In this document: positions 1 through 64,000 of the stretch, piece after piece
Layout of the letters: each line of letters begins with the position of its first letter
Numbering within the stretch: the stretch's first letter is position 1
Assembly: GCF_002943105.1 (NCBI RefSeq)
Contig: NZ_PTPZ01000001.1
Span: forward strand, 62,001-126,000
DNA: 64,000 nt
Direction: 5' to 3'
From: Cloacibacterium normanense
GTDB lineage: Bacteria; Bacteroidota; Bacteroidia; Flavobacteriales; Weeksellaceae
Made by a program: the position numbers and the translations under genes
Notes under the pieces: generated by a model
Told to the model about the DNA's origin: nothing
The model's input: only the letters and a program-made list of their open reading frames with translations
Database searches by the model: none

Positions 1-719
1 GTCATAATCAAGGTGAAATTGCCGCGATAATTGTAGAACCAGTTGCTGGAAATATGGGTTGCGTTTTGCCGGAAAATAACTTTCTACAAAATTTAAGAAA
101 AGTTTGTGATGAAAATGGCGCTTTATTGATTTTTGATGAAGTAATGACTGGTTTCAGATTGGCTTTTGGAGGAGCACAAGAACTTTTTAATGTAAAAGCA
201 GATATCGTGACTTACGGAAAAGTAATTGGCGGTGGAATGCCAGTTGGTGCTTTTGCTGCAAGAAACGAAATCATGAATAAACTTTCGCCACGAGGTGATG
301 TGTATCAAGCGGGAACTTTAAGCGGAAATCCTCTCGCAATGAGAGCTGGATTGACCACGCTTCAACTCATCAAAAACAATCCTAATTTCTACGAAAAACT
401 AAATAAAACTACTGAAACGCTAGATTTTGAAATTGGCAAAATTCTCAATGCAAAAGGAATTGCCCATAAAATCAATAGAAAAGGAAGTATGATGAGTATT
501 TTCTTCCACACGAATAGAGTCTCTAATTTTGAGGAAGCTGCAGATTCTAACCACTCATTGTTCAATAATTTCTTCCATCAATTGTTGGCTCAGGGAATTT
601 ATCTTCCCCCAAGTGGTTACGAAACTTGGTTTATTTCAGACGCAATAAACGATGTAGAAATTGATAAAACGCTTGAAGCCGTTAGAAATTTTGATTATTC
701 TGATAAAGTAGAAGACTAA
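1..719 (+). CDS. hemL: glutamate-1-semialdehyde 2,1-aminomutase, 3' part
   Basis: This is the C-terminal part of a PLP enzyme that converts glutamate-1-semialdehyde to 5-aminolevulinate, the first committed tetrapyrrole precursor in the C5 pathway. The frame is open from base 3, so the gene starts outside the window and the ATG at 54 is internal. Visible landmarks are the EPVAGN segment, FDEVMTGFR (the aspartate that contacts the PLP ring) and the Schiff-base lysine in TYGKVIGGGMPVGAF, followed by QAGTLSGNPLAM. All are typical of HemL rather than of other class III aminotransferases. A hairpin terminator follows directly. Confidence is high for the family. Confidence 0.95.
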   Translation, partial: HNQGEIAAIIVEPVAGNMGCVLPENNFLQNLRKVCDENGALLIFDEVMTGFRLAFGGAQELFNVKADIVTYGKVIGGGMPVGAFAARNEIMNKLSPRGDVYQAGTLSGNPLAMRAGLTTLQLIKNNPNFYEKLNKTTETLDFEIGKILNAKGIAHKINRKGSMMSIFFHTNRVSNFEEAADSNHSLFNNFFHQLLAQGIYLPPSGYETWFISDAINDVEIDKTLEAVRNFDYSDKVED

Positions 720-723
720 AATA

Positions 724-750
724 AAATCCCTCAAATTTTTGAGGGATTTC
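724..750 (+). terminator. hairpin terminator after hemL
   Basis: A perfect inverted repeat (AAATCCCTCAAA / TTTGAGGGATTT) begins 5 bases after the hemL stop codon and runs into a T-rich tract. Confidence 0.75.
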
Positions 751-801
751 TCTTAATATTCTTAATACCTTAATTGAAAACTTAATGGTAAAATATTTTT
801 T

Positions 802-868
802 TCTCGCAGATTAAGCAGATCAAGCAGATTTTTTTAATTATCAACTAAATCAGCGCAATCAGCGAGAG
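802..868. repeat. CGCAGATT-type palindromic intergenic repeat, copy 1
   Basis: The stretch begins TCTCGCAGATTAAGCAGAT and ends AATCAGCGAGAGA, so its ends are inverted copies of TCTCGC/GCGAGA with near-repeats of the unit GCAGAT inside. Related copies lie at 2301-2360 and 46113-46188. It separates the ends of hemL and the convergent CCA-adding enzyme gene. Confidence 0.6.
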
Positions 869-870
869 AT

Positions 871-2286
871 TTATAATTCCAAGCCTAAAAGTTTTGCTTC
901 TTTAATAACGAAATTTCTAGCTTCATCTTTATCATTGGCAATTTCGCCTTCTAGAATCGCTTCTTTTACTTTTTCTTTTAAAATCCCGATTTCTCTGCCA
1001 GGTTTTAAGTTGAAAAGTTCCATTATTTCTTCTCCAGAAATTGGCGGTTGAAAATTTCTAACGTGGTCTTTTTCTTCCACTTCTTTGATTTTCTTCGCCA
1101 CATATTCAAAATTTTTCTTGAATTTTTCTTGTTTTGAAGCGTTTTTTGTAGTGATGTCTGCTTTACAAAGCGTGAACAAATCTTCTAAATCTTCACCAGC
1201 ATCAAAAAGCAATCTTCTCAAGGCAGAATCCGAAGTTCCATCATCAATCAAAGCAATCGGTCTGGATGAAAGTTTTACCATTTTTTGCACATATTTCATA
1301 TCAGTTCCTAAAGGTAATTTCAGTCTTGTAAATAGATTTTTCACCATTTTAGAACCTAGAAATTCGTGTCCGTGGAAAGTCCAACCAATTTTTTCTACAA
1401 ATTTTTTAGTAGGAGCTTTTCCGATGTCGTGTAATAAAGCAGCCCATCTCAACCAAAGATTATCGGTATTTTTAGAAATATTATCCACTACTTCTAGTGT
1501 GTGCCAAAAATTATCTTTGTGCGTTTGTCCTTCTACTTCTTCAATGCCTTTCAGTGCCGTTAATTCTGGAATAATTTTTTCTAAAAGCGTAGTCTCTTCC
1601 ATCAATTTTAAACCAACCGAAGGTTTTTCGCTCAACAAAATTTTGTTGAATTCCACCATAATCCTTTCCATCGAAACAATTTTGATGCGTTCTGCTTCTT
1701 GTTTGATGGCTTCTAGAGAATTTTTCTCAATTTCAAAATGTAAAACCGATGCAAATCTAATCGCTCTCATCATTCTGAGAGGATCATCAGAATACGTTTG
1801 CGCAGGTTCTAGAGGCGTTCGCAGAATTTTGTTCTGCATATCTTCTCTTCCGTTAAAAGGATCAATCAGTTCTCCGAAATTTTCCACATTCAGAGAAATT
1901 GCGAGAGCATTTACGGTGAAATCCCTGCGTTTTTGGTCGTCTTCTAAAGTTCCGGTTTCTACCGCTGGTTTTCTAGAATCTTCGGAATAACTTTCTTTTC
2001 TGGCGCCCACAAATTCCAAATCCAAATCTTGGTATTTAATCATCGCAGTTCCGTAAGTTTTGAACACAGAAACCTTCAAATCTCCGAGTTCTTTTCCTAC
2101 CGCTTTTGCGAGTTCTATTCCACTTTGTTCGGTTACAAAATCGATGTCTGTTGGCGCTTTTCTTTGCATCAACAAGTCACGAACATAACCGCCAACAATA
2201 TAAACCGTTTGGTTTTTCTCTTGGGCGACTTTAGAAATGATTTTAAAAAGTTTGAAATTTTTATTTTGGGTTAAAGTGATTTTCAT
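871..2286 (-). CDS. cca: CCA tRNA nucleotidyltransferase with HD domain
   Basis: This enzyme adds or repairs the 3'-CCA end of tRNAs. The 471-residue protein has the class II nucleotidyltransferase signature: GGYVRDLL near residue 32, the catalytic TDIDF acidic pair near 46, and RRDFTVNALA around 120. An RNA-binding helical region follows, then an HD phosphohydrolase domain with LLHDIGKAPTKKF near residue 285. An appended HD domain is common in bacterial CCA enzymes and is associated with 2',3'-cyclic phosphodiesterase or phosphatase activity. The gene stands alone between intergenic repeats. The ATG at 2286 gives the full domain and needs no revision. Confidence 0.93.
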   Translation of the reverse strand: MKITLTQNKNFKLFKIISKVAQEKNQTVYIVGGYVRDLLMQRKAPTDIDFVTEQSGIELAKAVGKELGDLKVSVFKTYGTAMIKYQDLDLEFVGARKESYSEDSRKPAVETGTLEDDQKRRDFTVNALAISLNVENFGELIDPFNGREDMQNKILRTPLEPAQTYSDDPLRMMRAIRFASVLHFEIEKNSLEAIKQEAERIKIVSMERIMVEFNKILLSEKPSVGLKLMEETTLLEKIIPELTALKGIEEVEGQTHKDNFWHTLEVVDNISKNTDNLWLRWAALLHDIGKAPTKKFVEKIGWTFHGHEFLGSKMVKNLFTRLKLPLGTDMKYVQKMVKLSSRPIALIDDGTSDSALRRLLFDAGEDLEDLFTLCKADITTKNASKQEKFKKNFEYVAKKIKEVEEKDHVRNFQPPISGEEIMELFNLKPGREIGILKEKVKEAILEGEIANDKDEARNFVIKEAKLLGLEL

Positions 2287-2300
2287 TTTTGTATAAAAAC

Positions 2301-2360
2301 TCTCGCAGATTGAGCCGATTTTGCAGGTTTAATCTGCGGTTTCTGCTAAATCTGCGAGAA
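2301..2360. repeat. CGCAGATT-type palindromic intergenic repeat, copy 2
   Basis: Starts CTCTCGCAGATTGAGC and ends AAATCTGCGAGAA. The outer arms TCTCGCAGATT and AATCTGCGAGA are nearly perfect inverted repeats, and an inner AATCTGCG pairs as well. It lies 15 bases upstream of the cca start codon. Confidence 0.65.
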
Positions 2361-2387
2361 ATTAATTTTTTGCAAAGATAAGATTAA

Positions 2388-2468
2388 AACACAGAGACAC
2401 CAAGAAAAACACAGAGAACACAAAGTAGTTCCTCTGTGTTCTCTGTTTAACCTCAGTTTCGCTGTGGT
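2388..2468. repeat. CACAGAG-type palindromic intergenic repeat
   Basis: The left half carries ACACAGAGACACC and AACACAGAGAACAC. The right half carries the complements CCTCTGTGTTCTCTG and CGCTGTGG, so the whole unit can fold on itself. Its sequence is unrelated to the neighbouring CGCAGATT repeat. It ends 4 bases from the tsaC-like stop codon. Confidence 0.6.
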
Positions 2469-2472
2469 AAGA

Positions 2473-3021
2473 CTACTCGCGAAGTACTTTCACTCTTCCG
2501 TCACTCCAGACTTTTATCACAGAAGAACCAGAATATTTGGAAACGCTTTCTCTGTTTTCTTCTACTGCATAATCTACCGCATCAATCAGTTCTTGCGAGA
2601 TGTCAGAGAATTTCAATGGTGATTTGTCTCCGCTAAAATTGGCAGAAGTAGAAACCAAAGGTTTATTGAGTTTAGAAATCAATTTTTTGCAAAAATCATC
2701 TTTCACCAATCTAATGCCGATGCTTCCATCTTCAGCAAGAATTTCTTTGGGTAGATTTTTAGGATTTTCATAAACGATGGTAACTGGTTTTTCAGACAAA
2801 TCAATAATTTGCCAAGCCATTTCTGGAACGTCTACCAAATCTTGTAATCGGCGTTCGTTTTCCACCAAAATAATCATGGATTTGGTTTTCTCACGCTTTT
2901 TGATTTCAAAAATTTTGTTGATGGCTTCTACATTGGTTGCGTCACAACCGATTCCCCAAATCGTATCAGTAGGATAGAGGATTACGCCGCCGTTTTTCAA
3001 TATTTCTAGTGCTTTTTCCAA
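2473..3021 (-). CDS. L-threonylcarbamoyladenylate synthase (TsaC/Sua5/YrdC)
   Basis: The enzyme makes threonylcarbamoyl-AMP from threonine, bicarbonate and ATP, the first step of t6A37 tRNA modification; tsaD, for the last step, is at 47899-48915. YrdC hallmarks are PTDTIWGIGCDA near the N-terminus and PLVSTSANFSG near residue 135. The frame stays open upstream to 3096 and would add a hydrophobic stretch (ILYCVLFCIFALTFIYII) not expected in this family. I place the start at a TTG at 3021, giving EKALEILKNGG, one base after the TAA of the upstream gene, which suggests translational coupling. The start is inferred; the family is firm. Confidence 0.88.
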   Translation of the reverse strand: MEKALEILKNGGVILYPTDTIWGIGCDATNVEAINKIFEIKKREKTKSMIILVENERRLQDLVDVPEMAWQIIDLSEKPVTIVYENPKNLPKEILAEDGSIGIRLVKDDFCKKLISKLNKPLVSTSANFSGDKSPLKFSDISQELIDAVDYAVEENRESVSKYSGSSVIKVWSDGRVKVLRE

Positions 3022-3022
3022 T

Positions 3023-3304
3023 TTAAGTAAAATTATATAAATAAAAGTAAGAGCAAAAATACAAAACAATACACAGTAAAGTATCGAAATAATCAAAATT
3101 CTGATGGAAGTATTTTTTTACAATCTGAAAATACAATAAAAAATGAATTGAATAAAAAATTAAAACTTGAATGTTAATGGACAGAAAATGTTCATTAGGT
3201 TTGTTGGCGTAACCAAGCAAAAATAAATGAATAGGAAGTAATGATGTAACGATTACAATCAGAATCAACGAAGTTATTATTTTTTTTAGTCTAATCATTT
3301 TCAT
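3023..3304 (-). CDS. small hydrophobic membrane protein, unknown
   Basis: A protein of about 93 residues with a basic N-terminus (MIRLKK) followed by roughly three hydrophobic segments: about residues 8-30, 45-62 and 75-92. It resembles no family I recognise. The stop codon is one base before the likely TTG start of the threonylcarbamoyladenylate synthase, so the two are probably cotranscribed. Candidate starts are ATG at 3304 and at 3298; the first lies on the edge of a REP doublet. It could be a spurious ORF, but the codon pattern and charge distribution look like a real membrane protein. Confidence 0.5.
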   Translation of the reverse strand: MKMIRLKKIITSLILIVIVTSLLPIHLFLLGYANKPNEHFLSINIQVLIFYSIHFLLYFQIVKKYFHQNFDYFDTLLCIVLYFCSYFYLYNFT

Positions 3305-3365
3305 CAATAGGAGCGGGCTTTAGCCCGCTTTCAAAATTAGTAATTCTTATTGGCTTTAGCCAAAA
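3302..3365 (+). repeat. REP doublet, left copy flanking the REP-associated transposase
   Basis: Two hairpins: GCGGGCTTTAGCCCGC at 3313-3328, and TTGGCTTTAGCCAA near 3350-3363, joined by an AT-rich spacer. The same arrangement, inverted, occurs at 3846-3908 on the other side of the transposase, and a solo copy is at 18168-18230. The shared prefix is ATCAATAG and both stems have a GCTTTAGC core. Confidence 0.8.
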
Positions 3366-3380
3366 CTTATTCTTTAGCTT

Positions 3381-3810
3381 TTAATTTTTCAAAATTATAT
3401 TTTCTATAAATTCTTGATATTCCTCTACAAAAGTTTTTTTCTGATGATGTTTTTCTTGATTTTTGATGTAATTTCTAACATTTTCAATCATAGATTCTGA
3501 AACAGAAACTGCAAAATATTCATCTTGCCAAGCAAATTTTTCTTTTGTCAATTGATTTTGGTTACGCCAATGTGAAGATTCTCCTTTTATTAGCTGAACT
3601 ATTTTTTTCAATATTTTGATGAGAACCTAAAGAGATTAAACAATGACAATGGTCTGAAAAACCATTAACCATATCTATGAAAATTCCTTTTTCTGTGGCG
3701 TTTTGTTTGATATGTTTCCAAAGTTTAATTCTTAAATCCAAAGAATTGAGTAAAGGTTTTCTGTCTAGAGTTGAAAATACAAGATGAATATAAATTTTGA
3801 TAAAAGGCAT
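3381..3810 (-). pseudogene. REP-associated tyrosine transposase (IS200/Y1 family), frameshifted
   Basis: Two overlapping frames make one RAYT-type transposase. The upstream frame (3810 to about 3605) starts MPFIKIYIHLVFST and holds the HUH metal site DHCHCLISL. The downstream frame (about 3611 to 3381) continues with IVQLIKGESSHWRN and the catalytic-tyrosine helix VRNYIKNQEKHHQKK. The switch falls in an A7 run (T7 at 3602-3608 on the plus strand); six A residues would restore one protein of about 140 residues. Matching inverted REP doublets flank it, as expected for RAYTs, which act on REP hairpins. It may be dead, may be rescued by slippage, or the extra base may be a homopolymer sequencing error. 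Confidence 0.85.
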
Positions 3811-3845
3811 ATTAGTTTTTATATCAAAAATAATAAAATTTTAGA

Positions 3846-3908
3846 TTTTGGCTAAAGCCAATTGAATTTATTTCATTAAAAAACGGGCTAAAGCCCGTTC
3901 CTATTGAT
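3846..3908 (-). repeat. REP doublet, right copy flanking the REP-associated transposase
   Basis: Reverse-complement arrangement of the left copy: TTTTGGCTAAAGCCAA at 3846-3861, an AT-rich spacer, then AACGGGCTAAAGCCCGTT and CTATTGAT. The stems match the left copy with compensating changes at the base of the larger hairpin (CGCG there, AACG/CGTT here). Confidence 0.8.
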
Positions 3909-3954
3909 AATATTAAATGGTTTTGAAAATGATTTCAATATTTCTTTGAAAATA

Positions 3955-4461
3955 TTATTTCAAATTCGGTAAATATCTTTCCTCAACTATTTTTAAATGA
4001 TGAAAATTATGTCCCACGATTAATCTTCCTATGGTTTCTACAGAAATTTCGTTTCCGTTGGCTTTTCCAGTGTTGGTAAGTGCTGCATTTTGTAAATTTT
4101 CGAAGAAAATGATAGACGTTTGTCTCACAATTCTGAACTCTTCTAACAAACTTACCAAAGTTCTGTCGTTAGCAAAAGAATTTGCAGCAAATAAATCTTC
4201 ATCAAAACCAGACAATTCGGTTTGGTCTTTTCTGGCAAAACGAAGCGCTCTGTATTGGAAAATTTTTTCGGTGTCTATTAAATGAAGAAGTAATTCCTTC
4301 AAAGTCCATTTTCCTTCTGCATAGGCAAAAAGTGATTTTTCGTTGTCTAAACCAGAAAAAATCTGAATGGTTTCTGCTCCAGAATTGATCATTTCTTCCA
4401 ACCAATTATCAGATGGAATTAGGTCTAAATATCTTTGAATATATTTTTGAAATTCAGTCAT
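3955..4461 (-). CDS. DinB family protein
   Basis: A 168-residue protein of the DinB/YfiT four-helix-bundle superfamily, whose members are metal-dependent thiol-transferase-like enzymes or have no known activity. The supporting pattern is three spaced histidines in the usual places: GKWTLKELLLHLIDTEK near residue 55 and IVGHNFHHLKIVEERYL near the C-terminus. These correspond to the metal-binding triad. Length is normal. It is followed, in the direction of transcription, by the REP/transposase block. The substrate cannot be told from the sequence. Confidence 0.8.
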   Translation of the reverse strand: MTEFQKYIQRYLDLIPSDNWLEEMINSGAETIQIFSGLDNEKSLFAYAEGKWTLKELLLHLIDTEKIFQYRALRFARKDQTELSGFDEDLFAANSFANDRTLVSLLEEFRIVRQTSIIFFENLQNAALTNTGKANGNEISVETIGRLIVGHNFHHLKIVEERYLPNLK

Positions 4462-4466
4462 AATTA

Positions 4467-4537
4467 TTTACGATTTACGATTTTGGATTTAAAATTTTTC
4501 ATTATTCTGTTAGAAATCGTAAATCCAAAATCAAAGA
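4467..4537. repeat. palindromic intergenic repeat (TTTACGATTT type)
   Basis: The left arm carries two copies of TTTACGATT followed by TTGGATTT. The right arm is AAATCGTAAATCCAAAATC, the reverse complement of the combined motif. It fills the whole gap between the DinB gene start and the acetyltransferase stop. Confidence 0.5.
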
Positions 4538-4984
4538 TTAAATAGGATTAGTCCATTCATAAAAATTGGCGTGAGTATAATGCTCAAAACCACAGCTTGG
4601 ATAAAGTTGGTTGCCAATTTCGTTCGTTTTATCGGTTTCTAAAAGAATTCCGCAAGCTTTTGTTTCTATACAAAGTTCTTTTGCGCTTTCAATCAAAGCT
4701 TTAGAATGACCTTTTCCTCTGTGATTTTCATTGACGAATAAATCATTTAACAGCCAATATCTTTTCATTCTTGTAGAAGAAAACAAAGGATACAATTGAG
4801 TAAAACCCATCAAAATTCCGTTTTCTTCTGCTACAAAAATTTCAGAATCTTGGTTTTCTAATCTTTCTTTTAGAAAATTTTCAGCACCATCAATATCACT
4901 TTCCTTATGATAAAAACTTCTGTATTGGTCAAATAAATTTGACAGTTGAGGTAAATCTTCTAAAGTGGCTTTTCTCGTCAACAT
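4538..4984 (-). CDS. GNAT family N-acetyltransferase
   Basis: A 148-residue single-domain acetyl-CoA-dependent N-acetyltransferase. Motif A is DLFVNENHRGKGHSKALI, around residues 85-102, with the R-G-K-G-H-S pyrophosphate loop. Motif B, with NQLYPSCGFEHY, is near residues 125-137. The substrate is unknown. It starts 6 bases downstream of the stop... in transcription order it follows the transsulfuration gene with a gap of only 6 bases, so the two are likely cotranscribed. Confidence 0.88.
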   Translation of the reverse strand: MLTRKATLEDLPQLSNLFDQYRSFYHKESDIDGAENFLKERLENQDSEIFVAEENGILMGFTQLYPLFSSTRMKRYWLLNDLFVNENHRGKGHSKALIESAKELCIETKACGILLETDKTNEIGNQLYPSCGFEHYTHANFYEWTNPI

Positions 4985-4990
4985 AGATTT

Positions 4991-6130
4991 TTAATTAAAA
5001 GCTTGTTCTATGTCTGCAATTAAATCTTCCACGTCTTCAATTCCGCAACTTAAACGCACCAAATCATCTGTAATGCCTAATTCTGCACGTTTTTCTGCAG
5101 GAATGGAAGCGTGAGTCATTAAAGCTGGATGGTTTGCCAAAGATTCTACACCGCCCAAACTTTCTGCTAAAGTGAACACTTTCAGATTTTCTAAAAATTT
5201 GATAGAATCTTCTTTTTTGCCCGATTTAAAGGTGAAAGAAATCATTCCGCCAAAAGTTTTCATTTGTTTTTTTGCCAATTCTAACTGAGGATTGCTCGCT
5301 AAATTAGGATAAAAGACTTTTTCAACTTTTGGATGATTTTGTAAATATTCAGCAATTTTTTGTCCGTTTTCAGAATGTCTTTGAACTCTTAAAGCCAAAG
5401 TTTTAATTCCTCTCAAAACCAAATAAGAGTCGTGAGGTCCTAAAATTCCTCCACTTGCAAATTGGATGAAGTGTAATTTTTCTCCTAATTCAGGAGTTTT
5501 GGCAATTAAAGCTCCTGCAATAACATCAGAATGTCCGCCCAAATATTTGGTAGCAGAATGCATCACAATATCTGCACCTAAATCTAAAGGCGTCTGAATA
5601 TAAGGTGTTGCGAAAGTATTATCAACTGCTAAAAGAATATCTTTTCCTTTGATGAGTTCTGCAACCTTTTGAATGTCAACTAATTTCATTAAAGGATTGG
5701 TAGGTGTTTCCAGCCAAACCAATTTCGTTTTTTCGTTGATGAGCGGAAGAATATTTTCAGGATTTTCAAGATTTACGAAGTGAAATTTGAGTTGATATTT
5801 CTCAAAAAGTCTGGTAAACATTCTGTAGCTTCCTCCGTATAAATCGTCTACAGCGATGATTTCGTCTCCTGGATTTAATAATTTCAAAACGCAATCTATT
5901 GCTGCTAAACCAGAACCAAAAGCCAAACCTCTAGCTCCGTTTTCTATAGATGCTAAAGCGTCTTCTAACGCTTGTCTAGTAGGATTTGCCGCTCTGGAAT
6001 ATTCGTAACCTGAATGTTCTCCTGGAGATTTTTGTGCAAAGGTAGAAGTGAGAAAAACAGGAACATTTACAGAACCTGTTACTTTTTCGTGGCTTTGATT
6101 GCCGTGTATTACTTTGGTATTGAATTTCAT
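4991..6130 (-). CDS. trans-sulfuration PLP enzyme (cystathionine gamma-synthase/lyase family)
   Basis: A 379-residue Cys/Met-metabolism PLP enzyme. Landmarks are YEYSRAANPTRQALE, GSGLAAIDCVLKLL, DNTFATPYIQTPLDLGAD, the PLP lysine in HSATKYLGGHSDVIAG, and SLGGVESLANHPALMTHASI. The sequence fits cystathionine gamma-synthase or gamma-lyase (methionine/cysteine interconversion); I cannot separate them from sequence alone. The ORF can be extended to 6172, but the extra residues (FAESRLLKAESKK) are read from an intergenic AGCAGAAAGC-type repeat, so I take the ATG at 6130 (MKFNTKVIHGNQ). Confidence 0.9.
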   Translation of the reverse strand: MKFNTKVIHGNQSHEKVTGSVNVPVFLTSTFAQKSPGEHSGYEYSRAANPTRQALEDALASIENGARGLAFGSGLAAIDCVLKLLNPGDEIIAVDDLYGGSYRMFTRLFEKYQLKFHFVNLENPENILPLINEKTKLVWLETPTNPLMKLVDIQKVAELIKGKDILLAVDNTFATPYIQTPLDLGADIVMHSATKYLGGHSDVIAGALIAKTPELGEKLHFIQFASGGILGPHDSYLVLRGIKTLALRVQRHSENGQKIAEYLQNHPKVEKVFYPNLASNPQLELAKKQMKTFGGMISFTFKSGKKEDSIKFLENLKVFTLAESLGGVESLANHPALMTHASIPAEKRAELGITDDLVRLSCGIEDVEDLIADIEQAFN

Positions 6131-6132
6131 TT

Positions 6133-6230
6133 TTTTGCTTTCTGCTTTCAGCAATCTGCTTTCGGCGAACAAAATGCTGTGTTTTTTTAAAATTTTGCTG
6201 ATTGCCGACTGCCGAAAGCCGACTGCAATT
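6133..6230. repeat. CTTTCTG/CTTTCGGC-type imperfect inverted repeat
   Basis: The left part reads GCTTTCTGCTTTCAGCAATC and continues TGCTTTCGGC. The right part reads GATTGCCGACTGCCGAAAGC followed by CGACTGCAA, which is largely complementary. It occupies the complete gap between the transsulfuration gene and gldC and makes the former's ORF look too long. Confidence 0.5.
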
Positions 6231-6554
6231 TTATTTTATCTTACTCATAAAAGCGAAATCTTCCGCAAATTCTTGAATTTTATTGGCTACATCATCTTCG
6301 CCAGTTGCTCTTTGATAAGTATGACCAAGAGAAACAAAAATCTGATGAAGGAACATTTTCATTTGATCTACAGGCATATCTTTAGTCCATAAATCGATGC
6401 GTAATGCTTCCATTGCTTTATCGTCCCAAACTGAAATCATAGTGGCTTTGGTTTCTTGATTTTCTACACCGCCATCTTGAGCATTCCAAGTCATTTTTTC
6501 TGGAACGTGATTTTCGTCTAATTCTACGTTGATTGTTATCTGTGTTTGTCTCAT
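6231..6554 (-). CDS. gldC: gliding motility protein GldC
   Basis: A 107-residue protein matching GldC in motif and length: MRQTQITINVELDENHVPEKM, then WNAQDGG and RIDLWTKDMPVDQMKMF. GldC works with the Gld/type IX secretion machinery in Flavobacteriia and helps maximal gliding; its biochemical role is not settled. The ORF can be extended to 6617, but those 21 residues (SELETRNSKLQ) are translated from a GAGTTCCGAGTTTCGAG repeat, so the ATG at 6554 is chosen. It lies directly downstream of gldB, in the order known from Flavobacterium johnsoniae. Confidence 0.9.
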   Translation of the reverse strand: MRQTQITINVELDENHVPEKMTWNAQDGGVENQETKATMISVWDDKAMEALRIDLWTKDMPVDQMKMFLHQIFVSLGHTYQRATGEDDVANKIQEFAEDFAFMSKIK

Positions 6555-6555
6555 T

Positions 6556-6622
6556 TTTTGGAGTTTCGAGTTCCGAGTTTCGAGTTCCGAGTTTACCTCG
6601 TAACAAGCATCTCGCATCTCTT
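6556..6622. repeat. GAGTTTCGAGTTCC tandem intergenic repeat
   Basis: Short tandem alternation of GAGTTTC and GAGTTCC units, followed by CATCTCGCATCTC. It fills the gldB-gldC gap and creates a spurious N-terminal extension of gldC. Confidence 0.5.
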
Positions 6623-6623
6623 T

Positions 6624-7604
6624 TTAATTTTTAGGTTTATAATTACTATTGTTAAATATTTCTGTTGCGGGTAAATGCAAGAATTTTTGCAAAGTTACCT
6701 CAGGATTTTTTTCTAAATATTGTCTGCAAATCTGCCAACCGATAAAAGCACCCACTCTTGGTGAAGATTTTGGATCAATTTCGGTGTAAAATTTAGAAAA
6801 AGGAGCTTTTGCCAAAAATCTTTCGTCTAATCTATTGTCATCGCTAAAAAGCAGGTCGTTTTCTACAAAATAATTCCAAATATTTTCTTCATTAGAAATC
6901 GCCCAAGATTGTTGGTCTTTAGAATAATGTATTTTGAATTGATCCATCGTTTCAGGAAGAAAAGCGTCTTGAAGAATCATTAACTTTCCAAAATTGATGA
7001 TTTTATCCAAAAATTTATTATGGTCTGGAGTTGCAGGAACATAATCTGCAGCGATGGTTTCTGCTACTTTTGGCAAAACATTTTGAGGTGTCATTTCTTT
7101 TCTCATGTAAACATCTATTCCTTCATAAAATTCTGATTTTTCGCCTAAAAATGCAGATAAGTCTATGAAAAGAACACCTTCATTTGGAACATACAAAATA
7201 GGTTCTTCATATAATTCCGTAGCCGAAGATAACACATACACCTGTGGATTTTTAAATTCAGGAAAATAGTATTTTATATGTGCAAAAAGTGTAGCCAATT
7301 GTTTTTCTAAATTTGCCAGATTATTTTTATTTAAGGCGTCTTTATAGACTCTTTTTTCGATGGCATCTGAACGTTTTTTCTCGTAAGTAGCATCTGGAAC
7401 TTGTGGTGCCAAGAAAAAACCAAAATCTTTCTTGAAATTCTGAAACGTAATTTTATCATTATAAAAAGCTGCAGAAATATCTGTGATTTTTACTGGTTCT
7501 GCGTTTTTAATTTCTACATTCCAACGGTTTTCTGCCTCTTTATTACAAGAAAATAGAAGTAGGGAAAAACTGAAAAGAAGAGTGTATGCAATATATTTTT
7601 TCAT
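6624..7604 (-). CDS. gldB: gliding motility lipoprotein GldB
   Basis: A 326-residue lipoprotein. The N-terminus MKKYIAYTLLFSFSLLLFSC ends in a lipobox with the cysteine at residue 20, so it is exported and lipidated. The body matches the GldB pattern (DISAAFYNDKITFQNFKKDF, VGAFIGWQICRQYLEKNP near the C-terminus). GldB is required for gliding and for type IX secretion in F. johnsoniae. The operon with gldC and the divergent nadE next door support the call. Presence of these genes does not by itself show that the organism glides. Confidence 0.9.
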   Translation of the reverse strand: MKKYIAYTLLFSFSLLLFSCNKEAENRWNVEIKNAEPVKITDISAAFYNDKITFQNFKKDFGFFLAPQVPDATYEKKRSDAIEKRVYKDALNKNNLANLEKQLATLFAHIKYYFPEFKNPQVYVLSSATELYEEPILYVPNEGVLFIDLSAFLGEKSEFYEGIDVYMRKEMTPQNVLPKVAETIAADYVPATPDHNKFLDKIINFGKLMILQDAFLPETMDQFKIHYSKDQQSWAISNEENIWNYFVENDLLFSDDNRLDERFLAKAPFSKFYTEIDPKSSPRVGAFIGWQICRQYLEKNPEVTLQKFLHLPATEIFNNSNYKPKN

Positions 7605-7693
7605 GGGCTAAAACATTTGACCAAACTAATCTGTGAGTTCGGCAAAATTTTAATTATTTTTACAAAAAATTAGTTTCGCAAAAATACAATAAA

Positions 7694-8485
7694 ATGCAAT
7701 CAGAAAAAATAATTGAAAGAATAGTTTCTTGGCTGAAAGATTATGCCGAAAAAGCAGGTGTAAAAGGTTATGTAATCGGAGTTTCTGGTGGAGTAGATTC
7801 TGGTGTGGTTTCTACACTTTGTGCCATGACTGGATTGAAAGTTTTCGCTCTAGAAATGCCAATTCGTCAACAAAAAGATCAAGTTTCTCGTGCTTTAGAG
7901 CATATAGAATTTCTAAAAAATAAATTTCCAAATGTGGAAGTGTTTTCGGTAGACTTAAATGAACCTTTCGAAGCGTTGTACAAAACTTTTGATGTAAAAG
8001 ATGATGAATTTCCTGCCGAAAAATTGGCTTTTGCCAATACCAGAAGCAGATTGAGAATGCTAACTTTGTATTATTACGGACAAATCAATGGACTTCTCGT
8101 TTGTGGAACTGGCAATAAAGTGGAAGATTTCGGGATTGGTTTTTACACGAAATACGGAGATGGTGGAGTAGATGTTTCGCCGATTGCAGATTTGTACAAA
8201 ACCGAAGTTTATGCTTTGGCAAGAGCTTTAGATTTGCCAGAATCTATTAAAAATGCCATTCCAACTGATGGACTTTGGGATGTGGACAGAACAGATGAGC
8301 AACAAATTGGGGCAACGTATCCCGAATTAGAAAAAATCCAAAAAGAATGGGGAACAAAAACCGAAACTGATTATTCTGGAAGAGACTTAGAAGTTTATAA
8401 AATTTTCAGCAGAATGCACAAAGCTGCGCAACATAAAATGAATCCAATTCCGGTTTGTGATATTCCGGAAGAGTGGAGAGATTAA
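7694..8485 (+). CDS. nadE: NH3-dependent NAD(+) synthetase
   Basis: This enzyme amidates nicotinic acid adenine dinucleotide to NAD+ using ammonia and ATP. The 263-residue protein has only the synthetase domain, with no nitrilase-type glutaminase domain. The PP-loop is VIGVSGGVDSGVV near residues 27-39. Further motifs are ANTRSRLRMLTLYYYGQ, GTGNKVEDFGIGFYTKYGDGGVDVSPIADLYKTEVY, a family-typical stretch given here only as landmarks GTGNKVED and DLYKTEV. The gene diverges from gldB across 89 bases. Confidence 0.95.
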   Translation: MQSEKIIERIVSWLKDYAEKAGVKGYVIGVSGGVDSGVVSTLCAMTGLKVFALEMPIRQQKDQVSRALEHIEFLKNKFPNVEVFSVDLNEPFEALYKTFDVKDDEFPAEKLAFANTRSRLRMLTLYYYGQINGLLVCGTGNKVEDFGIGFYTKYGDGGVDVSPIADLYKTEVYALARALDLPESIKNAIPTDGLWDVDRTDEQQIGATYPELEKIQKEWGTKTETDYSGRDLEVYKIFSRMHKAAQHKMNPIPVCDIPEEWRD

Positions 8486-8566
8486 GTTGAATTTTAGAAT
8501 TACATTATATTATATTATGGTGAAAAATGGTTTGAAAGTTGATGCTGTATTAAAAAAACAAAACCT

Positions 8567-9100
8567 ATGAAATTACTCAAAACCAAAAATTTTACGCCTA
8601 TTGCTTTTCTGATTTTCTTTATGCCTTTTTTGAGAATGTGTAAAGAAAGAAGAGAAACTGTAGAAAATATTGACCATAATGCAAAAGGGCTATTTCAGAA
8701 AATTGAATATCAAAATGACGATTCTGGTTATATTAGAATTTATAAAGAAACTAATTTAAATGCATATCAATTAGGATTAGTTGTTTTAAAACAGAATTTT
8801 AATAATGAATTTTTAAACGACAAAGATTTTTTCTCAACTATTTCATATACTTTTATCATAATATTTTCAATTTTAATGATTGTTTTTTCTTGGTTAAGAA
8901 AGTTTTTGAAGGTTAGGAATTTGGCAGTTGCAAACATTATTTTACTTATAATTTCTACAATTTTGTTTGTGAAATCTGGGATTATAGATGGATTTGCAGA
9001 TGTTAAATACGGATTGTATGTTTTTCTGATATATTCAATATTCATTATTTATATTTCAAATAAAGAAAATTTAGAACTTAAAGAAAACTTGAAATCATAA
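8567..9100 (+). CDS. membrane protein, unknown
   Basis: A 177-residue protein with a first hydrophobic segment near residues 10-25 and three more near 103-120, 127-145 and 148-165, leaving a polar region of about 75 residues between the first and second. No family is recognised. Its stop is 11 bases before the start of the barnase-type ribonuclease, so it may be part of that operon, for example in export or immunity, but nothing in the sequence shows this. It begins about 80 bases after nadE with no evident terminator between. Confidence 0.6.
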   Translation: MKLLKTKNFTPIAFLIFFMPFLRMCKERRETVENIDHNAKGLFQKIEYQNDDSGYIRIYKETNLNAYQLGLVVLKQNFNNEFLNDKDFFSTISYTFIIIFSILMIVFSWLRKFLKVRNLAVANIILLIISTILFVKSGIIDGFADVKYGLYVFLIYSIFIIYISNKENLELKENLKS

Positions 9101-9111
9101 ATATCTAGTTT

Positions 9112-9693
9112 ATGCAAAGCAAAAAATCATTTTTTTATATTATCCTTGCTTTTGTTGCAGGATTGTTATTGATGTATCTTTTCAATAATTATAAGATTGA
9201 GAAGAAAAACAATACAGAAAATACAGAAATTACGTATCAGAAATCTGACAACCAGAATCAAAACAATTCTTATTCTTACGAAAATTCATCAAAGAAAAAT
9301 CAAGATGATTTTGAGGGAAGTAAATCTGATTTTTCTGATGATAACAATACTTCAAGCAATAATATTGATGAACTTACCAATGATGAATTGGTGGTAAAAT
9401 ATCTAAAAGAACACGGAGAATTACCAGATTATTACATCACGAAATCCGAAGCAAAATCTTTGGGTTGGGTTCTAAGCAAAGGAAATCTTTGCGAAGTTGC
9501 TCCTGGAAAAGCAATAGGTGGTGATATCTGGACAAACCGACAAAAATCGCTCCCAACAAAATCCGGTCGAAAATATTTCGAGGCAGACCTTAATTACAAT
9601 TGCGGCAATAGAAATGCAGATAGAGTAGTTTTTTCTAATGATGGTTTGGTTTTCGTAACGTTTGATCATTACAGAAGTTTCGAGGAAAAATAA
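9112..9693 (+). CDS. membrane-anchored or secreted barnase-family ribonuclease
   Basis: A 193-residue guanyl-specific ribonuclease of the barnase/N1 family. Residues 6-24 form one hydrophobic signal or anchor segment, followed by a long Asn/Ser/Lys-rich linker to about residue 85, then the catalytic domain. As I recall it, barnase aligns without gaps at an offset of 84: K27, D54, R59, E73, R83, R87, H102 and Y103 correspond to K111, D138, R143, E157, R167, R171, H186 and Y187, so the active site is complete. Unlike barnase it has two cysteines (C127, C164). The next gene encodes a barstar homologue. Extracellular or periplasmic location is inferred. Confidence 0.92.
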   Translation: MQSKKSFFYIILAFVAGLLLMYLFNNYKIEKKNNTENTEITYQKSDNQNQNNSYSYENSSKKNQDDFEGSKSDFSDDNNTSSNNIDELTNDELVVKYLKEHGELPDYYITKSEAKSLGWVLSKGNLCEVAPGKAIGGDIWTNRQKSLPTKSGRKYFEADLNYNCGNRNADRVVFSNDGLVFVTFDHYRSFEEK

Positions 9694-9756
9694 ATTTGCT
9701 GGAAGTTGAATGTTGGAAGCGAGATGTTTACTAACTTTGAAACTTGAAATAAAATT

Positions 9757-10041
9757 ATGGAAGTATATATAGATTTTTTAGAAATTGGTGATTACGAGGA
9801 TTTTTATGCTCAACTCAAAGAAAAATTGACTTTACCAGAGCATTTCGGGGATAATCTCGATGCGCTTTTTGATGTTATTACAGGCGAAATAGAAATACCG
9901 CTACATCTAGAGTTTGTCAATATGAGTGTAGAGCAATTAGAAATTTTCGAAGATTTACTCACTACTTTAGAAGATGCAGAAGATGAGGTAGAAGATTTTA
10001 CTTTTGCCTATTATCTAGAGCAATATGAAGATGAGGAATAA
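9757..10041 (+). CDS. barstar-family ribonuclease inhibitor
   Basis: A 94-residue acidic protein with the barstar signature LPEHFGDNLDALFDVITG at residues 26-43. It keeps the two aspartates that contact the barnase active site (D35 and D39, the same numbering as barstar), while barstar Y29 and W38 are H29 and F38 here. It has no signal peptide, so it should act in the cytoplasm, protecting the cell from the ribonuclease encoded 63 bases upstream. The unusually acidic C-terminus (many D/E after residue 65) may contribute to binding. A strong terminator follows. Confidence 0.9.
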   Translation: MEVYIDFLEIGDYEDFYAQLKEKLTLPEHFGDNLDALFDVITGEIEIPLHLEFVNMSVEQLEIFEDLLTTLEDAEDEVEDFTFAYYLEQYEDEE

Positions 10042-10068
10042 TTTTTAATTAACATTTTAAGACATAAT

Positions 10069-10108
10069 AAACTGCGCCCCGAAGAATTTCGGGGCGCGGT
10101 TATTTTTT
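10069..10108. terminator. bidirectional terminator between barstar gene and lipoprotein gene
   Basis: GC-rich hairpin GCGCCCCGAA / TTTCGGGGCGC followed by a T-run on the plus strand and with A/T-rich flanks on the other. It separates convergent genes. Confidence 0.85.
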
Positions 10109-10138
10109 AATTCATTTGATATGAGGTTGACTGCTAAA

Positions 10139-11362
10139 TTATTTTAAAAGAGATGTTAAATCTACACCTTCTACAGTTGACCAATTTCCGCCAGTGATAG
10201 AAACTTTAGCTACTGCAGAATTGGTAATTGTTTTTGGAGCAGTAGAAGTGAATCCAGAATAACCCCAAACTCCTGCATTGTCAGAATTTACAACATTAAT
10301 AGGAGTTACCGCAATTTTTCCAGCGATTACTTGGCTTACATCCGTGGGTGAATCTTGGATAAGAACTGGAAAAGCATTTTTACCACCTGTGTTTTTGTAA
10401 CCCTCTATGTAAACATTTGAAAATTTACCATTTCCATGTTTTTTAAATTGGATTGCTGAAATTTCAGAAGAACCTGCAGTTTCAGGATTTGTACCTGCCG
10501 CTCTAATTAATGTAACACCTGCTACTTTAGGGAAGTTAGCATCAGCATTGTTAGAAGATTCTATTTCCATACCGAAGTTTCCTGTTCCTGTTTGGTAAGC
10601 GAACCAATTGCTGTTGTCTTGTCCGTACCAACCATCTTGCCAGTCAAAAGAATCATCAAAATTTCCGTAAGAAATGAAGTTTTTAGCAGAAACAGTTCCT
10701 CCGAAAAATTCTACGCCATCATCTGTACCTTTGTAAGAAACGATGTTTTCTACAATAGTTCCAGAACCTACAGCATAGAAAGTGATATTATTAAATTCTG
10801 AGGTTCCGTCTCCAATTTTTTTACCACCATATTCTACTCTGATATATCTGTAAACACCTGAGTTAGAACCTACATCTATACCTCCATAAATTTGATTCAA
10901 TCCATCTTCAGAAGTTGCAGTAGAGCCACCTCCGTTAGCTTTGATAGGAGCATCGCCGTAGATTGTGATACCGCACCAATCTCCAGGTTTTTTAGATTCT
11001 GTAGTGAAAACGATAGGTTCAGTAGCTGTACCTTCCATATATGCTTTTGCACCTTTTAGGATAATTAAACCACTTGTTGTAGTCGTTTTAGCATAAAAAG
11101 TAGCTCCTGGTTCTATAGTAAGTTTTACTCCGTCTGTTATTCTTACCAATCCATCTATATAGTAAGTTCCTTTTTTGATGGTTAAGTCTTTAGTAATTGT
11201 TCCAGAAAGTGTTCCAGAACCAGACATTACAGAACCAGTAGTAGTTCCTGAACCATCTGTAGTAGGTTTGTCTGCATCTTCTCTAATTTCTACAGTACAA
11301 GATTGCAATGAAATTGTGAAAACTGTAGCTAATGCTAATAATTTGAAAATGTTCTTTTTCAT
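10139..11362 (-). CDS. surface lipoprotein with predicted beta-helix, TonB-receptor partner
   Basis: A 407-residue lipoprotein: the signal peptide MKKNIFKLLALATVFTISLQ is followed by the lipidated cysteine at residue 22 and acidic residues (REDAD), which favour surface export in Bacteroidota. A Ser/Thr/Gly-rich linker precedes a body of short Gly/Asp-rich turns (ITDGVKLTIEPGATF, GLIILKGAKAYMEGTATEPIVFT) typical of right-handed beta-helix proteins. No catalytic site is recognised. It lies 32 bases downstream of the TonB receptor gene on the same strand. Receptor-lipoprotein pairs usually capture a ligand together; the ligand is unknown. Confidence 0.8.
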   Translation of the reverse strand: MKKNIFKLLALATVFTISLQSCTVEIREDADKPTTDGSGTTTGSVMSGSGTLSGTITKDLTIKKGTYYIDGLVRITDGVKLTIEPGATFYAKTTTTSGLIILKGAKAYMEGTATEPIVFTTESKKPGDWCGITIYGDAPIKANGGGSTATSEDGLNQIYGGIDVGSNSGVYRYIRVEYGGKKIGDGTSEFNNITFYAVGSGTIVENIVSYKGTDDGVEFFGGTVSAKNFISYGNFDDSFDWQDGWYGQDNSNWFAYQTGTGNFGMEIESSNNADANFPKVAGVTLIRAAGTNPETAGSSEISAIQFKKHGNGKFSNVYIEGYKNTGGKNAFPVLIQDSPTDVSQVIAGKIAVTPINVVNSDNAGVWGYSGFTSTAPKTITNSAVAKVSITGGNWSTVEGVDLTSLLK

Positions 11363-11394
11363 ATTAATTGATAATTTTTATTTTTACTTATTTA

Positions 11395-13995
11395 TTAAAA
11401 TTTAATTCCGAAACTTAAGTTATAAGAAATTCCTTTTTTATAGTCTTCTAACAATAAATTAGGAGTTGAGATATTAACGGTGCTTTCGTCGCCCATTTTT
11501 AGTTTGTAAGTTTGGTTAAGGATGTTGTAAACGCCTAATTTCACATCTACTTTTTTAGAAAGTTCAGATTGGAAAATGAAATCTAACTGATGAAAAGGTT
11601 GCTCGTAAACATGATCTAATCCTCCGAAACCAACTGCATAGATTTTTTCAGCAGAAGTATTGTAAACCAAAGAAGCGGTTCTCTTTAGATTTTTGACATT
11701 TTTGAAATCATATTTTAAATCAACATTTAGCATCCATGGAGCTGCACCTTGTAATCCTCTTTTTTTGCTAAAATTGGTTTCAGATTTTTGAGCGTCAGAT
11801 TTTTCTACATCAGAATAGATATATGTGAAGTTTGCTCCCATGTTTAATCTGTTCAGGTTTTCTGAAATTCTTCCTAAATTGAATGAACCTTCTAATTCTA
11901 CTCCTGCAAGTTTTGCTTGTTTAGCATTAAAGAAAGTAGTAGTGGTACCATTAGAGTTAGAAGATGATATTAAACTTCTTTCGATAGCTCTGTCTACAAT
12001 TTTTCCAAAAAAGTTAACTGCGAAAATTTCACTTGATTTAGGGAAAATCTCATATTTCAAGTCAAAGTTGTAGTTCTGACTATTGTCTAGACCTTTGAAA
12101 TCTTTGCCAAAACTTGTATTCGGAATATTATAGTTCCCCAAAATGGTATTGTTGTCTGGGTTAATATATTCTATTGGCATCGTTTCAATAAGAATAGGTC
12201 TTGTAATCGTTTTACTTATTGCAAGTCTTAAATTTGATTTGTTATTCATCGCTTTTTTAACAGAAAGAGAAGGCAAGAAATAATTTTGATTCTTGGTAAT
12301 GTTTCTGAAGCTACCATTGATGTTATCTGTAATCAGTTTATATCTGGTAATGGTAATGTTATTTTCTGCTCTGATTCCTGCAAGAATATCCCAAGATTTA
12401 TTAGGCTTGAAATTTAAATTCGCATATCCAGCATTTACAAACTGATAAAGGAAAGCTTTGTAGTTAGGTTGAGCACTTTCTTGCCATTGGAAATTCCCAT
12501 TAGCATTTGCGGTGGCAAAACTACTGTCTGGTGAATCTATGTTGATAATATCTTGAACCCCAGTTGTTGTAGAATAAATAAAACGGTAAGACATGGTTCT
12601 GCTGTCTGCAAATCCATTATAACCAGCAGAAATGGTAACAGGGTAGTAATTGTCTTCTTGTTTTTTGCCAAGATTTACTTGGTATTCTGCCATTGCTGAA
12701 AAATAATTTACACCACTTAAATCCAGATATTGTCTGATGAGGTTGTTTCCACCGTAACTCATCAATAATTGATTGTCTCCCGTTCTGAAACCATAAAAAG
12801 TTTTTCTGTCAGGTTGTTGGAACCAGTTGTTTACCCAGCTTCCACCAGCTTTAAACTGATGTCTGTCTCCTAATTTTTGTGAAACCAATAACTGTACATC
12901 TGTTAACCTAGAAAGGTCTTGTTGATTAGTACGGAAGAACATAATATCTTGGTCCTTATTATCTCTATAACCATCATAATCTTGAATTTGGTTAAAAGAG
13001 TTTTGTAAGAAAGTACCGTTTAAATCTACTTTAGTTCCAGCTTTTTTATAGCTTAAACCAATTAAAGCAGTAGATTGAATGTTGTAATTGTATTCTTTTT
13101 TGTAAAGTTTGTTTTTATAAACACCGTTGGTGTCAAAAGTGTTGTCGTTTCCTTCTTTGTAGTTATATTCACTACCTTGAGTAAGGTTAATAAGGAATCC
13201 AAAATTTCCACCATTTTTAAATTTAAATCTTTGTGAAGTAGTAAATCCTATGGATGTATTAGGAAGCGATTTAGCATTATCTACATTCCAAGTATCTTTA
13301 AATGAAGTGTTAGGAATGTAAGTTCCACTTGGTCTGTAACCATTTACTTCTGCAGGAAGTTGTCTGTCTTCAGCATTTAAGCCAATGAAACCAGACATGT
13401 TATAAGCATTCTGATTAATTTTAAAATTATTTCTAAAAGTGCTTATAGAATTTACACCTACCGAAAAATCCATTTTAGTAAAAGAATTCTCTGGAACTAA
13501 AGTTTCTATGTCAAAAGTAGCTCCGGCAAAATCTCCATAAAGATTGGCGTTATAGGTTTTATAAACGTCAAATTTCCCTACAATGTCAGTTGGGAATTGT
13601 TTTAATTCAATGATTTTCTGGAATGGGTTATTAGAGGGAGTTGCTAATCCGTTGACTAATAATGAGTTGTATCTTTCTTCTAATCCTCTCACGAATAAAC
13701 CTCTAGATTCTACTGTGTTTATCCCTGTAATTTTGGTAAGTCCTTGTTCTAGGTTAGAAATCCCTTTTCTGGAAATTTCTTCTGCACCAATAGACTGTTT
13801 CTGTACTATAGCTTTTCTTTGTTCGCCTAAGATAGCGCTTTCAGATTTTTTATTGGTATTGCCTCTCAATTGAACTCCTTCTATTACTTTTTCGGCTTTC
13901 GTTTTGGTAGAATCCGTTTTAGTAACTTGAGAAAAAATCATTTGTTGCGATGCCATTAAAAATAGGGCTGCTAAACTTATTTTTCTATAATTCAT
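11395..13995 (-). CDS. TonB-dependent outer-membrane receptor
   Basis: An 866-residue receptor that imports a ligand across the outer membrane using TonB energy. A signal peptide (MNYRKISLAALFLMASQQMIFSQ) is followed by a short region and a plug domain (GISNLEQGLTKITGINTVES, FVRGLEERYNSLLVNGL), then a 22-strand-type barrel ending in ISYNLSFGIKF with terminal Phe. There is no SusD partner and no N-terminal carboxypeptidase-like extension. The ORF opens at 14055, but the ATG at 13995 heads the signal peptide. It is divergent from a two-component system, which may regulate it; the substrate cannot be read from the sequence. Confidence 0.93.
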   Translation of the reverse strand: MNYRKISLAALFLMASQQMIFSQVTKTDSTKTKAEKVIEGVQLRGNTNKKSESAILGEQRKAIVQKQSIGAEEISRKGISNLEQGLTKITGINTVESRGLFVRGLEERYNSLLVNGLATPSNNPFQKIIELKQFPTDIVGKFDVYKTYNANLYGDFAGATFDIETLVPENSFTKMDFSVGVNSISTFRNNFKINQNAYNMSGFIGLNAEDRQLPAEVNGYRPSGTYIPNTSFKDTWNVDNAKSLPNTSIGFTTSQRFKFKNGGNFGFLINLTQGSEYNYKEGNDNTFDTNGVYKNKLYKKEYNYNIQSTALIGLSYKKAGTKVDLNGTFLQNSFNQIQDYDGYRDNKDQDIMFFRTNQQDLSRLTDVQLLVSQKLGDRHQFKAGGSWVNNWFQQPDRKTFYGFRTGDNQLLMSYGGNNLIRQYLDLSGVNYFSAMAEYQVNLGKKQEDNYYPVTISAGYNGFADSRTMSYRFIYSTTTGVQDIINIDSPDSSFATANANGNFQWQESAQPNYKAFLYQFVNAGYANLNFKPNKSWDILAGIRAENNITITRYKLITDNINGSFRNITKNQNYFLPSLSVKKAMNNKSNLRLAISKTITRPILIETMPIEYINPDNNTILGNYNIPNTSFGKDFKGLDNSQNYNFDLKYEIFPKSSEIFAVNFFGKIVDRAIERSLISSSNSNGTTTTFFNAKQAKLAGVELEGSFNLGRISENLNRLNMGANFTYIYSDVEKSDAQKSETNFSKKRGLQGAAPWMLNVDLKYDFKNVKNLKRTASLVYNTSAEKIYAVGFGGLDHVYEQPFHQLDFIFQSELSKKVDVKLGVYNILNQTYKLKMGDESTVNISTPNLLLEDYKKGISYNLSFGIKF

Positions 13996-14151
13996 TTTTT
14001 TACTTCTTATTTGGCGCAAAGAAATAAAGAAACACGTGCAAGTCTGGTTTAGCAAAAATTAATTTTGTTTTAAGAAATCTTTACCAAAAATTATTTTATG
14101 TTAAATTATTGTGAAGTTTTAAATATTCGTGTTTCCAATGTAAATTTTCAT

Positions 14152-14159
14152 TAATTTTG
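14152..14159 (+). promoter_or_regulatory. -7 box TAATTTTG of the two-component operon
   Basis: An exact TAnnTTTG match 18 bases before the response regulator ATG. No clear TTG is seen at the -33 position, so the promoter may need an activator. Confidence 0.4.
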
Positions 14160-14177
14160 AGAGGTTAAAATGTATAG

Positions 14178-14855
14178 ATGAAAGGAAAAAAGATTCTTTT
14201 AATAGATGATGAACAAGATATTTTAGAAATCTTGTCATACAACCTCGAAAAAGAAGGATATCAGGTTTTTACAGCTAATAATGGCAATGAAGGCATCGTA
14301 AAAGCCAAAGAAATTATCCCAGATTTAATCTTACTAGATGTAATGATGCCAGAAAAAGATGGGATAGAAACGTGCCAAGAAATGCGTCAAATAAAAGAAC
14401 TTCAAAAAACATTAATTGTTTTCTTGTCTGCTAGAAGCGAAGAATTTTCTCAGTTAGCAGGTTTTGATGCAGGAGCTAATGATTACATTGTGAAAATTAT
14501 CAAGCCAAAAGTGCTTATTTCTAAAGTTAATGCACTTTTACAACTTACTACTCAAGTTGCAGAACAGTCTAAATTAATAGAACTAGGCGACTTGGTGATT
14601 GATAAAGATAATTTTAAAGTCACCAAAAACGGCGAACATTTCCTACTCCCGAAAAAAGAATTTGATTTGCTGTATCTTCTAGCTTCTAATACCCAAAAAG
14701 TTTTTAAAAGAGAAGAAATTTTAGACAAAGTTTGGGGGAATGATGTGATTGTAGGAGAAAGAACCATAGATGTACACATCAGAAGATTGAGAGAAAAATT
14801 AGGAGATAATTCTATACAGACTCTCAAAGGAATTGGCTACAAATTAGTAGTGTAA
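14178..14855 (+). CDS. OmpR/PhoB-family response regulator
   Basis: A 225-residue DNA-binding response regulator. The receiver domain has the acidic pocket D10/D11 and phospho-acceptor D54 (LILLDVMMPEKDG). The C-terminal winged helix starts near residue 130 (FDLLYLLASNTQKVFKREEIL, TIDVHIRRLREKLG). The conserved lysine is K106, but the residue after it is isoleucine (DYIVKIIKPK) where nearly all receivers have proline. The kinase gene follows by 27 bases. The pair resembles PhoB/PhoR by architecture; a phosphate role is not demonstrated. The adjacent TonB receptor operon is a possible target. Confidence 0.92.
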   Translation: MKGKKILLIDDEQDILEILSYNLEKEGYQVFTANNGNEGIVKAKEIIPDLILLDVMMPEKDGIETCQEMRQIKELQKTLIVFLSARSEEFSQLAGFDAGANDYIVKIIKPKVLISKVNALLQLTTQVAEQSKLIELGDLVIDKDNFKVTKNGEHFLLPKKEFDLLYLLASNTQKVFKREEILDKVWGNDVIVGERTIDVHIRRLREKLGDNSIQTLKGIGYKLVV

Positions 14856-14882
14856 TTCTACCTCTTTCTCAGAAAATGTAAT

Positions 14883-15902
14883 ATGAAAATCAATAGACTT
14901 TCACTTTTTGCAGCATGTATTCTTACTTGTGCTATGGCAATTGTAGCCTTGGCTTTCAATTACGTGCAACAAAAAGTGATTGCAGATACTCATTCTTTTT
15001 ACTTTTATCTAAGCATCAGTCTCGTTTTTATTGCATTGCTTAATTATTTCGTGTTAGAATTACTCTTTAATTCTTATGGGAAGAAACAAATTAAGCGAAT
15101 TTCTGATATTCTCCCCGAAAATATTCTTCAAGAAGAGGAAAATGTAAATTTCCAACAATTAGGTGAGAGAATCCAAAAAAACGTTTCAGAAATCGACATG
15201 ATGAAAGAAATGGAAGATTACCGAAAAGAATACATCGGGAATGTTTCTCATGAGCTTAAAACGCCACTTTTTTCTATTCAAGGTTATGTAGAAACGCTGA
15301 AAGATGGTGCTGTAGAGAATTTAAACATTAGAGACAAATATCTAGAACGCATCGGGAATTCTGTAGAACGATTACTGAACATCGTCACTGATTTAGACCA
15401 GATTTCTAAATACGAAGCCGCAGAAATTTCTATCAACTATTCTGTTTTTGATATCAATGCTTTGACAAAAGAAATCTTCGATTTATTAGAAATCGAAGCG
15501 CATAAAAAATCTGCAAAATTAGTTTTGCAAACCTCGCAAACTGCTATTATGGTAAGAGCAGACAAGCAAAAAATTTCTCAAGTACTTACCAATCTTATTT
15601 CAAACGCCATTCATTATTCTAATAGGGAAGAAGCTTTGATTAAAGTAATCACCAAAAGTGAGCAAGAAAAAGTGAAAATTATCGTGCAAGATAACGGAAT
15701 GGGAATCAAGCCAGAAGTCTTGCCTAGAATTTTCGAAAGATTTTATAGGGTAGAAACCAGCAGAAACCGTAAAGACGGCGGTTCTGGGCTAGGTCTTGCC
15801 ATCGTAAAACATATTCTAGAAGCTCACCATCAAAGCATTACTGTAGAAAGCAAATATCTAGAAGGAACGCTCTTCACTTTTTATCTAGAAAAAGCTTTGT
15901 AG
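14883..15902 (+). CDS. sensor histidine kinase
   Basis: A 339-residue membrane kinase, the partner of the regulator just upstream. Two transmembrane segments (about residues 9-28 and 38-60) are separated by a very short periplasmic loop of about ten residues, so it probably does not bind an external ligand through a large sensor domain. The H-box is YIGNVSHELKTPLFSIQGY near residue 122, the N-box LTNLISNAIHYSN, G1 VQDNGMGIKPE and G2 GGSGLGLAIVK. No PAS domain is visible. Small-loop kinases of this type often sense through partner proteins. Confidence 0.92.
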   Translation: MKINRLSLFAACILTCAMAIVALAFNYVQQKVIADTHSFYFYLSISLVFIALLNYFVLELLFNSYGKKQIKRISDILPENILQEEENVNFQQLGERIQKNVSEIDMMKEMEDYRKEYIGNVSHELKTPLFSIQGYVETLKDGAVENLNIRDKYLERIGNSVERLLNIVTDLDQISKYEAAEISINYSVFDINALTKEIFDLLEIEAHKKSAKLVLQTSQTAIMVRADKQKISQVLTNLISNAIHYSNREEALIKVITKSEQEKVKIIVQDNGMGIKPEVLPRIFERFYRVETSRNRKDGGSGLGLAIVKHILEAHHQSITVESKYLEGTLFTFYLEKAL

Positions 15903-16005
15903 TATTAATAATTTCTGTATATTGGCACCAGAAAACGCTGGGAATTTAATAAAAACTTTTTTGAATAAAAATTTATTTTTTTAGAAAGTCAAGTTTCTTT
16001 TGTTT

Positions 16006-16013
16006 TATCTTTG
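16006..16013 (+). promoter_or_regulatory. -7 box TATCTTTG upstream of the pRiA4b-like gene
   Basis: An exact TAnnTTTG match 79 bases before the ATG at 16092. A -33 TTG at the usual spacing is not obvious. The rest of the 189-base gap is AT-rich with no other feature seen. Confidence 0.35.
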
Positions 16014-16091
16014 TAACCGAAATTTTAAACATCAAAATCAATAAAAATACTTTAATACAATTAGCTTCTAAATATTAGTAAAAAGTAAAAT

Positions 16092-16673
16092 ATGGTTTAT
16101 AAAATTAGAGTAATTCTAGATTCAAAAGACAATATTTTTAGAGATATTGAAATTAAAGAAAAGCAAACCCTTTGGAATTTACATAACGGGATTAAAAGTG
16201 CTTTCAGTTTGCAAGGTGACGAATTGTCTATGTTCACTATTCTAGACGAAGAAGGAATGGAAGTAAAAACCGTTCCACTAGAAGACATGAGCGATGATGG
16301 TGACGGAGAAATTATGTCAGATGTTTACCTGATGGAAGCCTTCGAAGAAGTAGGAGACAAAGTGCAGTTTCAGTATGGTCTAATCGATTTATGGGAATTT
16401 TTCTGTGAATTGGTAGAGATTATAGACGAGAAACCAGCCGTAAATTATCCTATTACTGTTTTTAGATTTGGTAACGTTCCATTAAAGGCTCCAGGAAAAT
16501 CTGGTGGCGCTTCTGGTAAAGCATCAGTTGCTGCTGCTTTCATGGATGATGATTTTGCAGATTTAGAAGCAGACTTTAAAGATGATTTTGATGACGAGTT
16601 TGCTACGGAAGACGAAGACGAAGATGATGGTTTTGGCGATGATTTCATCGATGATGGAGGTGAAGATGATTAA
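16092..16673 (+). CDS. pRiA4b ORF-3-like protein with acidic tail
   Basis: A 193-residue protein. The N-terminal 110 residues (YKIRVILDSKDNIFRDIEI, TLWNLHNGIKSAF) look like the plasmid pRiA4b ORF-3 / IS1096 TnpR-like fold, a domain of unknown function found in plasmid and chromosomal genes. The last 45 residues are almost entirely Asp/Glu with Phe and Gly, after a short Gly/Ala/Ser linker. No transposase or mobile element lies nearby, so it is likely a resident cytoplasmic gene. A terminator follows. Confidence 0.75.
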   Translation: MVYKIRVILDSKDNIFRDIEIKEKQTLWNLHNGIKSAFSLQGDELSMFTILDEEGMEVKTVPLEDMSDDGDGEIMSDVYLMEAFEEVGDKVQFQYGLIDLWEFFCELVEIIDEKPAVNYPITVFRFGNVPLKAPGKSGGASGKASVAAAFMDDDFADLEADFKDDFDDEFATEDEDEDDGFGDDFIDDGGEDD

Positions 16674-16693
16674 ATAATATTGAAATTTATGAT

Positions 16694-16723
16694 AAAAATC
16701 CGGAAAACTTTTCCGGATTTTTT
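16694..16723 (+). terminator. hairpin terminator after the pRiA4b-like gene
   Basis: Inverted repeat AATCCGGAAAA / TTTTCCGGATT followed by a T-run, about 20 bases after the stop codon. Confidence 0.8.
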
Positions 16724-16724
16724 A

Positions 16725-16753
16725 TTGGTTTTAGCATACAATCACTACATTTG
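16725..16753 (+). promoter_or_regulatory. promoter of the GH13 lipoprotein gene
   Basis: TTG at 16725-16727, an 18-base spacer, then TACATTTG at 16746-16753, a full match to the Bacteroidota primary-sigma consensus. The ATG is 20 bases downstream, giving a short leader. Confidence 0.6.
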
Positions 16754-16772
16754 TTTCGCTAAAATTTCAACT

Positions 16773-18122
16773 ATGAAAAAGCTATTTTTATCTGCAATGT
16801 TAGGCTTGTCACTAATCTCTTGCAGTGCTTTACAAAATCAGAAAACAATGACAACTGACTGGAAACACACCACCAACATTTATGAAGTAAACGTAAGACA
16901 ATTTTCTAAAGAAGGAACCTTCAAAGCTGTAGAAAAAGAATTACCAAGACTTAAAAAAATGGGCGTAGAAACACTTTGGTTTATGCCAATTACACCTATT
17001 GCTCAAAAAAATAAAAAAGGAACACTTGGTAGTCAATATGCTGCACAAGATTATACCTCTATCAATCCAGAATTTGGGACTTTAGAAGATTTCAAAAGTG
17101 TAGTAAATGAAGCTCATAAAATGGGTTTTAAAGTCATCATCGATTGGGTGGCGAATCATACTGGTTGGGATCATGTTTGGACCAAAACTCATCCAGATTT
17201 TTATTTGATGGATCCTAAAACCAATGATTTCCAAATCGCTTCTGGAATGGATGATATCATAGAACTAAATTATCAAAACCCAAAAATGCGTGAAGCCATG
17301 ATTGAAGCCATGAAATATTGGGTAAGAGAAACGGATATTGATGGATTCAGATGTGATTTAGCTTCTTGGGTAGAAGTAGATTTCTGGCAACAAGCAAAAC
17401 CAGAAGTTGAAACCATAAAACCACTTTTTTGGTTAGGAGAATATGATGAATTAGACAACCCAGATTATGCAACAGTTTTTGATGCGAGTTACAGTTGGAA
17501 ATGGATGCATTTGACCAAAGAATTTTATCAGAAAAAATTACCACTTACGGATTTAACGAATCTATTGGCGCAATATTCTGCCATCGGAAACAAAAGCATG
17601 AGAGCTTGGTTTACCACCAATCATGACGAAAATACGTGGAACGGAACAGAATATGAAAAGTATGGAGAAATGGCAAAAACATTAGCCGTATTTTCTGCTA
17701 CTTGGAATGGAGTCCCATTGATGTACAACGGTCAAGAATTACCATTGTTAAATAAGAGATTAGAATTTTTTGAGAAAGACCCAATTCCTTGGAATGGCGA
17801 AAATAAATTAGAAAATTTCTACAAAAAATTATTCGAGCTTAAATCTAAAAATCCTGCATTGAGAGGTGGCGATGATCAAGCAACTACCCAAATTTTGAAA
17901 ACCAGCGCTCCAGATCAAGTTCTTGCTTATCTTAGAAAAAATGGAAATGATGAAGTTTTGGTAATCCTTAATTTATCAGATGCACAACATTTGAAAGTGC
18001 AGATTTTAGACGAAACGGTAAAAGGAAAATTCAAAAGTATTTTCTCTGGTTTAACCACAGATTTTGATACGAAACCTACCATTGAAATGTACAAATGGGA
18101 ACATATTGTTTTTGAGAAATAA
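16773..18122 (+). CDS. GH13 alpha-amylase-family lipoprotein
   Basis: A 449-residue glycoside hydrolase. The signal peptide MKKLFLSAMLGLSLISC carries a lipobox with the cysteine at residue 17, so it is an envelope lipoprotein. GH13 conserved regions: VIDWVANHTGWDH (region I), GFRCDLASWV with the nucleophile Asp (II), FWLGEYDE with the acid/base Glu (III) and FTTNHDENTW (IV). It should cleave alpha-glucosidic bonds in starch- or maltodextrin-like substrates; exact specificity is open. The ORF extends to 16680 but that extension runs through a terminator and promoter, so the ATG at 16773 is preferred. Confidence 0.92.
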   Translation: MKKLFLSAMLGLSLISCSALQNQKTMTTDWKHTTNIYEVNVRQFSKEGTFKAVEKELPRLKKMGVETLWFMPITPIAQKNKKGTLGSQYAAQDYTSINPEFGTLEDFKSVVNEAHKMGFKVIIDWVANHTGWDHVWTKTHPDFYLMDPKTNDFQIASGMDDIIELNYQNPKMREAMIEAMKYWVRETDIDGFRCDLASWVEVDFWQQAKPEVETIKPLFWLGEYDELDNPDYATVFDASYSWKWMHLTKEFYQKKLPLTDLTNLLAQYSAIGNKSMRAWFTTNHDENTWNGTEYEKYGEMAKTLAVFSATWNGVPLMYNGQELPLLNKRLEFFEKDPIPWNGENKLENFYKKLFELKSKNPALRGGDDQATTQILKTSAPDQVLAYLRKNGNDEVLVILNLSDAQHLKVQILDETVKGKFKSIFSGLTTDFDTKPTIEMYKWEHIVFEK

Positions 18123-18167
18123 AAATTTGTCAGATATCAGAAGATGGATGTTTGATGTGATAATAAA

Positions 18168-18230
18168 ATCAATAGAGTCGGGCTTTAGCCCGACTTTTTA
18201 ATAAATAATTCATTTAGACTTTAGTCAAAA
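18168..18230 (+). repeat. solo REP doublet (no transposase)
   Basis: ATCAATAG followed by hairpin GTCGGGCTTTAGCCCGAC (18177-18194), an AT-rich spacer, then TTTAGACTTTAGTCAAAA. It has the same architecture and length as the two copies flanking the transposase at 3381-3810. It ends 8 bases before the next ATG, so it sits in that gene's leader. Confidence 0.8.
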
Positions 18231-18238
18231 ATTATATT

Positions 18239-18679
18239 ATGAACAAAGCTGAACTTTTAGAACTGGTAAAACAAAAAATTTCTGAAAAAATTCAGAAATT
18301 AGAACAACTCATTGCCGAAACCAGAGCTTCTAACAATGATACCAAAAGTTCTATGGGAGACAAGTATGAAACTTCCCGAGAAATGCTTCAGCAAGAAATT
18401 AATAACCTTCAGCTTCAACTGAATGAACAACTGAAATCTCAACAGATTCTTAAAAACATTCAGACTATTTCTCATAAAACCGTCAATTTAGGAAGTTTAG
18501 TGGAAACAGATAAAGGCAAATTTTTCATTGCCGTTTCTTTAGGCGAATTGAGTTTTAATCAAGAAAAAATATTCATCATTTCGGCAGAATCTCCTTTAGC
18601 AAAAGCGATGAATGGTAAAAAAGAAGATGAAACATTCATTGTGAATAACTTAACTCAATTCATCAAAAATATTTGGTAA
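18239..18679 (+). CDS. GreA/GreB-like coiled-coil protein
   Basis: A 146-residue protein with an N-terminal helical coiled coil (about residues 1-85, rich in E, K, Q and L) and a C-terminal beta domain (TVNLGSLVETDKGKFFIAVS, SAESPLAKAMNGKKEDE) that resembles the FKBP-like C-terminal domain of transcript-cleavage factor GreA. It lacks the usual GreA N-terminal opening. Databases often label related flavobacterial proteins as 3-oxoacyl-ACP synthase, which the sequence does not support. Function is inferred: RNA-polymerase secondary-channel binding is possible. Confidence 0.6.
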   Translation: MNKAELLELVKQKISEKIQKLEQLIAETRASNNDTKSSMGDKYETSREMLQQEINNLQLQLNEQLKSQQILKNIQTISHKTVNLGSLVETDKGKFFIAVSLGELSFNQEKIFIISAESPLAKAMNGKKEDETFIVNNLTQFIKNIW

Positions 18680-18739
18680 AAATTTCATTAATTTGTAGAA
18701 GTCAACTCAGAACTTAGAACCAAGAATATTGAAACCATT

Positions 18740-19534
18740 ATGCAAAACTACCTCGATTTACTCCAACATATTTTAGACCACGGAACCGATAAAACAGATA
18801 GGACAGGAACGGGAACCAGAAGTGTTTTTGGTTACCAATTGCGATATGATTTGTCTAAAGGTTTTCCTCTGGTAACGACCAAAAAAGTACATTTGAAATC
18901 TATTATTTATGAATTGCTTTGGTTTTTAAAAGGCGATACAAACATCAAATATCTCACAGATAACGGTGTTTCCATTTGGAATGAATGGGCAGACGAAAAT
19001 GGAAATCTTGGTCCAGTTTACGGTGCACAATGGAGAACTTGGGAAGGTAAAGATGGAAAAGTGGTAGACCAAATCGTAGAAGTAGTAGAGCAAATCAAGA
19101 AAAATCCAGATTCTAGAAGACTCATCGTTTCTGCTTGGAATGCAGCAGAAATTCCCAATATGGCTTTAGCGCCTTGTCACGCATTATTTCAGTTTTATGT
19201 AGCAGATGGAAAATTGTCATTGCAATTGTATCAAAGAAGTGCTGATGTATTTTTGGGCGTTCCTTTTAACATCGCGAGTTATGCATTGTTGTGTATGATG
19301 GTGGCGCAAGTTTGTGGATTAGAAGTAGGTGATTATGTGCATACTTTCGGAGATGTTCATATTTACAACAACCATTTTGAGCAGGTAAAATTGCAACTTT
19401 CTCGTGAACCGAGAGCATTACCAACCATGAAACTCAACCCGGAAATTAAAGATTTATTTGATTTCGATTTTGAAGATTTTACATTAGAAAATTACAATCC
19501 ATATCCTGGAATCAAAGCGCCAGTTGCGATTTAA
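18740..19534 (+). CDS. thyA: thymidylate synthase
   Basis: This enzyme methylates dUMP to dTMP using methylene-tetrahydrofolate. The 264-residue length is that of classical ThyA. Motifs are [19 protein letters not shown] near the N-terminus, [20 protein letters not shown], the catalytic cysteine in [32 protein letters not shown], and the C-terminal [12 protein letters not shown]. All key residues are present. It lies about 60 bases after the GreA-like gene and ends at tandem terminators. Confidence 0.97.
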
Positions 19535-19558
19535 AAGATAATTCATTAAATATTTGAG

Positions 19559-19610
19559 AATCAAAATTTATTTCCTCTAAGATTTAGAGAGTAAATTTTG
19601 ATTTTTTTTT
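19559..19610 (+). terminator. first terminator after thyA
   Basis: Hairpin with ATCAAAATTTA / TAAATTTTGAT arms plus an inner CTCTAA/TTAGAG pairing, followed by a run of T. Confidence 0.75.
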
Positions 19611-19615
19611 AGGAT

Positions 19616-19662
19616 TTTGCCAAAGTTAATTTGAGAATAATTTTAACTTTGGCAAAGTTTTT
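19616..19662 (+). terminator. second inverted repeat/terminator after thyA
   Basis: A perfect 14-bp inverted repeat, TTTGCCAAAGTTAA / TTAACTTTGGCAAA, followed by TTTTT. It directly follows the first hairpin, so it is either a backup terminator or an operator for the downstream aminopeptidase gene. Confidence 0.6.
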
Positions 19663-19718
19663 ATACGTAACAAAGAGTACATAAATGGGACTAATTAACC
19701 GAAATACAAAATTTTAAA

Positions 19719-22220
19719 ATGAAGAAACTACTCATTGCAGCCTTATTTTTAGGGCTTTTTTCTACTGACAATTTTACTTTTGCTCAAACCGAAACTTCTG
19801 GCAGAACTGGTGTTTACAGAGCTACTCATACCAAATCTACAGAGTTGAAACACACCAAATTGCGTGTGAATTTCAATTTTGAAAAAGAACAAATGAACGG
19901 CGAAGCTTGGATTACCGCTTCTCCATTTTTTTATGCTTCTAATGAATTGGTTTTAGATGCTAAAGGAATGATTATTAATGAGGTGGCATTAGAAAAAAAT
20001 GGTGCAAGAACTCCTTTGAAATATGATTATAAAGAAGATATTCTAAAAATTTCTTTGGATAAAACTTACCAAAAAAATCAAGATTATACGGTTTATATCA
20101 AATATGTAGCGAGACCAAATGAAGTAAAACAAAAAGGTTCTGTTGCCATTAATGATGCGAAAGGACTTTATTTCATTAATGCTCAAGGAAAAGATGCAGA
20201 TAAACCTACACAAATCTGGACTCAAGGCGAAACAGAATCTTCTTCTTGTTGGTTTCCTACTATAGATAAACCTAATCAGAAAACCACACAGGAAATTTAC
20301 ATGACGGTTCCTAAACAATATGTAACCCTTTCTAACGGAATTTTAAAAAGTTCTGAAAATTTAGGCGATAACCTGAGAACGGATCATTGGGTAATGGACA
20401 AAAAACACGCTCCGTATTTATTTTTCATGGGAGTGGGAGAATATGCCGTGATTAAAGATAAATGGAGAAATATAGATGTAGATTATTATGTAGAAAAAGA
20501 ATACGAACCGTATGCAAAACAAATTTTCGGGAATACTCCAGAAATGATAGAGTTCTTTTCTAAAAAATTAAACTATGATTTTCCTTGGCAAAAATATGCA
20601 CAGATTGCAGGCAGAGATTACGTTTCTGGTGCTATGGAAAATACTACTGCAGTAATTCACGAAGAATCTGCACAGCAAAAAGCGGGTGATTTAGCAGACG
20701 AAAACAAATGGGAAGATGTAATTGCTCACGAATTATTCCACCATTGGTTCGGAGATTTGGTAACCGCAGAAAGTTGGAGTAATCTTACGGTAAATGAGAG
20801 TTTTGCAGATTATTCAGAATATCTTTGGAACGAATACAAGTACGGAAAAGACGAAGCCGATTATAAAAGATTAAAATCTCTTAGAAATTCTAAAGCAGAC
20901 CCAAGAAATTTTGGTAAAGATTTAGTGAGATTCAACTATGAAAGCAGAGAAGACATGTTTGATGGCGTTTCTTATAATAAAGGAGGCGGAATTCTGCACA
21001 TGTTAAGAAATTATTTGGGAGATGATGCATTTTTCGCTGGACTTTCAGATTATCTTAAAACCAATGAATATGGGACTGGAGAAGCGCATCAACTGAGACT
21101 TTCTTTGGAAAAAGTTTCGGGAAAAGATTTAAATTGGTTCTTTAATCAATGGTATTTCGGGAAAGGTTATCCTAAGTTAGAAGTAAAATCTACTTTTGAC
21201 CCGATGAAAAAACAAGTCACCGTAAATGTTACTCAAACGCAAGAAGAAAAATTTGAGTTTCCATTGTCGATTGATGTTTTAGAAAATGGTAAAATTTCTA
21301 GAAAAGAAGTTTGGGTAACGGCAAAAGCGAAAAATGACTTCGTTTTTGATGTGACTAAAAATCCTGAATTGATTAATGCAAATCCTGAAGGTTTATTGCT
21401 GAGCGATATTAAACAAGACAAAACACCAGAGCAATTATTTTTACAATACACTACTGCTAAAGATTTGTACAGCAAATACACGGCTATAGAAGAAGCAAAA
21501 GACCAAGTTTCTAAAAATCCATTTGCAGACAAATTATATGCAGCAGCTTTGAAAGATAAGTTTTACAGAAATAGATTGTTAGCATTGGAAGGTTTACCAG
21601 AAGATCCAAAATCATTTTTGGCAGATGTAGAAAAATTAGCGCAAAATGATGAGAAAAATTTGGTAAAAGGAGTTGCAATCGGTGTTTTAGCAAAAACTAA
21701 AAACCCTAAATATTTACCATTATTTGAAAAAGGAATCAATGCAATTTCTAATTCGGTGAAAGGAAATTCACTTTCTGGAATTGCTCAAGTTGCTCCTGAA
21801 AAAGTAGTAAATTATGCCGAAAAAATAGATTTAGAAAGCGCTTCGGAAGATTTAGTGATGACACTTTTGCCAGTGATTGTAAAAAATAAAATCACGAATC
21901 AAATGCCAAATATTGCATCTCTTGTAGCGTTTTATCCTTTTATTGGGTTTCAAAATCCTAAATTAGCAGCACCTGCAGAAGAAGGTTTCAATTGGATTAT
22001 GGATTCTGATAATACCAAAGCAGTACACAATCTTACGAAAGTTTTAGGACAAGCGAAAAGTCAAATTGGCGATAATGTACAAGCGAAAATGATGATTGTG
22101 CAAATGCTGAAAAAAGGTTTAGAAAGAAAGATGAAACTGTTCAGAGAAAATCCTTCAAGCACTAGTCTAAATACTCAAATAGAAATGCTGAATAAAGCAA
22201 TTACTTCTTACAGTAACTAA
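19719..22220 (+). CDS. M1 family aminopeptidase, exported
   Basis: An 833-residue zinc aminopeptidase. A signal peptide (MKKLLIAALFLGLFSTDNF, cleaved around residue 22) sends it to the periplasm. The exopeptidase motif is GAMENTTAVIHE near residue 305, the zinc site HELFHHWFGD near 340 with the third ligand Glu in NESFADYSEYLW. The C-terminal half is a helical repeat region. It releases N-terminal amino acids from peptides, probably as part of peptide nutrition. Length matches exported Bacteroidota M1 enzymes. Confidence 0.93.
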   Translation: MKKLLIAALFLGLFSTDNFTFAQTETSGRTGVYRATHTKSTELKHTKLRVNFNFEKEQMNGEAWITASPFFYASNELVLDAKGMIINEVALEKNGARTPLKYDYKEDILKISLDKTYQKNQDYTVYIKYVARPNEVKQKGSVAINDAKGLYFINAQGKDADKPTQIWTQGETESSSCWFPTIDKPNQKTTQEIYMTVPKQYVTLSNGILKSSENLGDNLRTDHWVMDKKHAPYLFFMGVGEYAVIKDKWRNIDVDYYVEKEYEPYAKQIFGNTPEMIEFFSKKLNYDFPWQKYAQIAGRDYVSGAMENTTAVIHEESAQQKAGDLADENKWEDVIAHELFHHWFGDLVTAESWSNLTVNESFADYSEYLWNEYKYGKDEADYKRLKSLRNSKADPRNFGKDLVRFNYESREDMFDGVSYNKGGGILHMLRNYLGDDAFFAGLSDYLKTNEYGTGEAHQLRLSLEKVSGKDLNWFFNQWYFGKGYPKLEVKSTFDPMKKQVTVNVTQTQEEKFEFPLSIDVLENGKISRKEVWVTAKAKNDFVFDVTKNPELINANPEGLLLSDIKQDKTPEQLFLQYTTAKDLYSKYTAIEEAKDQVSKNPFADKLYAAALKDKFYRNRLLALEGLPEDPKSFLADVEKLAQNDEKNLVKGVAIGVLAKTKNPKYLPLFEKGINAISNSVKGNSLSGIAQVAPEKVVNYAEKIDLESASEDLVMTLLPVIVKNKITNQMPNIASLVAFYPFIGFQNPKLAAPAEEGFNWIMDSDNTKAVHNLTKVLGQAKSQIGDNVQAKMMIVQMLKKGLERKMKLFRENPSSTSLNTQIEMLNKAITSYSN

Positions 22221-22240
22221 TTAATTTGTTCTGATAAATT

Positions 22241-22278
22241 AAAGCCCTTTTTACATTTTTTGTAAAAAGGGCTTTTTT
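22241..22278 (+). terminator. hairpin terminator after the aminopeptidase gene
   Basis: AAAGCCCTTTTTACA / TGTAAAAAGGGCTTT stem followed by T residues. Confidence 0.85.
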
Positions 22279-22385
22279 GATGTTAAAAATTATTTAGATT
22301 TAAAATAAAAAACAAAATTCTTAGTATAATTCTTTTGTCAGGAATTTTCAACTCGTTAAATTCGTACAAAAATTGAGGAATTATG

Positions 22386-23711
22386 ATGAAAATCGGAATC
22401 GAAGCGGCAAGTTTTTTTGTGCCAAGTTTATATTTAGAAATTAAGGATTTAGCCGAAAAAAGAGGAATAGAACCTGCAAAATTAGAAAAAGGTTTAGGAC
22501 TGAAGAGGATGGCTTTTCCCGATGTACACGAAGACGCAGCCACTTTTGCCGCAGAAGCACTTTTAAAACTCATACAAGATTATAAAATTAATCCCAAAGA
22601 AATTTCTAGAATTTATCTAGGAACAGAATCTGCGCTAGATGCTGCAAAACCTACCGCTACTTATGCCATGCAAATGGTAGAAAAAGAGCTAGAAAAAGAA
22701 TTTGGAGCGAGATGTTTCAAAAATTGTGATGTAGTAGATATGACTTTTGCGTGTGTAGGTGCTGTAGATGCGCTGCACAATTCTCTTGATTTTGTAAGAG
22801 CGAATCCTGAGAAAAAAGCCATTGTAATTGCTTCTGATTATGCGAAATATGAGTTGGATTCTACTGGAGAATATACGCAAGGTGGTGGTGCAGTTGCAGT
22901 TTTGGTTTCGGCAAATCCTACATTGTTGGAAATTGAAAATAAATTTGGAGTCGCTACAGAAAGTGTTTTTGATTTCTTTAAACCAAGAAGAGAAACGACT
23001 AAAAATTTGGTACAGAATTTACCAGACAGTTTCGCCGAAAAAGTAGAAATTTTTACAGATGAACCTGTTTTTGATGGTCAATATTCTAATCAATGTTACC
23101 AAGATAGAATTAGAGAAGCCTACCAACATTACAAAGAAGAAAGTGGAAGAGAAAAGCCTTATGAAAATTGGCGATTTCTGATTTTCCACCTTCCTTATGC
23201 ATTCCACGGGAAGAGATTATTTACTGAAATTTTTGGCTTAGAAAACGGAATGAATACCACCACTTCTGAAGATATTAAAGCCATCGCTCAAACCGATGAA
23301 TATAAAAATTTAGTTGCTGAGAAAATAGAAATTACGCAACGTGCAAGTTCAGAAATTGGGAATATGTACACCGCTTCTATTTTTATGGCGCTACTTTCTG
23401 CTTTCCAAGTTTCTTATGAAAATGGGGATGAATTAGCAGGAAAAGAACTAGGGTTTTTAGCCTACGGAAGCGGAAGTAAATCTAAAGTTTTTGCTGGGAA
23501 AATAGGGCGCGAATGGAAATCTGTGGTAGAAAAATGGAATATTTTTGAAGTGCTGAATCAGCGCAGAGCAATAGATTTTGATACGTATGAAAATCTCCAC
23601 AGAAAAAAACTCAGTACTTCTGTGAATCCAGATTGGAAAGGATTTGGATTGGTAAAGGTAGAAAAAGAAAGCCCAGTTTTAGTGGGAGCAAGATATTATG
23701 AAAGAAAATAG
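22386..23711 (+). CDS. hydroxymethylglutaryl-CoA synthase family protein
   Basis: A 441-residue thiolase-fold enzyme that condenses acetyl-CoA with acetoacetyl-CoA, the entry to the mevalonate isoprenoid route used by many Flavobacteriia. The catalytic cysteine lies in VDMTFACVGAVDALH near residue 118, the glutamate in YLGTESALDAAKPT near 82, and the histidine in FHLPYAFHGKRLF near 275. ATG codons at 22383 and 22386 are adjacent; MKIGIEAASFF from the second is the family-like start. Confidence 0.92.
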   Translation: MKIGIEAASFFVPSLYLEIKDLAEKRGIEPAKLEKGLGLKRMAFPDVHEDAATFAAEALLKLIQDYKINPKEISRIYLGTESALDAAKPTATYAMQMVEKELEKEFGARCFKNCDVVDMTFACVGAVDALHNSLDFVRANPEKKAIVIASDYAKYELDSTGEYTQGGGAVAVLVSANPTLLEIENKFGVATESVFDFFKPRRETTKNLVQNLPDSFAEKVEIFTDEPVFDGQYSNQCYQDRIREAYQHYKEESGREKPYENWRFLIFHLPYAFHGKRLFTEIFGLENGMNTTTSEDIKAIAQTDEYKNLVAEKIEITQRASSEIGNMYTASIFMALLSAFQVSYENGDELAGKELGFLAYGSGSKSKVFAGKIGREWKSVVEKWNIFEVLNQRRAIDFDTYENLHRKKLSTSVNPDWKGFGLVKVEKESPVLVGARYYERK

Positions 23712-23715
23712 AAAA

Positions 23716-23740
23716 GCTGAGAAAAATCTCAGTTTTTTTT
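23716..23740 (+). terminator. hairpin terminator after the HMG-CoA synthase gene
   Basis: CTGAGA / TCTCAG stem with AAAA loop and a run of eight T, 5 bases after the stop codon. Confidence 0.8.
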
Positions 23741-23741
23741 A

Positions 23742-23772
23742 TTGATTTTGTAACTATAATTTATTATATTTG
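23742..23772 (+). promoter_or_regulatory. promoter of the first giant surface-protein gene
   Basis: TTG at 23742-23744, a 20-base spacer and TATATTTG at 23765-23772; the ATG follows 17 bases later. Confidence 0.6.
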
Positions 23773-23789
23773 GATATAAATGAACTTTA

Positions 23790-26700
23790 ATGAGATTTAG
23801 ATGTCATTTTATATCTGTTATTACAATTTTGTTGTCTAGTATTGGTTTTTTTAAATCTCAGAATCAATCCGATTTTTATATATCAGACACTAGAAATGAA
23901 CAAAATGTTGTTATCGATTGTAATTATCCTTTCGTGAGCAATAATTGTGTTCTTTTGAAAGCTAATTACCCTTCTTTTAAGCTTACTAATAAATACGCTG
24001 TATCTTCTATTAATTATACACCATATTCAGTTACTAATAAAGTAGTTGTAAAAGATAATCTAGACGATTCTTTCTCAGGAATTATTAATTTACCATTTAA
24101 GTTTTGTTTTTATGGTCAAGCTTATAATAAGTTAGTAATAGGTTCTAATGGAATGATAAGTTTTGATATCAACCAAGCAAATCAAGCAAATGCACCTAAT
24201 ATATCTGAGGCTTTACCGAGTTCAAGTTTGCCCAAAGCTACAATTTTTGGAGTATTACACGATATGTATTTTTCTTTATCAGATGATTCGGAAATTAATT
24301 ATTCGGTAATTGGCAATGCGCCTTTTAGAAAATTTGTAATTAATTTTTATAAAGGGAGAATGTCTGGATGTGATGATTTAACATCTACTTCACAAATAGT
24401 ACTCTCAGAAGGAAGTAATAATATAGAGGTTTTCGTGGAAAATAAACCTCTTCCTTGTGAATTGGCACAGTTTAAAAACTCTCTTATAGGAATAAATGAT
24501 GAATTAGGAAATTCTGGAATGGCAGCTCCCAACAGAAATACTGGTTTATGGGAAGCCAAAAATGAAGCTTGGCTATTCAGTCCTGATGGAGAAAATGTAG
24601 TGCCTAATTTTTCTTGGTATGATGCAAATGGGAATTTAATTGGTACATCTAAAGACCAAATAGTTTGTCCTACAAAAGATACAAATTATAAATTAGATTT
24701 TATTTATTCCATATGTAATGGGGAAAGTTTTAATTTCACAGATGAGATTAATCTCAAGTTTTCTTCAGATTATCCTACTGTAGAAGAGTATATTAAAACG
24801 ATATGTAATAATAGAGTGAAAATTGTTTTATCAGACTATAAAGCATTTCTTACCACTAATGATATTTCAAAATTTAATTTTGAATTTATAGATGAAATAA
24901 CTAATGAAGTGTTAGATGAAAATACACCTTTTACGATTAATGTCTCTAAAGATATTAGAGTAATTATTTCGAATAAGGATAATAGTAATTGTAGTAGAAC
25001 TACCAATCTTTCTTTACAGTTTTTTCATCAAAACATTCTTACTACTCAGATTCCGGTTTGTGATTTATGGAATGATGGAAAAGAAAATGGCTATTTGTTA
25101 AGTAATTTAAATGAAAAATTAGTTCATACAAATTTTCAAGGCACAATTTCGTATTTTTTATCATATAAGAATGCGGTAGACAATATAGACTCTATTACAA
25201 CATATGATTTAACAAATGGAACACAGCTTTATGTAAGACTTTTAGAAAATAATTGTAGCAATGTTTTTGGTCCGATAAGTATTAATTTTACTTCCCCACC
25301 TCAGGTCATATCACCACTAGAACTTAAAGTAGAAATTTGTGATTTCAATAATGATGGAGTAGAAGATTTTGACTGGGCAAATTTTTTAAAAGATAAAGTC
25401 ACTACAGAGCAAGGAGTTACTATTCGAGTTTTTAATACATACGATGAGGCGCTGAATGCATCTTTAGACCAGTCAGGTCTTACTAAAATAGTAGAAGGAA
25501 AGTATAAAGTCTACGCCAGAGTAGAGTTTTCTGGTGGTTGTTTTTCAATTGCAGAAATCAATATGGACGTAGTTTTTGGAACAATAAAACTTAGAGAGGT
25601 AGATACTTATATTTGTTTTGATGGTATAGAAGATATAGAAGTAGATCTTTTGGACATTGCAAATAAAATGCTAATAAGTCCTTCCAGTAACATATCTGGG
25701 CCTTTCTTTTTTGCGAGTAATCAAGATGCGGTAGATAATTTGCCAGCAAATATGCTTTCTCCTAATCAGATTATTAAAGATGATGGAAATTTCATTCTTA
25801 AAACTTTTTATGTAAGATTTAATAATGGAGATAATTGTTATGTTATAAAGCCCATAAAAATTTATCTGGTTCATTTAGTGAAAAATAAAGATCAGTTTAA
25901 TGTTTGTGATTTTAAGAATGATAACTTGGAAACTGTTACTTTAAGTGCTTATGCAAGACTTGTCAATAATCAAAGTGGTTCAAAAGTTTTATATTTTAAT
26001 ACAGAAGCACAAGCGATAGCTAATGTCTCAGGAACAGATATTAAATCTCTTAATGTAACTTCTAGCCAAATGGTTTATGCAAGAATTACTATAAGAACTT
26101 GTTTACTTATCATACCTGTTACTTTTACCTTAGTGAAAACTCCAGATGTTCTTTATGAGTTAACAATAAACCTTAAAGACATTTGTGATAATAACGCAGA
26201 TGGAAAAGAAAATATAGATTTAAGTTCTTATGCCGCTGAAATAAATTTAAATAATGAATTGGTAGATTTTACTTATTACAAAACATACAATCCTCTAAAT
26301 AATACATTCTCTAATCCCTATTCTAATATTTCTAATATTGAAGTACAAGATGGAAGTATAGTTTATGTAAAAGTAAAATATAAAAATTCTGATTGTTTTT
26401 CAGTATCAAAAATTATTATCAATATAGATTATCTCCCTACGATAAAACTCTCTAAAACAGTTACTTTAAAAGCTTGTGATGATGATTTTAATTTTGGAGA
26501 ATATTTTGATTTAACAGAATCTACCCCTCAATTATATAACCAAAACTTAAACTTTATTCCTCTATCAGACCTTATTATTTCTTATTATGAAAGTGAAGAT
26601 GATGCAAATGTAGGAACAACGGTAGGCAAAATAAATTCTTTATATCATATCCATACTGCAAATGCTTTTGTTTATGTACGATTTCAATCAAAAACCTACG

Positions 26701-28031
26701 GTTGCTATTCTGTGGCTCCAATTAATTTATTATCTTACTTCCCTACAAAAGCAAAAAATTCTGTCATTTCTATTTGTGATAATAACTTGGATGGGTATTA
26801 TGATGTGAATCTTCTAAATTATAAGGCTTCTATGGTTCAAAATCCAGATGTAAATAATGTATATAAATTTTATTTAAGTACTGAGGATATCCGTATTCCA
26901 GGAAAGGAAATAAAAAATCCTGAAAATTTTGTGCTCAATCCTTACATTTCTAAAATTTGGGTTTATATAGAAAATTTAACTAATTGTGGAAGCATTGCAG
27001 AAATAAATTTTAAAAAAGGAAATGTTTTGACTTTAAGTCAAAACCAATTCTCTATCGATAATATTTGTGATACAAGTAATGATAAAAAGGAGCAAATAAA
27101 TCTCACAATTTTTGAAAATAATTTTAGTTCTTCATATACCTACGAATATTTTGAGAAAAACAGTGATATGTGGCAGAATCAGAATAAAATACTAAATCCC
27201 ACCGCCTATTCTTTTGATGAAACTAAAGGCATTTCTACATTCTTTGTAAAAGTTTCTCAAGATGGTCTTTGCCCGAGTTTTTATACCATAAATGTTCATT
27301 TAAATAAAACACCTATTATTAGCTTACCAGACTATTACTATTGTAAAAATGATTTAGTAGGATTAAAAATAAAACCAGATTTTTCAGGGTTAAATACTAT
27401 TTATTATTTTTGGAAGTTTCCAGATGGAACAATAGTAGAAGGGGCTGATAAAAATTATCTTACAGGATTAAAAACAGTAGGAACTTATACCTTAACATTA
27501 ACCAATTCTTCAAATTGTACCTATACTACAAGTTTTAAAATACTCAATATAGATACACCAGAAATCATATCATTAACAGGACAAGATGATTATTACATTA
27601 TAAAAGCCGAAGGAACTTCGGGAAGAAAAATTGTTTACTCCAAGGATTTAATTAACTGGCAAGACAGTAATATCTTTTATAACTTAAAAGCAGGGGAATA
27701 TAATTTCTATGTAAAATATGCAGACTCTGATTGTTATAGCGATGTGAGAAAAGGTAAAATTTTTACATTCCAAAACACTCTTACTCCAAATGGAGATGGC
27801 ATAAATGATTATTGGGTGCTCACAGGATTAGATGTGTTTAATGATAATTCTACTTTACAAGTGTTTGATAAGTTTGGAAACTTAGTATATCAGCAAGTGA
27901 CTAATAAAGAGTTTAAATGGGATGGCAAGATGCAATCAAGAAGTTTAAATACGGATGCGTATTGGTTTGTCATCACAGCAGGAGATCAGAGGGTTTATAA
28001 AGGATGGATTCTCCTCAAAAATAGAAATTAA
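23790..28031 (+). CDS. large surface protein with T9SS type B (CHU_C) sorting domain
   Basis: A 1,413-residue exported protein. A signal peptide (ISVITILLSSIGFFKSQ) is followed by an N-terminal domain of about 280 residues. From about residue 424 to 1,180 there are eight tandem units spaced 92-100 residues, each opening with a Cys-Asp turn such as CDFNNDGVEDF, CDNNADGKENIDL or CDNNLDGYYDVNL. The C-terminal 85 residues (LTPNGDGINDYWVLTGLDVF, FDKFGNLVYQQ, KWDGK, TDAYWF, KGWILLKN) form the gliding-motility-associated type B sorting domain used for type IX secretion. Adhesin or matrix roles are usual for the class; no ligand is visible. A paralogue follows in tandem. Confidence 0.9.
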   Translation: MRFRCHFISVITILLSSIGFFKSQNQSDFYISDTRNEQNVVIDCNYPFVSNNCVLLKANYPSFKLTNKYAVSSINYTPYSVTNKVVVKDNLDDSFSGIINLPFKFCFYGQAYNKLVIGSNGMISFDINQANQANAPNISEALPSSSLPKATIFGVLHDMYFSLSDDSEINYSVIGNAPFRKFVINFYKGRMSGCDDLTSTSQIVLSEGSNNIEVFVENKPLPCELAQFKNSLIGINDELGNSGMAAPNRNTGLWEAKNEAWLFSPDGENVVPNFSWYDANGNLIGTSKDQIVCPTKDTNYKLDFIYSICNGESFNFTDEINLKFSSDYPTVEEYIKTICNNRVKIVLSDYKAFLTTNDISKFNFEFIDEITNEVLDENTPFTINVSKDIRVIISNKDNSNCSRTTNLSLQFFHQNILTTQIPVCDLWNDGKENGYLLSNLNEKLVHTNFQGTISYFLSYKNAVDNIDSITTYDLTNGTQLYVRLLENNCSNVFGPISINFTSPPQVISPLELKVEICDFNNDGVEDFDWANFLKDKVTTEQGVTIRVFNTYDEALNASLDQSGLTKIVEGKYKVYARVEFSGGCFSIAEINMDVVFGTIKLREVDTYICFDGIEDIEVDLLDIANKMLISPSSNISGPFFFASNQDAVDNLPANMLSPNQIIKDDGNFILKTFYVRFNNGDNCYVIKPIKIYLVHLVKNKDQFNVCDFKNDNLETVTLSAYARLVNNQSGSKVLYFNTEAQAIANVSGTDIKSLNVTSSQMVYARITIRTCLLIIPVTFTLVKTPDVLYELTINLKDICDNNADGKENIDLSSYAAEINLNNELVDFTYYKTYNPLNNTFSNPYSNISNIEVQDGSIVYVKVKYKNSDCFSVSKIIINIDYLPTIKLSKTVTLKACDDDFNFGEYFDLTESTPQLYNQNLNFIPLSDLIISYYESEDDANVGTTVGKINSLYHIHTANAFVYVRFQSKTYGCYSVAPINLLSYFPTKAKNSVISICDNNLDGYYDVNLLNYKASMVQNPDVNNVYKFYLSTEDIRIPGKEIKNPENFVLNPYISKIWVYIENLTNCGSIAEINFKKGNVLTLSQNQFSIDNICDTSNDKKEQINLTIFENNFSSSYTYEYFEKNSDMWQNQNKILNPTAYSFDETKGISTFFVKVSQDGLCPSFYTINVHLNKTPIISLPDYYYCKNDLVGLKIKPDFSGLNTIYYFWKFPDGTIVEGADKNYLTGLKTVGTYTLTLTNSSNCTYTTSFKILNIDTPEIISLTGQDDYYIIKAEGTSGRKIVYSKDLINWQDSNIFYNLKAGEYNFYVKYADSDCYSDVRKGKIFTFQNTLTPNGDGINDYWVLTGLDVFNDNSTLQVFDKFGNLVYQQVTNKEFKWDGKMQSRSLNTDAYWFVITAGDQRVYKGWILLKNRN

Positions 28032-28184
28032 AATGTTTTTAACAAATTTAGGTTTGATATTATCTGAAGTTTTTTTTGTTAATATTTTAATTTTTAATCA
28101 CTTAATGATAACTATCAACTTAAAATGATAGATACTTAATAAAGAATTTCTGTTATTAATGAAAAATTAACATAAGTTAATTTT

Positions 28185-28218
28185 TTTGTATTCTTTCGGC
28201 TAAAATTCGCTAATTTTG
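28185..28218 (+). promoter_or_regulatory. promoter of the second giant surface-protein gene
   Basis: TTTG at 28185-28188, a 22-base spacer and TAATTTTG at 28211-28218; the ATG is at 28237. The broken gene thus keeps an intact promoter of its own. The rest of the 205-base gap is AT-rich with a TTAATTTTTAATCACTTAA tract and nothing else recognised. Confidence 0.55.
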
Positions 28219-28236
28219 CCCCGAAAATAGGTCGTC

Positions 28237-31200
28237 ATGAAATCTAAAAAAAACTATAGCCTTTTACTTGCCTTTTTTGTAATTTCTTTTAATCTTTTTA
28301 AATCCCAGACTACTTCAGATTTTTTTATTTCCGATGCTAAAAATGAAAAGGAAGTTTTAATAAATTGTAACTATCCACTAATTAACGGCAATTGTGTGGC
28401 GCTTAGCGCTAATTACCCTTCTTTTAAGCAAACAGATAATTATAGTGTATCATCTATTAATTATACTCCTTACTCTGTAGTTAATAAAACTATATTAGCA
28501 GGCGATCTAGATGATTCTTTCTCGGGAATAATTGATTTGCCATTTAAATTTTGTTTTTATGGTCAGACTTATACCCAATTAGTAATCGGTTCTAATGGAA
28601 TGATAAGTTTTGATACTTATCAAGCTTATCAAGCTAATGGCGCCAATTTTTCTGCTCCTTTACCTAATTAAAATTTACCTAAAGAATCTGTTTTTGGAGT
28701 CTTACATGATATGTTTTTTTCTCAAGCAAATGGTTCTGAAATTAACTATGCTGTAATTGGATCAGCTCCTTTTAGAAAATTTGTAGTTAATTTTAAAAAT
28801 GGTAGAATTTCTGGTTGTGATTCAGAGACTTCAACCTCACAAATTGTTTTATCCGAGGGAAGTAATAATATTGAAATTTTTGTAGAAAATAAAGCCCTTG
28901 CATGTGATCTTACAAAATTTAAAAATGCAGTTATAGGGATTAATGATGCTACAGGAGATTTAGGAATGGCTGCGCCCGGAAGAAATACAGGGATTTGGTC
29001 TGCACAAAATGAGGCTTGGCTATTTAGCCCAAATGCTGATTCTTTAACGCCAGATATTATTTGGTATTATAGTAATGGTAATATTATAGGAACGAATAAA
29101 AATCTGACGGTTTGTCCTACCAAAAATGAAACATATAAAGTAGATATCATTTACACCAATTGTAATAATGAAAAAATAATCTATTCTGATAACATAAATG
29201 TTAATTTTTCTGCAGATTATCCTCTTGTGAAAGATTACAGTAAAATATTTTGTAATAGTAATGAGCAAGTAATTTTGGCAGATTATAAAAGCTCTATTGT
29301 GACAGGGGATATTTCTTTTTTTAACTTCGAGTTTAAGGATGCAGTAACCAACCAAATTCTAAATGAAACTACACCATTTACAATATCGTCTAATCGAAAT
29401 ATTAAAGTTACAGTTTCTAATAAGAATGAGGCTAATTGTAAAAAAGTAGCTAATCTATCGTTTCTTTCTCAGAATATTTACAATTACCAGCCAGTAATAT
29501 GTGATATTGCTAATGATGGAGTAGAAAACAATTTTTTATTAAGTAATTTAAATTCACAATTAGTAGGAACAAATTATCAAGGAACAGTTTCTTATTTCAC
29601 ATCTTATAATAATGCTGCCAATAATCAAAATGTAATTACAAATTATAATTTAACTAATGGAACCCAGTTCTATATAAGACTTATTCAAGGGGAATGTGTA
29701 AATGTTTTAGGACCAATAGAAATTAGATTTAACTCAGCTCCTATTGTAACTAATGCTTCACTAGATGTTGAAATGTGTGACAATAATGATGATGGAGTAG
29801 AAAATTTTAATTGGGCAGAAAACTTAAAAAATAATTTAACTACAGAACCAGGAATGTCTATAAGAGTTTTTAATTCTTATCAAGAGGCATTCACTGCGTT
29901 ACCTAATCAGTTAGGACTTACTCAAATTAAGGAAGGAAATTATAGGGTGTATGCTAGAGTACAAAGTAATTCTGGCTGTTTCTCAATTGCCGAGGTTAGT
30001 ATGAATGTCTCTTTTAAGTCAATTGAGGCAGTAGAAACTGTAGATTATATATGTTTTGATGGTACAGCGGATATAACAATAAATCTAACGGATTATTATA
30101 ATGACATGTTAAAAAATCCTTCTGGAGAAAATGTTACTTTTTTTTGGAAGCTTTAGTTATGCACAAAGTAATTTACCATCTAGAGAGATTAATTCTATTC
30201 AGCTAATAACCGATGATGGTGATTATATTACCAAGAATTATTATGCAAGGTTTAGCAATGGAGATTGTTATACTATAAAAAGAATAAGAATAGTTCTTGT
30301 AAAACTAACTGTAAATAAAGATAAATTTGAGATCTGTGATTCTGGAAATGATGGTTTAGAAAAAATTACATTAAGCAAGTATACTCGTGATGTCAATAGT
30401 CAAAGTGGAACTAAAGTTTTATTTTATAGCACGCACTTAGAAGCAGATAATAACGCAACATCTTTCTTAAGAGTAATTGATCTTACTTCGAGTTCTACAG
30501 TGTATGCTAGAATAAGTCTGTCAGATTGTGTAAAAGTAGTCCCTATTACTTTCACTTTAGTATCTACTCCAAATATTGTTGCCGAAATTGAAAAAGAATT
30601 TCCCATTTATTGTGACAATAATGCTGATGGAAAGGAAAATATAGACCTCACAGAATTAGATGCTCAAATTAATGTAAATAATGAACAAGTAGAGTTTTCT
30701 TATTTTAAAAGCTATAATATCCAAAACGCCACCTTTTCAGATCCATATTTAGACCCTCTAAATGCAGAAGTTCAAGATGGAGATATCCTTTATGTGAAAG
30801 TTAAATATAAAAACTCCGATTGTTTTTCTGTAGCAAAAGTTAAAGTAAGAATTAAGGTCATTAATTACTTAATAAATCTATCTCCAAACGCCATTTTAAA
30901 AATATGTAACGAAGATTTTACTGCCAGCGAAACCTTCAATCTAGAAGAGGTGGTTTCTCAAATATTTGACCAAGGAAAGAATGAGATTCCGTTCTCAGAT
31001 TTTGATATTACTTATTACGTAAACGAAAATTTTGCAAATCAAGGAACTTCGGCAGGGAAAATTTCTGCGCCTAACTCTTATATATCTTCCGCTGCCAATG
31101 CTTATGTTTATGCCAGATTCCAATCAAAATCATACGGATGTTATTCCGTAGCTCCAATTAATTTATTATTTGTCCTTCCGCCTAAAACTATAAATTCAGA

Positions 31201-32467
31201 AATTACTATTTGTGACAATAATTTAGACGAAAAGTATGATGTAAATCTGCTTGCATATAAAGATAGTATGGTTCAATATCCTAATGAGGACAATAAATTT
31301 AAATTTTATAAAGAATTTGCCGATATTAATGTTGCTGGAAAAGAAATTACAAACCCAGAAAATTTTATAGTCGAGGCTAATATTTCTAAAATTTGGGTAT
31401 ATGTAGAAAATTTACCTAATTGTGGAAGCTCAGCAGAAATTATATTCAAAAGAGGAAATGCTTTAAATCTTGATAAAAAACATTTTAATTTACATAACAT
31501 TTGTGATACAAATAATGACAAAAAAGAACAAATAGACCTCACCATTTTTGAGAATAATTTTAGCTCATCTTTTACTTATGAATATTTTGATAAACAGTCT
31601 GATTTATGGCTAGATCAAAATAAAATTCAGAATCCAAGAGCCCATATTTTTGATGAAACTACCGGAAATTCTATTATATATGTGAAAGTTTTTCAGGAAG
31701 GTTTCTGTCCAGATTTTTATACCATAGACCTTAAGCTAAATGAAGTTCCAATTGTAAAAATAGAAGATCAGTATTATTGCAAAAATGATATAGTAGGTAT
31801 AGATATAGTACCAGATGTTTCTGGATTAAATGTTGTATACTATAGTTGGAAACTTCCAGATGGAACGATGATAGAAGGAGCAGACAAAAAAGATTTAACA
31901 AATATTAAAACCTTAGGTACTTATGTTTTAACACTAACCAATTCTTCTAATTGTACCTATACTACAAGTTTTAAAATAATTAATAAAGACACTCCCAAAA
32001 TTATATCTTTAACAGGTAAAAATGATTATTACACCATAAAAGCTGAGGGAATACCCGGAAGAAAAATTGTTTATTCTTTAGATTTAATTCATTGGCAAGA
32101 CAGTAATGTATTCTACAATTTAAAGGTAGGTGAATATACTTTTTACGTAAAATATGCTGATTCAGATTGTTATGGTGATTCGATTAAAGGTAAGATTTTT
32201 ATTTTGCAAAACGCGTTTACACCAAATGGCGATGGAATTAATGATTATTGGGTGCTATCTGGGTTAGATGTTTTCAACAATAATTCTACCTTGCAGATTT
32301 TTGATAAATACGGGAATATGGTTTACAAACAGATAAGTAATACAGAATTTAAATGGGACGGAAAAGCAAATTCTAGAGTATTAAATTCAGATGCTTATTG
32401 GTTTGTTTTAACAGCTGGAGACGAGAGAATTTATAAAGGATGGATTTATCTTAAGAATAAAAATTAA
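28237..32467 (+). pseudogene. tandem paralogue of the large surface protein, broken by a stop and a frameshift
   Basis: Read as one gene this encodes about 1,409 residues, collinear with the intact paralogue upstream: the same signal peptide region, N-terminal domain, eight Cys-Asp units (CDIANDGVENNF, CDNNDDGVENFNW, CDSGNDGLEKITL, CDNNADGKENIDL and others) and CHU_C tail (FTPNGDGINDYWVLSGLDVF). Two lesions break it. An in-frame TAA at 28669-28671 falls where the paralogue has Ser (PLPN-stop-NLPK against ALPSSSLPK). A T8 run at 30138-30145 shifts the frame; seven T would restore it. Without both corrections the product ends after 144 residues. It may be decaying, or one or both lesions may be sequencing errors. 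Confidence 0.88.
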
Positions 32468-32470
32468 TAA

Positions 32471-32505
32471 AAAAGCTTCATCTTATGATGAAGCTTTCTT
32501 TTTTA
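32471..32505. terminator. bidirectional terminator between surface-protein pseudogene and glnS
   Basis: AAAGCTTCATC / GATGAAGCTTT stem with an A-run before and a T-run after; it overlaps the glnS stop codon. Confidence 0.85.
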
Positions 32506-34179
32506 TTGCTCTAGTTTAAAACTGTCTTTAAGTGTTACTGTTCTATTGAAAATTAATTTATTTTCTGTAGAATCTTTGTCTAGAGTATAATAACCAATTC
32601 TTTGGAATTGATAATGGTCTCCAACTTTTGCATTTTTAAGGCTTGGCTCAGCAAAACCTTGAACTTTTTTCAGAGAATCTTTGTTTACAAATTCCATGAA
32701 ATCTGTTTCCTTTTCTGCATCTGGTTGTTCGTGAGTAAATAATCTGTCATAGATTCTTACTTCAATTGGTAAAGCATGTTTTGCCGAAACCCAATGAAGC
32801 GTTCCTTTTACTTTTCTCATACTTGCCTCAGTTCCGCTTCCAGATTTAGATTCTTCGTCATAAGTAGCGTAGATAGTAGTGATTTCGCTATTCTCATCTT
32901 TTTCTACTCTGTTGGCTTTAATAATGTAAGCAGATTTTAGTCTTACTTCTCCACCAATCGTTAATCTGAAGAATTTTTTCGGAGCTTCTTCCATGAAATC
33001 CTCTCTTTCGATGTAAAGTTCTCTGCTGAAAGGCACTTCTCTAGTTCCTGCGTTTTCATCTTCAGGATTGTTTTCTGTTTCTAGCCATTCTTCTTTATCT
33101 TCAGGATAATTTTCGATGATAAGTTTTACAGGATTTACCACAGACATTACTCGGGTAGAAACTTTGTTGAGATCTTCTCTTACGCAGAATTCTAGCAACT
33201 GAACATTGATGAGGTTTTCGCGTTTTGCAACGCCCACTCTGTCAATAAATTCTCTGATGGATTTCGGAGTGTAACCCAATCTTCTCATCCCAGAAATCGT
33301 AGGCATTCTAGGATCATCCCAGCCTGTTACCACACCTTCTGCTACTAATCTTTGTAATTTACGTTTAGAAGTTACCATGTAAGTAACGTTCATTCTCGCA
33401 AATTCTCTTTGTTTATTTCTTACTTTTCCATCTTCATAAACTTGGTCTAAATACCAATCATAAAGAGGTCTGTGATTTTCGAATTCTAATGAACAAAGGG
33501 AATGTGAAATTTGCTCTAAATAATCAGATTCACCATGAGCCCAATCATACATAGGATAGATTTTCCATTTTTCACCAGTTCTGTGGTGTGGTCTTTTCAG
33601 AATTCTGTACATAACAGGGTCACGCATGTTCATATTCGGTGAAGTCATGTCTATTTTAGCTCTTAGAGACATTGCACCTTCTTCGAATTCTCCGTTTTTC
33701 ATTCTTTCGAATAAATCTAGAGATTCTTCTATAGGTCTATTTCTGTATGGAGATTCTATTCCTGCTTCGGTAGGATTTTTTCTTTGTTCTGTAATCACTT
33801 CAGAAGGTTGCTCATCTACATAGGCTTTTCCTTGTTTAATCATTTCTACAGCCCAATCATACAACTGCTGGAAGTAATCAGAAGCATACAACTCTTGGTC
33901 GTATTTGAAACCTAACCATTTAATATCTTCTTTGATGGCATCTACGAATTCTTGCTCTTCTTTTTCGGGATTAGTGTCGTCAAATCGTAAATTAACAGGA
34001 GCACCATATTTTTCTCCTAAACCGAAGTTAATGCAAATAGCTTTGGTATGTCCTACGTGTAAATAACCATTAGGTTCTGGTGGAAATCTAAAACGCAATT
34101 TAGATTTATCTAAACCATTTTCTAAATCATTTTCGATGATTTGTTCAATAAAATTGAGCGGTTTTTTTTCTTCTTCCAT
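32503..34179 (-). CDS. glnS: glutaminyl-tRNA synthetase
   Basis: A 558-residue class I aminoacyl-tRNA synthetase that charges tRNA-Gln directly. HIGH is present as GYLHVGHTKAI near residue 38 and the KMSKS-like loop as VTSKRKLQRL near 265. The segment RFRFPPEPNGYLHVGHTK is a GlnRS/GluRS hallmark, and NLRFDDTNPEKEEQEFVDAI favours GlnRS. The C-terminal anticodon-binding beta barrels are complete. The ORF opens at 34197, but the ATG at 34179 (MEEEKKPLNFIEQII) is the family-like start. Confidence 0.95.
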   Translation of the reverse strand: MEEEKKPLNFIEQIIENDLENGLDKSKLRFRFPPEPNGYLHVGHTKAICINFGLGEKYGAPVNLRFDDTNPEKEEQEFVDAIKEDIKWLGFKYDQELYASDYFQQLYDWAVEMIKQGKAYVDEQPSEVITEQRKNPTEAGIESPYRNRPIEESLDLFERMKNGEFEEGAMSLRAKIDMTSPNMNMRDPVMYRILKRPHHRTGEKWKIYPMYDWAHGESDYLEQISHSLCSLEFENHRPLYDWYLDQVYEDGKVRNKQREFARMNVTYMVTSKRKLQRLVAEGVVTGWDDPRMPTISGMRRLGYTPKSIREFIDRVGVAKRENLINVQLLEFCVREDLNKVSTRVMSVVNPVKLIIENYPEDKEEWLETENNPEDENAGTREVPFSRELYIEREDFMEEAPKKFFRLTIGGEVRLKSAYIIKANRVEKDENSEITTIYATYDEESKSGSGTEASMRKVKGTLHWVSAKHALPIEVRIYDRLFTHEQPDAEKETDFMEFVNKDSLKKVQGFAEPSLKNAKVGDHYQFQRIGYYTLDKDSTENKLIFNRTVTLKDSFKLEQ

Positions 34180-34309
34180 AATCAGTTCTTGAATCATGCA
34201 AATTTAAGAAAAATTATTAGGCTTCTGAATATGATAATCTGCTTTAATTATAGTAAAAAGTTGTATTTATTAGTTTTTCAAGTTATTTAAAACAATTTTA
34301 GTAATTATG

Positions 34310-34323
34310 TTGAGATATCTCAA
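34310..34323. promoter_or_regulatory. perfect 14-bp palindrome upstream of the sensory operon
   Basis: TTGAGATATCTCAA is a perfect palindrome 90 bases before the regulator ATG, in the 233-base divergent gap with glnS. Its position suits an operator, possibly autoregulatory; nothing else in the gap is recognised beyond AT-rich sequence. Confidence 0.35.
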
Positions 34324-34412
34324 TAAAAAATATTATTTTTATTTCTTAATTGGAGTTATTTAACTTAAAAATTAAGCTTTTAACTAAAAATTTTCCCTTA
34401 AATTCTTTAAAA

Positions 34413-35042
34413 ATGTCTATTAAAGTTGCCGTAGTAGAAGATGAAAAGCATTATAATAATGCTCTTAAAAAAATTATTGACAACGATTCAGAATTGGACT
34501 GTGTAGCTCAATTATATTCAGGAGCAGAATCATTAGCTTTGTTAAATAAGATAAAACCGGATGTGGTTTTGATGGATATTAAACTTCCTGATATGAGCGG
34601 TATAGAAGTGGTTTCTAGAGTTATAGATAATATGTCAGAAACCAAATTTATAATGTGTACCAGTTTTGAAGATGATGCGCATATTTATGATGCGCTAAAA
34701 ACAGGAGCTTCTGGCTATCTTATCAAAGGAGAAACGATGGATAAAATTATTGCTTCCATAAAAGATGTTTACCAAGGTGGCGCACCGATGAGTTTTGGAG
34801 TTGCAAAAAGAGTTTTACAATATTTTAGAGAAGAAAAAACAATTGTGAATCAACAACTGAACGATTTGTCAAAATCCGAATTTGAAATTTTAGAACTCTT
34901 GGCAAAAGGCTATTTGTATAAAGAAATCGCAGAAATAAAACAAGTGACCATAGATACTATAAAAAAACATGTGAGCAATATTTACAAAAAACTTCATGTG
35001 AATAATAAAGTTGAAGCCATAAATATTCTTAAAAACTTATAA
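34413..35042 (+). CDS. NarL/LuxR-family response regulator
   Basis: A 209-residue regulator. The receiver domain has D10/E11, phospho-acceptor D55 (PDVVLMDIKLPDMSG) and the KTGASGYLIKGE segment with the conserved lysine. The C-terminal LuxR helix-turn-helix reads LSKSEFEILELLAKGYLYKEI and continues with VTIDTIKKHVSNIYKKLHV. The ORF could start from a TTG at 34350, but the ATG at 34413 (MSIKVAVVEDE) is at the domain edge. It opens a four-gene same-strand operon that ends with a matching kinase at 36560-37351. Confidence 0.93.
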   Translation: MSIKVAVVEDEKHYNNALKKIIDNDSELDCVAQLYSGAESLALLNKIKPDVVLMDIKLPDMSGIEVVSRVIDNMSETKFIMCTSFEDDAHIYDALKTGASGYLIKGETMDKIIASIKDVYQGGAPMSFGVAKRVLQYFREEKTIVNQQLNDLSKSEFEILELLAKGYLYKEIAEIKQVTIDTIKKHVSNIYKKLHVNNKVEAINILKNL

Positions 35043-35061
35043 TAATTTCTTATAACTCAGT

Positions 35062-35883
35062 ATGAAAAAATTAATTAAATTTCCATGGTTAGCAGGTCTT
35101 TTGCTTTGTTTATTTTTAATAGCTTGTGTAGATAAAAAACAGTTACCAAAAGAGGATGTATTACTTGCTCATGTTCCTATGCCTGCGAAATTAGATTCTG
35201 CTATGCGTCACAGTTTTGATAAGGAAACCTACAAAATTCTTAAAAAATTAAATGCTAAAAATGAGAAATCTTTTAAAGTAAATAAAGAAAATTATTTGCA
35301 AATGATTGAACAGATTCCTGCTGGTGCAGATAGAGTAGCATTTAGTTTTGTACAGTTTAATAAAGATAAGTTTCCTAATCAATATCAAGAGTTGGCTCAA
35401 TTTGATGGGGAACTCTATATGCTATATTATTATATGGATAAATCTGGTAAAAACATTACTGGAAGAGCCTATGCAATGTTAGATGTAAAGCAAACCATAG
35501 AAATTGATGGAAAGGATTATGAAATTATGGAGAATGATTATATAAATAACATAAAACCTCATATTGACAAAGTAGTGAAGGGTACGCAAGGAAACACTCT
35601 TAGAGTGAAAATGATGAAAGATGAACTGCTGGCTTATAAAAATAGAGCGATGACAAAGAAGAATGTAAAAAACTTTAAAATTACTCTAGCTCAGTGGGTT
35701 AATTATGAATCTATTCTCTCCAAGACAGAATCAAGTATACTTAGAAAAAAATTAAAATTATATACAGATGAAAGTGTGGGGCAAATGACCTTTATTACAG
35801 ACTGCCAAAATCCTGAAGGCGGAGATGTAGAAAGTTTGTCTGGCTTTGATTTAAATCATTTTTGTCCTCAAGATTGCCCTTAA
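35062..35883 (+). CDS. lipoprotein of the sensory operon, unknown
   Basis: A 273-residue lipoprotein: signal peptide FPWLAGLLLCLFLIAC with the lipidated cysteine near residue 22, then a soluble alpha/beta-looking domain (YMLYYYMDKSGKNITGRAYA). Three cysteines near the C-terminus (TDCQNPEGG and HFCPQDCP) suggest a disulfide or metal site. No family is recognised. It starts 19 bases after the regulator and ends 4 bases before the membrane protein, so it is firmly in the operon. A role as periplasmic or surface signal input is inferred from context only. Confidence 0.75.
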   Translation: MKKLIKFPWLAGLLLCLFLIACVDKKQLPKEDVLLAHVPMPAKLDSAMRHSFDKETYKILKKLNAKNEKSFKVNKENYLQMIEQIPAGADRVAFSFVQFNKDKFPNQYQELAQFDGELYMLYYYMDKSGKNITGRAYAMLDVKQTIEIDGKDYEIMENDYINNIKPHIDKVVKGTQGNTLRVKMMKDELLAYKNRAMTKKNVKNFKITLAQWVNYESILSKTESSILRKKLKLYTDESVGQMTFITDCQNPEGGDVESLSGFDLNHFCPQDCP

Positions 35884-35887
35884 TAGT

Positions 35888-36541
35888 ATGTTATTCAAAA
35901 TTTTATCTTTCATTTATGGTGTTGTAATTTTTACAGCAATGTCATATTCTATTTATCTGTGGCTCAAAAAAGGTTATACTCATAAACAAAGGTTTATGTA
36001 TATATACCTTATTGCAGTTTTTTTCGTAGATGTTTTAGGGATTTATATCAGACAGGCTTTTCAAATAGATCAGTTCTATTTGTTTATGCCTTTTAATGTT
36101 TTATCTATTGTATATTTTAGTTATTTTTTTTTGGTAGATTACCAAAATAGTATAAATAAATATTTTCTTTACGGGATTTCGTTTCTTACCATGTTGGTAA
36201 TAACTTATATACAATTAGAGACGCCTATTATTAAGATAGATACCCGAATATTTGTAGCTTTAGTTCTATTTTTTCTTCTTATTAGTTTACAATGGTTGCT
36301 ATATATTATTAACCATATTGATGAAGAAAACATTACCCAAAAACAAGCTTTTTGGGTAAGCGTAGCTTTAATTATTTGGAGTGTTTTCGCTTTGTTTAGA
36401 CTATTTCTTAATCAGTGGCTCTATGATTATGATAGAGATATTTTTTCCATTATAGCCTATTTGTTCAATATAGCAAACATTACCATGTATCTTTTTTTCA
36501 TACAAGGTCTAAGGGTAATAAACAAAAAAAAGATAGCATAA
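35888..36541 (+). CDS. seven-TM-type membrane protein of the sensory operon, unknown
   Basis: A 217-residue protein made almost wholly of about seven hydrophobic segments (roughly residues 5-22, 36-52, 64-80, 92-108, 118-140, 153-172, 186-205), with short loops. It has no enzymatic motif I recognise. It lies between the lipoprotein and the kinase with 4- and 18-base gaps. The kinase itself has only one membrane segment, so this protein could be the membrane sensing partner; that is inference. Confidence 0.75.
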   Translation: MLFKILSFIYGVVIFTAMSYSIYLWLKKGYTHKQRFMYIYLIAVFFVDVLGIYIRQAFQIDQFYLFMPFNVLSIVYFSYFFLVDYQNSINKYFLYGISFLTMLVITYIQLETPIIKIDTRIFVALVLFFLLISLQWLLYIINHIDEENITQKQAFWVSVALIIWSVFALFRLFLNQWLYDYDRDIFSIIAYLFNIANITMYLFFIQGLRVINKKKIA

Positions 36542-36559
36542 TTCATAAAATAGTACGTT

Positions 36560-37351
36560 TTGATTAGACATTTGCCAGATGCCGTTTTATTAGTTTTAAT
36601 CTTTGCAATCGTTATTTTACTAATGTTTGTAGGGTTTGTTATTTTAGTAGTTATGGTATATAGAAAGAAACAAATGGTTTTTATCAAAGAAAAATTGCTC
36701 CAAAAAATAGAATATCGAAACCAAATTCTAGAAAAAGAATTAGAAATACAAAAGAAAATTCAAGAAGAAAGGGAAAGAATCTCTCATGATATGCATGATG
36801 ATTTAGGTGCGGGAATCTCTGCGCTAAAACTTCAAGCAGAATTTTTAAAACAAAAAATAAACGAACAACACCTGAAAGAAGATATTAATGATTTACTTAA
36901 AACATCAGAAGAAATGAATCTTTCTATGAGAGAAATGCTCTGGAGTCTTAATTCCAATAATGATACTCTAGGCAATTTTATTCAGTATTTGACCATTTAT
37001 TCCGAAAATTTTTTCAAAAAAACAAAGATTGAGATTAAGATAGATAAAAAAGTAGACCACCCTGATAAACAACTGAATGCAGAAACCAGAAGACATCTTT
37101 TTTTATGCGCCAAAGAAGCCTTAAATAATATTTACAAACACAGTCAGGCTAGAACTCTTAGCGTATTTTTTCTTTTAGAGCAAGATATTTTTACCTTAGA
37201 AATTATTGATAATGGAATTGGAATCCAAAACAAAAAGAAATCAGGAAATGGCTTATATAATATGGAGAGAAGAATGAATTCAATAGAAGGCAGTTTTAAG
37301 ATAAAACCCTCTAAAAAAGGGCTGCATCTCCTCTTTCAGGTGCAACTGTAA
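36560..37351 (+). CDS. NarX/LiaS-type sensor histidine kinase
   Basis: A 263-residue kinase with one transmembrane segment (about residues 9-34) and no extracytoplasmic domain. A coiled region leads to the HisKA_3 motif ERERISHDMHDDLGAGISAL, with the phospho-histidine at H79. The ATPase domain has CAKEALNNIYKHSQA (N-box) and IIDNGIGIQNKKKSGNGLYNM split as DNGIGI and GNGLYNM (G boxes). The likely start is TTG at 36560, since the next ATG would remove much of the membrane segment. It pairs with the NarL-type regulator at the head of the operon. Confidence 0.9.
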   Translation: MIRHLPDAVLLVLIFAIVILLMFVGFVILVVMVYRKKQMVFIKEKLLQKIEYRNQILEKELEIQKKIQEERERISHDMHDDLGAGISALKLQAEFLKQKINEQHLKEDINDLLKTSEEMNLSMREMLWSLNSNNDTLGNFIQYLTIYSENFFKKTKIEIKIDKKVDHPDKQLNAETRRHLFLCAKEALNNIYKHSQARTLSVFFLLEQDIFTLEIIDNGIGIQNKKKSGNGLYNMERRMNSIEGSFKIKPSKKGLHLLFQVQL

Positions 37352-37392
37352 AATTACACAAAAGTGTAATGGTATGGTAAAGTTTTCTTTTA

Positions 37393-37467
37393 TACCTTTG
37401 TTCACGGTAGAAACAACCATGAAAACATTCTGAAAACACAAATTTAAACGCTGAAAAAATGAACGTC

Positions 37468-37488
<21 letters not shown>
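37393..37488 (+). ncRNA. possible small intergenic transcript (promoter box plus terminator)
   Basis: TACCTTTG at 37393-37400 is an exact -7 match and a hairpin terminator lies at 37462-37488, leaving about 85 bases with no convincing coding frame. The -33 element is not evident. It could equally be the 3' untranslated region of the kinase operon. Confidence 0.2.
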
Positions 37489-38544
<1,056 letters not shown>

Positions 38545-38766
38545 TTAATTTGTTTTTTGTTGGCCTCCAAAAATAAAATACAGAATAGAGCCTAAAACGG
38601 GCAACAAAAGTACAATTAAAACCCAAATAATTTTATTGGTAGAATCCTTAAAGTTACTTTTTAAAATGTCAATAATGGCAAAAATCCATAAAACAGAAGG
38701 TAAAAGAATAATGAACAAAACGAAAACCAAGTGTAGAATAGACAAGGACAAAAAAGTGAGAATCAT
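38545..38766 (-). CDS. small PLDc_N-domain membrane protein
   Basis: A 73-residue protein with two transmembrane helices (about residues 8-32 and 45-66). The pattern WIFAIIDILKSNFKDSTNK followed by PVLGSILYFIFGGQ is that of the phospholipase-D-nuclease N-terminal domain found as short stand-alone proteins in Bacteroidota. Such proteins have no known catalytic role. Its stop abuts the menC start with no gap, so the two are cotranscribed. Confidence 0.8.
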   Translation of the reverse strand: MILTFLSLSILHLVFVLFIILLPSVLWIFAIIDILKSNFKDSTNKIIWVLIVLLLPVLGSILYFIFGGQQKTN

Positions 38767-38792
38767 GATGATATTTTGATATAAAAATAATA

Positions 38793-38828
38793 AAAAAATC
38801 GTAAAATCAAGAGAGACTTTACGATTTT
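38793..38828 (-). terminator. hairpin terminator after fbp
   Basis: AAAATCGTAAA / TTTACGATTTT stem; on the minus strand it is followed by a T-run, 24 bases after the fbp stop. Confidence 0.75.
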
Positions 38829-38851
38829 ATAATAAGCAATTTTATAAATTT

Positions 38852-39868
38852 CTAAGGTTTTAAAGCTTTTGCCATAAATTCTTCGGCTTTGGTTACCATT
38901 GCAGCACTTCCGCAGAAGAAAGGTACTCTTTGGTGCAATTCTGTAGGTTCTATTTCTAGAATTCTTCTGTAGCCATCACTAGCTTTTCCGCCAGCTTGTT
39001 CTGCTAATAATGCCATTGGATTACATTCATATAATAGTCTCAGTTTTCCTTTTGGAGATTGCGACGTAGAAGGATAGATGTAAATTCCTCCTTTAATCAT
39101 ATTTCTGTGAAAATCTGAAACCAATGAACCAATATATCGAGAAGTATAAGGTCTGTCTCCTTCTTCTAACTGACAATACTTAATGTAATCTTTCACACCT
39201 TGAGGGAATTTAATGTAATTCCCTTCGTTAATGGAATAAATTTTTCCCATTGTTGGGAATTTCATATTCGGGTGAGAAAGGTAATACGTACCAATAGATG
39301 GGTCTAAAGTGAATCCATTCACACCATTTCCTGTAGTGTATACAATCATGGTAGAACTTCCGTAAACTACATAACCTGCTGCAACTTGTTTTACGCCTTT
39401 TTGTAAAAAATCTTTCAGTTGAACAGGTGTTCCAGGCTCCGTAACACGTCTGTAGATAGAGAAAATGGTTCCTACTGAAACATTTACATCAATATTAGAT
39501 GAACCATCTAGTGGATCAATCAAAACCACATATTTATTAAGGTGAGCGTTACTTGTCGCTTTAATTTCTATAAAATCATCACTTTCTTCAGAGGCAATTC
39601 CGCAGACTACTTCACGCTGAGAAAGGGCTTCTATAAAAAGATTATTGGCTAAAACATCTAGTTTTTGTTGGTCTTCACCTTGTACATTCTGGTTTCCGGC
39701 ATGACCGATGATTTCTGCGATTCCCGCCTTGTTTACTTCTCTATTTACTACTTTAGAAGCCAATCTGATGGCGCTCAAAAGTCTAGAGAGTTCCCCCGTA
39801 GAATATTTAAAATCGTCTTGTTTGTCAATGATAAATTCACCTAAAGTTTGAAAAGTTTGTTCAGACAT
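38852..39868 (-). CDS. fbp: class I fructose-1,6-bisphosphatase
   Basis: A 338-residue metal-dependent phosphatase, the gluconeogenic step from fructose-1,6-bisphosphate to fructose-6-phosphate. The active site is present as [20 protein letters not shown] near residue 115, and substrate-binding residues as [19 protein letters not shown] and [21 protein letters not shown], given here as landmarks VSDFHRN and LYECNPMA. The ORF opens at 40126 inside the divergent aspartate kinase gene; the ATG at 39868 ([13 protein letters not shown]) gives the normal length. An ATG at 39913 is a less likely alternative. Confidence 0.94.
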
Positions 39869-39933
39869 TTTTTTGGTATTTGCTTGTTTGTAAATTTCGT
39901 AATTTTTAGTCATATTTCCCAAAAAATATTCAA

Positions 39934-39965
39934 TTGATTCATATGGAAATAATTTAATAAATTTG
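39934..39965 (+). promoter_or_regulatory. promoter of the aspartate kinase operon
   Basis: TTG at 39934-39936, a 21-base spacer and TAAATTTG at 39958-39965; the ATG is 30 bases downstream. Confidence 0.55.
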
Positions 39966-39995
39966 AAGGTTTGAATTGATTTTAGATAAAAGAAG

Positions 39996-41234
39996 ATGAA
40001 AATTTTTAAATTCGGAGGAGCATCAGTAAAAGATGCGGAGAGTGTAAAGAATGTAGCGAAAGTGTTAAATTCGCAAGGTTTTGAAAAATGCCTATTAGTA
40101 GTTTCTGCCATGGGAAAAACTACCAACGCATTAGAAAAAGTAGTAGAATACTATTTTAAGAAGGAAGATTACCAAAATGAGGTAGAAAAAATAAAACAAT
40201 CTCACTTAGAAATTACCAAAGGTCTTTTTGCCGAAAATCATATAATTTTTGGCGAAGTAGCTTTGTTTTTTGATGATTTAGAAGCTTTTTTGAGAAGAAA
40301 TAAATCGCCAAATTACAATTTTGTGTATGATCAAGTGGTGAGTTGTGGTGAAATGATTTCGTCTAAAATTCTCAGTGAGTACCTTAATGATATTAATTTT
40401 AGCAATTCTTGGTTAGATGCTAGAGATTACATTAAAACAGATGATACGTACAGAGAAGGCGTAGTGAACTGGCAAGAAACCGAGAAAAACATCAGCAATC
40501 TAGACCAGAATCAATCCTATGTTACACAAGGTTTCATCGGTTCAGAAGCCAATAATTTTACTGTAACTTTGGGAAGAGAAGGTTCAGATTACTCTGCGGC
40601 GATATTTGCGTATTGTTTAAATGCAGAAGCCATGACCATTTGGAAAGATGTTCCGGGTGTGATGACAGGTGACCCTAGAAAATTTGAAAACGTAACCTTG
40701 CTTTCTAATATTTCTTACGAAGAAGCCATAGAAATGGCATATTACGGAGCTTCGGTAATTCACCCGAAAACCTTACAACCGCTGAAACAAAAGCACATTC
40801 CTTTTTATGTGAAATCTTTTGTTGAGCCAGAAAAACCAGGAACTAAAGTAGGAAATTCTGATGTAAACCAAAGCGAAGAAAGTTATATTTTGAAAGAAAA
40901 TCAAGTGTTAATGAACATTTCTACGAGAGACTTTTCTTTCATTGCAGAAGACCATATCAGTCAGATTTTTAATCTTTTGGCAAAACATAAAATCAAAGTT
41001 TCTATGATGCAGAACTCTGCGATTTCTTTGGCGCTTTGTCTGGAAGATAAATTTGGGAAAATTGATGAGGTTAATCAATCCTTGACTCAACAATTCAGTA
41101 CAGATGTAGTGAAAAATGTTTCGCTCTACACGGTAAGAAATGCCAATATGGACGAGCTTTCTAATTTCTATGCTGACAAAAAAATCCTTTTAGAACAAAT
41201 TTCAAAAAACACAGTACAAATCGTTACGCAATAA
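39996..41234 (+). CDS. aspartate kinase
   Basis: A 412-residue monofunctional aspartokinase, the first step of the lysine, threonine and methionine pathway. The amino-acid kinase domain begins [17 protein letters not shown] and includes [19 protein letters not shown] near residue 190 and [23 protein letters not shown] regulatory domains start near residue 300 ([18 protein letters not shown]), so feedback control by an amino acid is expected. It has no homoserine dehydrogenase fusion. It overlaps the over-long fbp ORF but not the real fbp gene. The acyltransferase gene starts 6 bases later. Confidence 0.93.
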
Positions 41235-41240
41235 CCAACC

Positions 41241-43055
41241 ATGAGCCTCATTTCTAAACAAGATTTTATCAAAGCAGCAGGATTGCAGAAATTCGGATTT
41301 ATTAAAAGTCCGATTGCTTCTACCATTATGGGACTTACCAGATTGAATGATGTCAATAGATTGTATGACAGCATAAAACACCATGATGGAGTAGCTTTTT
41401 TTGATGCTTTTCTCAAAAAATTAGAAATCCAATATGTAGCCTTCGAAGAAGATTTGGCTAAAATCCCTAAAACAGGACCTTTCATTTTGGTAGCCAATCA
41501 TCCTCTAGGAGCGATAGATGGGATTCTAATGTGTAAAATCCTTACAGAAATTAGACCTGATTTTAAAATCATGGGTAATTTTCTTTTGCAGAAAATAGAG
41601 CCTATGAAAGATTATGTGATTCCTGTGAATCCTTTTGAAACCAGAAAAGAAGCATACAGCAGTATTTCTGGAATGCGTGATACATTGAAACACCTTCAGG
41701 AAGGCGGTTGTATCGGGATTTTTCCTGCGGGAGAAGTGTCGAATCGCAATAATGTTTTTGATGAAGTTCTGGATAAAGAATGGGAAATTCCAGCGCTTAA
41801 ATTGATAAAAAAAGCTAAGGTTCCAGTGGTTCCGATGTATTTCCATACCAAGAATTCGAGCAAGTTTTATAGCATTGCCAAAATTCATGCAGATTTACAA
41901 ACGCTCTTGCTTCCTTCTGAAATGATGAAGAAAAGAGACAAGCCCATTAGAATTAGAATAGGAAAGCCTGTTTCGCCAAAAATCCAAGAAGAATATGAAT
42001 CGGTGAAAGAATTAGGCGATTTCCTGAGAAAGAAAGTCTACATGATGAAGTCTTACTATGAAAGGAGAAAATCCATTGCGGAGCTCTTTAAACTGTCTAA
42101 TTTGCCGATTAAATTTCCGCTGAAATCTGGACAAGAAGTGATTCAGAATATCATAGACGAAACACCTCATGAAGACATTCTAAAAGATATAGAAAATCTT
42201 AAAAAGAAAGATAAACTCTTATTTTCCAACTCTAATTACGAAGTGTATTTCACCGAATATGACGAAATCCCTTCAATGATGAGAGAAATCGGAAGACAGC
42301 GTGAGTTAACCTTTCGTGCAATAGGAGAGGGGACCAATCTGCCTTTTGATTTAGATGAGTATGATAAGCATTACCATCACCTCATTCTTTGGGATAATAG
42401 TGCTCAAAAAATCGCTGGAGCGTATAGAATGGCTTTAGGTGCTCAAGTCATGAAAAAATATGGAATTAATGGCTTTTATACCAGTTCGTTATTTGAGTTT
42501 GACCAAGAAATACAGCCATTCTTTAGAAAAGTGATAGAAATGGGGCGTGCTTATGTAAATTTGGAATATCAGCAAAAACCATTACCACTGTTCTTATTAT
42601 GGAGAGGAATTGTGCATGTTTGCCTCAAAAATCCTGAACATAAATTCTTAATGGGTGGAGTAAGCATCAGTAATAAATTCTCAGATTTTTCTAAATCTTT
42701 GATGATTGAGTTTATGCGTTCTCATTATTATGATTCTGTGGTTGCGCAATACGTGCATCCTAAAAACGATTTTAAGGTAAAACTAAAAGTAAAGGAAAAA
42801 CACCTCTTTTTTGAAGGTTTAGATAATGATTTGAATAAGTTTGATAAACTTATCGATGATTTAGAGCCGGAAATGAGAATGCCCGTTTTAATTAAAAAAT
42901 ACATCAAGCAAAATGCTAAGGTTATCGCATTTAATGTAGACCCTAATTTCAATGATGCGATAGATGGACTCATGTATATCAGAATAAGTGACCTTCCAGA
43001 AAGTACGATTAAGCCCGTTTTAGAAGAAATGAGCGAACAATTAAAAGAAAGTTAA
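41241..43055 (+). CDS. fused acyltransferase: PlsC-like plus GNAT-like (OlsF-type aminolipid synthase)
   Basis: A 604-residue two-domain protein. Residues about 70-290 are a lysophospholipid-acyltransferase domain with FILVANHPLGAIDGILMC and the glycerol-phosphate-type motif GIFPAGEVSNRNN. Residues about 330-560 are an OlsB/hemolysin-like N-acyltransferase (GNAT-fold) domain with EIGRQRELTFRAIGEGTN and GRAYVNLEYQQKPLPLFLLW. This order, O-acyltransferase then N-acyltransferase, matches OlsF, which makes ornithine lipid in one protein; in Bacteroidota the amino acid could be ornithine, glycine or another. Membrane association is expected. Substrate is inferred. Confidence 0.82.
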   Translation: MSLISKQDFIKAAGLQKFGFIKSPIASTIMGLTRLNDVNRLYDSIKHHDGVAFFDAFLKKLEIQYVAFEEDLAKIPKTGPFILVANHPLGAIDGILMCKILTEIRPDFKIMGNFLLQKIEPMKDYVIPVNPFETRKEAYSSISGMRDTLKHLQEGGCIGIFPAGEVSNRNNVFDEVLDKEWEIPALKLIKKAKVPVVPMYFHTKNSSKFYSIAKIHADLQTLLLPSEMMKKRDKPIRIRIGKPVSPKIQEEYESVKELGDFLRKKVYMMKSYYERRKSIAELFKLSNLPIKFPLKSGQEVIQNIIDETPHEDILKDIENLKKKDKLLFSNSNYEVYFTEYDEIPSMMREIGRQRELTFRAIGEGTNLPFDLDEYDKHYHHLILWDNSAQKIAGAYRMALGAQVMKKYGINGFYTSSLFEFDQEIQPFFRKVIEMGRAYVNLEYQQKPLPLFLLWRGIVHVCLKNPEHKFLMGGVSISNKFSDFSKSLMIEFMRSHYYDSVVAQYVHPKNDFKVKLKVKEKHLFFEGLDNDLNKFDKLIDDLEPEMRMPVLIKKYIKQNAKVIAFNVDPNFNDAIDGLMYIRISDLPESTIKPVLEEMSEQLKES

Positions 43056-43115
43056 AAAATAATTAACTTGAAAATCAATTGTTTTAGTGTTTGGTTAAAA
43101 TTTAAAGAGTAAATA

Positions 43116-43147
43116 TTTGCATTGTATATAAAAAGTGTTTAATTTTG
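43116..43147 (+). promoter_or_regulatory. promoter of the tRNA-Phe genes
   Basis: TTTG at 43116-43119, a 20-base spacer and TAATTTTG at 43140-43147; the first tRNA-Phe begins at 43179. Confidence 0.65.
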
Positions 43148-43178
43148 CACAACTTAAAAACTAAGACAAAAGAAAATT

Positions 43179-43251
<73 letters not shown>

Positions 43252-43269
43252 CTTATATTTTTCAATTTG

Positions 43270-43300
43270 CCCTTAAATTTTTAAAAATTTAAGGGTTTTT
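43270..43300 (+). terminator. terminator after tRNA-Phe copy 1
   Basis: A perfect 13-bp stem CCCTTAAATTTTT / AAAAATTTAAGGG followed by T residues. Confidence 0.8.
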
Positions 43301-43328
43301 ATTGGAAGTTTTTATTTTAAATCATTTA

Positions 43329-43401
<73 letters not shown>

Positions 43402-43428
43402 CGTTGAAATGTTTAATTTCAAGCAATT

Positions 43429-43460
43429 GCCCTTAAATCGTAAGATTTAGGGGCTTTTTG
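43429..43460 (+). terminator. terminator after tRNA-Phe copy 2
   Basis: GCCCTTAAATC / GATTTAGGGGC stem with a GTAA loop, then a T-run. It starts with the same bases (GCCCTTAAAT) as the terminator of copy 1. Confidence 0.75.
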
Positions 43461-43512
43461 TTTTTATTAGATATCAAATAATATCAATTTTTCTCAGTTA
43501 GTGAGGTGACTT

Positions 43513-43554
43513 ATTCGGTTACCTCTAAATTTTTTAACATACAAGTAACCGAAT
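43513..43554. repeat. 10-bp inverted repeat ATTCGGTTAC / GTAACCGAAT
   Basis: Two perfect 10-bp arms separated by 22 bases, in the otherwise non-coding tract downstream of the tRNA-Phe pair. It could be a remnant recombinase site or a terminator-like structure. Confidence 0.6.
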
Positions 43555-43590
43555 TCTCTAGAAAAGTCCATGAATAAGCTTGTTTCATTT

Positions 43591-44036
43591 TTGAACATCT
43601 TGTAAAAAAGGGCACTTTAAATTTATTTTAATCTTTAAAGTCAGCAGTATGAATGAAAAAGTTTCGGTATTATTCTATCCTAAGAAAATTAATTTTAAGA
43701 GTAATAGCCGTTATTTCCCTGCAAGAGTTTAATAATTCATTGTAACATTGTAGAATTTTTAATTGCAAATTGTTCAAAAATGAATTGATCGTTTTTGAAT
43801 GTATTTCACCTCCTGAAACTTTTCCTGAATTGGAGTTCCAAGATGAAGTACGAATTATTTGTCCCGTGGAAATTTCGGCAGCTGTCCTTTAATGGTAATA
43901 AGCAAGTAAATTGTAGAAAATTCGGTATTGCCTTTTGTTTTCTTGGCGTAGAAAAGTAAATTGTAGTGGTTCATGTGTGGTGATATTTAAGGGTTATAAA
44001 TTTATTTTTGACCCTAAGAACCTACAAGATGTTCAA
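43591..44036. repeat. 14-bp inverted repeats bounding the integrase remnant; rest of the non-coding tract
   Basis: TTGAACATCTTGTA at 43591-43604 is repeated as its exact reverse complement TACAAGATGTTCAA at 44023-44036, enclosing the integrase pseudogene. The longer non-coding interval 43461-44224 holds, besides this, the 10-bp inverted repeat at 43513-43554 and the tRNA-Ser terminator; no intact gene is seen in it. Confidence 0.6.
43670..43974 (-). pseudogene. tyrosine-recombinase (integrase) N-terminal remnant
   Basis: Reading the minus strand from ATG at 43974 gives MNHYNLLFYAKKTKGNTEF, then STIYLLITIKGQ. A one-base deletion near 43882 then changes frame; the next frame reads AEISTGQIIRTSSWNSNSGK, then INSFLNNLQLKILQCYNELL and EITAITLKINFLRIE, ending at TAA 43672-43670. 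This is the Arm-DNA-binding and the beginning of the SAM-like core-binding domain of Bacteroidota tyrosine integrases (about 100 of the usual 400 residues). The catalytic domain is missing. Restoring one base turns QL into QRAEISTG, the normal motif. It sits 270 bases from duplicated tRNA-Phe, a classic attachment region. Confidence 0.85.
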
Positions 44037-44167
44037 TTATTGAAATGGCTTTCTATAAGCACTTTCAAGAGAGATAGGTGAGTACTTTTGTGATTTTTTG
44101 ATACTCACCTAATTACACCTTTACAGATTGAATATTTTTAGTTATTTATGATATTACATAAAACAAA

Positions 44168-44203
44168 AAAACCCTTTAAAACGTACATTTTAAAGGGTTT
44201 TAA
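44168..44203 (-). terminator. terminator after tRNA-Ser
   Basis: AACCCTTTAAAA / TTTTAAAGGGTT stem; on the minus strand it leads into a T-run. It lies 22 bases beyond the tRNA-Ser 3' end. Confidence 0.8.
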
Positions 44204-44224
44204 TGAAATTTGTATTTCGTATTG

Positions 44225-44311
44225 CAGAAAGGAAGGGATTCGAACCCTCGATACAGTTACCCGTATACTACCTTTCCAGGGTAGCTCCTTCAACCACTCG
44301 GACACCTTTCT
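44225..44311 (-). tRNA. tRNA-Ser (GGA)
   Basis: An 87-base class II tRNA on the minus strand. The acceptor arms are AGAAAGG and CCTTTCT with discriminator G, the anticodon arm CTACC-CTGGAAA-GGTAG gives anticodon GGA, the long variable arm is TATACGGGTAACTGTA, and the T-arm is GAGGGTTCGAATCCCTT. It reads TCC and TCT serine codons. It lies in the same direction as, and just after, ansA. Confidence 0.95.
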
Positions 44312-44322
44312 TTTTCAGATGG

Positions 44323-44330
44323 CAAAGGTA
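44323..44330 (-). promoter_or_regulatory. -7 box TACCTTTG of tRNA-Ser
   Basis: An exact TAnnTTTG match on the minus strand ending 11 bases before the tRNA 5' end. The -33 TTG is not at the usual distance. Confidence 0.4.
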
Positions 44331-44334
44331 GAAT

Positions 44335-45360
44335 TTATTCTTCAATTTCCGAAATTTCTCCGCGCAGATTTTTCTTAAAATTTTCTGCAAAATTTCCTGA
44401 ATAATTCGGGTTATCGATTAAATGCATAGCTTTTGCCAAGGCACTTTCGGCAGTGATGTCATGACCGCTTATTGCGCCTATCTTTTTGAAAATGTTACTG
44501 TTATTGTATTTCCCTATGCTTATTCCACCAGAAACACATTGAGAAATCACCACGATTTCAGTTCCGTTATTTCTGATTTTTTGAAGCACTTCTTCCGTTT
44601 TTTTATTGCTGAAAATCGTTCCAGAACCGAAAACTTGAAGAATTAAAACCTTGATTTTAGGAATTTGAGGCAAACTTTCTAAATTGATTCCAGGGAAAAT
44701 TCTCCACAAAAGAATGCTGTCATTCAAATGTAAATCCACCGAAAAATCTTCTTGATAAGGCGTTCTGTACAGCATGGCTTCTTCCACCTTCAAGTGAACA
44801 CCAGATTCTCCTAAAATAGGGTAGTTTGGACTGATAAATGCATCGAAATTCTCAGCAGAATATTTTAAACAACGGTTTCCTCTCAATAGTTTATATTCGA
44901 AATAGAGCGCTACTTCTTGTACCACCGCTTCATCATTTTGATATAAACTCGCATAATAAAGACTAGTAAGCAAATTTTCTTTGGCATCAGTTCTTAAATC
45001 CCCGATTGGCAATTGCGAACCCGTCAAAATCACAGGTTTTCTTAAATTTTTAAGCATGAAACTCAGTGCAGAAGCAGTATAAGCCATCGTATCTGTTCCG
45101 TGAAGAATCAAAAATCCATCAAAACTGTGGTAATTTTTCTCAATCAGTTGTGCGATTTCCTTCCATTCTTCTGGTCCTACATCTGATGAATCCAATGGTT
45201 CTGAAAACTGATGAACGCTTACCTCGCATTCCAGCAGATTCATCTCTGGGATTTTATTGAAAATATGATTGAAATCAAAAGCGCGAAGACTATTGGTTTC
45301 ATAATCTTTCTCCATTCCGATGGTTCCGCCTGTGTATATGATGAGGACTTTTCTTTTCAT
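44335..45360 (-). CDS. ansA: type I (cytoplasmic) L-asparaginase
   Basis: A 341-residue asparaginase hydrolysing asparagine to aspartate and ammonia. The two threonine motifs are IYTGGTIGMEKDY at the N-terminus and ILHGTDTMAYTASALSF near residue 85, followed by KPVILTGSQLPIGDLRTDAKEN. There is no signal peptide, so it is the cytoplasmic AnsA type. It ends 23 bases before tRNA-Ser on the same strand. An asparagine synthetase gene (asnB) lies at the right end of the window, so both directions of asparagine metabolism are present. Confidence 0.93.
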   Translation of the reverse strand: MKRKVLIIYTGGTIGMEKDYETNSLRAFDFNHIFNKIPEMNLLECEVSVHQFSEPLDSSDVGPEEWKEIAQLIEKNYHSFDGFLILHGTDTMAYTASALSFMLKNLRKPVILTGSQLPIGDLRTDAKENLLTSLYYASLYQNDEAVVQEVALYFEYKLLRGNRCLKYSAENFDAFISPNYPILGESGVHLKVEEAMLYRTPYQEDFSVDLHLNDSILLWRIFPGINLESLPQIPKIKVLILQVFGSGTIFSNKKTEEVLQKIRNNGTEIVVISQCVSGGISIGKYNNSNIFKKIGAISGHDITAESALAKAMHLIDNPNYSGNFAENFKKNLRGEISEIEE

Positions 45361-45446
45361 GTAAAATTTTCTTTTTTGTAGAATTTTTCAGACTTTAAAG
45401 TTAAAAATTTAAAGTTAATTTCTAAAATATTTTGCAATTTTGCCAA

Positions 45447-46112
45447 ATGATTCCTAAAAACAGACTTCAAGAAACTTTTGATTATCTAAAACAATTTCTT
45501 ACCGATGAAAGATTGAGCAAAATAGAGCATTTTTCTCAGGAGAGTTCAGATTTTGTACTTCCCGTGATGGAAGATGTGTATCAGTTCCGTAATGCAGCAG
45601 CAATTGTAAGAAGTGTGGAAGCCTGCGGTTTTCATCATGTGGTTGCTTTGGAAGAAGAAAATGTTTTCAACCCAAATTTGAAGGTGACGAAAGGTGCAGA
45701 AACTTGGGTGAAAGTTGAAAAAATGCCCAATAATTTAGATTCTTTGAAGGAAATCAAAAACAGAGGTTATAAAATTTTGGCGGTTTCTCCAGAAAATAAC
45801 GCGACCATGTTGCCCGATTACGAAGTAAAAGAGCCGATTGCATTGGTTTTTGGGACTGAATTGGAAGGCGTTTCTGATGAAATTTTAGATTTTGCAGACG
45901 AAACTTTGGCCATTCCCATGTATGGTTTTACGAAAAGTTTTAATGTTTCTGTTGCCGCCGCAATTTGTATGTACGAATTGAAGCAAAAACTCATGAAATC
46001 TGGAATTGATTATAAATTGTCCGAAGAAAAATTACTAGAAATGAAAATCAGATGGACAGTAAATTCCATCAGAAGCGGAGAAGAACTTTTGGAAAGGTTT
46101 TTGAAAGGTTAG
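45447..46112 (+). CDS. TrmH-family tRNA/rRNA 2'-O-methyltransferase
   Basis: A 221-residue SPOUT methyltransferase. Motif 1 is FRNAAAIVRSVEACGFHHV near residue 46, motif 2 is IALVFGTELEGVSDEIL, and motif 3 is AIPMYGFTKSFNVSVAAAIC, which together form the knotted SAM site with the catalytic arginine in motif 1. The short N-terminal helical extension and the length suggest the TrmH type that modifies tRNA Gm18; other SpoU targets cannot be excluded. The frame opens with a TTG at 45432, but ATG at 45447 (MIPKNRLQETF) is the better start. Confidence 0.9.
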   Translation: MIPKNRLQETFDYLKQFLTDERLSKIEHFSQESSDFVLPVMEDVYQFRNAAAIVRSVEACGFHHVVALEEENVFNPNLKVTKGAETWVKVEKMPNNLDSLKEIKNRGYKILAVSPENNATMLPDYEVKEPIALVFGTELEGVSDEILDFADETLAIPMYGFTKSFNVSVAAAICMYELKQKLMKSGIDYKLSEEKLLEMKIRWTVNSIRSGEELLERFLKG

Positions 46113-46188
46113 TCCCGCAGATTACACTGATGAAATATCAATAATTCTCCGCTAAAGAGAATTTGCTAAATCTGCTGAATCAGCGAGA
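46113..46188. repeat. CGCAGATT-type palindromic intergenic repeat, copy 3
   Basis: Starts CCCGCAGATTACACTGATG and ends AAATCTGCTGAATCAGCGAG. An inner CTCCGCTAAAGAGAATT tract is not found in the other two copies. It lies between the convergent ends of the TrmH-family gene and rsmE. Confidence 0.55.
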
Positions 46189-46227
46189 AAATTTTTAAAA
46201 TTCACTTTTTCCGAAGGAAAAAATTGA

Positions 46228-46926
46228 CTATTCACTTATTGACTTATAGTAATTCCACGCAGCTACGAAAATCCCTGCGGTTTCTGTTCTCAATCTTTGG
46301 TGTCCCAGTGAAACAGCTTTAATGCCTTTTTCGGCTAACATTTTAATTTCTTTTTCAGAAAAATCACCTTCTGGACCAATCAGAAAAGTAGGGTTGGTCA
46401 ATTCTGGAATTTCGCTAAGGTTGATGCGTTCAAAAGCAACATCACAATGCGCCACAAAAGTCATTTCCGGATTTACATTTTTAATAAAATCTGAAAGTTT
46501 TGTAATATCATTAATTTTTGGGAAGAAGAATCTTAAACTTTGTTTAGAGGCTGCAACAGCTTGTTTTCTGAGTTTTTCGATGTTCAGGTTTTTACGTTCT
46601 GTTTTTTCAGTATTCAGAATGGTAATTTCGGAAATACCCATTTCTGTTGCTTTTTCAACAAAAAATTCAATTCTGTCGATATTTTTGGTAGGTGCAATCG
46701 CAATATGCAATTGTCTGGTGAGTTTTGGGAAATATTCTTGAACTTCCGTAACGTTCAGACTGACTTTTTTCCCTTCAAAAACGAGGTTTCCTTTGGCGAG
46801 ATTTCCTTTTCCGTCTGTCACAAAGATTTCTTCGCCTTCTTTCATACGAAGAACTTTCACAATGTGCTGTTGCTCTTCGTCATTAATTTTTACATCTGGA
46901 ATAATTTCGCCAAAGAAAAGTTTCAT
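46228..46926 (-). CDS. rsmE: 16S rRNA (uracil-1498-N3)-methyltransferase
   Basis: A 232-residue SPOUT enzyme methylating U1498 of 16S rRNA. The N-terminal PUA-like domain (INDEEQQHIVKVLRMKEGEE) is followed by the knot domain with EFFVEKATEMGISEITIL, FLIGPEGDFSEKEIKML and SLGHQRLRTETAGIFVAAW, all RsmE hallmarks. The ORF opens at 46965 in the upstream gene; the ATG at 46926 (MKLFFGEIIPD) gives a normal start, 4 bases after the DUF808 stop. It is probably cotranscribed with that gene. Confidence 0.93.
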   Translation of the reverse strand: MKLFFGEIIPDVKINDEEQQHIVKVLRMKEGEEIFVTDGKGNLAKGNLVFEGKKVSLNVTEVQEYFPKLTRQLHIAIAPTKNIDRIEFFVEKATEMGISEITILNTEKTERKNLNIEKLRKQAVAASKQSLRFFFPKINDITKLSDFIKNVNPEMTFVAHCDVAFERINLSEIPELTNPTFLIGPEGDFSEKEIKMLAEKGIKAVSLGHQRLRTETAGIFVAAWNYYKSISE

Positions 46927-46930
46927 TTTA

Positions 46931-47812
46931 TTATTTTTTGAACAGTGAAATGATTTTTTTGCCAATTGTAATCAAAATTACCATCAATAAACCGCCAATA
47001 ATTCCAGCGCCAAATTCATTGACAATAGCAGGAGTAGGTAAATTTTCAACCAAATGATGTAAATATTCTACATTGTGTAGGAAAATTCCTCCAGCTACTA
47101 AAATTAAAGCAATAGTACCTACTACTCCTAAAATTTTAATTACCCAAGGTAACATATTGATAAGCAATTGACCAATATTAAATAAAATTCCGCCTTCTTT
47201 TTTAGATTTTTTTTGCAGTTTGTATCCAGCATCGTCCATTCTTACAATTAAAGCTACAATTCCGTAAACTCCAATTGTAGCGATGATTGAAACGACTGTA
47301 ACGGTTAGAATTTGGTTAAGAAGCGGTTGGTCTAATACAGAACCTAAAGCAATAATTACAATTTCTAAAGACAAAATAAAATCAGTAGTGATAGCAGATT
47401 TTACTTTTGCTTTTTCTGCAGCGATAGGATCATCCATCACATCTAAAGCTTCTTCGTGTTCTGTTTTGTGGTCATTTTTATGAAAGAAAAATTCTATAAT
47501 TTTTTCGGCACCTTCATAAGCCAAATATAAACCACCAATCACCAAAATGATTTTGATGGCTGCAGGAAATAACCAGTTTAACCCAAAAATAATGGGTAAA
47601 ATAATCAATTTGTTAAGAAATGAACCTTTGGTAATTGCCCAAAGTACAGGTAATTCTCTAGAAGAAAGGAAGCCTGTCGCTTTTTCGGCGTTTACAGCCA
47701 AGTCGTCTCCTAAAATTCCTGCTGTTTTTTTGGTTGCCAGTTTACTAGCAACTGCTACATCGTCCATCAATGCAGCGATATCATCTAAAATTGCAAAAAA
47801 GCCTGAAGCCAT
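46931..47812 (-). CDS. DUF808 family membrane protein
   Basis: A 293-residue inner-membrane protein of the DUF808 (YedI-like) family. It opens ASGFFAILDDIAALMDDVAV, then KLATKKTAGILGDDLAVNAE, the typical start, and has about six to eight transmembrane segments (for example ILPIIFGLNWLFPAAIKIIL and FILSLEIVIIALGSVL). A charged loop rich in His, Glu and Lys lies near residues 110-130. Its function is unknown. It follows tsaD by 86 bases and precedes rsmE by 4. Confidence 0.85.
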   Translation of the reverse strand: MASGFFAILDDIAALMDDVAVASKLATKKTAGILGDDLAVNAEKATGFLSSRELPVLWAITKGSFLNKLIILPIIFGLNWLFPAAIKIILVIGGLYLAYEGAEKIIEFFFHKNDHKTEHEEALDVMDDPIAAEKAKVKSAITTDFILSLEIVIIALGSVLDQPLLNQILTVTVVSIIATIGVYGIVALIVRMDDAGYKLQKKSKKEGGILFNIGQLLINMLPWVIKILGVVGTIALILVAGGIFLHNVEYLHHLVENLPTPAIVNEFGAGIIGGLLMVILITIGKKIISLFKK

Positions 47813-47898
47813 AATTGTTTAGTTATGAGTTAAAAGTTATGAGTTTGTTTAAAAATTTAAAATTACGATATATTATTATTTTTCATCATCCAACATCC

Positions 47899-48915
47899 TT
47901 ACATATCGTATCTCGCAGTTGCGCTGGTTCTTAAATCTGTAAATTCTCCACATTCGAATTTCAGTTTTGCAACCATGGCAATCATTGCTGCATTGTCTGT
48001 AGTGTATTCAAATTTCGGGATGTAAACGTTCCAGCCTAATTTTTCTACATTATTCTGCATAGCTTCTCTCAAACCAGAATTTGCAGAAACGCCACCTGCA
48101 ATCGCTACTTCTTTTACATCGTAATCTTTGGCAGCCTTTTCTAATTTTTTCATGAGAACATCAATAATGGTTTTTTGAACAGAAGCACAAAGATTTTCTA
48201 CATTTTCTTGAATGAAATTCGGATTTTCTTTCAGTTGTTTTTGAAGAAAATATAAAACCGAAGTTTTAATTCCGCTGAATGAATAATCGTAGTTTTCGAG
48301 TTTAGGTTTTCCAAAAGTAAAAGCATCTGGATTTCCTAATTTAGCGAGTTTATCGATAATTGGACCTGCAGGATAATCAAGGCCCATGATTTTTCCGATT
48401 TTGTCAAAAGCTTCACCAGCTGCATCATCAATGGTTTTCCCGATGATTTCCATATCGAAGTAATCTTTCACCAAAACAATCATGGTGTGTCCCCCAGAAA
48501 CGGTAAGACAGAGAAATGGAAATTTAGGTGGCATCGGATTTGCATCTTCGATAAAGTGACAAAGAATATGTGCCTGAAGATGGTTAACTTCAATCAATGG
48601 AACATCTAAACTCATCGCCAAAGATTTGGCAAAAGACGTTCCTACAAGCAGAGAACCTAAAAGTCCAGGTCCGCGAGTAAATCCTATGGCAGAAATATCT
48701 TTTTGTTGTATATTTGCTTTAGTGAAGGATTTTTCCACAACGGGAATAATGTTTTGTTGGTGGGCTCTAGAAGCCAATTCTGGAACTACGCCACCATATT
48801 CTTGGTGTACCGTTTGATTCGCAGCTATATTAGAAAGGATTTTATTTCCGTTAATAATGGCAGCAGAAGTATCATCACAAGAAGATTCTATTCCTAAAAT
48901 AATTGGTTCATTCAT
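47899..48915 (-). CDS. tsaD: tRNA N6-adenosine threonylcarbamoyltransferase
   Basis: A 338-residue ASKHA-fold enzyme that transfers the threonylcarbamoyl group to A37 of ANN-decoding tRNAs. Motifs are ILGIESSCDDTSAAII at the N-terminus, the metal-binding HAHQQ-type motif as ELASRAHQQNI, a later HLQAHIL, TVSGGHTMIVLV, and the C-terminal AIAGGVSANSGLRE. The upstream frame extends to 48963, but ATG at 48915 (MNEPIILGIE) is the family start. That leaves 5 bases to the divergent tamB start. Confidence 0.95.
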   Translation of the reverse strand: MNEPIILGIESSCDDTSAAIINGNKILSNIAANQTVHQEYGGVVPELASRAHQQNIIPVVEKSFTKANIQQKDISAIGFTRGPGLLGSLLVGTSFAKSLAMSLDVPLIEVNHLQAHILCHFIEDANPMPPKFPFLCLTVSGGHTMIVLVKDYFDMEIIGKTIDDAAGEAFDKIGKIMGLDYPAGPIIDKLAKLGNPDAFTFGKPKLENYDYSFSGIKTSVLYFLQKQLKENPNFIQENVENLCASVQKTIIDVLMKKLEKAAKDYDVKEVAIAGGVSANSGLREAMQNNVEKLGWNVYIPKFEYTTDNAAMIAMVAKLKFECGEFTDLRTSATARYDM

Positions 48916-48920
48916 AATTA

Positions 48921-51900
48921 ATGGCAAATTTAGAAAATAATAACTCCGAAAACAACAAACCAATTTCAGAAAAAGTTGGTGAAAAAATAACTGATGTTGC
49001 AGAAGGCGTAAAACACACTATAGAACATCCTGTAGAAGCCGCCAAAGAAACTGTAGCTCAGGCTGTAGAAGATGTGCAAAAGTTTTCTTGGTGGGGCAAA
49101 TTGTTTCTTTGGTTTGCCGCAATTGCATCTTTTTTATTTCTTACCTTTTTAATTATTATCAATCTTCCTGCAACTAAGGATTATGCAGCTAGTAGAGCTT
49201 TAGGATTTTTGGAAGATGATTTTGGAGTGAAAATTTCCAAAGAAAAAGTAGAAGTGAATATTCTGGGAGATGTTATTATTCATGGTCTTAGAATAAAGGA
49301 CGACAGAAGTAATGATTTAATCTTTGCCAAGCAATTTAGAGCAGATTCTGACTGGTTATCAATCTTGAAAATTGGAAAATCTAGACAACTTGATTTCTCT
49401 ACGTTGACGCTTTCTGAAGCAGATGTAAAAGTGGTGACTTACAAAGGTGATTCTATTGATAATTTTAACAGATTTATTTCCAAATTTGATAGTGGAAAAC
49501 CAAGTGATCCTAAAAAACCACCTTTCAAACTCAATTCTAGAGTAGTTATTTTAAATTCTAAAATTTCTATCATCAATCAAAATCACGATGGGGACGAAGG
49601 AAAATGGCTACAAGCAGAAAATGTAAATCTTATTGCACCACATCTTAATATTTCTGGACCAGATATTTCTGCTAGAATTAATAATCTTAGTTTTAAGACC
49701 AAAAGATGGGGGAAAGTACACACTTTAGATACTTTTTCTACAGATTTCTCGATGTCTAAAGAATTTTTGAGTTTAAAGGATTTAACACTTTATACCGATC
49801 ATTCGCTTTTACAAGGTGACCTTACTTTTCATTTAGATAAAGAAACCAAGTGGCAAGATTTCAATAATAAAGTGAATTGGGAAATGAAAATGAAGCGCGG
49901 AAGTGCTGTTTCAGGCTATGATATTTCCTATTTTGCTACTAAATGGGATAATTATACCGCCATCAATCTTTCGGGAGAGATGAATGGACCCCTGAATAAT
50001 TTCAGACTCAGTGATTTCCTTTTATCAGGAGAAAATGTAAATATTTATACACAAAATACTAAGTTTAAAGATTTATTGAAAGGGAATTTCAATATTGTAA
50101 CCAATAATATTTCTACCAATTTTACTTATCCTGCGCTTCGAGCGATGGTTCCGAGTTTCGTAGCCAATAAAATGAAGAATTTCGCAGATCCTTTCGGAAG
50201 AATTCAATACAAAGGTGCGGTAGATGTTACGCCAAAAAGAGTGATTGCCAAAGGAAATGCCATTACAACTATTGGTAGAGCCAATGCAGATATTATTTTG
50301 TCTGATATTGACCAGCAAAATCCTCGATATGTTGGTGTTTTAGATGTGAAAGATTTCAATACTTCTGCGATTACTAAAAACAATGCGGTAGGTTTAATTT
50401 CGGGGAGATTTAATGTAGATGGGAGAGGTTTTGATGTCAATACATTGACTTTAAGAACCAAATCTAATATTTCTAAAATTGATATCACAGGAAAAACCAT
50501 TAATAATCTGTATCTAGACGGAACACTTAATCAAAAACAATATAACGGAATTATCACCATCAATGATGAAGAAGCAAAAGGAAAAATAACTGGAAAAATT
50601 GACTTTTCTACGCCAAGACTTTTTGCGGATATCAAAGGAAATATAGATTATCTTAATTTAAGTTATTTTGGAGTTCAAGGTAACGGAAAATCAGTTTTCA
50701 GTGGAAACATTGATGGAAAATTAGCATTCAAAGATTTGAATGATATGAATCTTGATGCGCAGCTCAATAATGTAATTTTCTATGCAGGTGACCAAAAAAT
50801 AGACGTTCCGAATGGTAGCGTAAAAGCCTACTTCGAAAACGGAAACAGAATTGTAAATGCAGATATTCCGAATGTGGTAAAAGGAAACATTTCTGGAAAA
50901 TATAATTTGGGAGATTTAGGAAAAATGTTCCAAAATGGTTTTGATAAAATTTTGGTCGGAAATCCACAAAGAAGATTGTACAAAGGTCAACAGTTTACCT
51001 ATAATTTTGATGTAAGTCAAAAACTGGTGAATTATTTTGAACCGAATTTAAAAATTCCAGAAGGTGCGAAAATTGACGGTTCGTATAACGGAAACACCAA
51101 TGATTTAGTGCTGAATCTTAATTCGACTTCACTAAAATATATTTTGACTAAAAAACAAGAAATTTCTCAAGCAGATAGACTTTTGGCGCAAGCAAATCCA
51201 GAATATAAACTAGACGAAAACAAGGTAACCAAAGATTCTGCGATGATTAATAATGTAATCATCAGAATCAATACAGCAAATCCTTCTGAACAGATTTTTG
51301 CCAATATTGGTAGAGTAGAATACAGCAAAAATGTATTGAGAGACGTTATGCTTACTGGTAGAAACGAAAACAATACCTTGCTTCATTTGGCTGCGAATTT
51401 CAAACTGGGAACATTAGAAGATGAAGAAAAGGAAACCTTGAAATCTTATGCTATTAACATCAATCAAGGAGTTGATGCAAATGGTGATTACGTAATGAGA
51501 TTCGAGCCGACAGAACTGAAGCTTAACAATTTTACTTGGAATGTAGACACTTCTCCAGAACTCAATCATAGCATTACTTATCGTAAAAAAACGGGAGATT
51601 TTCTCATTAAAAATCTACGATTGTATTCTGAGGAAAGCGAATTATTTGTAAAGGAAGCGACTTTTAAAGATGCCAAAGATTTCACCGCAGATATAGATGT
51701 GAAAAATGTAGAAATTTCTAAAATTATAGACTTATTACCGAGCCAAAAAGGAAATCTTGACCTAAAAGGGATTGCCAATGGAAACATACAGTTGAAAATG
51801 AGCAAAACCAGCTTCGAACCTTTGGTTGATTTAGAAGTTAAAGATATTTTCTTAAGCGGAAAACAGTTGGGAGATATGGTAATTTCTGCGAAAAATAGTG

Positions 51901-53693
51901 CTCAACCTAATATTTTTGACATTAATGCAAAAATCCTTTCTTCTGAATTTTTAGGAAAAAATCAATTAGAAGTTACGGGAACTATAGATAATAATACCAC
52001 TTCTCCTACATTAAATTTGACTGCAGATTTGCAAGAATTTAATCTTGGGTTTGTGCAAGCATTTGTGACTAATATTTTCTCTAATTTCCGTGGGAAAGCA
52101 ACTGGAGTTGTTTCGATTAATGGTCCTATGAATGATATTAATTACGGCGGAGATATTGCTTTAAAGGATTTTGGTCTGAAAGTTAATTTTAACGGAGTAG
52201 ATTATACTTTTGCTGATGCTACAGTCTTATTGCAAAACGGAAACATCTTAGTTACTGAACCTGTAAAAATTAAGGATGGAAGAAATAATTCTTCGGGAAC
52301 GCTTTCATTGGCGCAAATTAATTTGAGTAATCTTTCTAATATTGGAGCCAACGTCTTAATTACTTCGGATAATTTGATGCTTTTAGATACTAAACAAAGC
52401 GATTTTGATTTGTTTTGGGGTAAAATTTATGGAAAAGGTGACTTGTATGTAGGTTTTGATAATGGAAAACTCAGTATTACTGCGGGTAAAGATACACCAA
52501 CAGATTCAGAGCCTTTCCAAATTTTGAATAACAGTATTTTTACCTTAAATAGTAATACCACCTCTTCTGTAGATGAGTTTAAAATGCTCAGATTCTTAAA
52601 AGAAGACAAAACGGGTGTGGTAAGTATAGGTGAAGGAACAAAAAAAGGAGTAAATATGGATATTAACCTTCTTTTGAGTGTTGACAAAGGTTCTACTGTA
52701 AGTGTTTTGGTGGGAGATGATATCGGAGATATTGTGGTGAGAGGAGATTCAGATAAATTAAAATTTGTCATGAAACCAAATGGAAGAATTTCTCTTGACG
52801 GAACATATTCTGTGGAAAACGGAACATATATTTCTAAAGCAATTCTAGAAAAAACTTTCCAAATTGATAAATTTAGCAGCATTTCTTGGGATGGAGATCC
52901 ATTTAATCCAGCATTAAATATTACAGCAAATTATTACAGAACAGTTTCTAATGCTACAGAATATTTAGGAGTTGGTAATTTGCCACCGATTAATGTAATG
53001 CTTCAAACGAAAATTACCCAAAATCTTAGAAATCCTAAAATTGAGTTTGATGTTCAAGCTCCAGATGTTTCTTCACAAGTAAAAGAAGCTTTGACGGTAA
53101 GAATGAGCAATAACGACGAAAAAACCTTACAGTTTGGTTCTGTATTGCTTCTTAATAATTTCAATACTTCTAGTACAGGTGGATTTGGAAATATCAATAT
53201 CGGGAATGTGGGTTCTGATTTGGGGTATAATTTGGTTTTAAAACAATTGGGCAACGTAATCAATACGATTAGTGAGCAGTTCCAAATTGACTTAAATTAC
53301 ATCAAAGGTGACCAAGCTTCTAATACTGCAGATAGAGCCAATATTGGTGGTAATTTTATTCTTTCGCCAAGAGTTACACTGAAAACTGGTTTTGGAATTC
53401 CTGTTGCTAAAACAGATAATATGTCTGGAAATTATCTTTCTGGAGAAGGAATTATAGAATATGATGTGTCTAAGAAAAATGATGGTTCATTAATCCTTAG
53501 AGCTTATTCTAAGCCTTCTAACTTAGGTTTAGGAAACACATTTACTTCAACTGCAAACCAAACCTATGGAGCTGGTGTAGTGTATAGTAAAAGCTTTAAT
53601 AATCTTTTCAAAAAGAAAAATAAAGTGAAAGATTCTTTAAAGAATTCTAATAAAAATAAACCCGAAACTATTAAAATTGATTCTGCTAAGTAA
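48921..53693 (+). CDS. TamB-like translocation and assembly protein
   Basis: A 1,590-residue inner-membrane-anchored, periplasm-spanning protein. A soluble N-terminal stretch of about 60 residues (Lys/Glu-rich, KPISEKVGEKITDVAEGVKH) precedes one transmembrane helix (LFLWFAAIASFLFLTFLIII, about residues 63-83). Long repetitive beta structure follows. The C-terminal DUF490/TamB domain contains NGRISLDGTYSVENGTY, FNPALNITANYYRT and RNPKIEFDVQAPD near residues 1,290-1,390. TamB proteins form a hydrophobic groove moving phospholipids or helping outer-membrane assembly. It shares a very compact divergent start region with tsaD. Confidence 0.9.
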   Translation: MANLENNNSENNKPISEKVGEKITDVAEGVKHTIEHPVEAAKETVAQAVEDVQKFSWWGKLFLWFAAIASFLFLTFLIIINLPATKDYAASRALGFLEDDFGVKISKEKVEVNILGDVIIHGLRIKDDRSNDLIFAKQFRADSDWLSILKIGKSRQLDFSTLTLSEADVKVVTYKGDSIDNFNRFISKFDSGKPSDPKKPPFKLNSRVVILNSKISIINQNHDGDEGKWLQAENVNLIAPHLNISGPDISARINNLSFKTKRWGKVHTLDTFSTDFSMSKEFLSLKDLTLYTDHSLLQGDLTFHLDKETKWQDFNNKVNWEMKMKRGSAVSGYDISYFATKWDNYTAINLSGEMNGPLNNFRLSDFLLSGENVNIYTQNTKFKDLLKGNFNIVTNNISTNFTYPALRAMVPSFVANKMKNFADPFGRIQYKGAVDVTPKRVIAKGNAITTIGRANADIILSDIDQQNPRYVGVLDVKDFNTSAITKNNAVGLISGRFNVDGRGFDVNTLTLRTKSNISKIDITGKTINNLYLDGTLNQKQYNGIITINDEEAKGKITGKIDFSTPRLFADIKGNIDYLNLSYFGVQGNGKSVFSGNIDGKLAFKDLNDMNLDAQLNNVIFYAGDQKIDVPNGSVKAYFENGNRIVNADIPNVVKGNISGKYNLGDLGKMFQNGFDKILVGNPQRRLYKGQQFTYNFDVSQKLVNYFEPNLKIPEGAKIDGSYNGNTNDLVLNLNSTSLKYILTKKQEISQADRLLAQANPEYKLDENKVTKDSAMINNVIIRINTANPSEQIFANIGRVEYSKNVLRDVMLTGRNENNTLLHLAANFKLGTLEDEEKETLKSYAININQGVDANGDYVMRFEPTELKLNNFTWNVDTSPELNHSITYRKKTGDFLIKNLRLYSEESELFVKEATFKDAKDFTADIDVKNVEISKIIDLLPSQKGNLDLKGIANGNIQLKMSKTSFEPLVDLEVKDIFLSGKQLGDMVISAKNSAQPNIFDINAKILSSEFLGKNQLEVTGTIDNNTTSPTLNLTADLQEFNLGFVQAFVTNIFSNFRGKATGVVSINGPMNDINYGGDIALKDFGLKVNFNGVDYTFADATVLLQNGNILVTEPVKIKDGRNNSSGTLSLAQINLSNLSNIGANVLITSDNLMLLDTKQSDFDLFWGKIYGKGDLYVGFDNGKLSITAGKDTPTDSEPFQILNNSIFTLNSNTTSSVDEFKMLRFLKEDKTGVVSIGEGTKKGVNMDINLLLSVDKGSTVSVLVGDDIGDIVVRGDSDKLKFVMKPNGRISLDGTYSVENGTYISKAILEKTFQIDKFSSISWDGDPFNPALNITANYYRTVSNATEYLGVGNLPPINVMLQTKITQNLRNPKIEFDVQAPDVSSQVKEALTVRMSNNDEKTLQFGSVLLLNNFNTSSTGGFGNINIGNVGSDLGYNLVLKQLGNVINTISEQFQIDLNYIKGDQASNTADRANIGGNFILSPRVTLKTGFGIPVAKTDNMSGNYLSGEGIIEYDVSKKNDGSLILRAYSKPSNLGLGNTFTSTANQTYGAGVVYSKSFNNLFKKKNKVKDSLKNSNKNKPETIKIDSAK
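48925..48955 (-). promoter_or_regulatory. tsaD promoter inside the first codons of tamB
   Basis: On the minus strand TTG at 48955-48953, a 20-base spacer and TAAATTTG at 48932-48925. The tsaD start codon begins at 48915, so transcription should start only a few bases before it. Confidence 0.5.
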
Positions 53694-53827
53694 TAGATTT
53701 TTAGAAATTTTCTGATAAAAATCAATGTTTTTTTGTCAAAATAATATTTTATCATTTCAATTAAATTTCATAAATTTGCAAAAAAAGATAGCAATTTTTA
53801 TAAATTTAATAATCTAAAAATACTGGT

Positions 53828-54298
53828 ATGAATTATCAATTAGATGAAATAGACAAAAAAATCTTAGATTTTTTAGTAGAAAATACAAGAATGCCTTTCA
53901 CTGAAATCGCTAAACAAATGGATGTGTCTGCAGGTACTATTCACGTAAGAGTAAAGAAAATGGAAGATGCAGGAATTATCCTCGGTTCTTCTTTAAATAT
54001 AGATTATGGTAAATTAGATTATCATTTTACTGCATTTATTGGAATTTTATTAACCAAATCTAATAGAACTCAAGAAGTTCTTAAAGAATTAGCGTCTATT
54101 CCAAATGTGGTAGAAGCAAGCGTAATTTCTGGTAAGTATAACATCTTCTGCAAAGTAAGAGCTAAAAATACTGAAGACGCTAAAAGAATCATTTATCAAA
54201 TAGATGACATTCAAGATGTTATGAGAACAGAATCTATGATTTCTATGGAAGAGTTCCTAAGTGATAAAAATAGATTAATTAATGCTATTTCTGTTTAA
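53828..54298 (+). CDS. Lrp/AsnC family transcriptional regulator
   Basis: A 156-residue regulator with an N-terminal winged helix (LDEIDKKILDFLVENTRMPF, then EIAKQMDVSAGTIHVRVKKM) and a C-terminal RAM/AsnC ligand-binding domain (FTAFIGILLTKSNRTQEVL, VVEASVISGKYNIFCKV). It probably responds to an amino acid. Its targets are not evident from the neighbours, tamB and a small membrane protein. A terminator follows. Confidence 0.93.
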   Translation: MNYQLDEIDKKILDFLVENTRMPFTEIAKQMDVSAGTIHVRVKKMEDAGIILGSSLNIDYGKLDYHFTAFIGILLTKSNRTQEVLKELASIPNVVEASVISGKYNIFCKVRAKNTEDAKRIIYQIDDIQDVMRTESMISMEEFLSDKNRLINAISV

Positions 54299-54322
54299 TA
54301 ATTTATTATTTTCGCAAAGTAT

Positions 54323-54352
54323 AAAGCTTTTGAATTTTCAAAAGCTTTTTTT
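54323..54352 (+). terminator. hairpin terminator after the Lrp-family gene
   Basis: AAAGCTTTTGA / TCAAAAGCTTT stem followed by T residues, 24 bases after the stop. Confidence 0.85.
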
Positions 54353-54367
54353 ATAAATTTATTAAGA

Positions 54368-54742
54368 ATGGAAGATAATTATTTTGACAAAAATCCTCAA
54401 AAAACCACTTTTTTTTATGTTGCCATTTTCTTTATGGTAGCATTATCTTTTTTAGGAATAGGTGTAGATCTTACCGAGTATTCTCAGAAAACAGACATTA
54501 ATATTCCTGTTTGGTACTTTTATTTGATTTTCGCAGTAGATATTATCGGACTTTTATCAATTGTGGGCATTTATTTTTATAGAAAAATAGGCGTAATCTT
54601 ATTCCCGGTAGCAATTCTGTTTCATTTTTACTTGCATGAGTTTTATCTTTCTACCATGCTATATTCAGATTTGTTTACGCTGTTTTCTTATGTGGCATTA
54701 GGTTTATTGGCGATTATACCAAAATGGAATTTTTTCAAATAA
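54368..54742 (+). CDS. small membrane protein, unknown
   Basis: A 124-residue protein with about four transmembrane segments: residues 14-33, 46-66, 70-90 and 98-118. The N-terminus (DNYFDKNPQKTTFFY) is polar. No family is recognised. It lies between the Lrp-family gene and the Rrf2-family gene on the same strand, 63 bases before the latter, but a separate promoter box for the Rrf2 gene argues against a fixed operon. Confidence 0.6.
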   Translation: MEDNYFDKNPQKTTFFYVAIFFMVALSFLGIGVDLTEYSQKTDINIPVWYFYLIFAVDIIGLLSIVGIYFYRKIGVILFPVAILFHFYLHEFYLSTMLYSDLFTLFSYVALGLLAIIPKWNFFK

Positions 54743-54767
54743 GATAAAAAAATCCGAATAAATTGCT

Positions 54768-54775
54768 TAACTTTG
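54768..54775 (+). promoter_or_regulatory. -7 box TAACTTTG of the Rrf2-family gene
   Basis: An exact TAnnTTTG match 30 bases before the ATG at 54806. Directly upstream, CCGAATAAATT weakly resembles the operator at 55275-55288, so autoregulation is possible. Confidence 0.4.
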
Positions 54776-54805
54776 ATGTAGTAATGATGATTAAAATTTT
54801 AAAAA

Positions 54806-55240
54806 ATGTTTTCTAAAGCTTGCGAATACGCTATAAAATCGGTAATTTATATAGCACAAGAAGCTCTTGCTGGTAAAAAAACCAATGTAAAACAAATTGC
54901 TGAAGCTACAAATGCTCCAGAAGCTTTTGTTGCAAAAATTCTACAGCCACTTTCTAAGAAGGGGATATTGACGTCTAATAAAGGAAAACAAGGTGGTTTT
55001 TCGGTAGAATTAGACAAGATTGATAAGATTAAACTCATAGAAATTGTACTCGCTACAGATGGACCAGATATTCTAACGAGATGTGCATTTGGTTTAGAAA
55101 AATGTACTTCTGAGAAACCTTGTCCTTTTCACGATAAATTCAAAGGAATAAGGGAAGAATTAAGAGATTCTCTCAGTGAAATATCAGTCTATGATATGGC
55201 GCTTAAAACAGAACAAGGCATTGCCTTCTTAAAGAACTAG
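54806..55240 (+). CDS. Rrf2-family iron-sulfur regulator (NsrR/IscR type)
   Basis: A 144-residue regulator. The N-terminal winged helix (FSKACEYAIKSVIYIAQEA, VKQIAEATNAPEAFVAKILQ, LTSNKGKQGGF) is that of the Rrf2 family. Three cysteines, CAFGLEKCTSEKPC, at residues about 93-106 match the cluster-binding site of NsrR and IscR. The gene immediately upstream of the RIC/YtfE-type repair gene makes an NsrR-like nitric-oxide sensor the best guess; IscR-like iron-sulfur sensing is the alternative. Confidence 0.88.
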   Translation: MFSKACEYAIKSVIYIAQEALAGKKTNVKQIAEATNAPEAFVAKILQPLSKKGILTSNKGKQGGFSVELDKIDKIKLIEIVLATDGPDILTRCAFGLEKCTSEKPCPFHDKFKGIREELRDSLSEISVYDMALKTEQGIAFLKN

Positions 55241-55274
55241 AGATAGTTCTTTTTTTATTTCTTAAATTTAATTC

Positions 55275-55312
55275 GGATAAATTTGTCCTATTAAAATATT
55301 TTTGTACTTTTG
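55275..55312 (+). promoter_or_regulatory. promoter and overlapping operator of the iron-sulfur repair gene
   Basis: TTTG at 55282-55285, a 19-base spacer and TACTTTTG at 55305-55312 form a full promoter; TATTTTTG at 55297-55304 is an alternative -7 box. The near-palindrome GGATAAATTTGTCC (55275-55288; one mismatch) overlaps the -33 element, where a bound repressor would block transcription. Confidence 0.55.
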
Positions 55313-55334
55313 TCTTGTCAAAAAAGAAAAAAAT

Positions 55335-56054
55335 ATGGAAATAAAAGACAAAACAATAGGCGGAATAGTAGCCGAAGATTTCAGAACAGCTGCTGTATTT
55401 AAAAAATACGGAATCGATTTTTGTTGCAAAGGAAATAGAAGTATAGAAGAAGTTTGTGCAGTGAAAAAGAAAAATCCAGAAGATATTTATGCAGATTTAG
55501 AAAGAGTAACGCAAAACGCAACTCAGAACATCGATTTTAAAGCTTGGGATTTAGATTTATTGTCAGATTATATCGAGAAGACTCATCATCGTTATGTAGA
55601 AGAAAAAACCATTTACTTGCTTCAGTTTTTAGATAAATTAAGAAGAGTAAAAGGCGATAGATATCCAGAGCTAATTGAAGTTTACGAATTGTTTAAACAA
55701 TCTGCCGAAGATTTAGGAGCTCACATGAAAAAAGAAGAATTGGTGTTATTTCCGTTCATCAGAAACATGGTAGAAGCAAAAAGAAGAGGCTTAGAATTAC
55801 CAAAACCACATTTTGGAGCAGTAGAAAATCCAATTGAGATGATGAAACATGAACACGAAAATGAAGGAGATCGTTTCGAAAAAATTGCCCAACTTTTAAA
55901 TCAATATACACCACCTTCAGATGCATGTAACACGCATCAGGTTACTTATAAAATGCTTCAGGAATTCGAAGAAAATTTACATACTCATATCCATTTAGAG
56001 AATAATATTCTGTTTCCAAAAGCAATTGAATTGCAAAAAGAATTGCAAAATTAA
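55335..56054 (+). CDS. iron-sulfur cluster repair di-iron protein (RIC/YtfE/ScdA)
   Basis: A 239-residue protein. The N-terminal ScdA_N domain has DFRTAAVFKKYGIDFCCKGN with its paired cysteines. The C-terminal hemerythrin-like HHE domain has the iron-binding histidines in EKTHHRYVEE, LGAHMKKEELVLFPF, MKHEHENEGD and LHTHIHLENNILFPK. Such proteins repair iron-sulfur centres damaged by nitric oxide or oxidation. The frame extends to a TTG at 55302, but ATG at 55335 (MEIKDKTIGGIVAEDF) is the family start. It is 94 bases after the Rrf2-family gene. Confidence 0.93.
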   Translation: MEIKDKTIGGIVAEDFRTAAVFKKYGIDFCCKGNRSIEEVCAVKKKNPEDIYADLERVTQNATQNIDFKAWDLDLLSDYIEKTHHRYVEEKTIYLLQFLDKLRRVKGDRYPELIEVYELFKQSAEDLGAHMKKEELVLFPFIRNMVEAKRRGLELPKPHFGAVENPIEMMKHEHENEGDRFEKIAQLLNQYTPPSDACNTHQVTYKMLQEFEENLHTHIHLENNILFPKAIELQKELQN

Positions 56055-56080
56055 ATTCACTTTAATTGTTTTTTTCAAAA

Positions 56081-56114
56081 AATAACCCTAGAAAGATTTC
56101 TAGGGTTATTTTAT
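56081..56114. terminator. terminator between the iron-sulfur repair gene and transketolase
   Basis: AATAACCCTAGAAA / TTTCTAGGGTTATT stem between convergent genes, with A/T-rich flanks on both sides. Confidence 0.85.
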
Positions 56115-56132
56115 AAGGTATGATAAGTTAAA

Positions 56133-57080
56133 TTATCTTGCTAAAACTCTTTTTACCGCTTTTACTACAGCTTCTGCATCTATTTCGTATTTGTGCATTA
56201 ATTCAGCTGGAGTTCCACTTTCTCCAAAAGTATCATTTACGGCAACAAACTCTTGTGGAGTAGGTCTTTTTCTAGATAACATTCCTGCTACAGATTCACC
56301 TAAACCACCTAAGTAATTGTGCTCTTCTGCTGTAACAATTTTACCTGTTTTTTCTACAGATTTTAGAATAATTTCTTCATCTAAAGGTTTGATGGTGTGA
56401 ATGTTAATTACTTCACAAGAAATACCTTCTTTTTCTAATTCTTCAGCAGCAAGAAGAGATTCCCAAACTAAATGTCCGGTTGCTACAATCGTAACATCTT
56501 TTCCTTCTTGAAGTAAAATTCCTTTACCAATTTCGAAAGGCATATCTTCTGGAATGAAAACTGGAACTACAGGTCTACCAAATCTTAAATAAACAGGGCC
56601 TTCATATTCAGCGGCAGCTAGAGTAGCTTGTTTTGTTTGGTTATAATCACAAGGATTAATTACAACCATTCCTGGTAACATTTTCATTTGACCGATATCT
56701 TCTAAAACTTGGTGAGTTGCACCATCTTCTCCTAGAGTTAAACCAGCGTGAGAAGCAGCGATTTTCACATTTTTATTAGAATAAGCGATAGATTGACGAA
56801 CTTGGTCTAAAACTCTAGAAGTTGCAAAGTTAGCAAATGTTCCTGCGAAAGGAATTTTACCTGCAGTAGCTAAACCCGCAGCAATACCCATCATATTTGC
56901 TTCTGCAATACCTGTTTGCACAAATCTTTCTGGAGCCTTTTCTATGAATTTCTCCATTTTTAGAGAACCGATTAAGTCTGCACAAAGTGCTACTACATTT
57001 GGATTTTTGTCTGCTAATTCAGCTAAACCTGCTCCAAAACCGCTTCTTGTATCTTTTTTTTCTGTGTATGTAAATTTCAT
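56133..57080 (-). CDS. transketolase, C-terminal subunit
   Basis: A 315-residue protein with the pyrimidine-binding and C-terminal domains of transketolase: FVQTGIAEANMMGIAAGLA, SHAGLTLGEDGATHQVLEDI, GPVYLRFGRPVVPVF and TAEEHNYLGGLGESVAGML. The cofactor-activating glutamate is in GIAEANM. Together with the subunit encoded 20 bases upstream it forms the complete enzyme of the non-oxidative pentose phosphate pathway. Split transketolases occur in various bacteria and archaea. Confidence 0.93.
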   Translation of the reverse strand: MKFTYTEKKDTRSGFGAGLAELADKNPNVVALCADLIGSLKMEKFIEKAPERFVQTGIAEANMMGIAAGLATAGKIPFAGTFANFATSRVLDQVRQSIAYSNKNVKIAASHAGLTLGEDGATHQVLEDIGQMKMLPGMVVINPCDYNQTKQATLAAAEYEGPVYLRFGRPVVPVFIPEDMPFEIGKGILLQEGKDVTIVATGHLVWESLLAAEELEKEGISCEVINIHTIKPLDEEIILKSVEKTGKIVTAEEHNYLGGLGESVAGMLSRKRPTPQEFVAVNDTFGESGTPAELMHKYEIDAEAVVKAVKRVLAR

Positions 57081-57100
57081 GTGTATTAAATTTAGAAGAA

Positions 57101-57952
57101 TTAATAATCTGCTTCGGTTTCTACATAAAGTTGAGAAAGTGCGCTTTCTAACTGTGCATCATTCGGAGCTTTTCCGTGCCAAGAGTGAGAACCCATCATG
57201 AAATCTACACCTTGTCCCATTTCTGTATGAAGAATAATAGCCACTGGTTTTCCGTTTCCTGTTTTAGATTTTGCATGTTCTAAAACTGCAATCACTGCTT
57301 CTAAATCGTTGCCGTTTTTCTCTTCTAAAACTTCCCAACCGAAAGCTCTTAATTTAGCATTTAAATCTCCTAGAGATAATACATCATCTGTATCACCATC
57401 GATTTGTCTTCCGTTATAATCTATTGTAGAAATTAAGTTGTCTACTTTTTTAGCAGCAGCAAACATTAATGCTTCCCAGATTTGTCCTTCTTGTAATTCT
57501 CCATCTCCATGAAGCGTATACACTAAAGATGAATCTCCATCTAATTTTTTAGCTAAAGCTACTCCTATTCCTACCGATAAACCTTGACCAAGAGAACCAG
57601 AACTCATTCTGATGCCTTCTAAATGTTCGTGTGTAGTTGGGTGACCTTGCAATCTAGAATTTAATTTTCTAAAAGTAGAAAGTTCAGAAATTGGGAAAAA
57701 TCCGTTTCTTGCTAATGTAGAATAGAAAACGGGAGAAATGTGACCGTTAGAAAGGTAGAAATGATCTTCGCCTTTTCCTTCCATAGAGAAAGGGATTTTG
57801 TAGTTCATCACTTTGCCATAAAGCGCTGTAAAGTATTCTACACAGCCAAGACTTCCACCTGGATGTCCTGAATTTACGGCGTGAACCATTCTTAAAATGT
57901 CTCTTCTGATTTGTGTTGCCTGAGCTTTTAACTCTTCAATAGATTTACTCAT
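57101..57952 (-). CDS. transketolase, N-terminal (TPP-binding) subunit
   Basis: A 283-residue protein with the thiamine-diphosphate-binding domain: MVHAVNSGHPGGSLGCVEY, HFYLSNGHISPVFYST, SGSLGQGLSVGIGVALAKK, and the metal-binding HGDGELQEGQIWEALMF followed by STIDYNGRQIDG. It ends where a single-chain transketolase would continue into the domain encoded by the next gene. The two subunit genes form an operon. Confidence 0.94.
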   Translation of the reverse strand: MSKSIEELKAQATQIRRDILRMVHAVNSGHPGGSLGCVEYFTALYGKVMNYKIPFSMEGKGEDHFYLSNGHISPVFYSTLARNGFFPISELSTFRKLNSRLQGHPTTHEHLEGIRMSSGSLGQGLSVGIGVALAKKLDGDSSLVYTLHGDGELQEGQIWEALMFAAAKKVDNLISTIDYNGRQIDGDTDDVLSLGDLNAKLRAFGWEVLEEKNGNDLEAVIAVLEHAKSKTGNGKPVAIILHTEMGQGVDFMMGSHSWHGKAPNDAQLESALSQLYVETEADY

Positions 57953-58037
57953 GATTTATAAAATAAGTTTTGCAAATTTACTAAATTTAAGGGGCATGAA
58001 AGAATTAAAAATGAAAAGATTTCTTACTTTTTGAAAT

Positions 58038-58069
58038 AAAAAATTCGGCAATGATTTACCGAATTTTTT
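58038..58069 (-). terminator. hairpin terminator after the symporter gene
   Basis: AAATTCGG / CCGAATTT stem; on the minus strand it leads into a T-run, just after the stop codon at 58075. Confidence 0.75.
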
Positions 58070-58074
58070 AAAAT

Positions 58075-59532
58075 TTATTTCTTTCTGATGAGCCAAAGTC
58101 CTAAAAAGGTGATGATGCCGTTAATAATTAAGACTTCTATTCCTATTTGGTAGGCGTATTCAGCTTTTTCTAGATAAGTGCTGAGTGCATAAGTGATAAT
58201 AGGCGCCGCTAAACAAACCCAAAGTGTCAATTTATCTTTAATCTGATGTTTAGTCAGAATTCCAAATGCGAATAAGCCCAAAAGTGGACCATAAGTATAT
58301 CCTGCGATTTTTAGAATTAAGCCAATGATGGATTTGTCATTGATAACTTTAAAAATAATAACCAAAATCAAGAAAATTAAAGTAAACGTTAGGTGAACTA
58401 TTTTTCTGGTTTTAGAATTTTCAACTTCTGATTTTTGATTTCTGTTGATGCCTAAAATATCAATACAAAAAGAAGAAGTAAGTGCTGTAATTGCACCATC
58501 TGCAGAAGGAAATAGCGCAGAAATAAGTCCAATAATGAAAACCACGCCAATGAGAGGCGACATTTTTTGGAACGCTAAAATAGGATATAAATCGTCTCCT
58601 TTTGCATCTACACCAATTTGAGCAGCGTACATATAAAGAAGTCCGCCCATAAAAAGGAAAATGAAATTTACAATCACCATTACCACCGAAAAAGTGAACA
58701 TGTTTTTCTGTGAATTTCCTAATTTTTCGATGGAAATATTTTTTTGCATCATTTCTTGGTCAAGACCTGTCATAGAAATGGTAATGAACATTCCTCCGAG
58801 AATTGATTTTAAGAAAAAATCTTTAGAATTAACATCTAAAACAAACATATTATCATAACCCAAACCTTGAAATTGAGTCCACGTTTCGCCAATTCCTAAA
58901 TTCATTTTGGTAAGGATATAACCTACAGTAATAAGCAAAGCGCCTAACATGAAAACGGTCTGCAAAGTGTCTGTCCAAACAATAGTTTTCACACCACCTT
59001 TAAAAGTATAAGCTAAAATCATTAATAAAATAGCGACAGAAATGGCAACAAAACTCCAAGAAATATCGGTAGCTTTAGTAATGTCATTATGGAAAATAAG
59101 CAAGTCTAAAATGTTGATAACCAAATATAAACGAGCAGTGGCACCTAAAGTTCTGGAAATAATGAAAAAAATAGCGCCAGTTTGGTAAGAATTAAACCCA
59201 AATCTTTCGTTGAGGTAAGTGTAAATAGAAGTGAGTTTCAGTTTGTAATACAAAGGAAGTAAGACAAATGCCACTACAAAATATCCTAAAAAATAACCTA
59301 AAACTACTTGAAAATAAGTAAAACCACCTGTTCCTACCGTTCCAGGAACCGACACAAATGTTACTCCAGAAAGGGAAGTGCCAATCATTCCAAAAGCTAC
59401 TAAAAGCCAGTTAGAATTTTTATTTCCTATAAAAAATGTTTGGTTATTTGCATTTCTAGAAGTGTAGTAAGAAACGCCAAGTAGCGCCAGAAAATAAACG
59501 GATAAAATTACTCCTACAAAAACTGGATTCAT
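58075..59532 (-). CDS. sodium:solute symporter family transporter
   Basis: A 485-residue protein with about 13 transmembrane segments, the SSS-family fold. Supporting motifs are YYTSRNANNQTFFIGNKNSN near residue 22, SLSGVTFVSVPGTVGTGGFTY near 55, IFFIISRTLGATARLYLVIN, and ALFPSADGAITALTSSFCID near 345, close to the usual sodium-site region. Family members import sugars, amino acids, sialic acid and other solutes with Na+; the substrate here is unknown. It lies upstream of the terminator and 69 bases downstream of the MFS gene. Confidence 0.88.
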   Translation of the reverse strand: MNPVFVGVILSVYFLALLGVSYYTSRNANNQTFFIGNKNSNWLLVAFGMIGTSLSGVTFVSVPGTVGTGGFTYFQVVLGYFLGYFVVAFVLLPLYYKLKLTSIYTYLNERFGFNSYQTGAIFFIISRTLGATARLYLVINILDLLIFHNDITKATDISWSFVAISVAILLMILAYTFKGGVKTIVWTDTLQTVFMLGALLITVGYILTKMNLGIGETWTQFQGLGYDNMFVLDVNSKDFFLKSILGGMFITISMTGLDQEMMQKNISIEKLGNSQKNMFTFSVVMVIVNFIFLFMGGLLYMYAAQIGVDAKGDDLYPILAFQKMSPLIGVVFIIGLISALFPSADGAITALTSSFCIDILGINRNQKSEVENSKTRKIVHLTFTLIFLILVIIFKVINDKSIIGLILKIAGYTYGPLLGLFAFGILTKHQIKDKLTLWVCLAAPIITYALSTYLEKAEYAYQIGIEVLIINGIITFLGLWLIRKK

Positions 59533-59601
59533 TGATTTGATTTTAAGTTGAGCAAATATAGTTTTTTTAGCGTTTTCAGAAAGTTATTTCAAGGAAAGAT
59601 T

Positions 59602-61002
59602 TTAAGATTTCATATTATCACCATCTCTGAAATGAAGTCTTCTAAAGACGAAACCAGATAAAATAGTGAGAATTCCCATTACCAAAAAAGTATATCGAAA
59701 AGCATTGTGAATATTTCCTTTGATAAGTTGCGTATCGCCTTCAAAAAGTTTTAAAATGATTAAACCAAATGCAATTCCAAATCCTATGGCAATTTGTTGA
59801 TTTACAGAAATTAAAGAGTTTCCACTGCTGGTGTGGCTGTCTCGTAAATCCGAAATAGAAATAGTATTCATAGAGGTAAATTGAATAGAATTGAAAAATC
59901 CTAAAACCAAAATTAAAGGAATAAACCAATAAATAGACGTATTAATTCCCGGGATTGCCATTAAACAAATGAGTGTGCCAATAAGAAAAGTATTGAACAT
60001 CAATGTTTTTCGGTAACCAAAACGATTCAGGATTTTAATAACGGCAGATTTTCCAAACATGGCAGTGATTGCCATCGGAGCTACAATCCAGCCAGAGACT
60101 ACAGCAGATTGTCCGTAAGCAATCTGAATCATCAAAGGAATCAATAGCGGAATAGAACTAATGCCTAATCTGGTAGCTAGATTTCCTAAAAATCCCACTC
60201 TGAAGGTTCTTACCATGAATAATTCTAAGGGGAAAATAGGATTTTCTTCTTTTTTGGCGTGTTTATAATAGAGATAAATGAAAATAAAACCCATTAAAAA
60301 TACCAATAAAACAGGGGTAATGTTTTTAGCGTTTCCCATCCATTCTAGTGAGATGGAAAGCAACAAAGATGCGGCTGCAAAAAATAGAAAACCTTTAAAA
60401 TCAAAATCTATGATTTTAGAAAAATAATTTGGCATATATTTTACACTCAGCACAATCCCTAAAACTCCAATTGGTAGATTTATTAAAAATATCCAATGCC
60501 AAGAAAGATAATCTACCATATAACCTCCAATTAATGGACCGAGAACTGGGCCAATTAAAGCAGGGATAATAGCAAAATTCATCGCTTTCAGTAATTCACT
60601 TTTGTCAAAAGTTTTGATAAGTGCTAATTTACCAACTGGTGTCATTAAACTTCCTCCAATTCCTTGTATGACTCTTGAAACAACCAAAACAGTTAAATTT
60701 GGGGAAAGTGAACACAAAAGAGAACCTAAACTGAATAGGATTAAAGAAATAATAAATACTTTTTTCGTCCCGAATTTATCTGCCAAAAAACCACTAATAG
60801 GCATAAATAAGGCTAATGTCAACACGTAACTAATGATGGCATTTTGCATATTGAGCGGTGACTCGTTTAAATCTTTTGCAATAGAAGGAAGAGAAGTGTT
60901 GAGAATAGTAGAATCTAACATCTGCATGAAAATAGCAGTAGCCAATATTAATGGAAGAATTTTTTTGGTGGTTTCTATATTTTCAATCTGTGATGTTTTC
61001 AT
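59602..61002 (-). CDS. MFS drug:H+ antiporter, DHA2 type
   Basis: A 466-residue transporter of the 14-TM DHA2/EmrB-QacA group. Motif MLDSTILNTSLPSIAKDL in the first helix region, motif A as GFLADKFGTKKVF, and a motif-C-like GPVLGPLIGGYMVDYLSWHW in the fifth helix are visible. It probably expels drugs or other toxic compounds using the proton gradient. There is no adjacent HlyD/EmrA-type membrane fusion gene. It ends 69 bases before the symporter gene. Confidence 0.88.
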   Translation of the reverse strand: MKTSQIENIETTKKILPLILATAIFMQMLDSTILNTSLPSIAKDLNESPLNMQNAIISYVLTLALFMPISGFLADKFGTKKVFIISLILFSLGSLLCSLSPNLTVLVVSRVIQGIGGSLMTPVGKLALIKTFDKSELLKAMNFAIIPALIGPVLGPLIGGYMVDYLSWHWIFLINLPIGVLGIVLSVKYMPNYFSKIIDFDFKGFLFFAAASLLLSISLEWMGNAKNITPVLLVFLMGFIFIYLYYKHAKKEENPIFPLELFMVRTFRVGFLGNLATRLGISSIPLLIPLMIQIAYGQSAVVSGWIVAPMAITAMFGKSAVIKILNRFGYRKTLMFNTFLIGTLICLMAIPGINTSIYWFIPLILVLGFFNSIQFTSMNTISISDLRDSHTSSGNSLISVNQQIAIGFGIAFGLIILKLFEGDTQLIKGNIHNAFRYTFLVMGILTILSGFVFRRLHFRDGDNMKS

Positions 61003-61021
61003 TTCATCAAATTTACAAAAA

Positions 61022-61047
61022 ATAAAACCTGCAAATTTGCAGGTTTT
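61022..61047 (-). terminator. hairpin terminator after the agmatine deiminase gene
   Basis: Palindrome AAAACCTGCAAA / TTTGCAGGTTTT with a T-run on the minus strand, just after the stop codon at 61054. Confidence 0.8.
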
Positions 61048-61053
61048 GATAGT

Positions 61054-62109
61054 TTATACTAATGGTTCTTGTTGGCTTAAACAATGAAAACTGCCTAATC
61101 CCCAAATAATTTCTGTGGAATCTATACCTACCACTTTTCTTTCTGGGAAACATTTTTGGATAATTTCTAAAGCTTTTTCGTCTTTATCACATCTATAAGT
61201 TGGTACAATAACGTGCTTGTTCGAGATGTAAAAATTAGCATAAGAAGCTGGCAATCTTTGGTCTTCCCAAATTACAGGATCTGGCATTGGCAATTCAATA
61301 ATATTTAAAGGAGAGCCATCTAAAAGTTTCATTTCTTGCAATTCTCTGAGGTTGGTTTGCAAGATTTCGTAGTTTTCGTCTTCAGGATTATCTTCTACAA
61401 CGGTTAAAACAGTGTTTTCATTCACAAAACGAACGGTGTCATCAATATGTCCATCAGTGTCATCACCAATAATTCCGTCACTTACCCAAAGAACTTGCTC
61501 TTGTCCGTAATAATTTTTCAGATATTCTTCAATTTCTTCTTTTGAAAGGTGAGGATTTCTATTTTTATTCAAAAGACAAGATTTTGAAGTCAAAATAGTG
61601 CCTTTTCCGTTAAATTCTACGCTTCCACCTTCCATTACGATTCCTGGATGAAAAACAGGAATGTCAAATTCCTTTCCAATTTTTGTAGGAATTACATCAT
61701 CTAAATCAAACGGAGGATATTTATTTCCCCAAGCGTTATAACCCCAATCTACGATTGCTTTTTCTGGTTCGTTACCATTTTTATTAATCAAAAAAGCGGG
61801 ACCGTGATCTCTGCACCATGCATCGTTGGTTTCGTGGAAAAAGAATTCTATATTTTCGAGATTTGCACCAGCTTGCATGATACAATCCATAGCAAATTTT
61901 CTCATTTCCTCGTCTTTTACATTAATTCTCACGAATTCGTCTTCGGAAAGAATTTTGATAAATTGACAGTAATAAGGATAAATTTCTTCTAATTTACCTG
62001 GCCAAGATTCTTCTTTGTGAGGCCAAGAAAGCCAAGTAGCTTCGTGTTCTTCCCATTCTGCTGGGAAAACGTAGCCTTTTGATTTCGGGGTTTTGTTTAA
62101 ATCTATCAT
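61054..62109 (-). CDS. aguA: agmatine deiminase
   Basis: A 351-residue guanidine-modifying enzyme that converts agmatine to N-carbamoylputrescine and ammonia. Motifs are FPAEWEEHEATWLSWPHKEE at the N-terminus, NDAWCRDHGPAFLI near residue 94, IGDDTDGHIDDTVRFV near 210 with the catalytic histidine, and the catalytic cysteine in WGLGSFHCLSQQEP at the C-terminus. Its start codon directly follows the stop of the amidase gene, so the two steps of this putrescine pathway form an operon. Confidence 0.94.
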   Translation of the reverse strand: MIDLNKTPKSKGYVFPAEWEEHEATWLSWPHKEESWPGKLEEIYPYYCQFIKILSEDEFVRINVKDEEMRKFAMDCIMQAGANLENIEFFFHETNDAWCRDHGPAFLINKNGNEPEKAIVDWGYNAWGNKYPPFDLDDVIPTKIGKEFDIPVFHPGIVMEGGSVEFNGKGTILTSKSCLLNKNRNPHLSKEEIEEYLKNYYGQEQVLWVSDGIIGDDTDGHIDDTVRFVNENTVLTVVEDNPEDENYEILQTNLRELQEMKLLDGSPLNIIELPMPDPVIWEDQRLPASYANFYISNKHVIVPTYRCDKDEKALEIIQKCFPERKVVGIDSTEIIWGLGSFHCLSQQEPLV

Positions 62110-62985
62110 TTACTCCTCGTCTATAAATCTTTTAACAATAGGTTGATAAGAATCTATTCTTCTATCTCTCAAGAAAGGCCAGTGTTTACGGAAATAATCA
62201 GTTTGAGATAAATCTAATTCAGTAACTACTACTTCTTCTTGGTCGTGAGATGCGAGATACAATAATTTACCTTGAGCATTAGCAACAAAACTTCCGCCCC
62301 AGAATTTCATAGCGCCATCTTGTTCAAAACCAACTCGGTTTACAGAAACAACAGGAACTCCATTTGCAACAGCGTGACTTCTTTGTATGGTTTGCCAAGC
62401 GTTGTATTGGTCTGCGTTGGTTTCTTCGTCTTGGTCTGTTGCCCAACCAATTGCGGTAGGGTAAAATAAAATATCAGCTCCCATCAATGCGGTAATTCTA
62501 GAAGCTTCAGGATACCACTGATCCCAACAAATCAGAACACCAATTTTAGCAAATTTGGTTTGAAAAACTTTATAACCTAAATCTCCTGGCGTGAAATAGA
62601 ATTTTTCGTAAAAAGCAGGATCGTCTGGAATGTGCATTTTGCGGTATTTTCCAAGATAAGTTCCGTCTGCATCTAAAATTGCGGTAGTGTTGTGGTACAA
62701 ACCTTGCGCTCTTTTCTCGAAAAGGGAAGCAATAATTACCACGCCTAATTCTTTGGCAACTTCACTCAAAGCATTGGTAGAAGGTCCAGGAATGGCTTCT
62801 GCCAAATCAAAATTGTCGTAATCTTCTACATCACAAAAATAAAGTGACGTGAAAAGTTCTTGCAAACAAACAATTTGAGCACCTTTTGCAGCAGCTTCTC
62901 TTACTTTTTCGATGGCTTTTTGCAGATTTTCGTTTTTATCTTTTACACAGGTCATTTGCACTGTGCCTACTTTTACTTTTGACAT
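62110..62985 (-). CDS. aguB: N-carbamoylputrescine amidase
   Basis: A 291-residue nitrilase-superfamily amidase that converts N-carbamoylputrescine to putrescine, CO2 and ammonia. The Glu-Lys-Cys triad is visible: VCLQELFTSLYF (E), GKYRKMHIPDDPAFYEKFYF (K) and IGVLICWDQWYPEA (C). Adjacency to aguA fixes the substrate with good confidence. It is the first gene of the operon. No arginine decarboxylase is in the window; agmatine must come from elsewhere. Confidence 0.94.
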   Translation of the reverse strand: MSKVKVGTVQMTCVKDKNENLQKAIEKVREAAAKGAQIVCLQELFTSLYFCDVEDYDNFDLAEAIPGPSTNALSEVAKELGVVIIASLFEKRAQGLYHNTTAILDADGTYLGKYRKMHIPDDPAFYEKFYFTPGDLGYKVFQTKFAKIGVLICWDQWYPEASRITALMGADILFYPTAIGWATDQDEETNADQYNAWQTIQRSHAVANGVPVVSVNRVGFEQDGAMKFWGGSFVANAQGKLLYLASHDQEEVVVTELDLSQTDYFRKHWPFLRDRRIDSYQPIVKRFIDEE

Positions 62986-63083
62986 TTTTTGGAATTTTTA
63001 AATTTCTATTTTGATACAAATTCTATGCAAAAATATGATTTTTTTAATGCTTAATCAAATTAAGGTTTTTAGTCTTATAAATT

Positions 63084-63116
63084 ACAAAAAAGCCTGCCCT
63101 AATTTTAGAACAGACT
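63084..63116 (-). terminator. terminator after asnB
   Basis: On the minus strand AAGTCTGTTCTAAAATTAGG continues to CAGGCTTTTTT; the stem uses several G-T pairs. It lies about 30 bases after the stop codon at 63148. Confidence 0.6.
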
Positions 63117-63147
63117 TCTCTTCATATCAAATTTTGAATAACAATTT

Positions 63148-64000
63148 CTAATAAGAATCTTCATGAACGGAAATTACGGCTCTTCCGCTTGGATCATTCA
63201 TTTTTTTGAAAGCTTCGTCCCATTCCAAAGCAATTGGCGTAGAACAAGCTACTGATGGAACGGAAGGAACGGTTAAAGCAGCGGTTTCACTTGGGAAATG
63301 CTCCTCAAAAATAGTTCTGTATCTGTATTCTTCTTTGTTTTGAGGAGTGTTTTGTGGAAAACGGAATTTTGCATTCGCCATCATTTCATCAGTCACTTCT
63401 TTTTCGGCCACTTCCTTTAAATTGTCAATCCAACTGTAACCAACTCCGTCAGAAAACTGTTCTTTTTGTCTCCAAGCAATCGATTCTGGTAACAAATCTT
63501 CAAAAGCTTTTCTCAATAACCATTTTTCAATTTTAGGTTCGTGAGCAGTAACCATTTTATCCGCAGGATTTACGGTCATGGCAATATCCATAAATTCTTT
63601 GTCTAAGAAAGGAACTCTTCCTTCAATTCCCCAACTCATCAATGCTTTGTTGGCTCTCAAACAATCGTATAAGTGTAATTTCCCTAGTTTTCTTACCGTT
63701 TCATCATGGAATTCTTTAGCATTGGGAGCTTTGTGGAAATATAAATATCCACCAAAAAGTTCATCGCTTCCTTCGCCAGAAAGTACCATCTTAATTCCCA
63801 TAGATTTAATAACTCTCGCCATTAAATACATCGGTGTAGAAGCTCTTACTGTGGTTACATCATACGTTTCGAGGTGATAAATTACATCTTTTACAGCGTC
63901 TAAGCCTTCTTGAACGGTAAAGTGAATTTCGTGGTGAACAGAACCAATATGTTCTGCTGCTTTTTTTGCCGCTGCTAAATCTGGCGAACCTTCCAAACCT
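63148..64000 (-). CDS. asnB: asparagine synthase (glutamine-hydrolysing), 3' part
   Basis: The C-terminal 283 residues of class B asparagine synthetase; the gene begins beyond the right edge (the preceding codons in the window continue as [14 protein letters not shown]). The synthetase domain carries [23 protein letters not shown] with the conserved SGEGSDE loop, [18 protein letters not shown], and [28 protein letters not shown], given as landmarks [10 protein letters not shown]. It makes asparagine from aspartate, glutamine and ATP. The glutaminase domain and the ATP PP-loop are outside the window. Confidence 0.94.

Follow-up and report, generated by a model that had tools for sequence, protein, structure and literature searches.

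Barnase is a classic model of protein folding, catalysis and protein recognition, studied mainly as the free, cysteine-less enzyme that Bacillus secretes freely. A gene pair coding for a barnase-type ribonuclease (RNase) and a barstar-type inhibitor is found in the Gram-negative bacterium Cloacibacterium normanense, on the 64,000-nucleotide stretch of DNA analysed here (referred to as the window). What does such a pair do in this organism, and on which side of the membrane does the nuclease act? The original prediction described an anchored nuclease, perhaps displayed or released, with an immunity protein in the cytoplasm, and considered both nutrient scavenging and contact-dependent competition as its role. 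Simple barnase-barstar pairs are described as widely distributed, the range given including the Bacteroidetes (PMC3482391). Such pairs are therefore already known. The natural cysteine pair, the predicted membrane tether and the embedded archaemetzincin reported below are apparently new, as no description of them appeared among the papers listed in searches of the open-access PMC literature. The papers listed that bring barnase together with archaemetzincins, with Chryseobacterium or with membrane anchoring in Gram-negative bacteria are, respectively, a protein-expression review judged irrelevant, a paper on a secretion assay and one on Tse1/Tsi1.

The account that is probably correct is that of an RNase tethered to the inner membrane and facing the periplasm, accompanied by a cytoplasmic barstar. 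It would be a conserved RNase, and its locus was probably once a three-gene operon (RNase, lipoprotein archaemetzincin, barstar) whose middle gene was lost in the lineage of the window. The parts of this account are of decreasing firmness, from homology and catalytic residues, through export with the N-terminus inside and then the disulfide, to the scavenging role.

The nuclease, the inhibitor and their conserved residues

All features of the locus lie on the forward strand. The nadE gene (7694..8485), coding for NAD+ synthase (Pfam PF02540, E 1.4e-50), is the conserved upstream neighbour. It is followed by an optional neighbour, a hydrophobic ORF of 177 residues (8567..9100) located between nadE and the RNase gene. 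This ORF has no Pfam or NCBIfam match at E 0.001 and has homologues in six other loci from four other genomes. The RNase ORF (9112-9693, 193 residues) and the barstar ORF (9757..10041, 94 residues, no signal sequence) come next. A hairpin resembling an intrinsic terminator, with a 14-pair stem, a loop of 4 and a T-rich tail, lies 3' of barstar (10070..10101); sites of this type number five between 7500 and 10200, against 0.9 expected. The RNase and barstar have one match each in the 2.84 Mb genome.

The RNase matches Pfam PF00545 (E 9.5e-13, 49 bits for a cut-off of 24) and the inhibitor matches PF01337 (E 8.9e-18, 64.5 bits for a cut-off of 23.4). Solved barnases in the PDB match RNase residues 93-191 with a best E of 5e-39 and the PDB barstar matches the inhibitor with E 5e-10, values that exclude a chance resemblance. 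None of the eight active-site residues K27, D54, R59, E73, R83, R87, H102 and Y103 is missing, and each lies 84 positions after its barnase number in a gap-free alignment, as the original prediction had stated. Pfam matches, PDB matches and residue columns agree on a barnase/barstar pair with an intact active site. The barnase domain occupies residues 85-193 (9364..9690). In the AlphaFold2 model, whose alignment input had 51 rows, pLDDT is at least 90 for 120 of the 193 residues and the blocks of the domain score 83-98. The barnase structures among those listed by Foldseek superpose on the model at 0.8-1.4 Å rmsd. The pair thus shares with the barnase/barstar of Bacillus amyloliquefaciens (1A2P, 1BRS) the fold, the eight active-site residues, barstar D35 and D39 and the adjoining inhibitor. 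It differs by a predicted membrane tether, a linker of 58-67 residues, cysteines at positions 43 and 80, and the changes F56W and E60Q on the nuclease side, and by H29, F38, E44 and the lack of cysteine on the inhibitor side.

Conservation was measured over 155 distinct RNases, for which identical C-terminal ends of 130 residues were collapsed and five loci dropped (L001, L002, L098, L099, L130). The 80 named loci of the sample are the best 80 of 578 confirmed candidates, and the sample from outside the family leans to the window's type; by record title it includes Chitinophagales, Bacteroidales, Pantoea, Morganella and Leminorella. The locus is also present in the congeneric C. rupense, where the RNase shares 88% identity with that of the window. 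E73, R83 and R87 are found in 155/155 RNases, D54 in 154, R59 in 153 and K27 in 152, the three others having R. H102 and Y103 are found in 154, one copy being truncated.

Two further changes, F56W and E60Q (window 9529-9543), were absent from the original prediction. Both are uncommon in the RNase set (7/155 and 10/155, respectively). W56 and Q60 are common to six of the seven same-genus RNases, the seventh (L038) having neither, and six of the seven sequences with this combination belong to the window's genus. The two positions belong to the loop that reads guanine, and the activity or specificity of the window RNase may be altered. A covariation of F56W/E60Q with barstar H29/F38 was considered and rejected: all six loci that combine the four residues are in the window's genus and represent one event at most.

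In the barstar, D35 and D39 are kept as predicted, and H29 and F38 were also confirmed. D39 is invariant among 149 barstars and D35 is present in 146. At position 29 they have Y in 63 cases and H in 50, and at position 38 Y in 51, S in 44, F in 22 and W in just 20. The changes Y29H and W38F, formerly taken as the sign of a shifted interface, are therefore ordinary variation of the family.

Predicted membrane anchor, linker and cysteine pair

An N-terminal anchor followed by a long linker was rightly noticed in the original prediction. Residues 1-26 of the RNase (9112..9189) are hydrophobic and predicted to form an uncleaved transmembrane anchor, with a helix at residues 4-26 in the AlphaFold2 model. 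Residues 27-84 (9190..9363) would constitute a disordered, Asn/Ser-rich tether of low pLDDT (block means of 44-49 for residues 31-80). The linker measures 58 residues (27-84) or 67 residues (25-91) depending on the domain start chosen. By the 67-residue measure it is the fifth longest of 149 RNases, and its Asn and Ser content is 39% for a median of 24%. A single NCBIfam match of the protein, at 22.7 bits for a cut-off of 300, spans this linker. The RNase domain is the sole Pfam match, and no delivery domain or repeat was found in the protein with Pfam and NCBIfam.

A hydrophobic N-terminal segment is present in 154 of the 155 RNases. The net positive charge is higher on its N-terminal side in 115 of these 154, equal in 34 and reversed in 5, and this bias of 115 against 5 favours an N-in topology. 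Five lipoprotein-type paralogues (L004, L006, L011, L096, L097) point to the same topology. They carry a lipobox, FTGC or TIGC, followed by SNDDS or SHDDS, and the NDDS or HDDS after CS resembles the surface-export signal of Bacteroidetes lipoproteins (PMC5080379). No barstar is encoded in the locus stretch of these five RNases; their genomes contain another RNase match and encode a barstar at a different place. The five lipid-anchored paralogues could be candidates for surface-displayed RNases. For the window RNase, the surface display once envisaged is unlikely given an N-terminal inner-membrane helix. The combination of a predicted exported enzyme with an inhibitor devoid of export signal agrees with the original prediction.

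The sole cysteines of the window RNase, Cys127 and Cys164, correspond to barnase positions 43 and 80. Cysteine is found at both positions in every one of the 155 distinct RNases, which were gathered among Gram-negative relatives, and also in a Proteus copy. Among the few Gram-positive copies compared, those of Acetoanaerobium and Aerococcus have W43/G80 and Bacillus barnase has A43/S80. The best PDB sequence match of the RNase is 1BNE, entitled 'Barnase A43C/S80C disulfide mutant', and the title of 6PQK names the same A43C/S80C pair. The window model superposes on these engineered proteins at 0.9 Å and 1.0 Å, respectively. What is shared with them is the location of the two cysteines, which in the RNases gathered here occur naturally and without exception and whose disulfide is predicted. 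The added cysteines had been read as another sign of a shifted interface, a reading that their invariance and their location at an engineered disulfide site do not support. They likely form a disulfide with a structural role, suited to an enzyme exported into the oxidising periplasm. The Gram-negative natural copies thus bear the pair introduced by protein engineers together with a tether, making stability, folding and inhibition directly comparable.

In the proposed mechanism, the N-terminal helix would insert with its short N-terminus inside. The barnase domain would fold outside on its flexible linker, the Cys43-Cys80 disulfide locking the fold, and barstar would neutralise the RNase copies folding inside. 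The reverse arrangement, a toxin-antitoxin pair whose RNase domain faces the cytoplasm and is held there by barstar, could explain that positive residues flank the window helix on both sides and that barstar has no export signal. It is very improbable in view of the N-in bias throughout the family, the lipoprotein paralogues and the invariance of a cysteine pair whose disulfide a reducing cytoplasm would disfavour.

The archaemetzincin gene between nuclease and inhibitor

A gene coding for an archaemetzincin (peptidase family M54) lies between the RNase and barstar genes in 38 of the 155 loci, and this holds for every locus of the set with an M54 gene; two of the 38 copies were placed there by coordinates, the ORFs overlapping. 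The three copies tested match PF07998 with E 3e-8 to 9e-8, and the match to a PDB archaemetzincin has E 1e-13. The HEXXHXXGXXHC and CXXC motif columns are invariant in the 15 copies aligned, and the gene product agrees with the published M54 consensus HEXXHXXGXXHCX4CXM...CXXC (PMC3427221). In all 15, a hydrophobic start is followed by an invariant Cys with Ser before it in nearly every copy, which corresponds to a lipobox. The product is thus a predicted lipoprotein archaemetzincin. It resembles the archaemetzincin AmzA (PDB 2X7M, 3ZVS) by the PF07998 match and the two motifs, and differs from it in being a predicted lipoprotein encoded between an RNase and a barstar.

No M54 match was found in the window genome at E 0.001; a single-sequence search gave a best E of 0.0086, for an N-terminal stretch only. 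The RNase and barstar genes are separated there by a spacer of 63 bp (9694..9756), and the spacer is 62-63 bp long in the window, L034, L036 and L037. L035, with an RNase domain sharing 98% identity with that of the window, has the M54 gene in this place. The 5' part of the window spacer resembles the RNase-M54 spacer of L035 and its 3' part resembles the M54-barstar spacer of L035. The window locus probably lacks M54 through a deletion at this site, the alternative being an insertion in its relatives. Two observations favour deletion: M54 occupies this slot in each of the two nadE groups of the genus as well as in other genera, and some copies are decaying, M54 being truncated or interrupted in four of the 38 loci (L020, L033, L073, L210). 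The spacer was not retained as a proof of deletion, as an M54 insertion would look the same. By its nadE, L035 is placed among species devoid of M54, so that repeated loss, regain by recombination and insertion are all possible. The presence of M54 is patchy, with 19 changes on the nadE tree (96 loci) for a mean of 25.7 in 100 shuffles (range 21-30), such counts being unable to tell gain from loss. The nadE tree was preferred to a poorly resolved RNase-domain tree, which had 11 of its 144 inner branches starred and 26 changes of M54 state with no shuffle control.

Other genes were observed in the same slot. In three loci of genus g9 (L093, L094, L095), a set of 5-7 kb resembling, by eye, a TolC/HlyD/ABC-2 efflux operon separates RNase and barstar, and in L093 it is interrupted by a transposase-like gene (also by eye). 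Four loci have in the slot a complete or partial small gene resembling a GIY-YIG endonuclease, alongside M54 in L071 and without M54 in L028, L079 and L080; the L071 copy was the one tested with Pfam. Next to M54 in seven class loci without the RNase (L100-L106, the next best of 30 after L099), no common partner was seen by eye.

Two readings of the middle gene, both compatible with the tethered-RNase core of the preferred account, can be weighed against each other. The slot may simply be permissive, with M54 as one passenger among several and functionally unrelated to the RNase. This has a sizeable chance of being right, somewhat below even, as it accounts for the GIY-YIG and efflux-like genes found in the slot of other species, for the patchy presence and for the broken copies. 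Alternatively, the three genes may form a release module in which the M54 lipoprotein releases the RNase by cleaving its tether; the window would then carry a protease-less form whose RNase stays tethered or is released by another protease. This second reading is unlikely, although the association is close. In 20 of the 38 loci there is a 4-nt overlap between the M54 stop and the barstar ATG; the two lie within -4 to +4 nt of each other in 30, and M54 overlaps the RNase end in 16. M54 is matched at E <=1e-30 in 98 family genomes, of which 85 have a listed RNase position, and M54 is at most 700 bp from it in 83 of these 85 (the exceptions being G071 and G022); in G035, outside these 85, M54 is also located between RNase and barstar. 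The 4-nt overlap and this proximity would probably exceed what is expected of a random passenger. Over 30 loci in which M54, nadE and barstar are nearly complete, M54 distances have a Mantel correlation of 0.76 with those of RNase, 0.67 with barstar and 0.59 with nadE, higher for RNase than the 0.47 between RNase and barstar. M54 and RNase both carry predicted export signals, and metallopeptidases have been proposed to release polymorphic toxins (PMC3482391).

Several observations nevertheless count against a release function. The 117 RNase loci devoid of M54 have the same kind of anchor and linker; the length and charge of the linker do not differ between the 38 RNases with M54 and 111 without (p 0.20, 0.40 and 0.25), only its polar content giving an uncorrected p of 0.02. 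In the class sample, 31 of the 32 M54-positive genomes (among 237) have no RNase match. Co-divergence is expected of linked genes anyway, and M54 changes faster than its neighbours: between L035 and L033 its identity is 71%, for 95% in the RNase domain and 98% in barstar. Finally, the same slot is filled by other genes. The full version of the proposal, a tethered-RNase/releasing-protease/inhibitor operon in which M54 frees barnase outside the cytoplasm and protease-less lineages keep their RNase permanently tethered, is a little more doubtful still. The substrates of archaemetzincins are described as poorly known (PMC3427221). The presence of one in the operon of these relatives offers a substrate hypothesis for M54 and, if true, a release operon would give bacterial archaemetzincins a natural substrate.

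Distribution, selection and the role of the pair

A family profile detects the RNase in 259 of the 296 family genomes; barstar is matched in 264 of them. The Pfam PF00545 model alone detects the RNase in only 146 genomes, which gave the impression of many orphan inhibitors. This was dismissed, as 17 of 20 fetched loci thought to be RNase-less have an RNase no more than 2 kb from barstar, and the three exceptions (L085, L087, L088) have an RNase match elsewhere in the same genomes. Cells carrying the inhibitor gene alone, for which the original prediction suggested a search, do exist, in six of 264 genomes by eye (G002, G055, G087, G105, G124, G127), and are not widespread. One family genome (G096, by eye) has the RNase alone. 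In the class sample, the RNase profile matches 2 of 237 genomes, both of the window's family. Outside the family, the RNase is rare rather than absent, with scattered copies in other Bacteroidota. A barstar is encoded in the locus of 149 of the 155 distinct RNases. A nadE homologue is present in 99 of the 155 loci, always on the same strand (99/99), 0-1500 bp upstream of the RNase gene in 95 and slightly overlapping the RNase ORF in 4. Between the window and five same-genus RNases (L038 left out), dN/dS is 0.01-0.065 for the RNase domain and 0.045-0.092 for barstar; both are under strong purifying selection in these five pairs. In the two same-genus pairs of equal length, dN/dS of the linker is 0.26 and 0.30.

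The locus L038, of the same genus, departs from this pattern. It is nearest to C. rupense (L033), with 98% identity in nadE, 96% in barstar and 84% in M54. The domain of its RNase (5709-6269 in that locus) shares only 60% identity with the L033 domain and 75% with the domain of L041, from another genus. Compared to the window, the identity is 61% in the RNase domain, 93% in nadE and 91% in barstar. This divergent barnase domain is preceded by an anchor and a linker typical of the genus. The catalytic domain of L038 appears to have been exchanged and the inhibitor retained. This may be the main sign of toxin-like behaviour or ordinary recombination, with a chimeric assembly as an alternative. 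Together with the nadE placement of L035, it makes the tethered-RNase account slightly weaker and slightly raises the case for competition.

A contact-dependent or secreted antibacterial toxin with its immunity protein is improbable on balance. The RNase gene precedes the inhibitor gene, and simple barnase-barstar pairs are discussed as an incipient toxin-immunity order (PMC3482391). The L038 domain appears to have been swapped behind a genus-type anchor and linker with barstar and nadE kept, as toxin tips are, and the five lipid-anchored paralogues, which have no barstar beside them, could be exposed at the surface. The Tox-Barnase/Imm-Barstar polymorphic toxins of that survey have in common with the window the RNase domain, the immunity family and the toxin-then-immunity order; a metallopeptidase is listed with some of them (PMC3482391), and L038 provides one apparent domain exchange. 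By contrast, the window has no delivery module or repeats, a single copy and no immunity array, and the M54 of its relatives is a separate lipoprotein rather than a PVC metallopeptidase domain. The near-universal presence in the family, the frequent synteny with nadE, the purifying selection in the five pairs measured and the scarcity of inhibitor-only genomes also speak against a toxin. The contact-dependent competition suggested in the original prediction is therefore not favoured, with L038 counting the other way.

Near-universality in the family and frequent nadE synteny fit a conserved periplasmic RNase better. The tethered RNase might break down RNA that is present in the environment or released by lysed cells, allowing nucleotide and phosphate use. 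This scavenging role is suggested by conservation, the neighbouring genes not naming a role. The family distribution suggests that barnase and barstar can be part of ordinary physiology and not of weaponry alone.

A search of phages gave no match, and a plasmid collection gave four records. Elsewhere in the window, two tandem and related sets of large ORFs, alike by eye in their starts and ends, occupy 23790-32467. The first set is a single ORF of 1413 residues. The second consists of three ORFs in different frames (28237-28671, 28711-30156 and 30131-32467) and is either broken or mis-assembled.
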